Positions 1-37,344 of a stretch of DNA of 37,344 nucleotides are shown one piece after another. The notes under the pieces were generated by a model that was given only the letters and a program-made list of their open reading frames with translations, did no database searches and had not been told where the DNA came from. A program made the position numbers and the translations under genes. Location of the stretch: positions 1 to 37,344 of the forward strand of contig JAJXWD010000028.1 in assembly GCA_021781835.1 (NCBI GenBank). The letters are read 5' to 3'. Origin of the DNA: Pseudomonadota bacterium. GTDB lineage: Bacteria; Pseudomonadota; Alphaproteobacteria; Acetobacterales; Acetobacteraceae. Position 1 is the stretch's first letter. The number at the start of each line of letters is the position of its first letter.

Positions 1-3000
1 GAGCCGCCGCCGATCGCCGAGGTGGCGCCGTCGAGCAGCGTGTCGCTCGGCGAGGACGAGCCCGCCGCCACCGACGCCGCCACCGCGAACCCGCCCGAAC
101 CACCGGCCCCGCCAATCGATTGCGCCAGAATACCGTCAGAGAGCCCGCCCGACGTCGAGATGCCCAAGCCCCCGCTGGTGACGCCGACCGCGCCGCCCTT
201 GCCGCCCGTGCCGCCATTGCCGGCCCCCACATTGGCCGCCGCGTCGGTCTTCTGGCCCGCCACCGAGGCGCCAATGGCAAACCCGCCCGCGCCGCCCGAA
301 CCCGCGATCGATTGCGCCAATATGCCCGTCGCGCTCACGCCCTCTGTCACCACCGCATCCGCGTTGGCGACATTGACCGCGCCGCCAATACCGCCCGCGC
401 CGCCATTGCCGCCGCCAACGCTCGAATCCGCGCTGCTGCCGAGTGAAAGCTGTGCCCCCACGGAGAAACCGCCATTGCCGCCATTACCGGCGATGGATTG
501 CGCCGCGATGCCGGTGGCGAAATCGCCCTGGGTCTGCACCTGGCCATTGCCATCCGCCGCCAGCTTGGTGGTGACGTTGACCGCCCCGCCCGTGCCGCCG
601 GCACCGCCCGCGCCGCCGGTGCTGGCGGTGCCGCTGGCCTCGCCGCTGCCGCCGCCAATGGCGGATTCAACACTGCCATAGAGTTGCGCGGCGGTGTTGT
701 TGCCGCCCTGCGCATCGAGCGACACGCCCACCGCGAACCCGCCCGAGCCGCCATTGCCGCCAATGGATTGCGCCAGAATGCCATCTGAATTGGCGCCCTG
801 GGTGGAGATCAGGTCTCCCGTCTGGGTTACGCTCACCGTCCCGCCCAGACCGCCGGCGGCACCGGCGCCGCCAATGGCGCTGGTGCTGCCCCCGGCCGCC
901 GAGGCCAGGTTGGACGAATAAGACAGCGACGCGCCGACCGCGAAGCCGCCAGACCCGCCAGACCCGCCAATGGACTGCGCCAAAATACCATCTGACGAGG
1001 CGCCATTGGTGGTGATGTTATCGGCATTGGCCACCGTGACATTGCCGCCCAAACCGCCCAAACCGCCCGCACCGGCGCCGACGCTGGTGGAGGCCTGGCT
1101 TTGCACCGCGATGCCAGCCCCAACCGCGAAGCCGCCCTCGCCGCCCGAACCGGCGATGGATTGCGCCGCGATACCCGACGAGAACGCGCCCTGCGTGGTA
1201 ATCGCCCCCGCGCCACCAGCCGTCAGGCCGCTGACCGCGACAGTGACCGCCCCGCCATTGCCGCCCGAACCGCCCGTGCCGCCCGATGAGCTGGTGCCCG
1301 ATCCGGACTGGCCGGAACCGCCGCCAATGGCATCGAGCGCCGTTTGCAGCCCGCTCTGCAAGGGGTTGCCCGTGCCCACGGCAATGGACGCGCCGACCGA
1401 AAACCCGCCCGAGCCGCCCACGCCGCCGATGGATTGCGCCAAAATGGCGTCGGAGGAGGCACCCTGGGTTGAAATGCCGTTGCCGCCGCTGATGACCGAG
1501 ACCGCGCCGCCCGTGCCGCCATTGCCGCCATTGCCCGCGCCCACATTGGCCGCCGCGTTCGAGGAATCGACCGCCAGCGAGGCGCCGACCGCGAAGCCGC
1601 CCGCACCGCCCGAGCCGCCAAGCGACTGCGCCAGAATGCCCGCCGAATTGAAGCCCTGGGTGGTGATCTGATCGGCGTTGTTGACATTCACCGCCCCGCC
1701 CACGCCGCCCGAACCGCCCGCGCCCGCGCCGACATCGGTTTCGGCGGCGGAGGCGATGGCGGCGCCGGCGCCGACCGAGAAGCCCCCATTGCCGCCCGAC
1801 CCCGCGATGGACTGGGCCTCGATGCCGGCGGAGAAATTGCCGACCGTGCCGATCTGCCCGAGCCCGCCGCTGGTCAGATTGGTGTTGACCGTCACGCTGC
1901 CGGTTGTGCCGCCCGTGCCGCCATTGCCGCCGGTCGAGCTGGCGCTGGCCCCTGCCGGCCCGGCGCCGACCGCCGAGAGCATTTGCTGGGCGATGGCCGT
2001 TTGCGGCGTGTTGACATTGAGCGCCACCGACACGGCAAAGCCGCCCGAGCCGCCGCCACCACCCACCGATTGCGCCAGAATACCGTTTGAATTGGCGCCC
2101 ACCGTGGAGATCACGCTGCCCGTATTGGTTACGGTGACCGTGCTGGCATTGCCGCCCGCGCCGCCGCCGCCACCGCCCACCGTGGAGTCGGCGTTGCCCG
2201 CCAAGGTCAGCCCCGCGCCGACCGAGAAACCGCCCGCGCCGCCGCCGCCGCCAATGGATTGCGCGACAATGCCGTTGGCGCTGGCGCCCGAGGTCGAGAT
2301 CATGTCGGCGTTGGTGACCGAGACCGCGCCCGCATTGCCGCCAATGCCGCCCGCCCCGCCGACCGTGGTGGTGGCCGCCGTGCCGCCGACACTGGCATTG
2401 GCGCCGACCGAGAAGCCGCCATTGCCGCCGCCGCCGCCAATGGATTGCGCCAGCACGCCGTTGGAGAAATCACCCGTGGTCTGCACCGTGTCGGTGGCCG
2501 TGGTGCTGTTGATCGTGACCGCAACCGCGCCGCCGACGCCGCCCGCCCCGCCCGCGCCGCCCGTGGCGGTGGTGGAGTTTTGCGGGAATTGCGCGCCCAG
2601 CAGGTTGGAAACCGTGCCCAGCGCCGATGTGCCAAGCCCGACCCCGACCGAGAAGCCGCCATTGCCGCCGCCACCGCCGATGGATTGCGCGATGAGGCCG
2701 GCTGAGTTGGCGCCCGCCGTGGTGATCGAGCCGTTGAGCGAGGCATCGACCTCGCCGGCCGTGCCGCCGCTGCCGCCCGCGCCGCCGAGCGACTGGGCCA
2801 TATCCCCCGCCAGCCCAACCGCCGCCGCCACCGAGAAGCCGCCATTGCCGCCGCCGCCGCCCACCGACTGCGCCAAGATACCCGCCGAATTGGCGCCCTG
2901 CGAGGCGATGTCGCCCGTCGCGACGACGGTGACCTTGCTGGCCGTGCCGCCCAAGGCGCCGCTGCCGCCCAGCGCGTTGGAGGCGCCGTAACCCAGGCTG

Positions 3001-5819
3001 GCGCCCGCCGCCACCGCGAACCCGCCATTGCCGCCGCCGCCGCCAATGGATTGCGCGATGAGGCCGACCGCGTTGTTGCCCGTGGTCGTGTCATTGCCCG
3101 CCAGCGTCACGCTCACCTGGCCGCCATTGCCGCCCGAGCCGCCGGTGCCGCCAACGGCGTTGGAGACCGCCGTGTCCAGGCTGGCATTGGCGCCGACCGA
3201 GAAACCGCCATTGCCGCCGCCGCCACCCACCGACTGCGCCACGATGCCCGCCGCGTCGGCACCCTGCGTCTGCACCGTGCCGGTTTCGGTCACGGCCACG
3301 TTATTACCCGAGCCGCCCGAGCCGCCCGAACCGCCGAGCGCGTTGGAGGCGGAGGTGCCAAACCCCAGCGACAACCCCGCCGCCACCGAGAAACCGCCAT
3401 TGCCGCCGCCGCCGCCCACCGACTGCGCCAATATGCCCGCCGCGTCGGCACCCTGAGTGCTGACCAGGCCGGTCTCGTTCACAGTCACCGCCGCGCCTTG
3501 GCCGCCGAGCCCGCCCGTGCCGCCCAGCGCGTTGGAAGCCCCAGCCACCCCCAAATTCAGCCCGGCCGCCACGGAAAAGCCGCCATCGCCGCCGCCGCCG
3601 CCGACCGATTGCGCGAACACGCCCACCGCGCTGTCGCCGGTGGTGACGATGTTGCCGGCATTGGCGACCGAGATGATGCCGCCATTGCCGCCATTGCCCG
3701 CCGTGCCGCCCACCGCATTGTTGGCGCCGCCCGTGAGGCCGACATTGGCCGCCACCGCCAGCCCGCCGCGCCCGCCGCCGCCGCCCACCGCCTGGGCGTA
3801 AATGCCATCGGACTGCACGCCGCCGGTGGTGATGTTTTGGGCGGTATCGATGGTGACCGCGCCGGCCTGGCCGCCATTGCCGCCCGCGCCGCCGATGGCG
3901 GTTGCCGTGCTGGTGGTGAAGTTCAGCCCCGCCGACACCGAATAGCCGCCATTGCCGCCGCCGCCGCCCACCGATTGGGCGAAAATACCATCCGACTGGA
4001 AGCCGTAGGTGGTGATGTCGCCCGTGCTGGTGCCGGTTTTCAAAACGCTGACATCGCCGCCCGTGCCGCCCGTGCCGCCGCTCGTGGAGGTGCCGGTGCC
4101 GCCGATGCTGAGCGGCACGCCGGGATTGATGGTGAGCGTGCCGCCGCCATTGCCACCGCCGCCACCCACCGACTGCGCGAACACGCCGGCCGAATCACCG
4201 CCATAGGTGGTGATGGAGCCGGTATTGGTCACCGAGACGCTGCCGCCATCGGCGCCATTGCCGCCCGCGCCGCCCTCGGAGATGAAGCCGCTGGCATTGC
4301 CGCCATTGCCGCCGCCGCCGCCGATGGATTGCGCCAGAATGCCCGCCGACTGGAAGCCATATGTGGTGAGGGTGCCGGTATTGGTGACATTGACCGTGCC
4401 GCCGACCGAGGCATTGCCGCCGCTGCCCGCCGAGGCGCCGAGGCCGCTGGCGCTGGCGCCATTGCCGCCGCCGCCGCCGATGGACTGCACCTCGATGGCG
4501 TTGGACTGGGTGCCCCATGTGGTGACTGAACCGTCATTGATCGCGGTGGCGTTGCCGCCATTGCCGCCCGCCTGGCCGTTGGAGCCAAGCGCGACCAACC
4601 CCTCGGTGGAGCCGGCATTGCCGCCGCCACCGCCCAGAGACTGCACCAGAATGCCGTTGGAATAATTGCCCGTGGTGGTAACGGTGGCCGCGCTGTCCAC
4701 GCTGGCGTCAAGCCCGTTGCCACCCGTGCCGCCGCTGCCGCCGCCCGAATAAAACAGGCCAAAGCCGCCCGAGCCGCCGCCGCCGCCGCCGCCCACGCTC
4801 ATGGCCATGATGCCGGCCGCTGAATCGCCCGAGGTGCTGACGCTGGTATTGGCCGCGGCATTGACCGTGGCCACCCCGCCCGCGCCCGCCTGCACGCCCG
4901 CGCCACCCTGCGAGTAGAAAAACCCGCCGCCGCCGCCCGAGCCGCCATTGCCGCCCTGCGAGAGCGCCACCAGCCCCGCCGAGCCGGTGCCCGAGGTGCT
5001 GACGCTGGAGCCACTGTTGAAATTGACCGTGGCCGGGCCGCCATAACCGCCCGGCCCGCCATTGCCGCCGGCACCTTCCACCGCGCCGCCCGAGCCGCCA
5101 TTGCCGCCATTGCCGCCCTGCGAGAGCGCCACCACGCCATCGCCCGCCGAGGAGACGGTGGTGGCGTTCACGGTGGCTGTGGCCGAACCGCCATCGGAGC
5201 CCGGCCCGCCATTGCCGCCATTGCCAAAACAGCAGGGCGATGAGCCCGTGCCGCCATTAGACCCCGAGGCCTGCACCGTGATCGCCACCACCCCTGGGGA
5301 AACGGATTTGACCGTGGCACTGTTGGTTGTCAGCAACAAAGTCGGCCCCGCATTGCCCGCGGGGCCGGGAGACGCCGCCACCACCACGCAACTCGACCCC
5401 GAGGCCGCGCTGCATTGCAGAAGCGGACTGGTCAGGCTGCAGGTTTTGCCGGACTGACAGGTATAATAAGTAACCGAACAACCACTGCTATATTGGCAGC
5501 TATAGGTGATCGTGCTGCTTTGGCAGGCGCCTTTGGTGCTCGATGAGCAGCCGGTATAGCCGGTGGTGAACGTGCATTGCCCGCTGGTGCTGCAGGCGAG
5601 AAAACTTTGCGTCGATGCCCCGACCGACGAGCCCGTGCCCGTGAGCGACAGGGTGGAAGCTGATTGATTGCTGAATGTGAAGGTCGTGTTGGTGGAGGTG
5701 GAGCCGGCATCGCAGCTCACGGCGGTGCCGTTGACCGAACAGGTGGCGGCGTGCGCCTGGGCGCCAAGCGCGACCATGCCGAGCAGGAATGCAATAGAGA
5801 CCAACAGCCGCTTGATCAT
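1..5819 (-). CDS. Giant glycine-rich repeat autotransporter-type passenger protein (N-terminal part, runs off window)
   Basis: The minus-strand frame is open from ATG 5819 to the window edge (1939 codons, no stop). A GAGGGGGAG ribosome site lies about 10 bases upstream. Residues 1-24 form a signal peptide (basic MIKR, hydrophobic core, AQAHA end). Residues 27-197 hold 14 cysteines in a Ser/Thr-rich head. From about residue 200 there are roughly 25 repeats of 50-90 residues, each with a core such as GILAQSIGGGGGNGGFSVGA followed by a variable Thr/Val stretch ending near TTGxxSxGI. This core is typical of very large alphaproteobacterial autotransporter passengers, which fold as beta-helices. 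The C-terminal beta-barrel would lie outside the window and is not seen. The likely role is a surface or secreted adhesin-like protein; the substrate is unknown. The opposite strand has long proline-rich open frames that merely mirror the glycine codons. The high cysteine content of the head is unusual for this class. Confidence 0.85.
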   Translation of the reverse strand, partial: MIKRLLVSIAFLLGMVALGAQAHAATCSVNGTAVSCDAGSTSTNTTFTFSNQSASTLSLTGTGSSVGASTQSFLACSTSGQCTFTTGYTGCSSSTKGACQSSTITYSCQYSSGCSVTYYTCQSGKTCSLTSPLLQCSAASGSSCVVVAASPGPAGNAGPTLLLTTNSATVKSVSPGVVAITVQASGSNGGTGSSPCCFGNGGNGGPGSDGGSATATVNATTVSSAGDGVVALSQGGNGGNGGSGGAVEGAGGNGGPGGYGGPATVNFNSGSSVSTSGTGSAGLVALSQGGNGGSGGGGGFFYSQGGAGVQAGAGGVATVNAAANTSVSTSGDSAAGIMAMSVGGGGGGGSGGFGLFYSGGGSGGTGGNGLDASVDSAATVTTTGNYSNGILVQSLGGGGGNAGSTEGLVALGSNGQAGGNGGNATAINDGSVTTWGTQSNAIEVQSIGGGGGNGASASGLGASAGSGGNASVGGTVNVTNTGTLTTYGFQSAGILAQSIGGGGGNGGNASGFISEGGAGGNGADGGSVSVTNTGSITTYGGDSAGVFAQSVGGGGGNGGGTLTINPGVPLSIGGTGTSTSGGTGGTGGDVSVLKTGTSTGDITTYGFQSDGIFAQSVGGGGGNGGYSVSAGLNFTTSTATAIGGAGGNGGQAGAVTIDTAQNITTGGVQSDGIYAQAVGGGGGRGGLAVAANVGLTGGANNAVGGTAGNGGNGGIISVANAGNIVTTGDSAVGVFAQSVGGGGGDGGFSVAAGLNLGVAGASNALGGTGGLGGQGAAVTVNETGLVSTQGADAAGILAQSVGGGGGNGGFSVAAGLSLGFGTSASNALGGSGGSGGSGNNVAVTETGTVQTQGADAAGIVAQSVGGGGGNGGFSVGANASLDTAVSNAVGGTGGSGGNGGQVSVTLAGNDTTTGNNAVGLIAQSIGGGGGNGGFAVAAGASLGYGASNALGGSGALGGTASKVTVVATGDIASQGANSAGILAQSVGGGGGNGGFSVAAAVGLAGDMAQSLGGAGGSGGTAGEVDASLNGSITTAGANSAGLIAQSIGGGGGNGGFSVGVGLGTSALGTVSNLLGAQFPQNSTTATGGAGGAGGVGGAVAVTINSTTATDTVQTTGDFSNGVLAQSIGGGGGNGGFSVGANASVGGTAATTTVGGAGGIGGNAGAVSVTNADMISTSGASANGIVAQSIGGGGGAGGFSVGAGLTLAGNADSTVGGGGGGAGGNASTVTVTNTGSVISTVGANSNGILAQSVGGGGGSGGFAVSVALNVNTPQTAIAQQMLSAVGAGPAGASASSTGGNGGTGGTTGSVTVNTNLTSGGLGQIGTVGNFSAGIEAQSIAGSGGNGGFSVGAGAAIASAAETDVGAGAGGSGGVGGAVNVNNADQITTQGFNSAGILAQSLGGSGGAGGFAVGASLAVDSSNAAANVGAGNGGNGGTGGAVSVISGGNGISTQGASSDAILAQSIGGVGGSGGFSVGASIAVGTGNPLQSGLQTALDAIGGGSGQSGSGTSSSGGTGGSGGNGGAVTVAVSGLTAGGAGAITTQGAFSSGIAAQSIAGSGGEGGFAVGAGIAVQSQASTSVGAGAGGLGGLGGNVTVANADNITTNGASSDGILAQSIGGSGGSGGFAVGASLSYSSNLASAAGGSTSAIGGAGAAGGLGGTVSVTQTGDLISTQGANSDGILAQSIGGNGGSGGFAVGVSLDAQGGNNTAAQLYGSVESAIGGGSGEASGTASTGGAGGAGGTGGAVNVTTKLAADGNGQVQTQGDFATGIAAQSIAGNGGNGGFSVGAQLSLGSSADSSVGGGNGGAGGIGGAVNVANADAVVTEGVSATGILAQSIAGSGGAGGFAIGASVAGQKTDAAANVGAGNGGTGGKGGAVGVTSGGLGISTSGGLSDGILAQSIGGAGGSGGFAVAASVAAGSSSPSDTLLDGATSAIGGG

Positions 5820-5910
5820 AACGCCTGCACTCCCCCTCATCATTTTGGCCTTGCCCCGGCGCCGGCCTTGTGGCCGATCACCGGGCAAACCCATCTGAAT
5901 TCGAAATTAC

Positions 5911-6594
5911 TTACTGAGTAGAACTATTCTGATGGCGCAATGCGTCGAGCGCCGGAGACAGGCCGCGCAGCGAGAACGGCCACGTGATCGAATTATTCAC
6001 GCCATCCTTGAAAGCCAAATGGCCAAGCCCGCCCTCGGCGCGCCACTGGCTGACGACATCACCCGAGAACAATGCCGAGGCGAAACAGCCCGACGGCAGG
6101 CAGCGCTCGAATGTGAGATCGAAACCGTTATCATGCGCGTCGGCGGCGCGCACCGGCGTTTGCAGCGCCACATTGTCGGGCAGCACCACGACAATGCGCA
6201 GATCCTTCCCCTCGCCCGGCGCGCGGCCAATGGCGATCTCCGCCACCAGCTGCTTGTTTTGGTTTTGCAAAAACTGGTTCAGTTCGCAGGTTTTTTGCGC
6301 CGAACCGGCCGCGCTCGAGCAGCGCATCACCCAATCGCCATAAGCGGTCTGGGTCACTTTGGGGGCCGTGGTGTCTGTGGTTTTGGTCACCGCCGAAGGC
6401 GCGGCCACCGTGGCGGGGCCAGGGGTCGCCAGCGCGGCATTGCTGGAGCGCCCGGAAAGCGCCCAAGCGCCGATGAGCACGATACCGGAAAGAGCCGCCG
6501 CCCCCGAAATGACCCAGCCGCGCCCGAAACGCTTGCGCGCCGCGCCGCCAGAGGGGGTTTCCTGGTTACCGCCGATCCCAAAGCCGTCAGTCAT
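5911..6594 (-). CDS. IalB-family (invasion-associated locus B) membrane-anchored protein
   Basis: The product has 227 residues. ATG 6594 was chosen because a GGAAGG ribosome site precedes it by about 8 bases; a longer in-frame start at 6666 has no such support. One membrane segment (about residues 27-47) follows a short cytoplasmic tail, so the bulk lies in the periplasm. The C-terminal domain (about 85-220) has the IalB pattern: a YGDW start, paired cysteines (MRC, TCE) and a later ERCxPSGC pair, plus a final LxGLSPALDAL helix. IalB proteins were named from Bartonella but are widespread in free-living alphaproteobacteria, and their biochemical role is unclear. The gene ends 91 bases before the giant repeat protein on the same strand, so co-transcription is possible. 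Family assignment is confident; function is not known. Confidence 0.8.
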   Translation of the reverse strand: MTDGFGIGGNQETPSGGAARKRFGRGWVISGAAALSGIVLIGAWALSGRSSNAALATPGPATVAAPSAVTKTTDTTAPKVTQTAYGDWVMRCSSAAGSAQKTCELNQFLQNQNKQLVAEIAIGRAPGEGKDLRIVVVLPDNVALQTPVRAADAHDNGFDLTFERCLPSGCFASALFSGDVVSQWRAEGGLGHLAFKDGVNNSITWPFSLRGLSPALDALRHQNSSTQ

Positions 6595-6882
6595 GCTTTT
6601 TTCCTTCCCACGTCCCCAAAAGTCAACAGAACCGCCCGGCCCACCCATGGGTTGGCCGGCACGCAAGCGGATTCACCGTCGTGTTTCGCGGTGTTGTGTT
6701 TAACTGTTACTGTAATGTTAACTCTGTTTCAATTCGTAAGTAAACATATTCTTAAATTTTGTGGGTGAAACTTAATGAACGGCAGCTTTGTGAGCTGGCA
6801 CCCGCGCGGCGTTTGCGCCAGATCAATGTTTTTTACGCGCCCCGGTGCATGAAAGCAGATCGGACCGGGAGGAAATCACCTC
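6595..6882. promoter_or_regulatory. Divergent intergenic region between ialB-like gene and hypC
   Basis: This 288-base gap separates two divergent genes. Bases 6700-6780 are strikingly AT-rich for this genome and probably hold the ialB-side promoter, but I could not define -35/-10 boxes with confidence. The hypC side holds an FNR/FixK-like box, listed separately. No open reading frame with a plausible start and ribosome site was seen. Confidence 0.5.
6813..6826 (+). promoter_or_regulatory. FixK/FNR-type box upstream of hypC
   Basis: The sequence TTGCGCCAGATCAA matches the FixK2-type pattern TTG(A/C)-N6-(T/G)CAA. One half-site is a perfect FNR half (ATCAA); the other is degenerate. Its centre lies about 63 bases before the hypC start, nearly the same spacing as the perfect box before the CBS gene. 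This predicts low-oxygen activation of hypCDFE. Confidence 0.55.
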
Positions 6883-7119
6883 ATGTGCCTTGGGATTCCC
6901 ATGCAGATCACCGCCATCGACGGCTTTAACGCCGCGTGCGAGGCCAGGGGCGTGCACCGCACGGTCAGCCTGTTCATGATCGGGGAAAACGAGGTGAGGG
7001 TGGGGGATTTCGTCATGGTCCATGTCGGCTATGCCCTGCGCAAAATGACCCCCGAGGATGCCCGCGAGAGCTGGGAATTGTTCGATGAGATTTTCGCCGC
7101 CGTCGATGCCGATGGCTGA
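6883..7119 (+). CDS. hypC: HypC hydrogenase maturation chaperone
   Basis: The product has 78 residues, the usual size for HypC. It begins MCLGIP, and Cys2 is the conserved residue that carries the Fe(CN)2CO unit with HypD and later contacts the hydrogenase large subunit. The segment GDFVMVHVGYAL is also characteristic. ATG 6883 is preceded by GGGAGG at good spacing. It is the first gene of hypCDFE; its stop overlaps the hypD start by 8 bases (ATGGCTGA), implying translational coupling. No second HypC-like gene (hupF) was found in the hydrogenase locus, so this protein may serve both steps. Confidence 0.95.
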   Translation: MCLGIPMQITAIDGFNAACEARGVHRTVSLFMIGENEVRVGDFVMVHVGYALRKMTPEDARESWELFDEIFAAVDADG

Positions 7120-8212
7120 AGATCTCACCGCCGCCCAGGGCTGGCTCGAAAAAATCCACGCCCTGCCGCTGGATCAGGAGGTCCGGGTCATGAATGTCTG
7201 CGGCGGGCATGAGCGCAGCCTCACCCAGCAGGGCTTGCGCGGCGTGCTGCCGGCCAAGGTCAAGCTCATCCCCGGCCCCGGCTGCCCGGTATGCGTGTGC
7301 CCCGAGGAAGACATCGCCGAGGCCATCGCGCTCGCCATGAGCCGCGAGGTCACGCTCGTCGCCTTTGGCGACATGCTGCGCGTGCCCATCAACGCCGCCA
7401 AGGGCGAGGTGCGCTCCCTGGCCGAGGCCCGCGCCCAGGGCGCCGATATCCGTCCCATCGCCTCCCCGCGCGAGGCCGTGGCCCTGGCCGCCGCCCAGGC
7501 GCCCCGGCCGGTGGTGTTCTTCGCCGCCGGGTTTGAAACCACCACCGCCCCCGTGGCCGCCATGCTGGCCGAGGGCGCGCCGGATAATCTCTCGGTGCTG
7601 CTCAGCGCCCGGCTCACCTGGCCGGCGGTGGACATGCTGCTGCGCGCCGACGCCACCAGCCTGGACGCCCTGATCGCGCCCGGCCATGTCGCCACGGTCA
7701 TGGGCGCCGATGAATGGGGCTTCATTCCCCACCGCCACCATCTGCCCGTGGCCGTGGCCGGGTTCTCGGCCAATTCGCTGCTGGCCGCGCTCTATTCGGT
7801 GCTGCGCCAAAAGCTCGCCGGCAAGCCCTTTCTCGATAATTGCTACCCCGAGCTGGTTACCCCCAAAGGCAACAAGCGCGCCCAGGCCCTGCTCGCGCAG
7901 GTGCTGGAGGTGCGAGACGCCACCTGGCGCGGCATCGGCACCATTCCGGCCTCGGGCTTCGCCCTGAACAGCGCCTATGCGCACTTCGATGCCCGGGCGC
8001 GCTTCCAGCCCGCCGCCCTGCCCCGCCGCCACGCGGGCGAAATGCCGCCTGGCTGCGACTGCGCCAGCGTGGTGCTGGGGCGCAAGCCGCCCACCGAATG
8101 CCGGCTTTATGGCCGCGCCTGCACGCCGCGCGCGCCCATCGGGCCGTGCATGGTCTCCGATGAGGGGGCCTGCCATATCTGGTGGCAAGCGGGCGAGCGC
8201 CCGGCGGCCTGA
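7112..8212 (+). CDS. hypD: HypD hydrogenase iron-cyanide assembly protein
   Basis: The product has 366 residues, close to the family norm of about 370. ATG 7112 is chosen because it overlaps the hypC stop and starts at MAEDL, as in homologues; upstream codons would extend into hypC. HypD holds a [4Fe-4S] cluster and, with HypC, is the scaffold on which Fe(CN)2CO is assembled. Visible signatures are MNVCGGHE near the N-terminus, PGPGCPVCVCPE, FAAGFETTTAP, and the C-terminal cysteine set GCDCAS, ECRLYGRAC and GPCMVSDEGAC that binds the cluster. It lies between hypC and hypF with overlaps on both sides. Confidence 0.96.
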   Translation: MAEDLTAAQGWLEKIHALPLDQEVRVMNVCGGHERSLTQQGLRGVLPAKVKLIPGPGCPVCVCPEEDIAEAIALAMSREVTLVAFGDMLRVPINAAKGEVRSLAEARAQGADIRPIASPREAVALAAAQAPRPVVFFAAGFETTTAPVAAMLAEGAPDNLSVLLSARLTWPAVDMLLRADATSLDALIAPGHVATVMGADEWGFIPHRHHLPVAVAGFSANSLLAALYSVLRQKLAGKPFLDNCYPELVTPKGNKRAQALLAQVLEVRDATWRGIGTIPASGFALNSAYAHFDARARFQPAALPRRHAGEMPPGCDCASVVLGRKPPTECRLYGRACTPRAPIGPCMVSDEGACHIWWQAGERPAA

Positions 8213-10410
8213 AGCCCTTGACCGCCGAGCGCATCATTTTGGGCGGCATCGTGCAGGGTGTGGGGTTCCGCCCCTTTGTCTACCGGCTGGCGCTCAGGCT
8301 GGGGGTCGCCGGCTGGGTGCGCAATGACGGCACCGGCCAGGTCGAGATCATCGCCCACGCGCCCGCCGCCGTGCTGGCCGGCTTCCGCGCCGGTCTGCTC
8401 TCCGAGGCCCCGCCCGCCGCGCGCCCGGTCTTGCGCCATGTCAGCGCCGCTTTGTTCACCGGCGAGGGGTTCGAGATCCGCCCCAGCACCGCCAAGGGCG
8501 TGGCCGCCCAGGGCCTGCCCGCCGACCTCGCCCCCTGCGCCGCCTGCCTCGCCGAACTGGCCGACCCCGCCGACCGGCGCTTTGGCTATGGTTTCACCAA
8601 CTGCACCCAATGCGGCCCGCGCTACAGCCTCATCGAAACCTTGCCCTATGACCGCGCCAACACCACCATGCGCGGCTTTGCCCTGTGCGCCGCCTGCGCG
8701 GCCGAATATGGCGCGCCCGATAACCGGCGCTTCCACGCCGAGCCCATCGCCTGCCCGCGCTGCGGGCCGCATCTGCGCCTTGGCGCCCATACGGGCGATG
8801 CCGCGCTCAGCGCCGCGCTGGCCGCCTTGCGGGCGGGGCGGATCGTCGCGGTGAAAGGTGTTGGCGGGTATCATTTGCTCTGCGACGCCGCCGATGACCA
8901 GGCGGTGCAACGCTTGCGCGCCCGCAAGCAGCGGCCGCGCAAGCCCCTCGCCCTGCTGGTGCCCGAAGCGCGGCTCTCCGAGTATGCGGCCGCCTCCCCG
9001 GCCGAACAGGAGGTGCTGCGCGGGCCGTCGCGCCCCATCCTGCTGCTGCCCAGGCGCGCGGGCGCCGCGCTCAGCCCGGCCATCGCCTCCGGCCTGGGCG
9101 AAATCGGGGTCATGCTGCCGGATTCCCCCCTGCATCATCTGCTGGCCACGGGGTTTGGCGCCGCCCTCGTCGCCACCTCGGCCAACCGCTCGGGCGAGCC
9201 GATGGTGGCCGATGACGCCACCGCCGAAGCCGACCTGGCCGGCATCGCCGAGGCGTTTTTGCACCATAACCGCCCCATCGCCCGGCCGGTGGATGATTCA
9301 GTGCTGCGGGTCATCGATGGCGCGCCGCGCCTCTTGCGCGCCGGGCGGGGCTTTAGCCCGCTCGAGGTGCCGCTGCCCCGCAAACTGCCCTACCCCGTGC
9401 TGGCGCTGGGCGGGCACATGAAAAACACCATCGCCCTGGGGTTTGGCGATCTGGCGGTGATCTCGCCCCATCTGGGCACGCTCGACAATCCGGCCGCCCT
9501 CGCCGCCTTCGCGCGCATGGCCGGGGAGCTGCCCGCGCTCTATGGCGTCAAGCCCCAGGCCCTGATCGTGGATGCCCATGCCGGCTATGGCTCCAGCGCC
9601 TGGGCGCGGGGGCGGGGCTTGGCTCTGCATCCTGTCTGGCACCATCACGCCCATGCCGGGGCGCTGGCGGGCGAATATGGGCTGGAGGAGGCGCTGATCT
9701 TCACCTGGGATGGTGTCGGGCTGGGGCCGGATGGCACGCTCTGGGGCGGTGAGGTGCTCGCCGGCCGGCCGGGCGCGTGGCGCGTGGCGGCGCGGCTCCG
9801 GCGCTTCAGGCTCCAGGGCGGCGACCGGGCGGCGCACGAGCCGTGGCGGGCGGCGGCGGCGCTGTGCTGGGGCGCGGGGCTCACCCCGCCCGCCGGGCTG
9901 GTGCCCGATCCGCTGGTCAAACGCGCCTGGGACACGGGCCGCAACTGCTTTGAAACCAGCGCCGCCGGACGGTTGTTCGATGGCGCGGCCGCTCTGCTCG
10001 GGCTCTGCCCCACCGCCAGCTACGAGGCCCAGGCCCCCGCCGAACTCGAAGCCCTGGCCGACGACACCAGCGCCGCCATTCCCCTGCCCCTGACACGGCG
10101 AGACGGCATATGGGAAGCCGACTGGGCGCCGCTGCTGCCCATGTTGACCGACCAAACCCTGCCCCCCGCCACGCGCGCGGCGCTGTTTCATGAAAGCCTG
10201 GCCGCCCTGGGGGCCGAGCTGGCCCTGCGTTTGGGGGCGCGCGCTGTCGGCCTCTCGGGCGGGGTGTTTCAAAACCGCCGCCTCACGCAATCGCTGCTCG
10301 GCCGCCTGCGCGCGGCCGGCATAACGGCGCATCTCGGGCGCCAAATCCCCAGTAACGATGCCGGCCTCTCTTATGGCCAGCTGGTCGAATTCGGAGCCTC
10401 TCATGGATGA
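8182..10410 (+). CDS. hypF: HypF carbamoyltransferase for hydrogenase cyanide ligand synthesis
   Basis: HypF turns carbamoyl phosphate into a carbamoyl group and loads it on HypE, the source of the CN ligands. Domains in order: acylphosphatase (GIVQGVGFRPFVYR, WVRNDGTG), two zinc fingers (CAACLAELAD...CTQCGPRY and CAACAAEY...CPRCGP), a YrdC-like domain (VKGVGGYHLLCDA, KPLALL, TSANRSGEP) and a Kae1-like domain (GGHMKNTIAL, HHHAHAGALAGE, SGGVFQNRRL, PSNDAGLSYGQ). At 742 residues it is complete. The start is uncertain: GTG 8182 has a GAGGGGG stretch at long spacing and overlaps hypD by 31 bases; TTG 8218 would begin just before the conserved domain but lacks a clear ribosome site. The stop overlaps hypE by 8 bases. 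Confidence 0.95.
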   Translation: MASGRAPGGLKPLTAERIILGGIVQGVGFRPFVYRLALRLGVAGWVRNDGTGQVEIIAHAPAAVLAGFRAGLLSEAPPAARPVLRHVSAALFTGEGFEIRPSTAKGVAAQGLPADLAPCAACLAELADPADRRFGYGFTNCTQCGPRYSLIETLPYDRANTTMRGFALCAACAAEYGAPDNRRFHAEPIACPRCGPHLRLGAHTGDAALSAALAALRAGRIVAVKGVGGYHLLCDAADDQAVQRLRARKQRPRKPLALLVPEARLSEYAAASPAEQEVLRGPSRPILLLPRRAGAALSPAIASGLGEIGVMLPDSPLHHLLATGFGAALVATSANRSGEPMVADDATAEADLAGIAEAFLHHNRPIARPVDDSVLRVIDGAPRLLRAGRGFSPLEVPLPRKLPYPVLALGGHMKNTIALGFGDLAVISPHLGTLDNPAALAAFARMAGELPALYGVKPQALIVDAHAGYGSSAWARGRGLALHPVWHHHAHAGALAGEYGLEEALIFTWDGVGLGPDGTLWGGEVLAGRPGAWRVAARLRRFRLQGGDRAAHEPWRAAAALCWGAGLTPPAGLVPDPLVKRAWDTGRNCFETSAAGRLFDGAAALLGLCPTASYEAQAPAELEALADDTSAAIPLPLTRRDGIWEADWAPLLPMLTDQTLPPATRAALFHESLAALGAELALRLGARAVGLSGGVFQNRRLTQSLLGRLRAAGITAHLGRQIPSNDAGLSYGQLVEFGASHG

Positions 10411-11398
10411 ATTCATCACCCTTGCGCACGGCAATGGCGGGGTGCGCATGCGCGCCCTCATCGAGCGCGTGTTCGCGGCGCGGCTGGGCAGACCCGACAC
10501 CAGCGCGGATGCCGTGCCCATCGCCCTGCCCGCCGGCGAAATCCTGGTCACCACCGATGGCTTCACCGTCCAGCCCGCGCGCTTTCCGGGCGGCGATATC
10601 GGGGCGCTCGCCGTGCATGGCACGGTCAACGACCTGGCGGTTTCGGGCGCCACGCCGCTCTACCTCACCCTCGCCGCGCTGATCGAGGAAGGCTTTCCGC
10701 TCGCCGAGCTCGAAACCCTCATCGACAGCCTGGCCCGCGCCGCGCGCGAGGCCGGCGTGCGCGTGGTGGCGGGGGATACCAAAGTGCTGCCCCGCGGCCA
10801 GGGCGGCGGGGTTTATTTCGCGCTCACCGGCCTTGGCGTGCGCAAGCCCGGTCTGGGGCTTGGCATCAATGCCATCACCCCCGGCGACAAGCTCCTGGTC
10901 AGCGGCCCGGTTGGCGATCACGGCATCGCGGTAATGTTCGCCCGCGAGGAATTTGGCCTCAGGGGCGATGTGCGCTCGGACGCCGCCACCCTCACCCCCC
11001 TCACCCAGGCGCTGCTCGCGGTGCCGGGGCTGCGCTTCATGCGCGACCCCACGCGCGGCGGGCTGGCGACGGTGGCCCACGAAATCGCCGCCGCCCGGGG
11101 CCTGGGCGTGACCCTCGAAGCCGCCGCGATCCCCGTGCGCGACAGCACCCAGGCGGTGTGCGAGATGCTGGGCTACGACCCGCTTTATCTGGCCTGCGAG
11201 GGCCGCGTGGTGGCGGTGGTGGCGCCCGACCATGCCGGCGCCGCGCTGGCCGCCCTCAAGGCGCATGAGCTGGGGGCGGATGCCGCCCTCATCGGCACCA
11301 TAGAGGCCGCGCCCGGCCCCGTGGTGCTGCGCACCGCGCTCGGCGGCCGCCGCCTGCTGCCCGAACTCGAAGAGGACGCGCTGCCCCGGATCTGCTGA
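10403..11398 (+). CDS. hypE: HypE carbamoyl dehydratase for cyanide ligand synthesis
   Basis: The product has 331 residues. ATG 10403 has GGAG upstream and overlaps the hypF stop (ATGGATGA). HypE takes the carbamoyl group from HypF on its terminal cysteine and dehydrates it with ATP to a thiocyanate, which gives CN to iron. The sequence ends PRIC, the conserved C-terminal tail with the acceptor cysteine. Other marks are the N-terminal LAHGNGG, the VTTDGFTVQP and GDIGALAVHGTVNDLAVSG nucleotide/metal loops, VVAGDTKVL, and RDPTRGGLA of the PurM-like fold. It is the last gene of the plus-strand hyp operon; the hypB stop codon on the other strand is directly adjacent. Confidence 0.97.
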   Translation: MDEFITLAHGNGGVRMRALIERVFAARLGRPDTSADAVPIALPAGEILVTTDGFTVQPARFPGGDIGALAVHGTVNDLAVSGATPLYLTLAALIEEGFPLAELETLIDSLARAAREAGVRVVAGDTKVLPRGQGGGVYFALTGLGVRKPGLGLGINAITPGDKLLVSGPVGDHGIAVMFAREEFGLRGDVRSDAATLTPLTQALLAVPGLRFMRDPTRGGLATVAHEIAAARGLGVTLEAAAIPVRDSTQAVCEMLGYDPLYLACEGRVVAVVAPDHAGAALAALKAHELGADAALIGTIEAAPGPVVLRTALGGRRLLPELEEDALPRIC

Positions 11399-12259
11399 TC
11401 AGGTTCCGGCCGAGAGCGCCACGCGCGGCTTGGGCCTGGCCGCCGCCTTGCCGGCCTTGGCCCGCTCAACGCCCGCGCGCAGCCAGTCCAGCCACGCCGC
11501 CATGCCCTCGCCCGAGCGCGCCGAGAGGGTCAGCACCCCGATGCCCGGATGCACCCGCCCCGCATAATCCGCCGCCTTTTCCACCGAAAAATCGACATAA
11601 GGCAGCAGGTCGGATTTATTGAGCAGCATCAGATCGGCGGCGAAAAACATGTCGGGGTATTTGAGCGGCTTATCCTCGCCCTCGGTGGTTGAGAGCACCA
11701 CCACCTTATGCGCCTCCCCCAGGTCAAACCCCGCCGGGCAGACCAGATTGCCGACATTTTCGATAAACAGCACCCCATCCTCGATGGGGGGGAGATGCGC
11801 GAGCGCATGGCCCACCCCATGGGCATCGAGATGGCAGCCCTTGCCGGTGTTGATCTGGTAAGCGGGCACGCCGGTCGCCTTGATCCGCTCGGCATCCAGC
11901 CCGGTCTGCTGGTCGCCCTCGATCACCGCCACCGGCAGTTCGGCCTTCAGCGCCTCCACGGTCCTCACCAGCAGCGTGGTCTTGCCAGAGCCCGGCGAGG
12001 ATACGAGATTGACCACAAACAGCCCCCGGGCGGCGAAAGAGCGCCGGTTGGCATCGGCATGGCGCTGATTCTCGGCGAAAATATCGCGCTCCACCTGCAC
12101 CATGCGCGTCTGGCTCAAGCCCGGCGCGTGGGCGTGGCGGTGGTCATGGTCGTCGTGATCATGGTGGTCATGGCCGTGATGGTCGTGATCATGGTCGTGA
12201 TCATGATGGTCAGAGCCATGCTTGTGCTCATGCCCGCCGCAGCCGCAAATCGCGCACAT
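11399..12259 (-). CDS. hypB: HypB nickel-inserting GTPase with histidine-rich nickel store
   Basis: The product has 285 residues. ATG 12259 is preceded by CTGGAGG at good spacing; upstream codons lie in hypA. HypB delivers nickel to the hydrogenase large subunit, driven by GTP hydrolysis. It begins MCAICGCGG, the high-affinity CxxCGC nickel site, followed by a His/Asp-rich tract (about residues 10-48) with 18 histidines, which stores nickel in related rhizobial proteins. The GTPase core shows [10 protein letters not shown] (P-loop), [23 protein letters not shown] (metal site and G3) and LNKSDLLPY (G4). The codons for the His tract form an imperfect DNA repeat near 12150-12230. It is the last gene of the hup-hypAB operon. 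Confidence 0.97.
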
Positions 12260-12260
12260 G

Positions 12261-12602
12261 TTACGAAACCTCCAGCTGTTTAATACGCATTTGCGCGCCA
12301 TCCAGTATGTGCAGCTGGTAGCTGCCGCAGGCGGGGCATCCCTCGCCATGGCGCTTCACCGCCACATTGCCCGAGCATTGCATACACCAGGCGCTGCCGT
12401 CCACGAAATCAATCGCGAGCGCCGCGCCCTCGGCCAGCGTGCCCTTGGCCACAATGGGAAAATTGAACCGCATGGCCGCGGGCTCTATGGTGGCGAGCGC
12501 CCCGATTTCGAGAAACACCTTATGCACGCGGGAAAATACCTGCGCGCGGGCCTGCTCCTCGAGCGCCTGAACCAGCCCCTCGCACAGCGCCATTTCATGC
12601 AT
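12261..12602 (-). CDS. hypA: HypA nickel and zinc metallochaperone
   Basis: The product has 113 residues, the normal size. The start at 12602 gives MHEMALC, in which His2 is the conserved nickel ligand; longer frames upstream run through the rubredoxin gene. The zinc-binding loop is CMQC...CPAC near the C-terminus. HypA works with HypB to insert nickel into the large subunit. Its start overlaps the rubredoxin stop by 8 bases (ATGCATGA) and it ends 1 base before the hypB start, so translation is probably coupled throughout. Confidence 0.95.
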
Positions 12603-12783
12603 CTCTGGTATCCAGGCGCAAAAACTTGTCCCGGCCCGCCTCGCATACCGGACAGGACCAGTCCTCGGGCAGTTCCTCGAACGGCGTGCCGGGCTCAATC
12701 TGCCACACGCTGTCGCCTTCCTGGGGGTCATAGACATGCCAGCAAATGCGGCATTCAAACCGCGCGGCCTTGGTCTCGCTCAT
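12595..12783 (-). CDS. hupI: Rubredoxin of the hydrogenase operon (HupI/HoxR type)
   Basis: The product has 62 residues with two CxxC pairs (ECRICWHVYDP and CPVCEAGRDKF) that bind a single iron, and the rubredoxin core WxIEPGTPFEELPEDW. In Rhizobium and Ralstonia the equivalent HupI/HoxR is needed for hydrogenase activity when oxygen is present, perhaps by protecting iron-sulfur assembly of the small subunit. It overlaps hupH by four bases (ATGA) upstream and hypA by eight downstream. Its retention fits the oxygen-tolerant type of hydrogenase inferred from HupS. Confidence 0.93.
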   Translation of the reverse strand: MSETKAARFECRICWHVYDPQEGDSVWQIEPGTPFEELPEDWSCPVCEAGRDKFLRLDTRDA

Positions 12784-13568
12784 GCGTAAACGCTCCGCAC
12801 CGCCCGCACGCGCCTGGCGGAATCGGCAATGTCATCGGCCGCCGCGCAGGCGACAGAGGGCATGAGGCCGATATCGATGGAGTTGAGAATGAGCGCGTTG
12901 GCGGCGTTGGAAAACTGCACCCACCAGACATGGCCAAGATGCGTGGAGCGGATGCGGCACGCGCCATAACCCGATGAAACAATCACCACCGCCCCCTCGC
13001 CCAGCGTTTTCACCAGCCAGCCAAGATCGGCATCGGTCAGCGGCAGCAGGTCGAGGTTGAAATTATGCCCCGCCCCGGTTTCGGCAAAGGTCCGCGCGCG
13101 GGCATGAATTTCCGCCAGCAGATGCGGCGCGTTGACAACCTCCGCCGGAACATTTTCAAGCGCCGGCATCGGCGGCACACCCGCCCTGGCGCGCGCTTTG
13201 AGCACGGCCGGCACATCGCCGATTTCGAGATAATCCACCCCCTCGCCGCGCACGCGCCACAAGCCGGTGAACACCGTCTCCTCTATTTGCAGATCGGGCG
13301 TGCCGAACGCCAGCGCCGAAACCTCGCCAGAACCCAGCGTCTCGTTGAGAAATTTCACCGCCTCGGGCGGCGCTTCGCGCAGATCGAGCAGATTGTCCGG
13401 GCTGTCTGGCGCGTAAGCGGCCAGCGCCGCCTCGATCCGCTCCAGCCACACCCCGCCCGCCGCGCGCAAGGCCGGGTCTTCTGGCAGCCGGGGCGGCAGA
13501 TATTGGTTCACCGCCTGGGGCAGCATCATATAATCGGGCGAAGGCTCCTGGTTGTTGGGCAGGGGCAT
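12780..13568 (-). CDS. hupH: HupH/HoxQ-type hydrogenase maturation protein
   Basis: The product has 262 residues. ATG 13568 has AAGGAT upstream. The sequence shows the HupH family marks: a LLDLREAP segment, FLNETLGSGEVSA, ETVFTGLWRVR, and a C-terminal block with VSSGYGACRIRST...VWWVQFSNA. HupH/HoxQ proteins help mature the iron-sulfur small subunit, with HupG and rubredoxin, before Tat export. It lies in a tight run (14-base gap to hupG, ATGA overlap with the rubredoxin gene). The N-terminal 25 residues are less conserved and the start could be slightly different. Confidence 0.9.
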   Translation of the reverse strand: MPLPNNQEPSPDYMMLPQAVNQYLPPRLPEDPALRAAGGVWLERIEAALAAYAPDSPDNLLDLREAPPEAVKFLNETLGSGEVSALAFGTPDLQIEETVFTGLWRVRGEGVDYLEIGDVPAVLKARARAGVPPMPALENVPAEVVNAPHLLAEIHARARTFAETGAGHNFNLDLLPLTDADLGWLVKTLGEGAVVIVSSGYGACRIRSTHLGHVWWVQFSNAANALILNSIDIGLMPSVACAAADDIADSARRVRAVRSVYA

Positions 13569-13582
13569 GGTTTATCCTTGGC

Positions 13583-13957
13583 TCAGGCTGTGGGAACGAC
13601 AAGCGGCGCGATCTCGCGGACATATTCGGCCCAGTCGCGCATGCGCGGCAAGGCCAGCACAACCTCGCCGCCTTTCACAAACACCAGCGTCGGGCGCACG
13701 GTGATCTTGAACCGCGCGGCAAGCTTGCGCTCGGCATCGGGGTCGATCACGCCAATGCGGAACGCGCCTGGAAATTCCTTCATCAATTCCGGCATCACCA
13801 CGGCCAGATCCTCGATCTCGGGGTAGCGCGCGGCATTGCCGGTAAACAGCAAGGCCGCCAGCCCGCCCGCCAAAAACGCCTCCAGCGTCGTTTCGGTGAG
13901 CGCGTTAACGCCAGTCATTTGCAACAAACGGCGCAGGCCGGGGGAAGGATCGCTCAT
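13583..13957 (-). CDS. hupG: HupG/HoxO (HyaE-type) thioredoxin-like chaperone
   Basis: The product has 124 residues and a thioredoxin-like fold of the HyaE family, with VRPTLVFVKGGEVV matching the cis-proline segment. It lacks a CxxC, as expected for this family; indeed it has no cysteine at all. HyaE/HoxO binds the Tat signal of the hydrogenase small subunit and holds it until cofactors are in place. Gene order hupD-hupG-hupH supports this. It starts four bases after the hupD stop. Confidence 0.88.
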   Translation of the reverse strand: MSDPSPGLRRLLQMTGVNALTETTLEAFLAGGLAALLFTGNAARYPEIEDLAVVMPELMKEFPGAFRIGVIDPDAERKLAARFKITVRPTLVFVKGGEVVLALPRMRDWAEYVREIAPLVVPTA

Positions 13958-13961
13958 GGCT

Positions 13962-14519
13962 TCACCCCACCAGCTCGTAAAAATCGATCATCACGGATTC
14001 CGGTCCCAGCGGCTCTAGCGCCTCGCCCGCCGCGCGCGGGCGCGGGGTCACGCCATAGCGGGCCAGATAGGCCAGCGTCTCGGTCAGCGCCGCGTCGATC
14101 TGCGCGCGCACCGGCGGCGTGACCGAGGCGCCGTAATTCTGCAAATCCAGCGGCTGCACGCCAATCAGGCGCACATGCAGCGGCAGCGTGTCCTTCAGCT
14201 TGGCCAGCCCCAGCACATCGAGCATGCTGGTCTGGTGCAGGCTCATTTTCTTGGCGGTCAGGCAGCGCGGCACGTCGTCGTCATCGGCCATGAACAGGCT
14301 GCCGGGCGGCAGGCCGTAATCCACCGCATCCAGAATCACCAGCACATCGGCATCCTCGACAATGGGCAGCAGCGCCAGCCCCTGCGTGCCGCCATCCACC
14401 AGCCGCACATGCGAAGGAAACCCATAGCGCGCGTTCAGCTCCTCGACCGCGCGCACGCCAAACCCCTCATCGGCCCATAAAATATTGCCGACCCCCAAAA
14501 CAATGATCCGCCGGCTCAT
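13962..14519 (-). CDS. hupD: HupD/HoxM hydrogenase large-subunit maturation protease
   Basis: The product has 185 residues with the peptidase M52 pattern: VLGVGNILWADEGFGVRAVE at the N-terminus, LDAVDYG in the middle and SLHQTS. Glu18, the Asp of LDAVDYG and the His of HQTS are the expected nickel-sensing ligands. The enzyme removes the C-terminal tail of HupL after nickel insertion; the predicted tail (15 residues after His580) is present in this window. It overlaps hupC by four bases (ATGA). Confidence 0.95.
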   Translation of the reverse strand: MSRRIIVLGVGNILWADEGFGVRAVEELNARYGFPSHVRLVDGGTQGLALLPIVEDADVLVILDAVDYGLPPGSLFMADDDDVPRCLTAKKMSLHQTSMLDVLGLAKLKDTLPLHVRLIGVQPLDLQNYGASVTPPVRAQIDAALTETLAYLARYGVTPRPRAAGEALEPLGPESVMIDFYELVG

Positions 14520-15223
14520 GGGCGATTATCCTTGAACATGCGCCAGCCATTGATCATGGCCGAGACAATGGCCGCGCGCGACATGATGTCCTCGCGGATG
14601 ACCATGTAGATATGGATGATGACGAACACCAGAATGTACCACATGGCCAGATGGTGCCAGGTATGAACCTCCATGCTGCCGCCAAACAGCGGGATCACCC
14701 AGGAGCTGAACAGCCTGGCCGACCACCCGCCCGCGCCCTCGCCATAAAGCGCGAAACCGGTGACGATCTGAAACAGCGCGCCCAGCACGAAGAGCAGAAA
14801 CATGGCCGCCTGCGCCAGCGGGTTATGGCCAACCTCGACCGGCGCCTCGCGGTCGATCATCAGATACCAGCGGATCGTCGTCCACATGCCCTTCCACCAC
14901 GCGCAGGACCACACGGCGGGCAGAAAGATTTCACGGGCATGGGCATTGCCCACGAACACCCAATAAACCCGCACCGCGAACCCGACCGCGAAAATATAGG
15001 CCGAGACGAAATGAATCTCGCGCACCCAGCCCATGACATAAAGATGGTACGGCTCGCCATCGAGCTGCGGCCAGATGGGGCGGGCGATGAGCAGCCCCGT
15101 GACCACCAGCAGCGCGAAGGCGAACAGATTGACCCAGTGCCAGATGCGCACCGGGAGTTCATAGACATAGACAGGGGCTTTCACCACCCCCGTCCCGTTG
15201 GCGTGAGGGGCTGGCGCGCTCAT
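14516..15223 (-). CDS. hupC: HupC/HoxZ cytochrome b subunit of uptake hydrogenase
   Basis: The product has 235 residues and four membrane segments (about 30-48, 70-92, 140-162 and 190-212). Heme-ligand histidines are visible in RIWHWVN, EIHFVSAY, EVHTWHHLAMW and VFVIIHIYMVIRED. This di-heme cytochrome b anchors the HupSL dimer on the periplasmic face and passes hydrogen electrons to the quinone pool. It is four bases downstream of hupL, in the normal hupSLC order. Confidence 0.95.
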   Translation of the reverse strand: MSAPAPHANGTGVVKAPVYVYELPVRIWHWVNLFAFALLVVTGLLIARPIWPQLDGEPYHLYVMGWVREIHFVSAYIFAVGFAVRVYWVFVGNAHAREIFLPAVWSCAWWKGMWTTIRWYLMIDREAPVEVGHNPLAQAAMFLLFVLGALFQIVTGFALYGEGAGGWSARLFSSWVIPLFGGSMEVHTWHHLAMWYILVFVIIHIYMVIREDIMSRAAIVSAMINGWRMFKDNRP

Positions 15224-15227
15224 GGCT

Positions 15228-17015
15228 TTAGCGCACCTTCACGCGCACAAGTTCGCCGCCATCGGGGGCCATCACATGCGTCGAGCAGGCGAGGCAGGGA
15301 TCGAAACTATGCAGGGTACGCAAAATTTCGAGCGGCTGGGTGGGGTTGGCCAGCGGCGTGCCGAGCAGGGCGGCCTCGAACGCGCCGATATTGCCGGCCG
15401 GGTCGCGCGGCGAGCCGTTCCAGGTGGTGGGCACCACCGCCTGATAAGAGGCGATTTTGGCGGCCTCTATATGCACCCAATGCCCCAGCGCGCCGCGCGG
15501 CGCCTCGGTAAAGCCCACGCCCTTGGCCGCGGGCGCCCAGCTCGAGGGCTCCCAGTTCTGGGTATTGGCGGTGGCCAGATCGCCCGCCGCGATGTTGGCG
15601 ATCAGCGCGTTGAACTGGTCCTTGAGTTTATGCGCCGCCCATTGCGCCTCCAGCCCGCGCGCGGCGGTGCGCCCGAGCGTGGTGAACAGCGCGGCGAAGG
15701 GCAGCCCGAGATCGGTGAGCAGCTGGTCCACCGGCTGCTTGAATTCATCGAGCCCCCTGGCATAGGCCACCGTGAAGCGCGAGAGCGGCCCCACCTCCAT
15801 GGCATTGCCCTTCCAGCGCGCGGCCTTGATGAAGGAATATTTCGCCCCCTCATCGAGCTGCTGAATATTGGTCTTGGTGCCGACCGTATTGGCGCCCAGC
15901 TCGAAATTCGGCTCGGTGATGCCATCCCAAGGGTGCAGGCCCTTGCTCTCATCGGGGTATTGATACCAGGAATGATCGACATATTCCTGCACCTGGTCGG
16001 GCGCGGTCAGATCGACATCCATCACCTCATTGAGGTTGCCGTTCAAAATCGCCCCGCGCGGCATCATCAGGTTGGTATAGTCATTGGCGTGCCGCGGAAA
16101 CTCGCCATAAGCCAGCACGTTCTTGCCGGCCAGCCCCTGGCCGTAATCCCAGTTTTTGTAGAAGCTGGCAATGGCCTTGAGATCGGGGATATAGACCTGA
16201 TCGATGAACTCGATGGTGCGGTCGATGATGCCCGAGACCAGATTGAGGCTCGCCATGTTCACCGGCGCGCCGGCCGCCATCGGCTCATCCACGTTAATGG
16301 CGCAGGCCATGCCGCCCACCAGCCAGTTCGGGTGCGGGTTCTTGCCGCCGAACACGGTGTGGATTTTCACGATCTCGCGCTGGAAATCCAGCGCCTCGAG
16401 ATAATGCGCCACGGCCATCAGGTTACCCTCGGGGGGCAGCACATAGGCCGGGTTGCCCCAATAGCCGTTCATGAACGGCCCCAACTGCCCGGAATCGACA
16501 AAACGCTGCAAGCGCGCCCGCACATCCGAGAAATAGCCCGGCGAGGATTTGCCCCAGGGCGAGATGCTCTGCGCCAGCGCGCTGGTCGCCTTTGGGTCGG
16601 CCTGCAGCGCCGAGACCACATCCACCCAGTCGAGCGCGTGCAGATGGTAGAAATGCACCAGATGATCATGCGCATACAAAGTCAGCTGCATGATGTTGCG
16701 GATGATGTTGGCGTTTTCCGGAATCTGGATGCCCAGCGCGTTTTCCACCGCGCGCACGCTGGTGAGCGCGTGCGTGCCGGTGCACACGCCGCAGATGCGC
16801 TCGCAAAACGCCCAGGCATCGCGCGGGTCGCGGCCCTTGAGGATAAGCTCCAGCCCGCGCCACATGGTGCCCGAGGACACGGCGTTCTGGATGACATTGT
16901 TGGCATCGAGGTTCACCTCGCAGCGCATATGGCCCTCGATGCGCGTGACGGGGTCGACCACCATGCGTCGGCCGGAATTATCGAGCGAGAAGCCGTTGGG
17001 GGTTTGCACGGTCAT
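15228..17015 (-). CDS. hupL: Uptake [NiFe] hydrogenase large subunit
   Basis: The product has 595 residues, the normal precursor length. Nickel-iron ligands are Cys75 and Cys78 ([11 protein letters not shown]) and Cys574 and Cys577 (DPCLACSTH). Cleavage after His580 would remove the last 15 residues ([15 protein letters not shown]) by HupD. Other family marks are [14 protein letters not shown] near the start and [10 protein letters not shown]-like residues before the last cysteines. It splits H2 at the buried active site and is exported by hitchhiking on the Tat signal of HupS. It is three bases downstream of hupS. Confidence 0.98.
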
Positions 17016-17018
17016 GGC

Positions 17019-18113
17019 TTATTTCTCCCCCTCATGGTCTTTGGGCTTGGCGCTGAAATGCTTCACGGCGCTGGCCGCGGCATGGGCGGCGACACCAGCC
17101 AGCGCGATGCCGGCGGCCGTCCCGCCAATTTCATCGGCCGTGGCTTCAATGCCAAAGGCAGCGCCGATATTGGCCAGGCGCGAATAAAACGGCCCGTTAT
17201 CCCAGAAATGATCTTCCGAGCAGCCCAGGCAGCCATGGCCGGACTGGATGGGAAAGGACACGCCGCCATTCCAGCGCGTGGTCGAGCAGGCATTATAGGT
17301 GGTCGGCCCCTTGCAGCCCATTTTGTAGAGGCAATAGCCCTTGCGCGCGCCGTCATCGTCCCAGGATTGAACGAACTCGCCGGCATCGAAATGCGGGCGG
17401 CGATAGCATTTATCGTGGATGCGCTGGCCGTAAAACATGGCCGGGCGCCCGCGCGAATCAAGCTCGGGCAGCCGGTTGAAGGTGACGATATAGGAAATCA
17501 CCCCGGTCATCACCTCGGCGATGGGCGGGCAGCCCGGCACCTTGATGATCGGCTTGTCGGTAATCACCTTATCAATGGGCACGGCCTGGGTCGGGTTGGG
17601 GCGCGCGGCCTGCACGCAGCCCCAAGAGGCACAAGCCCCCCAGGCGATGACCGCCTTGGCGTTCGCCGCCACCTCCCGCAATTTTTCCACAAACGGCCGC
17701 CCGCCGGTAATGCAGTACATGCCGTCCTCGTTCAGCGGCGGGTTGCCCTCGACCGCCAGCACATATTCGCCGGGATATTTGGCCGGAATCTCGGTCAGCG
17801 CCTTTTCGGCATCCGCCCCGGCCGCCGCCATCAGCGTGTCGTCATAATCGAGCGAGATCATCTTCAAGATGACATCGGAGGCCAGCGGGCTGCCCGAGCG
17901 GATGAAGCTTTCCGAGCAGCAGGTGCATTCGAGCCCGTGCATCCACAGCACCGGCAGGCGCGGCTTGGTTTCCATGGCATGGGCGATGGCCCCGGCATAA
18001 GCCGGCTCCAGCCCGAGCGCCGCGGCGGTGAGGCTGCAAAATTTCAGAAAGGAGCGCCGCGACGTACCCTGCGCGCGCATGATGTCATAGAAGGTCTGGA
18101 GTCTCTCGGCCAC
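17019..18113 (-). CDS. hupS: Uptake [NiFe] hydrogenase small subunit, oxygen-tolerant type
   Basis: GTG 18113 is preferred: it has GAGGGAG upstream and gives the family-typical [16 protein letters not shown] before the Tat motif SRRSFLKF. A longer frame to 18302 has an atypical N-terminus. The precursor is 364 residues. If cleaved after AHA (residue 46), the mature protein has cysteines at 17, 19, 20, 115, 120 and 149. These are exactly the six ligands of the [4Fe-3S] proximal cluster of oxygen-tolerant membrane-bound hydrogenases; ordinary enzymes have glycine at 19 and 120. The later [22 protein letters not shown] and [10 protein letters not shown] hold the other clusters. A C-terminal hydrophobic anchor (about 305-335) contacts HupC. 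Confidence 0.96.
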
Positions 18114-19968
<1,855 letters not shown>

Positions 19969-19983
19969 AAATTTATGCGGGGC

Positions 19984-20013
19984 TTGGGGAGCTTTTTTCA
20001 AAAAGCTCCCCAA
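19984..20013. terminator. Bidirectional terminator-like hairpin
   Basis: A perfect 14-bp inverted repeat (TTGGGGAGCTTTTT / AAAAAGCTCCCCAA) with a two-base loop lies 16 bases after the CoA-transferase stop and 46 bases from the end of the convergent kinase gene. The runs of T on one arm and A on the other make it suitable for both directions. Confidence 0.8.
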
Positions 20014-20058
20014 AACCTCCCTGCTTTAAAAAATCCCCCCGAGAATTTTCGATCCCGC

Positions 20059-21489
20059 TCACAAGGCGGCCAGCACCGTCTCCACGAGCCTCTCCCGCGT
20101 GCCCGCGGCATCCAGCCGCCGCCAATTTTGCTGGCCGGTAACATGGCCGCGCTGGGCGCGCATCACCGCCACCGTGGCGTCCGAGGCATCATGCTCCCGC
20201 CCCGCGATCCGCGCCGCCAGCACCGCCTCCGGCGCCTCCAGCCAAAACCCGGCAAACGCCACGCCATGGCGCGCCGCCAGCGCCTCGGCCGCGGCGCGCT
20301 CCTCACCGCGCAAAAACGCCGCATCGAGCACCACGCAGGCCCCCGCCGCCAGCGCCCGCCCGGCCAGCCCGAGCATTTCGCCATAGGTTTCGGCACTGGC
20401 CGCCGCCGTGTAGTCCACCGCCGGCAGGCGCGTTTCCGGCGCCACCCCGCGCAGGCGCTTGCGCATCACATCCGAGCGCAGCACCCGCGCCCCCGCGCCC
20501 CCGCCCAGCCGCGGCGCCACCGCCGCCGCCAGGGTGGATTTGCCACCGCCGCTCAAGCCCCCAATGGCCACCAAGCGCGGCGCCGGGGCGCGCAGCAGCG
20601 CCACCGCCAGGCGCACATAAGCCGCGCCATCGCGCCCCTGCGCGGCCAAGACATGCGCCCTGATCCCCGCCCGCACCGCCATGAACAGCGGCAAAACCCC
20701 CATCGCCCCCTCATCGCCCGTGCGGTCGAGATAGCGGTTCATCACCCCGTTCGCGCCCCCGCCCTGGGCGCATAAATCCATCAGCGGAAACGCCAGATCA
20801 TAGGCCGTATCGATGCAGGAAAACTCATCCGAGAACTCGATCGCGTCAAACAGCACCGGATGCCCGTCGATGGCCACGATATTGCCCAGATGCAAATCCC
20901 CATGGCAGCGCCTGAAGCTTCCCGCCCCCCGCGCGGCCAGCTGCTCTCCACACACCCCCAAAGCCGCGCGCGTGGCGCCAATCAGTGCCTCCACCTCACG
21001 CTCCGGCAGTGGCGGCGCCAAGGCGCGCAGCCGCTCCTCATTGCCCGCCACCACCCGCCCCAGCGCGCCCGCGCCATCCCCCACCAATTTTTCCGCGCCC
21101 TGGTGAAACACCGCGATCTCATCGGCCAGTTCGCGCAGCAGCGCGGGCGTCAGCGCGCCCTGGCCGGCCAGGGCCGAAAACAACCCCGCCTCATCGAAAC
21201 GCCGCATCTCGACCACATAATCCTCTGGCTCCGGCGGGTCGAACCCCGCCGCCCCCACGCCCCGCACCGCCAGATAAAGCCCCGGCGCCGTGCGCCGGTT
21301 GAGCCGCAGCTCCGCCGCGCACAATTCCCGCCGCCGCGCGCGGGTGGACTGGTCGACAAACGCCAGTAAAACGGATTTTTTCAGCTTATAGGCACGGTCC
21401 TTGTGCAAAAACACGTAAGACACATGGGTCTCGCGCACCAGCTCGGCGCCGGCCCGCAAAAACGCGATCACCCCGCCCTGCTCATCCAT
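20059..21489 (-). CDS. Aminoglycoside-phosphotransferase-like / P-loop kinase fusion protein
   Basis: The product has 476 residues in two domains. The N-terminal half (about 1-300) is a choline-kinase/APH-like fold with CHGDLHLGNIV (catalytic loop, about residue 194) and VLFDAIEF in place of the metal-binding DFE region. The C-terminal half starts at the P-loop GGLSGGGKST (about residue 308) and resembles zeta-toxin or gluconate-kinase-like ATPases (VLRSDVMRKRL, VVLDAAFL). Proteins with this layout are usually annotated as bifunctional aminoglycoside phosphotransferase/ATP-binding protein. The substrate is unknown, and a role in antibiotic resistance should not be assumed. Its ATG overlaps the ftsH stop by eight bases (ATGGATGA), so it is coupled to the protease gene. 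Confidence 0.85.
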   Translation of the reverse strand: MDEQGGVIAFLRAGAELVRETHVSYVFLHKDRAYKLKKSVLLAFVDQSTRARRRELCAAELRLNRRTAPGLYLAVRGVGAAGFDPPEPEDYVVEMRRFDEAGLFSALAGQGALTPALLRELADEIAVFHQGAEKLVGDGAGALGRVVAGNEERLRALAPPLPEREVEALIGATRAALGVCGEQLAARGAGSFRRCHGDLHLGNIVAIDGHPVLFDAIEFSDEFSCIDTAYDLAFPLMDLCAQGGGANGVMNRYLDRTGDEGAMGVLPLFMAVRAGIRAHVLAAQGRDGAAYVRLAVALLRAPAPRLVAIGGLSGGGKSTLAAAVAPRLGGGAGARVLRSDVMRKRLRGVAPETRLPAVDYTAAASAETYGEMLGLAGRALAAGACVVLDAAFLRGEERAAAEALAARHGVAFAGFWLEAPEAVLAARIAGREHDASDATVAVMRAQRGHVTGQQNWRRLDAAGTRERLVETVLAAL

Positions 21490-23320
21490 GGTCGCGCCAC
21501 GGCTTCACCTGCTGCGCCAGCCGCTCCAGCCCGGCGCCGGAAATCGTTTCGTCATGCAGCAGCTCGCGCGCGGCCGCGCGCAATGTCTTGTCATTATCAG
21601 CCAAAATCGCCCGGGCGCGCCGGTAAGCCTCCTCGACCAGCCCGCGTATGGCGGCATCTATGGCCGCCGCCGTCGCCTCCGAATATTGTTTCGGCCGCCA
21701 ATCGCGCTCGCCGCCCTGGAGCAGATGCGCGGTCTCGGGCTCATAGGCCATCTGGCCCAGCGTCTCATCCATGCCAAAGCGCACCACCATGGCGCGCGCC
21801 ATGTCGGTCGCGCGCGCCAGATCATCGGCCGCGCCCGTGGAAATATCGGGAAACATCAAGGACTCCGCCGCCCGCCCGCCAAGCAGCACCACCATGCGGT
21901 CGCGCAGCTCCTGGCGGCTCAGCAAAAACCTGTCCTCGGTCGGGCGCGAAATCGTATAGCCCAGCGCGGCGATGCCATGGGGGATGATGGAGATTTTCTG
22001 CACCTTGTCGGTATCGGGCAGGGCCATGGCGGTAATCGCGTGGCCCATCTCATGGTGGGCGACAATCTCGCGCTCCCGGGGCGCCAGCAGCCGGTTATGT
22101 TTCTCAAGCCCGGCGATGATCCGCTCCACCGCGTTCGAGAAATCATCGAGCGTCACCGAGGCCCCGCCCCGCCGCGTGGCGAGCAGCGCCGCCTCATTGA
22201 CCAGATTGGCGAGATCCGCGCCCGAAAATCCCGGCGTCAGCGCGGCAATCTCCTCGGCCTGCACATCGTCGGCCAGCTTCACCTTGCGCATATGCAGCGC
22301 GAGAATCTGTACCCGCCCGGCCTTGTCCGGGCGATCGACCAAAATCTGGCGGTCGAAGCGCCCGGCGCGCAGCAGCGCGGGGTCGAGAATTTCCGGCCGG
22401 TTGGTGGCCGCCAGCAGCACCACGCCAATCGAGGGGTCGAACCCATCCATCTCGGCCAGCAGCTGGTTCAGCGTCTGCTCCTTCTCGTCATTCCCCCCGC
22501 CCGGAATCGCGGCATTGCGCGCGCGCCCGAGCGAATCCAGCTCGTCGATGAAAATGATGGCGGGGGCCGAACGCCTGGCCTGCTCAAACAAATCGCGCAC
22601 GCGCGCCGCCCCCACGCCCACGAACATCTCCACAAACTCAGACCCCGAAATGGAGAAAAACGGCACCCCCGCCTCACCGGCAACGGCGCGGGCCAGCAGC
22701 GTCTTGCCGGTGCCCGGCGGCCCCACCAGCAGCAGCCCCTTGGGGATATGCGCGCCCAGCCGCCCATAACCGGCCGGGTCTTTCAAAAAATCGACCACTT
22801 CCTTGAGTTCGGCCTTGGCCTCCTCAACCCCCGCGACATCGGAGAATTTCACCCCCACATCGCTTTCGGCATAAACCCGCGCCCGCGATTTGCCGACCGA
22901 GAGCATGCCCCCCGCCGTTCCGCCGCGCCCGCCCAGCATGAAATACCAGAGCGCGCCAAACATCAGCAGCGGAAACAGCCAGCTGAGCAGATTGCCGAGC
23001 AGCCCGGGCGCCGCCGTGCCGCTATAGGTCACGCCGGCCTTGCCCAGCTGGGCGGCCAGGCCCGTGTCCACCCGCTCGGTCACAAACTGGGAGGGGCCGT
23101 CTTTGGGCGGGGTTTTGTAATGGCCGGTGATTTCGCTGTCGGTCACGGTCAGGTCCGCGAGCTGCCCGGCGGCCAGCTCGGCCTGAAATTCGCTATAGGG
23201 GATGGTTTTCACATCCTGCGCGGCCTGGCGCCCCAACAGCGCCAGCAGCATCAGCGTGGCGACGATGGCGGCAATCAGCCCGCCCCATTGCGCGCCGCGG
23301 TCATTTGGTTTTTTCGCCAT
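21482..23320 (-). CDS. FtsH-like membrane AAA+ zinc metalloprotease, probably an accessory copy
   Basis: The product has 612 residues. Layout: membrane segment 1 (about 13-33), periplasmic part, membrane segment 2 (about 107-128), AAA+ domain with [17 protein letters not shown] and the second region of homology ([19 protein letters not shown]), then the protease domain with HEMGH at 423-427. Most housekeeping FtsH proteins have HEAGH. The Met, the short C-terminus and the setting between a CBS gene and a kinase fusion suggest a second, stress-linked FtsH rather than the essential one. It would remove damaged membrane proteins. It lies 63 bases downstream of the CBS gene and overlaps the kinase gene. 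Confidence 0.93.
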
Positions 23321-23383
23321 GCCCCTGCTCCCGCCGGTCTGGCGCCACCCTAACGTCTGGATGGCGCCAAGACCAGTGGCAGG

Positions 23384-23845
23384 TCAGGCGGGGCCGGCCA
23401 GCGCGCGAATGATATCGGCGCGCGCCACGATCCCCACCAGCAGGCCATCACGCACCACCGGCACGCGCTTGATATGGTGCTTGGCGAACAGATCGACGAT
23501 CTCACCGACCGAGGTGCCCTCGGTCACCGTCACCACCTCGCGGTTCATCACATCGCCGGCGGTGCGGTTTTCCTCTTTCAGATATTCCAGAAACTCGGCG
23601 GCCAGATCCTCGCCTTCCGAGAGCAGCTCAAGCCACCAGGCCTTGCGCTTGTCATGCTCGGTGCCGAGATGGCGGATCAAATCGCTCTCCGAGACCAGCC
23701 CGAGCAGCTTGCCTTCCGCATCCACCACCGGCGCGGCGCTGATATGGTGGTCGCGCAGCAGCGCCGCCACCTTGGGCACGCGGTCGTTGGGATGCACGAC
23801 GATCAGCGGCGCCACCGTCATGATCTCAGATGCCAGTTGGTTCAT
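23384..23845 (-). CDS. CBS-domain pair protein
   Basis: The product has 153 residues and consists of two CBS motifs (about 1-60 and 92-150) with DHHISAAPVVDAEGKLLGLVSESDLI and the parallel HHIKRVPVVRDGLLVGIVARADII. The insert between them (residues 63-90) is charged and helical, with two adjacent tryptophans. CBS pairs bind adenine nucleotides and usually sense energy state. AAAGGG lies just before ATG 23845, and a perfect FNR box sits 67 bases upstream. This is the first gene of the CBS-ftsH-kinase group, so it may be the energy sensor of that module. Confidence 0.9.
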   Translation of the reverse strand: MNQLASEIMTVAPLIVVHPNDRVPKVAALLRDHHISAAPVVDAEGKLLGLVSESDLIRHLGTEHDKRKAWWLELLSEGEDLAAEFLEYLKEENRTAGDVMNREVVTVTEGTSVGEIVDLFAKHHIKRVPVVRDGLLVGIVARADIIRALAGPA

Positions 23846-23905
23846 TTTACCCTTTGCCCCTCTATCTCTCGTGCGCGCCCCTTAGCCGACAAGGCGGCGC
23901 GCGCA

Positions 23906-23919
23906 TTGATTTCAATCAA
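23906..23919 (-). promoter_or_regulatory. Perfect FNR/FixK box upstream of the CBS-ftsH-kinase operon
   Basis: TTGATTTCAATCAA fits TTGAT-N4-ATCAA exactly. The centre is 67 bases upstream of the CBS start. A class II arrangement would put transcription start near 23871. It lies between the convergently ordered upstream hairpin (23929-23958) and the gene, as expected for an operon promoter. Confidence 0.78.
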
Positions 23920-23928
23920 GCACGAACA

Positions 23929-23958
23929 CCGCCCCCTGCGCGTGGCGCAGAGGGGCGG
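23929..23958. terminator. GC-rich hairpin after the DUF779 gene
   Basis: The arms CCGCCCC-CTGCGC and GCGCAG-A-GGGGCGG pair over 13 bp with one bulged A and a three-base loop. It lies 46 bases after the DUF779 stop and before the FNR box of the next operon. No U-tract follows, so intrinsic termination is only possible, not certain. Confidence 0.45.
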
Positions 23959-24003
23959 CGTCATGAACGCACCGGACTGATATGGCAACAGGCCCGCGCT
24001 TGA

Positions 24004-24411
24004 TCAACCGGCGGCGCGCGCCTCGGCGGCGGCAAGCGCCACCGCCTCGTCATCCGAAAACACCCGCGAGCGGGTGAGAAACCGCTTGCCGGTGCCGTTT
24101 TCGAGGCTGAACATGCCGCCCATGCCCGCCACCACGTCGATGATGAGCTGGGTATGTTTCCAGTACTCGAACTGCGAGGGGCTCATATAAAACGCCGCCC
24201 CGCCGATCTCGCCAAGCCGCACATCGTCGGGGCTGAGCAGATAATCGCCCACCCCAAAGCACATCGGCGCGGAGCCATCGCAACAGCCGCCAGACTGATG
24301 AAACAACACCGCGCCATATTTGGCCCGCAAGCTGGCGATCAGCTCCAGCGCGGCGTCTGTCGCCAGCACGCGCGCCGGAGCCTGGCCTGGCTCAGAAGAA
24401 GCCGAGCGCAT
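24004..24411 (-). CDS. DUF779 family protein, aldehyde dehydrogenase partner
   Basis: The product has 135 residues and matches the DUF779 family: [70 protein letters not shown] and the ending [11 protein letters not shown]. The conserved cysteine pair (GGCCDGS) and later Cys suggest metal or thiol chemistry, but no activity is established as far as I know. The family is typically encoded directly behind AldB-type aldehyde dehydrogenases, and here it overlaps the aldehyde dehydrogenase gene by 20 bases. The exact start is uncertain within that overlap. Confidence 0.85.
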
Positions 24412-25924
24412 TGGGGCTGTAGCTGACCAGCAGGTTCTTGGTCTGCTGGTAATGGTCGAGCATCATCTTGTGCGTCTCACGCCCGATGCCCGACTGCTTA
24501 TAGCCGCCAAACGCCGCGTGGGCGGGGTAGGCATGGTAGCAATTGGTCCACACGCGCCCGGCCTTGATGCCGCGGCCCATGCGGTACGCCCGGTTGCCAT
24601 CGCGCGACCACACGCCCGCCCCCAGGCCGTAGAGCGTGTCATTGGCCATGGCCAGCACTTCCTCTTCGGTCTTGAAGGTGGTCACCGAGAGCACCGGCCC
24701 GAAGATTTCCTCCTGGAAGATGCGCATCTTGTTGTGGCCCTTGAAGATGGTCGGGTTGATGTAATAGCCCGACGAGAGCGCCCCACCGAGATCCCCGCGC
24801 ACACCGCCGATCAGCAGCTCCGCGCCTTCCTCCTTGCCGATATCGACATAAGACAGGATCTTATGCATCTGCTCGCTCGAGGCCTGGGCGCCGATCATGG
24901 TGCTCATATCCAGCGGGCTGCCCTGCTTGATGGCGGCCACGCGCTTGATCACGCGCTCCATGAACCGCTCATAGATGCTCTCATGAATGAACGCGCGCGA
25001 CGGGCAGGTGCACACCTCGCCCTGGTTGAACGCGAACAGCACCAACCCCTCGATCGCCTTGTCGAGGAAGGCATCGTCCTCGGCCATCACATCCTCGAAG
25101 AAGATGTTGGGCGATTTGCCGCCCAGCTCCAGCGTGACGGGGATGAGGTTGTGCGAGGCATATTGCATGATCAGCCGGCCGGTGGTGGTCTCCCCGGTGA
25201 AGGCGATCTTGGCGATGCGGTTGCTTGACGCCAGCGGCTTGCCGGCCTCGAGGCCAAAGCCGTTGACGATGTTGAGCACGCCCGGCGGCAGCAGATCGGC
25301 GATCAGCTCGGCCAGCACCAGCACCGAAACCGGGGTCTGCTCGGCGGGCTTGAGCACCACGCAGTTACCGGCGGCCAGGGCGGGCGCCAGCTTCCACACG
25401 GCCATCAGAATCGGGAAATTCCAGGGGATGATCTGGCCCACCACGCCCAGCGGCTCATGGTAGTGATACGCCACCGTGTTCTCGTCGATTTCCGAAAGCG
25501 CGCCTTCCTGGGCGCGCACGCAGGCGGCGAAATAGCGGAAATGATCGACGGCCAGCGGAATATCGGCGAAGGTGGTCTCGCGGATCGGCTTGCCGTTATC
25601 AACGGTCTCGGCATAAGCGAGCAGATCGAGATTCTGCTCCATCCGGTCGGCGATCTTGTTCAAGATATTGGCGCGCGTGGTCACCGAGGTCTTGCCCCAG
25701 GCATCGGCGGCGGCATGGGCGGCGTCGAGCGCCATGTTGATATCGGCTTCCTGCGAGCGGGCGGCCTGGGTGAAGGGATGGCCGGTGATCGGCGAGATAT
25801 TGTCGAAATACTGGCCACCCAGCGGCGCGACGAACTTGCCGCCGATGAAATTGTCGTAGCGCGGCTTGAAGGTGAAGCCGGCAATGGCACTCCCCGCGGC
25901 GGGGGCAATGGCTGCGTCGAGCAT
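24392..25924 (-). CDS. NAD-dependent aldehyde dehydrogenase (AldB/AcoD type)
   Basis: The product has 510 residues. Catalytic Cys305 lies in [11 protein letters not shown], the general-base Glu in [11 protein letters not shown], and the cofactor segments in [32 protein letters not shown] and FTGETTTGR. Its closest family is the acetaldehyde/chloroacetaldehyde dehydrogenases found behind AcoR-type regulators. It would oxidise acetaldehyde or similar aldehydes to acids, which fits a cell that oxidises alcohols. A clear sigma-54 promoter lies about 80-100 bases upstream and the divergent gene encodes the matching activator. DUF779 follows. Confidence 0.93.
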
Positions 25925-26005
25925 ATATGTTTCCTCTGTTTCGTTAAAAGTTTCGGATCGTCACTCTGGCCTTTTTTTGCGGTCGCGGGCCTGGCGCCGC
26001 AACTC

Positions 26006-26021
26006 AGCAAACAGCGTGCCA
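26006..26021 (-). promoter_or_regulatory. Sigma-54 (-24/-12) promoter of the aldehyde dehydrogenase gene
   Basis: On the minus strand the sequence TGGCACGCTGTTTGCT matches TGGCAC-N5-TTGC(A/T) at every conserved position. Transcription would start near 25995, leaving a leader of about 70 bases. The divergent gene encodes a GAFTGA-containing activator, which is what such a promoter needs. Confidence 0.88.
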
Positions 26022-26121
26022 AAGCCCGGCAAATGGCGGGCTGGCGCTTTGCCCCTTGGCAATGCCCGGCTTTTTCGCCTTGCGCCGGGCCTTGGCGGGC
26101 GGTTTGTCACCCCTGAAACGC

Positions 26122-26150
26122 CCCAAAACGGTACACTGTGCCATTTTGGG
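26122..26150. promoter_or_regulatory. Palindrome, probable upstream activator site for the AcoR-like regulator
   Basis: This 29-base imperfect palindrome has outer arms CCCAAAA/TTTTGGG and inner arms GGTACA/TGTGCC. Twelve of 14 positions pair about a central C. It lies about 100 bases upstream of the -24 element, the normal distance for a sigma-54 activator site, and about 120 bases before the regulator gene. A smaller repeat, GACAT/ATGTC, lies at 26187-26202. Confidence 0.6.
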
Positions 26151-26270
26151 ACGGATGCACAATTAACTTGCGCCCAAAGCACCTTTGACATACGAAAATG
26201 TCGCATGCGTCTGTCCATGACGCTCTAAAAAGTTACAAAAAAACAACCACGGCAGGATATCGTCAGCACG

Positions 26271-28181
26271 ATGCAGTCTTTCCGCTTTGCCTCACGGGCC
26301 GATCAATTGAGCTCCTCCCCCTTCCGCGGCGCCGATCCGGGAGACATCAGCCGTTCCTGGCAGCGCTGCCGCATGCTGGGGCTCACCCCTGAGCAAAACC
26401 GGCAGGATTTCCCCCATGCCTCGGGCGGCGCGCTGCGCTCGGCCCTCGAGCGGCGGGCCACGCTGGTCTCCCAGGCCCGCCCGATCATCGATTATTTTCA
26501 CGGCCAGATCAAAGACAGCGGCTGCATCATCCTGCTCTCGGATGAAAACGGCTACCTGCTCGACTCGGTCGGCGACACGGATTTCGGCCATCGCGCCGCC
26601 AAGGTGGCGCTCAGCCCCGGCGCCTCCTGGGCCGAGGAAAACCGCGGCACCAACGCCATCGGCACGGCGCTGGTCGAGCGCAAGCCCGTGGTGGTCAACG
26701 GCACCGAGCATTATCTGCGCCATAATTCCTTCCTCGCCTGCGCGGCCGCGCCGCTCTCCCAGCCCAATGGCGAGCTGCTGGGCGTGATCGACATTTCCTG
26801 CGACCACCGCGCCTACCACCCGCACACGTTCGGGCTGGTGCGCGCCGCCGCCCAGATGATCGAGAACCGCATGTTCGAGATCGCCTTCCTCAACGCCACC
26901 AAGCTGCGCTTCCACGTCTCCAGCCATTCTCTGGGCACCGTGATGGAAGGCGCCATCGCGCTGGCCGAGGATGGGCGGGTGCTTGGCGCCAACCGCGCGG
27001 CCTTCGCCATGCTCGGCCTCGCCCCCAACGACATCGGCACCCAGGACGTATCGAATTTCTTCGACGTCTCGCTCTATGAGCTGATGGACCTCGACCGCCG
27101 CGCCCAAGGCCGGCCCATGACCATCCATCTGCGCCGGGGCGAGACGGTCTATATCTCGGTCGATCAGTTCCGCGGCCAGCTCGTCCGCCGCCCGCACCCC
27201 CTCACCGAAGCCCCGCCCAAAAACGACGCGCTCGATGAGCTCGACACCGGCGATGAGCGCGTGACCCGCGCCATCGGCCAGCTCCGCCGCGTGCTCGGCC
27301 GCAAGGTGCCCATTTTGCTGCAAGGCGAAACCGGGGTGGGCAAGGATTATTTCGCCCGCGCCATCCACGCCGCCGGGCCGCGCGCCAAGGGGCCGTTCGT
27401 GGCCGTCAACTGCGCCGCCCTGCCCGAAACCCTGATCGAGTCCGAGCTGTTCGGCCACGCGCCCGGCGCCTTCACCGGCGCCAAGAAAGACGGCGCGCTG
27501 GGCCGCATCCGCGAAGCCAATGGCGGCACCTTGTTCCTCGATGAAATCGGTGACATGCCGCTCTCCGCCCAGACCCGCCTGCTGCGCGTGCTCGAGGAAG
27601 GCCAGGTCACGCCCATCGGCGGCAAGCCGGTGCCGGTGGATTTCCTGCTCATCAGCGCCACCCACGCCGATTTCTCGACCCGCATCGCCGAGAAAACCTT
27701 CCGCGCCGATCTCTATTACCGCCTCAATGGCCTGGCCGTGTCGCTGCCCGCGCTGCGCGACCGCTCAGACATCATCACCCTCGTCGAGCGCATCCTGGCC
27801 CGCGAGGCCGGCCCGCGCGGCGGGCGCGCGCCGCTGCTCTCGCCCGAGCTCGCCGCCACGCTCAACAGCCATGCCTGGCCCGGCAACATCCGCCAGCTCG
27901 CCGGCATGCTCCGCACCGCCTGCCTGATGCTCGAGGAAGACGAGGACACGCTCTGCCTGCACCATTTCAGCGAAGAGGCGCACCGCGAGCTGACCACCAG
28001 CAAACTCCCCGCGGCCAAGGCCGAAACGCTGTGCCCCGCCACCACGCTCCGCGCGCAATCGGACGCCATGATCGCCAGCGCGGTTGCCGAAGCCGGCGGC
28101 AACATCGCCGCCGCCGCCCGCAATCTGGGCATCAGCCGCAACACCCTCTACCGCCGTCTGGCGGCAATGCGCACACATTAG
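26271..28181 (+). CDS. AcoR-like sigma-54-dependent transcription activator
   Basis: The product has 636 residues. Domains in order: an N-terminal segment with SRSWQRC and a GAF-type sensor (about 60-200, with EENRGTNAIGTALVERKPVVVNG typical of AcoR), a PAS-like region (about 220-310), a AAA+ domain with GETGVGKD (about residue 353), the sigma-54-contacting GAFTGA (about 399) and a Fis-type helix-turn-helix at the end (AGGNIAAAARNLGISRNTLYRRL). AcoR-class proteins sense acetoin, acetaldehyde or related compounds. The divergent aldehyde dehydrogenase gene with a sigma-54 promoter is the obvious target. The ribosome site AGGA is rather distant (about 13 bases), so the start is the weaker part of this call. 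Confidence 0.92.
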   Translation: MQSFRFASRADQLSSSPFRGADPGDISRSWQRCRMLGLTPEQNRQDFPHASGGALRSALERRATLVSQARPIIDYFHGQIKDSGCIILLSDENGYLLDSVGDTDFGHRAAKVALSPGASWAEENRGTNAIGTALVERKPVVVNGTEHYLRHNSFLACAAAPLSQPNGELLGVIDISCDHRAYHPHTFGLVRAAAQMIENRMFEIAFLNATKLRFHVSSHSLGTVMEGAIALAEDGRVLGANRAAFAMLGLAPNDIGTQDVSNFFDVSLYELMDLDRRAQGRPMTIHLRRGETVYISVDQFRGQLVRRPHPLTEAPPKNDALDELDTGDERVTRAIGQLRRVLGRKVPILLQGETGVGKDYFARAIHAAGPRAKGPFVAVNCAALPETLIESELFGHAPGAFTGAKKDGALGRIREANGGTLFLDEIGDMPLSAQTRLLRVLEEGQVTPIGGKPVPVDFLLISATHADFSTRIAEKTFRADLYYRLNGLAVSLPALRDRSDIITLVERILAREAGPRGGRAPLLSPELAATLNSHAWPGNIRQLAGMLRTACLMLEEDEDTLCLHHFSEEAHRELTTSKLPAAKAETLCPATTLRAQSDAMIASAVAEAGGNIAAAARNLGISRNTLYRRLAAMRTH

Positions 28182-28189
28182 ATCAATAT

Positions 28190-28225
28190 TGGTTTAGATT
28201 GAGTCGACAGACGTAAGCTAAACCA
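28190..28225 (+). repeat. Structured hairpin element, copy A (conserved loop, covarying stem)
   Basis: The stem TGGTTTAG/CTAAACCA encloses a loop containing GAGTCGACAGACGTAAG. A second copy at 35485-35520 keeps this loop with two changes but has three compensated pair changes in the stem. The element begins nine bases after the AcoR-like stop codon, and the alignment to copy B continues without gaps to about 28257. Confidence 0.7.
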
Positions 28226-28316
28226 ATGAAACTGATCGTTAAAATATAACTAGAGCGAGCTGCGTTGTAACGCAGCCGCTCCAAGCCTGTTTTAGCGCTC
28301 AATTTCATTGGTTTAG
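28218..28316. repeat. Long 99-base hairpin between convergent genes
   Basis: Outer arms CTAAACCAATGAAA/TTTCATTGGTTTAG (28218-28231, 28303-28316) pair perfectly, the middle is imperfect, then GAGCG/CGCTC and a perfect inner stem GCTGCGTT-GT-AACGCAGC (28259-28276). It separates the convergent AcoR-like and DUF934 genes and may stop transcription from both sides. Its left arm can instead pair with 28188-28197. Confidence 0.75.
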
Positions 28317-28339
28317 GCCGCCGCCCCTTGGCCGCGCGG

Positions 28340-28717
28340 TCAGGCTTCGCGCGCGCGCTCCAGATGGCGGCGCAGCAGCTGGCCGCTTTGGCGCCCGCCC
28401 AGCACGGCGGCGAATTGCGCGGCCGTGCGGCCCTCGGGCAGGGCGAAGCTGGTGAAGCCGCAATCGCGCAGGAAGCGGAACTGGTCGGGGATGAAATGCC
28501 CGACCGCCCGGATGTCGCCGCCAAAGCCCAGACGCTCGCGCAGCAGCCGCGCCTGGCTGAAGCCCCGGCCGTCGCGGAATTTGGGAAACTCGATCTCGAC
28601 CCGCGTGACCTTGGCCAGTTGCCCGGCCAGCTCCTGGGGGTTGTCGGCGGGGGTCAGGCGCAGCGCCTCACCGGCCTCGTCGGGGATTTCATGGGCGTTT
28701 TTGTCAATCAGCAGCAT
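28340..28717 (-). CDS. DUF934 family protein linked to sulfite reduction
   Basis: The product has 125 residues. ATG 28717 is chosen because a full AAGGAGG lies seven bases upstream; a longer open frame to 28981 runs through the sulfite reductase gene out of frame and is not real. Family marks are RVEIEFPKFRDGRGFSQARLLRERLGF, DIRAVGHFIPDQFRFLRDCGFTSFAL. DUF934 genes almost always follow siroheme sulfite or nitrite reductase genes in proteobacteria. The protein may be an accessory or electron-transfer adaptor, but the role is not established. It overlaps the reductase gene by 14 bases. Confidence 0.88.
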   Translation of the reverse strand: MLLIDKNAHEIPDEAGEALRLTPADNPQELAGQLAKVTRVEIEFPKFRDGRGFSQARLLRERLGFGGDIRAVGHFIPDQFRFLRDCGFTSFALPEGRTAAQFAAVLGGRQSGQLLRRHLERAREA

Positions 28718-30698
28718 AGACAGCCTCCTTGAACGGCTTGGCGCCAACACGGCGGTACGTATCGATGAAACGCTCGCCCGGTTCGCGGGTGGCCATATAG
28801 GCATCCACCAGCGCCTCCACGGCTTCGGGCACCTTGGCGGTCGGCACGGCCGGGCCGATGATCTGCCCGATCGCCGCCTGCTCATCGGCGGCGCCGCCGA
28901 GCGTGATCTGGTAAACCTCCTCGCCGTTGCGGTCGACGCCGAGCAGCCCGATATGCCCGACATGGTGATGCCCGCAGGCATTGATGCAGCCCGAGATGTT
29001 CATGTGCAGCGTGCCGATGGCCGCCTCGCGCGCGGCCAGGCGCTCGGCCACGCGCTGGGCCACCGGAATGGAGCGCGCGGTGGCCAGCGCGCAATAATCC
29101 ATGCCGGGGCAGGCGATGAGGTCGGACACCAGCCCGAGATTGGCCACCGCCAGCCCGCCCGCCTTCAGCGCATCGTAAAGCGGCTTCACATCGTCCTTGG
29201 CCACGTGCGCCAGCACCAGGTTTTGCACATGCGACACCCGGATCTCGCCGCCCGCGTAACGGTCTGCCAGCTCCGCCACCAGCTCCATCTCGGCGGCCGA
29301 GGCATCGCCCGGGATCGCGCCGGGTTTTTTGAGCGCGATCGCCACCGAGACATAGGCCGGGTGCCGGTGCGCCTGGGTGTTGCGCGCCACCCAGGCGGCA
29401 AATTCCGCATCCTCGCCAAGCGCCAGGGCAAGGGCCCCGCCATCGGCGCGGGTGAAGGTGGGCACGGGGAAACGCGCGCGGATGGCCTCGACCAGCTCAT
29501 CTTCCAGCACGCAATAGCCCGCGGGCAGCGCGGCATACTCATCCTCGACCATCTGGATGAAGTGCGCGGGCTTCATCTCCCGGATGGTGATCTTGATCCG
29601 CGCCTTGTAGATATTATCGCGCCGCCCCAGCGTGTTATAAACGCGCAGCACGGCTTCCAGGTAGCGCAGCAGCTCGGCCTGGGGCAGATCCTCGCGCAGC
29701 ATCACCGCGACCACGGGCGTGCGCCCGAGCCCGCCGCCCGCGAACACGCGAAAACGCGGCGCGCCGTCGGCGCCGGGATACGCCTCGATGCCGACATCAT
29801 GCACCCGCACCGCCGCGCGGTCATGCGCGGCGCCGGTGATGGCGATTTTGAACTTGCGCGGCAGATAGGTGAATTCCGGGTGGTCGGTGGACCATTGGCG
29901 CATGATCTCGGCATATAGCCGGGGGTCCACGCGCTCATCGGCGGCCGCGCCGGCATATTCGTCGGTGGTCACGTTGCGGATGCAATTGCCCGAGGTCTGG
30001 ATGGCATGCAGCCCGGCCTCGGCCAGAACGGCCATGGCGCGTGGCGCGTCTTCCAGCGTCTGCCAGTTGAACTGGATGTTTTGGCGGGTGGTGAAATGGC
30101 CGTAGCCCCGGTCGAAATGGCGCGCCACATAGGCCAGCTGGCGCAGCTGCACCGAAGACAGCACGCCATAGGGAATGGCGACGCGCAGCATATAGGCGTG
30201 AAGCTGGTGGTAGAGCCCGTTCATCAGCCGCAGCGGCTTGAACTCGTCTTCCGAAAGCTCGCCCGACAGGCGCCGCGCCACCTGGTCGCCGAACTCGGCG
30301 GCGCGCTGGCGCAAAAACGCCCGGTCATATTCGTCATAGCGATAAATCCCGGCAGCGGGCGCCTCGTGGTCGGCCGAGGGCAGGGGCGGCAGCGCGGTGC
30401 CGCTCTCGCGCCAGCGCCCGGCCGGCAGGTCGGCGCGCACGCTCGGGCCGCGCGCGCGGATCTCCTCGCGGTATTGCGCGGGCTTGAGCCCGTCTGGCCC
30501 CTCGGTCACCGGAATCGCCCGCAGATCGAGCAGGGCGCGTGCCTCATCGCCCGGCGCGGATGCCGCCAGCGCGGCCTCCAGCGCCGCATCGTCATACACG
30601 GCGGCATCGGCGAAACGCTCACCCCACCCCGCCGCGCCGGCGAACCAGATGGTCACGCCATCGCGCAGGCGGTTGGCGGTTATCACTTGCAAACCCAT
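28704..30698 (-). CDS. cysI: DUF2849-sulfite reductase (CysI-like hemoprotein) fusion
   Basis: The product has 664 residues. The first 90 or so (MGLQVITANRLRDGVTIWF...GLKPAQYREEIRARGPSV) match DUF2849, which in other alphaproteobacteria is a separate small gene beside cysI. The rest is a siroheme/[4Fe-4S] sulfite or nitrite reductase: HFTTRQNIQFNW, then cluster ligands Cys530 and Cys536 (CPGMDYC) and Cys571 and Cys575 (CINAC). It reduces sulfite to sulfide in the cytoplasm for cysteine synthesis. Sulfite is favoured over nitrite by the DUF934 gene downstream and the divergent serine acetyltransferase gene. The ribosome site before ATG 30698 is weak. Confidence 0.88.
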   Translation of the reverse strand: MGLQVITANRLRDGVTIWFAGAAGWGERFADAAVYDDAALEAALAASAPGDEARALLDLRAIPVTEGPDGLKPAQYREEIRARGPSVRADLPAGRWRESGTALPPLPSADHEAPAAGIYRYDEYDRAFLRQRAAEFGDQVARRLSGELSEDEFKPLRLMNGLYHQLHAYMLRVAIPYGVLSSVQLRQLAYVARHFDRGYGHFTTRQNIQFNWQTLEDAPRAMAVLAEAGLHAIQTSGNCIRNVTTDEYAGAAADERVDPRLYAEIMRQWSTDHPEFTYLPRKFKIAITGAAHDRAAVRVHDVGIEAYPGADGAPRFRVFAGGGLGRTPVVAVMLREDLPQAELLRYLEAVLRVYNTLGRRDNIYKARIKITIREMKPAHFIQMVEDEYAALPAGYCVLEDELVEAIRARFPVPTFTRADGGALALALGEDAEFAAWVARNTQAHRHPAYVSVAIALKKPGAIPGDASAAEMELVAELADRYAGGEIRVSHVQNLVLAHVAKDDVKPLYDALKAGGLAVANLGLVSDLIACPGMDYCALATARSIPVAQRVAERLAAREAAIGTLHMNISGCINACGHHHVGHIGLLGVDRNGEEVYQITLGGAADEQAAIGQIIGPAVPTAKVPEAVEALVDAYMATREPGERFIDTYRRVGAKPFKEAVYAAD

Positions 30699-31002
30699 GG
30701 CGGCACAGTCCCACGCTTAACTCTCGCGCTGGAGATAGCGTGTTTTGCGGCCCCGTCCAGCAAAATCAGCAAAATTTTAGCAAAAAATTTTCTTTTTCTC
30801 TTTGATCGGCCCAAGTCAGAGAAAACTTTCTTCATTTTTGGCCAGTCGGAAAAGTTTCCTAAATTCACCCGGGAAAAGGCAAAAGCTTTCCGCCCCGCCG
30901 GCGGCTCTTGCGGGCTTGTTTCTCCGCCACCAATTTACAGGGGGTGCGGGGGCCGGTAATCTGGCGCCCTGGCTGCGCCACACGTCGCACAAAGGATCTT
31001 TC
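30699..31002. promoter_or_regulatory. Divergent promoter region of the sulfur-assimilation genes
   Basis: This 304-base gap between the reductase and cysE genes contains an unusually AT-rich block (30770-30880) with the inverted run AAAATTTT...AAATTTT at 30772-30795. It probably carries both promoters. I see no gene in it, and no operator I can name. Confidence 0.5.
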
Positions 31003-31935
31003 ATGGGCATTGACGAGCCTTGCTCTCCTCCCGCGCCCGCCTCGCAAAGCGCCGGCGCCGATCTCACCGCCATTGTCGCGGGGCTGCGCCTCTCGCGGGA
31101 GGTGACGCATGTGGTCCGCCACCGGGGCCATATCCGGCTGCTGCCCTCGCGCGCCGCGCTCGAGAAAATCCGCGACGGGCTGTTCGCCGCGCTGTTCCCC
31201 AGCCATTATGGCTGCCCCGACCTGACCGACGACACGATCGATTATTATGTCGGCCATACGCTGGCCCAGGCGCTGATCGCGCTCCGCGAGCAGGTCCGCC
31301 GCGACCTGATGTTTCGCGACCCGGCCGATGCCGCCCATGATGCCGAGAGTCTCTCGGCCCGCATCGTGCGAGAGTTCGGCGCCCAGCTGCCCGCCTTGCG
31401 CGGCATGCTGGCCGAGGATTTGCAAGCCGCCTACCAGGGCGACCCCGCCGCCCGCTCAATGGCCGAGGTGCTGCTGGCCTATCCCGGCATGCGCGCCATC
31501 ATCCATCACCGGCTCGCCCATGCGCTGTGGCAGCTGGGCGCGCCCCTGGTGGCGCGGCTGCTGGCCAGCATCTCGCAGGCCGAAACCGCCATCGACATTC
31601 ACCCCGCCGCCCAGATCGGCCGGGGGTTTTTCGTCGATCACGGCATCGGCGTGGTCATTGGCCAGACCGCCATCATCGGCGACAATGTGCGGCTGTACCA
31701 GCATGTCACGCTGGGGGCCAAGCGCTTTACGGCCGACGAGACGGGCGCGCTGGTGAAAGGCGAGCCCCGCCACCCGATCATCGAGGATAATGTGGTCATC
31801 TATGCGGGGGCCACGATTTTGGGACGCATCACGGTCGGGCGGGATTCGACCATTGGCGGCAATGTCTGGCTCACCCAGTCGGTGCCGCCGGGCAGCTCCA
31901 TCACCCAGGCCCAAAGCCGCCAGGCCGAGGCGTAG
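31003..31935 (+). CDS. cysE: Serine O-acetyltransferase
   Basis: The product has 310 residues. ATG 31003 is preceded by AAAGGAT; an in-frame extension to 30802 has no support. The N-terminal helical domain (about 20-190, including SHYGCPDLTDDTIDYYVGHTL) matches the long SrpH/EpsC-type enzymes. The left-handed beta-helix follows (about 195-300), with hexapeptides, catalytic His in DIHPAAQIGRGFFVDHGIGVVIG, and YQHVTLGA. It acetylates serine for cysteine synthesis and uses the sulfide made by the neighbouring reductase. Its TAG stop is formed at the left boundary of a MITE-like element; before insertion it would have been TAA at the same codon. Confidence 0.93.
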   Translation: MGIDEPCSPPAPASQSAGADLTAIVAGLRLSREVTHVVRHRGHIRLLPSRAALEKIRDGLFAALFPSHYGCPDLTDDTIDYYVGHTLAQALIALREQVRRDLMFRDPADAAHDAESLSARIVREFGAQLPALRGMLAEDLQAAYQGDPAARSMAEVLLAYPGMRAIIHHRLAHALWQLGAPLVARLLASISQAETAIDIHPAAQIGRGFFVDHGIGVVIGQTAIIGDNVRLYQHVTLGAKRFTADETGALVKGEPRHPIIEDNVVIYAGATILGRITVGRDSTIGGNVWLTQSVPPGSSITQAQSRQAEA

Positions 31936-32185
31936 AGACTGTTTTGAAAGTTTTTTGGGGCCGCCTGCTCGGGTCGCTTGAACCGGTGGCGCGCCCCTCC
32001 TGCTCGGGTCGCTTGAACCAGTGGCGCTCCCCTCGCAGGTTTACAAAAAAGGGGCGGGATCTTGGGGCGCTTTTTATAAAACCGAGCCGCGCGCCATTGG
32101 GTCGAGCGTGCGGCGAAGCCCCAAACTCCGCAAAAACTTTTAATAATTTCAAGTTATTGTAAAAGATAACTTTTAAAACAGCCTC
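31935..32185. mobile_element. MITE-like non-autonomous element with TA target duplication
   Basis: The ends GAGACTGTTTTGAAAG and CTTTTAAAACAGCCTC are inverted repeats with two mismatches in 16, and each is flanked by TA (31933-31934 and 32186-32187). The ends resemble those of IS5-family elements (GAGGCTGTTT type), an inference from memory of that family. The 251-base interior has no transposase and no gene I can support; short frames in it lack ribosome sites. It contains a 35-base tandem duplication. Confidence 0.7.
31964..32033 (+). repeat. Two tandem copies of a 35-base unit
   Basis: Units 31964-31998 and 31999-32033 both begin CCTGCTCGGGTCGCTTGAAC and differ at two positions. They lie inside the MITE-like element. 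Confidence 0.85.
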
Positions 32186-32255
32186 TAATACCATCCCGCC
32201 AAATATTTGATCCTTCGAGTCCGGTGGCGGGATGGTAAGATACACACATATCGAT

Positions 32256-32660
32256 CTAATCCGCCTCGAACGCCGCGCGCGCCGCGCGCACCTGGCCGTG
32301 ATTTTCGTGCGCCCAGGAGATCAGCGCGTAAAGCGGGCCGGTAAAAGCGTGGCCGAGTTCGGTCAGCTCATACTCGGTGCCGGGTGGCGAGGTCGGCAGC
32401 ACGGTGCGGCGCAAAAACCCGTCGCGCTGCAAGGTGCGCAAGGACTGGGTGAGCATGCGCTGCGAAATATCGGGGATCATCCGCCGCAACTCGCCAAACC
32501 GGCGCGGCCCCGCCGAGAGCAGCCCGATGATGATGCTGCTCCATTTATCCCCCACCCGGTCGAGCACATCGCGCACCGGGCAGGCCCCGGCGTCGAACCC
32601 GCATTCCACGGGCGGGCGCACCAGCCCCGCCAGCGCCGCCTGGTCCGCTTCCCGATCCAT
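32256..32660 (-). CDS. HxlR-family transcription regulator
   Basis: The product has 134 residues with the winged helix typical of HxlR proteins: CPVRDVLDRVGDKWSSIIIGLL, RRFGELRRMIPDISQRMLTQSLRTLQRDGFL, EYELTELG. An additional cysteine lies just before the family cysteine (CGFDAGACPV), which could support thiol-based sensing; such sensing is known for some family members but not shown here. It is divergent from a flavodoxin-family gene, with an inverted repeat between them, so it probably regulates that gene in response to quinones, aldehydes or similar electrophiles. ATG 32660 has only a weak ribosome site. Confidence 0.9.
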   Translation of the reverse strand: MDREADQAALAGLVRPPVECGFDAGACPVRDVLDRVGDKWSSIIIGLLSAGPRRFGELRRMIPDISQRMLTQSLRTLQRDGFLRRTVLPTSPPGTEYELTELGHAFTGPLYALISWAHENHGQVRAARAAFEAD

Positions 32661-32717
32661 CCTCTGGTTACCTCGCTGTGCCTAAGGGTGTGCAACCTGC
32701 CTTCTTTACAGGCCGTG

Positions 32718-32750
32718 GTCTCTTTCTTAGCTGTGGTTACTGAAAGAGAC
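32718..32750. promoter_or_regulatory. Inverted repeat, candidate HxlR operator
   Basis: Perfect 9-base arms GTCTCTTTC and GAAAGAGAC are separated by 15 bases. The site lies between the divergent HxlR and flavodoxin genes. A direct repeat CAACCTGC also flanks it (32693-32700 and 32763-32770). Confidence 0.55.
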
Positions 32751-32787
32751 AAACAGTCTTTTCAACCTGCTTTGCTTAGAGGATCTC

Positions 32788-33345
32788 ATGACCGACACTG
32801 TCATTGTGTATTATTCCGGCTATGGCCACACCGCCAAGGTGGCCGAGCGCGTGGCCAAGGGCGCGCATGCCGCGCTCATCGCGGTGGACGCCAATGGCGA
32901 CATCACCGAAGCCGACTGGGCGGCGCTGGATGCGGCCGGCGCGATCATCCTGGGCGCGCCCACCTACATGGGCGGCGTGCCCTGGCAGTTCAAGAAATTC
33001 GCCGATGCCTCCTCCAAGCGCTGGTTCAGCCGCGCCTGGCAGGACAAGATTTTCGGCGGCTTCACCAACAGCGCCAGCCCGGTGGGCGACAAGGGCGCCA
33101 CCATCGGCTACCTCCAGGTGCTGGCCTCGCAGCATGGCGGCATCTGGGTGAGCCTTGGCCTGCTGCCCGCCAACACCAAGGCCTCCACCAGCGCCGACAT
33201 CAACAATATCGGCGGCTCGGTCGGGCTGTTGACCCGCTCGCCCTCGGATGCCTCGGCCGATGAGGTGCATACCGGAGACCTCGACACGGCCGAAGCCTAT
33301 GGCGCCCGTGTCGCCGCCATCGCCGCGCGCTTCGCCAAGCCGTGA
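32788..33345 (+). CDS. Flavodoxin-family (WrbA-like) oxidoreductase
   Basis: The product has 185 residues with an FMN-binding start (VIVYYSGYGHTAKVAERVAKGA), LGAPTYMGGVPWQFKKFADASS and the FTNSASPVGDKGATIGYLQVL segment. It most resembles NAD(P)H:quinone-reductase-like flavodoxin-fold enzymes, which reduce quinones by two electrons. AGAGGA precedes ATG 32788. The divergent HxlR regulator supports a role in electrophile stress. The stop codon lies in the left arm of a hairpin. Confidence 0.85.
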   Translation: MTDTVIVYYSGYGHTAKVAERVAKGAHAALIAVDANGDITEADWAALDAAGAIILGAPTYMGGVPWQFKKFADASSKRWFSRAWQDKIFGGFTNSASPVGDKGATIGYLQVLASQHGGIWVSLGLLPANTKASTSADINNIGGSVGLLTRSPSDASADEVHTGDLDTAEAYGARVAAIAARFAKP

Positions 33346-33378
33346 TACCCCCCCGGCCTCGCGGCCGGGTGGTATCAC
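33342..33378. terminator. Hairpin overlapping the flavodoxin gene stop codon (copy 1)
   Basis: Arms GTGATACC and GGTATCAC enclose a second stem, CCCGGCC-TCGC-GGCCGGG. The TGA stop is in the left arm. A nearly identical hairpin follows at 33420. It may end transcription, or be a REP-like repeat. Confidence 0.65.
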
Positions 33379-33419
33379 TGTTTGATTTTGCGCGCGGCCG
33401 CCCCGCCAGCCCCGCGCGT

Positions 33420-33451
33420 TATACCCCCCGGCCTCGCGGCCGGGTGGTATA
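33420..33451. repeat. Hairpin copy 2
   Basis: TATACC/GGTATA arms enclose the same CCCGGCC-TCGC-GGCCGGG core as copy 1, 78 bases away. It lies 15 bases before the deacetylase ATG, so it could affect its translation. Confidence 0.65.
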
Positions 33452-33466
33452 CTTGACGCCGCCGCC

Positions 33467-34213
33467 ATGGGGGCGCCAAACAGCGCCCTCATGTGCCTGA
33501 TCTGCCGCCCCGTCTCGCGCCGTGCTTTTTGCGCCGGCGCCCTCACCCTGCCGCTGCTGCCCGGCCATACGCGCTACGGGCTGGAGGAGCCGGTGCTCCG
33601 CCTCGCCCCCTCGGGCGGGCGGCGCGTGGCGGTCACGCTCGATTGCTGCCCCGGCCGCTTCGATATGCGCATCGCCTCGGTGCTGATCGCCCGCAAAATC
33701 CCGGCGACCATTTTCGTCACCGCCATCTGGATGCGCGAAAACCCGGAAGCCCTGGCGCTCATGCTCGATCATCCGGATTGTTTTACCCTCGAAAACCACG
33801 GCGCCAATCATGTCATGCCGGCGCTCGACACAACGCCCATCTGGGGGCTGCAACCGGCCGGGTCGTATGACGCCATCCGCGCCGAGGTGGAAAACGGCGC
33901 CGACGCGGTGGAAAAGGCCACCGGCCGCCGCCCTGTCTGGTACCGCGCGGCGGGCGGGCTTTATTCGCCCCAGGCCATCCCCTTCATCGAGGGGCTGGGC
34001 TTCAAGATCGGCGGCTATTCGCTCAACGCCGACGCCGGCGCCTCGCTGCCCGCCGCCATGGTCGCCAGGCGTTTGGAAGCCGCCCAGGATGGCGATGTGA
34101 CCGAAGGCCATATCAACCAGCCCAAACGCGCCGCGGGAGCGGGCATTGCCGCCGGGCTGGCGCGGCTTGCCGATCAAGGCGTGCAATTCACCACCCTCGA
34201 CGCCGCCTGCTAA
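33467..34213 (+). CDS. Polysaccharide deacetylase (NodB-homology) protein with export signal
   Basis: The product has 248 residues. RR at 18-19 followed by AFCAGALTLPLLPG suggests a Tat or Sec signal. NodB motifs are visible: TLDCC in place of TFDDG (the metal Asp is replaced by Cys), ENHGANH for HxxxH, WYRAAGGLY for the RPPxGxY motif, and TEGHINQP for the last His. The enzyme would remove acetyl groups from a cell-wall or surface polysaccharide; the substrate is unknown. The start could also be ATG 33491. No strong ribosome site precedes either. A repeat element of the copy A/B family starts at its stop codon. Confidence 0.82.
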   Translation: MGAPNSALMCLICRPVSRRAFCAGALTLPLLPGHTRYGLEEPVLRLAPSGGRRVAVTLDCCPGRFDMRIASVLIARKIPATIFVTAIWMRENPEALALMLDHPDCFTLENHGANHVMPALDTTPIWGLQPAGSYDAIRAEVENGADAVEKATGRRPVWYRAAGGLYSPQAIPFIEGLGFKIGGYSLNADAGASLPAAMVARRLEAAQDGDVTEGHINQPKRAAGAGIAAGLARLADQGVQFTTLDAAC

Positions 34214-34276
34214 CCCAATGAAATTGACCGCTAAAACATGACTGAAGCGGGTGAACGGCAACGCATCCCGCTCTAG
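34210..34276 (+). repeat. Dispersed repeat family, copy C
   Basis: The sequence starts CTAACCCAATGAAATTGACC and aligns without gaps to copy A from 28218 and, on the opposite strand, to the right arm of the 99-base hairpin (28252-28316). Shared cores are CAATGAAATTGA, CGCTAAAACA and GCGTTG. The deacetylase stop TAA is inside its first bases. The 5' hairpin of copies A and B is absent. Confidence 0.7.
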
Positions 34277-34550
34277 AGTATCGATTTTCCCGGTATCCTG
34301 CGGCTGACCGGTATGCGCGTGGCGTTGGCGGGGCGGCCACGCGCAAACTCAAGAAATTATACCAGCCGGTGTGCCGCCAGCCTCGCCCGGCTGTGCGGTG
34401 AAGCACATTATTTTGCACAAAACACCACTCACCCGGCATTAAACCACTTGCTATGTACTAATCAGTTAGTTATATCCATCTCGACAGCAACAAAGCATCA
34501 TCCTCTGCGCGCCCCCTGAAACCGTCCCGCGCAGTGCCTGGAGTGTCCGC
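34214..34550. promoter_or_regulatory. Region between deacetylase and shikimate/quinate dehydrogenase genes
   Basis: The first 63 bases are repeat copy C. The rest, to 34550, holds no gene that I support and has an AT-rich block at 34380-34500 that probably carries the promoter of the dehydrogenase gene, with a small palindrome at 34457-34470. Confidence 0.5.
34457..34470. promoter_or_regulatory. Small palindrome, candidate operator
   Basis: ACTAA-TCAG-TTAGT resembles the short two-fold sites of TetR-class repressors. It sits about 85 bases before the dehydrogenase start in AT-rich DNA. No regulator gene is in view, so the binding protein is unknown. Confidence 0.35.
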
Positions 34551-35432
34551 ATGATCACGCTTGAAACGGCCCCCGCCACGGCGGTGCCCAGCCTCAAACT
34601 CGGCCTCATCGGTGCCGATATTGGTCCCTCGCGCTCGCCCGCCATGCATATGGGCGAAGGCCGCGCCCAGGGGCTGGCCATTCGCTATGATTTATTCGAC
34701 CTCACGGCCCGCCATCTGAGCGTGGCCGACCTGCCCGCCTTACTCACCGAGATCGAGGCCGCGGGTTACCGGGGGGTCAATGTCACCCACCCGTGCAAGC
34801 AGGCGGTGATTCCGCTGCTCGACGCGCTCTCCCCCGAGGCCGAGGCGCTCGGCGCCGTCAACACCGTGCTGTTTGAAAACGGCCGGCGCATCGGCAACAA
34901 TACCGACTGGTACGGTTTTTCCGAGAGCTTCACACGTGGCCTCCACGGCGCCGATCTGCGCCATGCCGTGCAGCTGGGCGCCGGTGGCGCGGGCACGGCG
35001 GTGGCCTATGCGCTGCTCAAGATGGGCGTTGAAACCCTCACCCTCATCGATGCCGACCCCGCCCGCGCCGAGGCCATCGCCACCCGCTACGGCGCCTTGT
35101 TCGGCCATGGCCGCATCCAGGCCGGGATCGACGCCAAAGCCGCCCTCGCCGGCGCCACCGGCCTGGTCAACGCCACGCCCATCGGCATGGCCGCCCATCC
35201 CGGCCTGCCGCTCGATGCCGCCTTGCTCCGCCCCGATCTGTGGGTGGCCGAGATCATCTATTTCCCGCGCGAAACCGCCCTTCTCAAGGCCGCCCAGGCC
35301 ATGGGGTGCCGCACGCTCGATGGCACGGGCATGGCGCTTTATCAGGCGGTTCAAGCCTTTCGGCTGTTCACCGGCCGCGAGCCCGAGCCCGCCCGCATGC
35401 TGCAAACCCTGCAAGCCGTTCCGGCGCCCTAG
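34551..35432 (+). CDS. Shikimate/quinate 5-dehydrogenase family enzyme
   Basis: The product has 293 residues. The N-terminal domain has IGPSRSPAMHMGEGRAQGLAIRYDLFDL and the catalytic Lys in NVTHPCKQAV; the catalytic Asp is in GNNTDWYGF; the cofactor loop is GAGGAGTAVAYAL. The EGRAQG segment after SPAMH is characteristic of catabolic quinate/shikimate dehydrogenases rather than biosynthetic AroE. GGAG lies before ATG 34551. The genes downstream encode an ACS-type MFS transporter and an OprB-like porin, so uptake and oxidation of quinate or shikimate is the likely role. A biosynthetic role is not excluded. Confidence 0.85.
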   Translation: MITLETAPATAVPSLKLGLIGADIGPSRSPAMHMGEGRAQGLAIRYDLFDLTARHLSVADLPALLTEIEAAGYRGVNVTHPCKQAVIPLLDALSPEAEALGAVNTVLFENGRRIGNNTDWYGFSESFTRGLHGADLRHAVQLGAGGAGTAVAYALLKMGVETLTLIDADPARAEAIATRYGALFGHGRIQAGIDAKAALAGATGLVNATPIGMAAHPGLPLDAALLRPDLWVAEIIYFPRETALLKAAQAMGCRTLDGTGMALYQAVQAFRLFTGREPEPARMLQTLQAVPAP

Positions 35433-35484
35433 CGCAACATCCGGTCAGGTGGCTCCCATCTGAGCGGATAAATTTGCGCGCTAC

Positions 35485-35520
35485 GGGCTTGGCGTGAGTC
35501 GGCAGACGGAAGCCAAGCCC
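35485..35520 (+). repeat. Structured hairpin element, copy B (conserved loop, covarying stem)
   Basis: The stem GGGCTTGG/CCAAGCCC encloses GAGTCGGCAGACGGAAG. Compared with copy A the loop differs at two positions, while three stem pairs change together (T-A to G-C, T-A to C-G, A-T to G-C). The alignment continues through GAAATTGACCGCCAAAAC to about 35552. It lies 52 bases after the dehydrogenase stop. Confidence 0.7.
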
Positions 35521-35593
35521 CGGAAATTGACCGCCAAAACAAGACCAGAACGTCCAGCTGTTCAGACCGGCGCGCCGGCGCCGCAATGAACAC

Positions 35594-35630
35594 ATGAAAT
35601 TATTCTGTAAAATTACGCTATAGAGTCTTC
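35594..35630 (+). repeat. Degenerate repeat family copy E
   Basis: ATGAAATTATTCTGTAAAAT followed by CTATAGAG resembles the ATGAAACTGATCGTTAAAAT...CTAGAG part of copy A. The match is weaker than for the other copies. Confidence 0.35.
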
Positions 35631-35698
35631 CGCCCCCGCAGAGGACCCTAACGCCCCCTCCTTATCCAACGTCCAACCTCCAATCCAAGCGAGCCACC

Positions 35699-37024
35699 AT
35701 GTCAGATCTTGCCTCCTCCCACCCTCCCTCATCCACGGCCGCCAGCCGCGCCACCACCCGCACGCGCTTTTGGATGCTCGCCATCGTCTGCGTGGCGGTG
35801 CTCATCAACTATCTCGACCGCGCCATTCTGGGCATCGCCGCGCCGTCCGTGCGCGCCGAGTTCCACATCAATGCCGCCACCATGGGCATCGTGTTCTCCG
35901 CCTTCTCCTGGACCTATTTCGCCGCCCAGGTGCCCGTGGGCGCGCTGCTCGACCGTTTCGGCAACCGCGTGATCTATTTCCTGGCGCTGGCCTTCTGGTC
36001 GCTCTTCACCCTGGCCCAGGCGGCGGCCGGCGGCGTGGCCTCGTTTGTCGGGCTGCGTCTTGGGCTTGGCATCGCCGAGGCGCCCTGCTTCCCGGCCAAC
36101 AGCAACATCGTCGCCATGTGGTTCCCGCGCAAAGAGCGCGCGCGCGCCATCGGCGCCTATACGGCGGCCGAATATGTGGGGCTTGGCTTCCTCACCCCGG
36201 TTCTGTTCTGGCTGCTCGGCCATTATGGCTGGCCGTCTCTGTTCATTGTCACCGGCGTCATCGGCATGCTGTTCGCCCTGGTCTGGATCGCCAAATACCG
36301 CGACCCGCACGAGAGCCAGGCCGTCTCGGCCGACGAGATCGCGCTGATCGAAGCCGGTGGCGGCCTGACTGGCAAGCATGTCTCGGGCCGGAAATTCTCC
36401 TTCGCCGACCTCACCGAACTGTTCCGTCACCGCCAGATCATCGGCCTGCTCATCGGCCAGTTCTCGGTCTATTCCACCTTCGTGTTCTTCCTCACCTGGT
36501 TCCCCACCTATCTGGCCAGCGCCCGCCACATGGCCTGGATTCAGGTCGGCTTCTTCGCCTCTCTGCCCTATATCGCCGGGTTCTTCGGCATCCTGTTCGC
36601 CGGCTGGCTGTCCGACAAGCTGCTGCACATGAATGTGCCCCTGGGCGTGGCGCGTAAGCTGCCGGTGATCATGGGCCTGCTCGGCGCCTCCACCATCATC
36701 GCCTGCAACTATGTGCAGTCCGATGCCGTGGTCGTCGCCATCCTGTCCTTCGCCTTCTTCTGCCAGGCCATGTCGTCATCGGGCTGGTCGGTGCTCTCCG
36801 AGATCTCGCCCGTCGGCAAGCTCGGCCTGGTCGGCGGCCTGTTCTCGGCGGCGGCCAACCTGTCGGGCATCGTGGTGCCCATCGTCATTGGCTACATCGT
36901 GCAGGCCACCGGCTCGTTCGTCGGCGCCCTCGCCTTTGTCGGTGGCGTGGCCTTTGTCGGCGCCATCTCCTGGATTTTCGTGATCGGCGAACTCAAGCCC
37001 ATCACCATGCGTCACCACGGCTGA
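35699..37024 (+). CDS. MFS transporter of the anion:cation symporter family
   Basis: The product has 441 residues and twelve predicted membrane segments. The first loop NYLDRAILGIAAPSVRAEF and the following GIVFSAFSWTYFAAQVPVGALLDRFG are typical of ACS-family carriers for organic acid anions (galactonate, hexuronate, phthalate and quinate types). The sandwich of a shikimate/quinate dehydrogenase gene and a porin gene favours quinate or shikimate as substrate, but that is inference. No strong ribosome site is visible before ATG 35699. Two GC-rich hairpins follow the stop. Confidence 0.88.
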   Translation: MSDLASSHPPSSTAASRATTRTRFWMLAIVCVAVLINYLDRAILGIAAPSVRAEFHINAATMGIVFSAFSWTYFAAQVPVGALLDRFGNRVIYFLALAFWSLFTLAQAAAGGVASFVGLRLGLGIAEAPCFPANSNIVAMWFPRKERARAIGAYTAAEYVGLGFLTPVLFWLLGHYGWPSLFIVTGVIGMLFALVWIAKYRDPHESQAVSADEIALIEAGGGLTGKHVSGRKFSFADLTELFRHRQIIGLLIGQFSVYSTFVFFLTWFPTYLASARHMAWIQVGFFASLPYIAGFFGILFAGWLSDKLLHMNVPLGVARKLPVIMGLLGASTIIACNYVQSDAVVVAILSFAFFCQAMSSSGWSVLSEISPVGKLGLVGGLFSAAANLSGIVVPIVIGYIVQATGSFVGALAFVGGVAFVGAISWIFVIGELKPITMRHHG

Positions 37025-37034
37025 CCGCCGACCC

Positions 37035-37056
37035 GGCGGGGCCCAAGGGCCCCGCC
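37035..37056. terminator. GC-rich hairpin after the MFS gene
   Basis: A perfect 10-bp stem GGCGGGGCCC/GGGCCCCGCC with an AA loop lies 10 bases after the stop. No U-tract follows, so termination may be partial. Confidence 0.55.
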
Positions 37057-37068
37057 CCTTCCAGCAAT

Positions 37069-37086
37069 CGAGGCCCGAGGGCCTCG
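37069..37086. terminator. Second GC-rich hairpin before the porin gene
   Basis: CGAGGCCC-GA-GGGCCTCG, an 8-bp perfect stem followed by CCATTTTC. With the preceding hairpin it may reduce read-through into the porin gene or stabilise the upstream mRNA. Confidence 0.5.
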
Positions 37087-37136
37087 CCATTTTCGGCCAA
37101 CCACCAAAATAACCACAGGGATGAAAGCTTCACATC

Positions 37137-37344
37137 ATGATCACCCGTTTCTCCGCCCCTAAGCGCCGCGCCCTGCTCGCGGCCTCCACCGCCCTGCTCG
37201 GCGCCGCCCTGGCCACGCCGGCCGCCCACGCGCAATCTGCGTCTGATTCGTGGCTGAACAGCTTCCTCACGCGCCCGACCATGACCGGCGACTGGAATGG
37301 CGGCCGCACGCGTTTGCTTGATGCGGGCGTGCTGTTCCACGCCT
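37137..37344 (+). CDS. OprB-like carbohydrate-selective porin (N-terminal fragment)
   Basis: Sixty-nine codons are visible before the window ends. ATG 37137 opens MITRFSAPKRRALLAASTALLGAAL...AHAQ, a clear signal peptide, followed by the OprB-type mature start LTRPTMTGDWNGGRTRLLDAGVLF. OprB porins carry sugars and polyols across the outer membrane. In acetic acid bacteria similar porins lie beside membrane quinoprotein dehydrogenases, so the gene after it would be informative. Confidence 0.82.
   Translation, partial: MITRFSAPKRRALLAASTALLGAALATPAAHAQSASDSWLNSFLTRPTMTGDWNGGRTRLLDAGVLFHA

Follow-up and report, generated by a model that had tools for sequence, protein, structure and literature searches.

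Two copies of a repeat lie in the window (the whole stretch of DNA analyzed, 37,344 nucleotides), one at the end of a gene for a sigma-54-dependent regulator and the other beyond a gene of the shikimate dehydrogenase family. The original prediction was of a conserved hairpin at 28190-28225 and 35485-35520; both copies were found at these positions, 28190-28225 being only the upper part of hairpin 1 (H1). The feature is thus real but larger than noted: H1 is the left half of a two-hairpin repeat of about 101 bp, which continues through a linker into a second hairpin (H2) ending at 28281. The features are as follows.

26271-28181, plus strand: gene for a sigma-54-dependent regulator (GAF, AAA+, and Fis-type HTH domains), ending in copy 1
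28179-28180, no strand: left TA target dinucleotide of copy 1; the stop context in relative G007 is TTAA
28179-28181, plus strand: TAG stop of the gene at 26271-28181, with TA from the target site and G as element base 1
28181-28281, plus strand: copy 1, full-length element (H1, linker, and H2), 101 bp
28181-28237, plus strand: H1 of copy 1, outer arm similar to IS630 ends
28201-28205, plus strand: GAGTC (a GANTC site) at element position 21 of copy 1
28253-28281, plus strand: H2 of copy 1; the right-hand TA is CA (28282-28283)
28282-28316, minus strand: truncated inverted second copy (linker and H1 3′ arm) having its H2 in common with copy 1, recognized by eye
34551-35432, plus strand: gene of the shikimate dehydrogenase family, preceding copy 2
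35476-35535, plus strand: copy 2, a decayed H1 without H2, 43 bp past the stop of the shikimate dehydrogenase gene
35496-35500, plus strand: GAGTC (GANTC) at element position 21 of copy 2

H1 of copy 1 has a base stem (GATCA..TGATC), an upper stem (TTGGTTTAG..CTAAACCAA), and an inner stem (GTC..GAC), and the linker between H1 and H2 is A-rich; an arrangement similar to the inverted copy with shared H2 at 28282-28316 is present at locus L044. A covariance model of H1, with a training set that included both window copies, scores 84.3 bits at 28181-28240 and 56.5 bits at 35476-35535. Pairing had been thought to be kept between the two copies by compensatory change; the three two-sided changes in the upper stem are real (pairs 10-45, 13-42, and 16-39), but five other pairs of the longer stem (2-56, 3-55, 6-52, 8-47, and 9-46) are broken in copy 2. 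Copy 1 does not start after a stop codon, as had been proposed: its base 1 is itself the G of the TAG stop. Copy 2 begins 43 bases past the stop of its gene.

Abundance, distribution, and covariation of the repeat

In the host genome (2.9 Mb), the H1 covariance model gives at least 138 matches at E up to 0.001, which by hand count represent at least about 95 distinct places (90 with E below 1e-6); the remaining matches overlap a match on the opposite strand, with scoring confined to 150 of the 823 first-look candidates. When at most two mismatches are allowed, the 17-base loop pattern matches 73 times in the same genome, compared with once for a reversed control; at least one of the 73 (C14:82287) is unlike an element copy. 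Among 52 full copies, 47 are 103 bp long including one TA, and tandem copies exactly 103 bp apart occur at three loci (L002, L039, and L040). The terminal repeats common to both ends of the element are very short (GAKC), a point against the IS630-type reading given below.

The search of relatives with a covariance model that accompanied the original prediction as a proposal was productive: among 147 genomes, searched with stricter filters under which weak matches are lost, 23 have an H1 match, namely the host genome itself, 20 of 37 other genomes of the genus, and one each in two other genera of the family. Distribution within the genus is patchy. In the genome collection, the repeat is carried by MAGs under the title Proteobacteria bacterium and by one titled Rhodovastum atsumiense (11 stretches, with the host genome possibly left out); the viral_contigs set contains no exact match to one stringent element pattern.

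Several variant copies were observed. Lone H2 hairpins without H1 occur at L102 and L104, that at L102 being flanked by TTA and TAG; at L100 (~1665-1720) most of H1 is deleted between ATCAAT and AAAATATA, with the left TA and H2 still present; and the loop/stem region of an H1 copy at L063 (~1967-2102, minus strand) is tandemly duplicated with a period of 27 bases. To look for an autonomous form with a gene between the hairpins, eight H2 matches lacking a strong H1, picked by eye from the lists for the H1 and H2 models, were inspected, and no such form was present among them; they comprise copies with H1 truncated or deleted, lone H2s, one match at L105 that runs off its contig, and one at L117 whose H1 has diverged. 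The ORFs between inverted copies at C64 were also considered and appear by eye to be ordinary metabolic genes.

Compensatory change in H1 is well supported when other genomes are included. In 25 H1 sequences (23 from other genomes and 2 from the host), 13 of 23 pairs changed on both sides (69 cells) and 94.6% of cells are paired, values reached by none of 500 shuffles; sliding the partner column by 1-3 leaves 22-47% paired, a control biased in favor of the structure because the structure was taken from one of the 25 sequences. Covariation is weaker among 26 H1 sequences from the host genome (5 of 23 pairs two-sided, equaled by 48 of 500 shuffles). Single-strand folding of the copy at L020 reaches -51.3 kcal/mol, whereas shuffled sequences average -19.5. 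A stem that covaries strongly across genomes and folds strongly is what might be expected of a selected RNA structure (a 3′-UTR stabilizer, terminator, or small RNA), spread with or without mobility; set against this, the window has no match to Rfam at the gathering score, and a search of four loci returned only one sub-threshold match, to a miRNA (E 0.25). Pairing of the H1 arms may be kept through inverted end sequences, selection for foldable DNA or RNA, palindrome correction, or a mix of these; function as an element end would not by itself suffice for the 3′ arm of H1, because this arm is not at the outer end. Strong stem covariation in a dispersed repeat need not imply a functional RNA.

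Target sites, empty sites, and stop codons

Element copies occupy YTAR sites between TA dinucleotides, in both orientations. In all 52 full copies (retrieved with a pattern fixing TAGA at the left, so that the left TA itself was preset), the left TA follows a C or T; the right TA is intact in 44 of 52, and the next base is A or G in 42 of these 44. The flanking bases and TAs indicate that the host site is YTAR and that its TA is doubled. Duplication of a TA target on insertion, a trait of the IS630 family, can be seen at two loci (L032 and L119), where relative G007 has an empty site with a single TA and the host genome has two. At both of these and at L113, the element is absent from G007 and the downstream flank is aligned at the site; L113 is empty in G007, and the right TA in the host has decayed. 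Other sites are less simple: L019 is empty in G007, but with TGA there; a few extra bases are present at the L022 site; and G007 bears another MITE family near the end of the L038 gene. The repeat acts as mobile DNA and not as a fixed 3′-UTR motif, which bears out the link to mobile DNA among the options first put forward.

Ten host copies have an identical H1 score (88.4 bits) and read alike; equal-scoring copies and empty sites in a close relative together indicate that amplification was recent. Both observations weigh against a dispersed repeat that is no longer mobile here, with arms alike only through palindrome correction (template switching); the decay of window copy 2 would suit such a repeat, as would the scarcity of candidate partner elements described below, and on balance we regard it as unlikely.

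The element supplies the G of the TAG stop of an adjacent gene in 28 of 52 full copies (16 with the left end, 11 with the right, and 1 with both), with stops called by a simple codon-score rule; at a stricter codon score the figure is 26 of 52. Of the 89 gene ends scored, a single one stops within the element at a place other than TAG. In relatives, 15 of 29 copies complete a TAG stop (9 left, 6 right), in a set where only the left end could be judged in 12 copies and the codon scores derive from the window itself. For YTAR sites outside elements (n = 382; called with a home-made gene caller on element-centered stretches, some of them overlapping), 31 are at stop codons, 234 are intergenic, and 117 are coding; 26 of 52 compared with 31 of 265 non-coding YTAR sites has a binomial probability near 1e-11, a value that does not include selection against insertions elsewhere. 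Both element ends begin with G, and therefore TAG is re-created on insertion into TAA or TAG with a preceding pyrimidine, in either orientation, which leaves the gene product as it was. A transposon whose target overlaps stop codons and whose ends rebuild the stop either way has a simple, low-harm means of spread.

Flanks of 20 of 29 stop-adjacent copies were placed in G007 (the six weakest of 26 matches being left out); at these mapped sites the G007 gene stops at the same codon with TAA in 6, TAG in 4, and TGA in 6, the other 4 being ambiguous. The TGA and ambiguous sites count against the insertion mechanism proposed below. In G007 the orthologue of the window gene has RTH-TAA (TTAA) at its end, stopping at the codon where copy 1 sits, and is not a clean empty site because the downstream sequence differs. 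The closest counterpart of the window gene in G009 and G022 (71-72% identity) has as its stop the TAG of another repeat, which is by eye related.

Placement of about half of the copies exactly at gene ends could also be taken as a sign of an RNA structure. However, the element meets stops with either of its ends, and for this reason a sense-oriented 3′-UTR motif or small RNA, another of the options in the original prediction, is not supported. Both orientations relative to the gene and the single-TA empty sites are likewise difficult to reconcile with selected RNA as the basis of the repeat, and we think this quite improbable; the element may nonetheless have a secondary RNA role after insertion.

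Probable relationship to IS630 elements, and comparison with described repeats

The repeat appears to be a non-autonomous miniature element (MITE) of the IS630 (Tc1/mariner) type, a reading to which we assign a probability of roughly 0.85. TA-bounded inverted ends were sought at IS630 loci of relatives (first at 25 loci and then at 30, with some elements in both sets). This left 16 distinct elements, 1,044-1,068 bp long and with ends of the GAG type (mostly GAGC); the other loci had other ends or none. The transposase ORF at one of them, L143, matches NCBIfam transpos_IS630 (NF033545) with E 1.7e-43. In a 16-base end test, the best of 32 IS630 ends exceeded all 29,302 interior IS windows for 11 of 13 MITE ends; the margin for the host element is one base (H1, 12 versus 11; H2, 13 versus 12), and neither end from G016 passes. 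For G007_H1 the top-scoring IS comes from the genome of the repeat itself, as it does with ties for G007_H2 and G031_H1; for the remaining ends it comes from a different genome. G031 and G007 possess IS elements with ends similar to their repeat. The G031 H2 end (GAGCGTTTTCCGATC) agrees with a resident IS at 14 of 15 bases of its 5′ end and 13 of 15 of its other end, and the H2 end of the host element (GAGCGGGATGCG) is identical to an IS630 5′ end in another genus of the family. The original prediction had named a match to a known IS end as an explanation that would undo it, and such a match was largely found, since the element ends resemble those of the IS630 family.

The mechanism proposed here starts from two hairpins joined by an A-rich linker, both outer arms similar to the ends of transposase-bearing IS630 elements of ~1.05 kb, with the GANTC at position 21 of the left arm paralleling the gene-5′ ends of those elements. 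An IS630 transposase, presumably supplied in trans, would excise the element, which would then enter the TA within YTAR with doubling of the TA (the doubling is seen at empty sites, and the chemistry is known for the family); insertion into a TAA or TAG stop preceded by a pyrimidine would yield TAG in either orientation and leave the product unchanged.

A matching autonomous IS630 would be expected to bear the ends GAKCAATATTGG and GAGCGGGATGCG. No IS630 with matching ends, and hence no autonomous partner, was found in the host assembly; the partner is missing, unassembled, or lost there. The only IS630 found there, on C46, was considered for this role and set aside: its transposase is 30% identical to that of L143, its ends by eye differ in type, and the contig start truncates it on the left. 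At that locus (L062, G000:C46, 1-900), the partial IS630-type element has its frame in two ORFs, and a copy of the repeat lies ~90 bp beyond. An L143-like transposase (E up to 1e-20) was detected in 10 of the 20 genus relatives that carry the repeat and in 9 of the 17 that lack it, so the presence of an L143-like IS630 does not track the repeat in the genus; DDE_3 has no match at all in 5 of the 19 element-bearing relatives searched. The 10 element-bearing relatives without an L143-like IS630, together with the host assembly, would favor a repeat that has lost its mobility. MITEs without a partner element in the same genome are not unusual.

A second mode of movement, as single-stranded DNA by a Y1 transposase (RAYT or IS200/IS605) acting on a REP-like element, would account for hairpins at both element ends and for a left-end YTAG that recalls GTAG-tagged REPs. 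One RAYT is present in the host genome, and the element is found in 5 of 6 RAYT-bearing genus relatives compared with 14 of 30 without RAYT. The host RAYT has a different flanking palindrome, however, which speaks against the proposed REP of a RAYT, and the check for such a transposase gave a divided result: of the 36 genus relatives, 14 carry the element with no RAYT match and 1 shows the reverse, but all except one of the RAYT-bearers have the element. TA at both ends, palindromic YTAR targets, and IS630-like ends also disagree with Y1 movement, which we consider very unlikely. The RAYT gene of the host (L069, G000:C10, ~1346-2030) is accompanied by inverted palindromes of its own (GTAGGGTGCAATGCC type, GTAG-tagged).

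The IS630-type MITE that we favor shares a further feature with the larger elements. Fifteen of the 16 IS630 elements have a GANTC within the first 60 bp of the gene-5′ end, and in 14 it is at position 21. The 5′ ends contain 43 sites in 960 bp, the interiors 5 in 14,907 bp, and the flanking host DNA 51 in 33,161 bp; these counts are not independent because the elements are related. The 16 opposite ends have no GANTC beyond base 5, three of them starting with GAGTC. At position 21, H1 has GANTC in 59 of 70 host copies; among the H1 sequences listed from other genomes, 20 of 28 have it. The inner hairpin of several relatives (GAATC-GNCA-GATTC) is similar to GAATC-NNNN-GATTC in the IS. The first 16 bases of H1, on the other hand, are closest to IS630 gene-3′ ends, whereas its GANTC is a gene-5′ feature; H1 would descend from IS630 ends, but not clearly from one particular end. 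At individual loci (L143-L149, L208, and others), GANTC sites concentrate in the outermost 60 bp on the upstream side of the transposase (with none in 1 of 16) and are infrequent inside.

This clustering raises the possibility of CcrM control of IS630 transposition, by analogy with Dam methylation, which times IS10 to DNA replication. It is conceivable that the GANTC of the repeat, and by extension of the CIR repeats discussed below, was inherited from the IS630 gene-5′ cluster starting 21 bases in, and that CcrM methylation times transposase expression or end use to replication; CIRs might then be IS630 MITEs under such control, targeted to YTAR sites and to stop codons that they re-create. 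We offer this extension tentatively and consider it less likely than not. Given the GANTC cluster in IS630 ends, CcrM control of transposition can be put to a direct test.

In its plan, the repeat is best read as built like the CIR repeats known from Caulobacter and Brucella. The CIR of Caulobacter (Chen and Shapiro 2003), as outlined in PMC2229807, is ~110 bp long with two arms and a linker, GANTC at a terminal loop, and TA termini; target duplication is listed there as unknown and the mechanism of mobility as unresolved. The present repeat has in common with it, as judged from that description of architecture, a length of ~100-110 bp, two hairpin arms with a linker, an alphaproteobacterial host, GANTC at or near the terminal loop of one arm (H1, in the host copies counted above), and TA termini (the right TA of the host copies, the left having been preset by the search pattern). 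Unlike the CIR as described there, it shows TA doubling and IS630-like ends. The RUP of Streptococcus pneumoniae (107 bp, 9 bp terminal repeats, TA target, with IS630-Spn1 as its proposed mover; PMC2229807) is similar in size, short terminal repeats, and target, and is a published precedent for a repeat moved by IS630; its host is of another phylum, and GANTC, a two-hairpin plan, and a stop-codon pattern are unmentioned in the passages on RUP in that source.

IS630/ISY100 elements (Tc1/mariner) insert at TA with TA doubling, and an IS630-linked preference for TA in CTAG is named in a title among the references of PMC2170065; unlike these, the repeat has no transposase gene. Bru-RS1 and Bru-RS2 of Brucella, also an alphaproteobacterium, are palindromic repeats of 103-106 bp (PMC10800456, PMC2267715, in excerpt), and are alike in size and palindromic form according to those descriptions. 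MITEPsy1 of Pseudomonas syringae (100 bp; targets CTAG or YTAA) differs in having 18-bp terminal repeats, a 4-bp duplication, and a tentative assignment to IS5, as described in PMC3189936. The literature accessible outside subscription journals, for the most part, yielded no link between CIR and IS630 and no report of stop-codon re-creation by such a repeat. The repeat suggests an answer to the question left open in PMC2229807, namely that two-hairpin GANTC repeats of alphaproteobacteria may move by IS630-type transposition into YTAR.

Relatives G007 and G031 (among L182-L206) contain further two-hairpin repeat families with TAGAGCATTTTCC- or TAGAGCGTTTTCC-type ends, which are TA-bounded in most copies examined.
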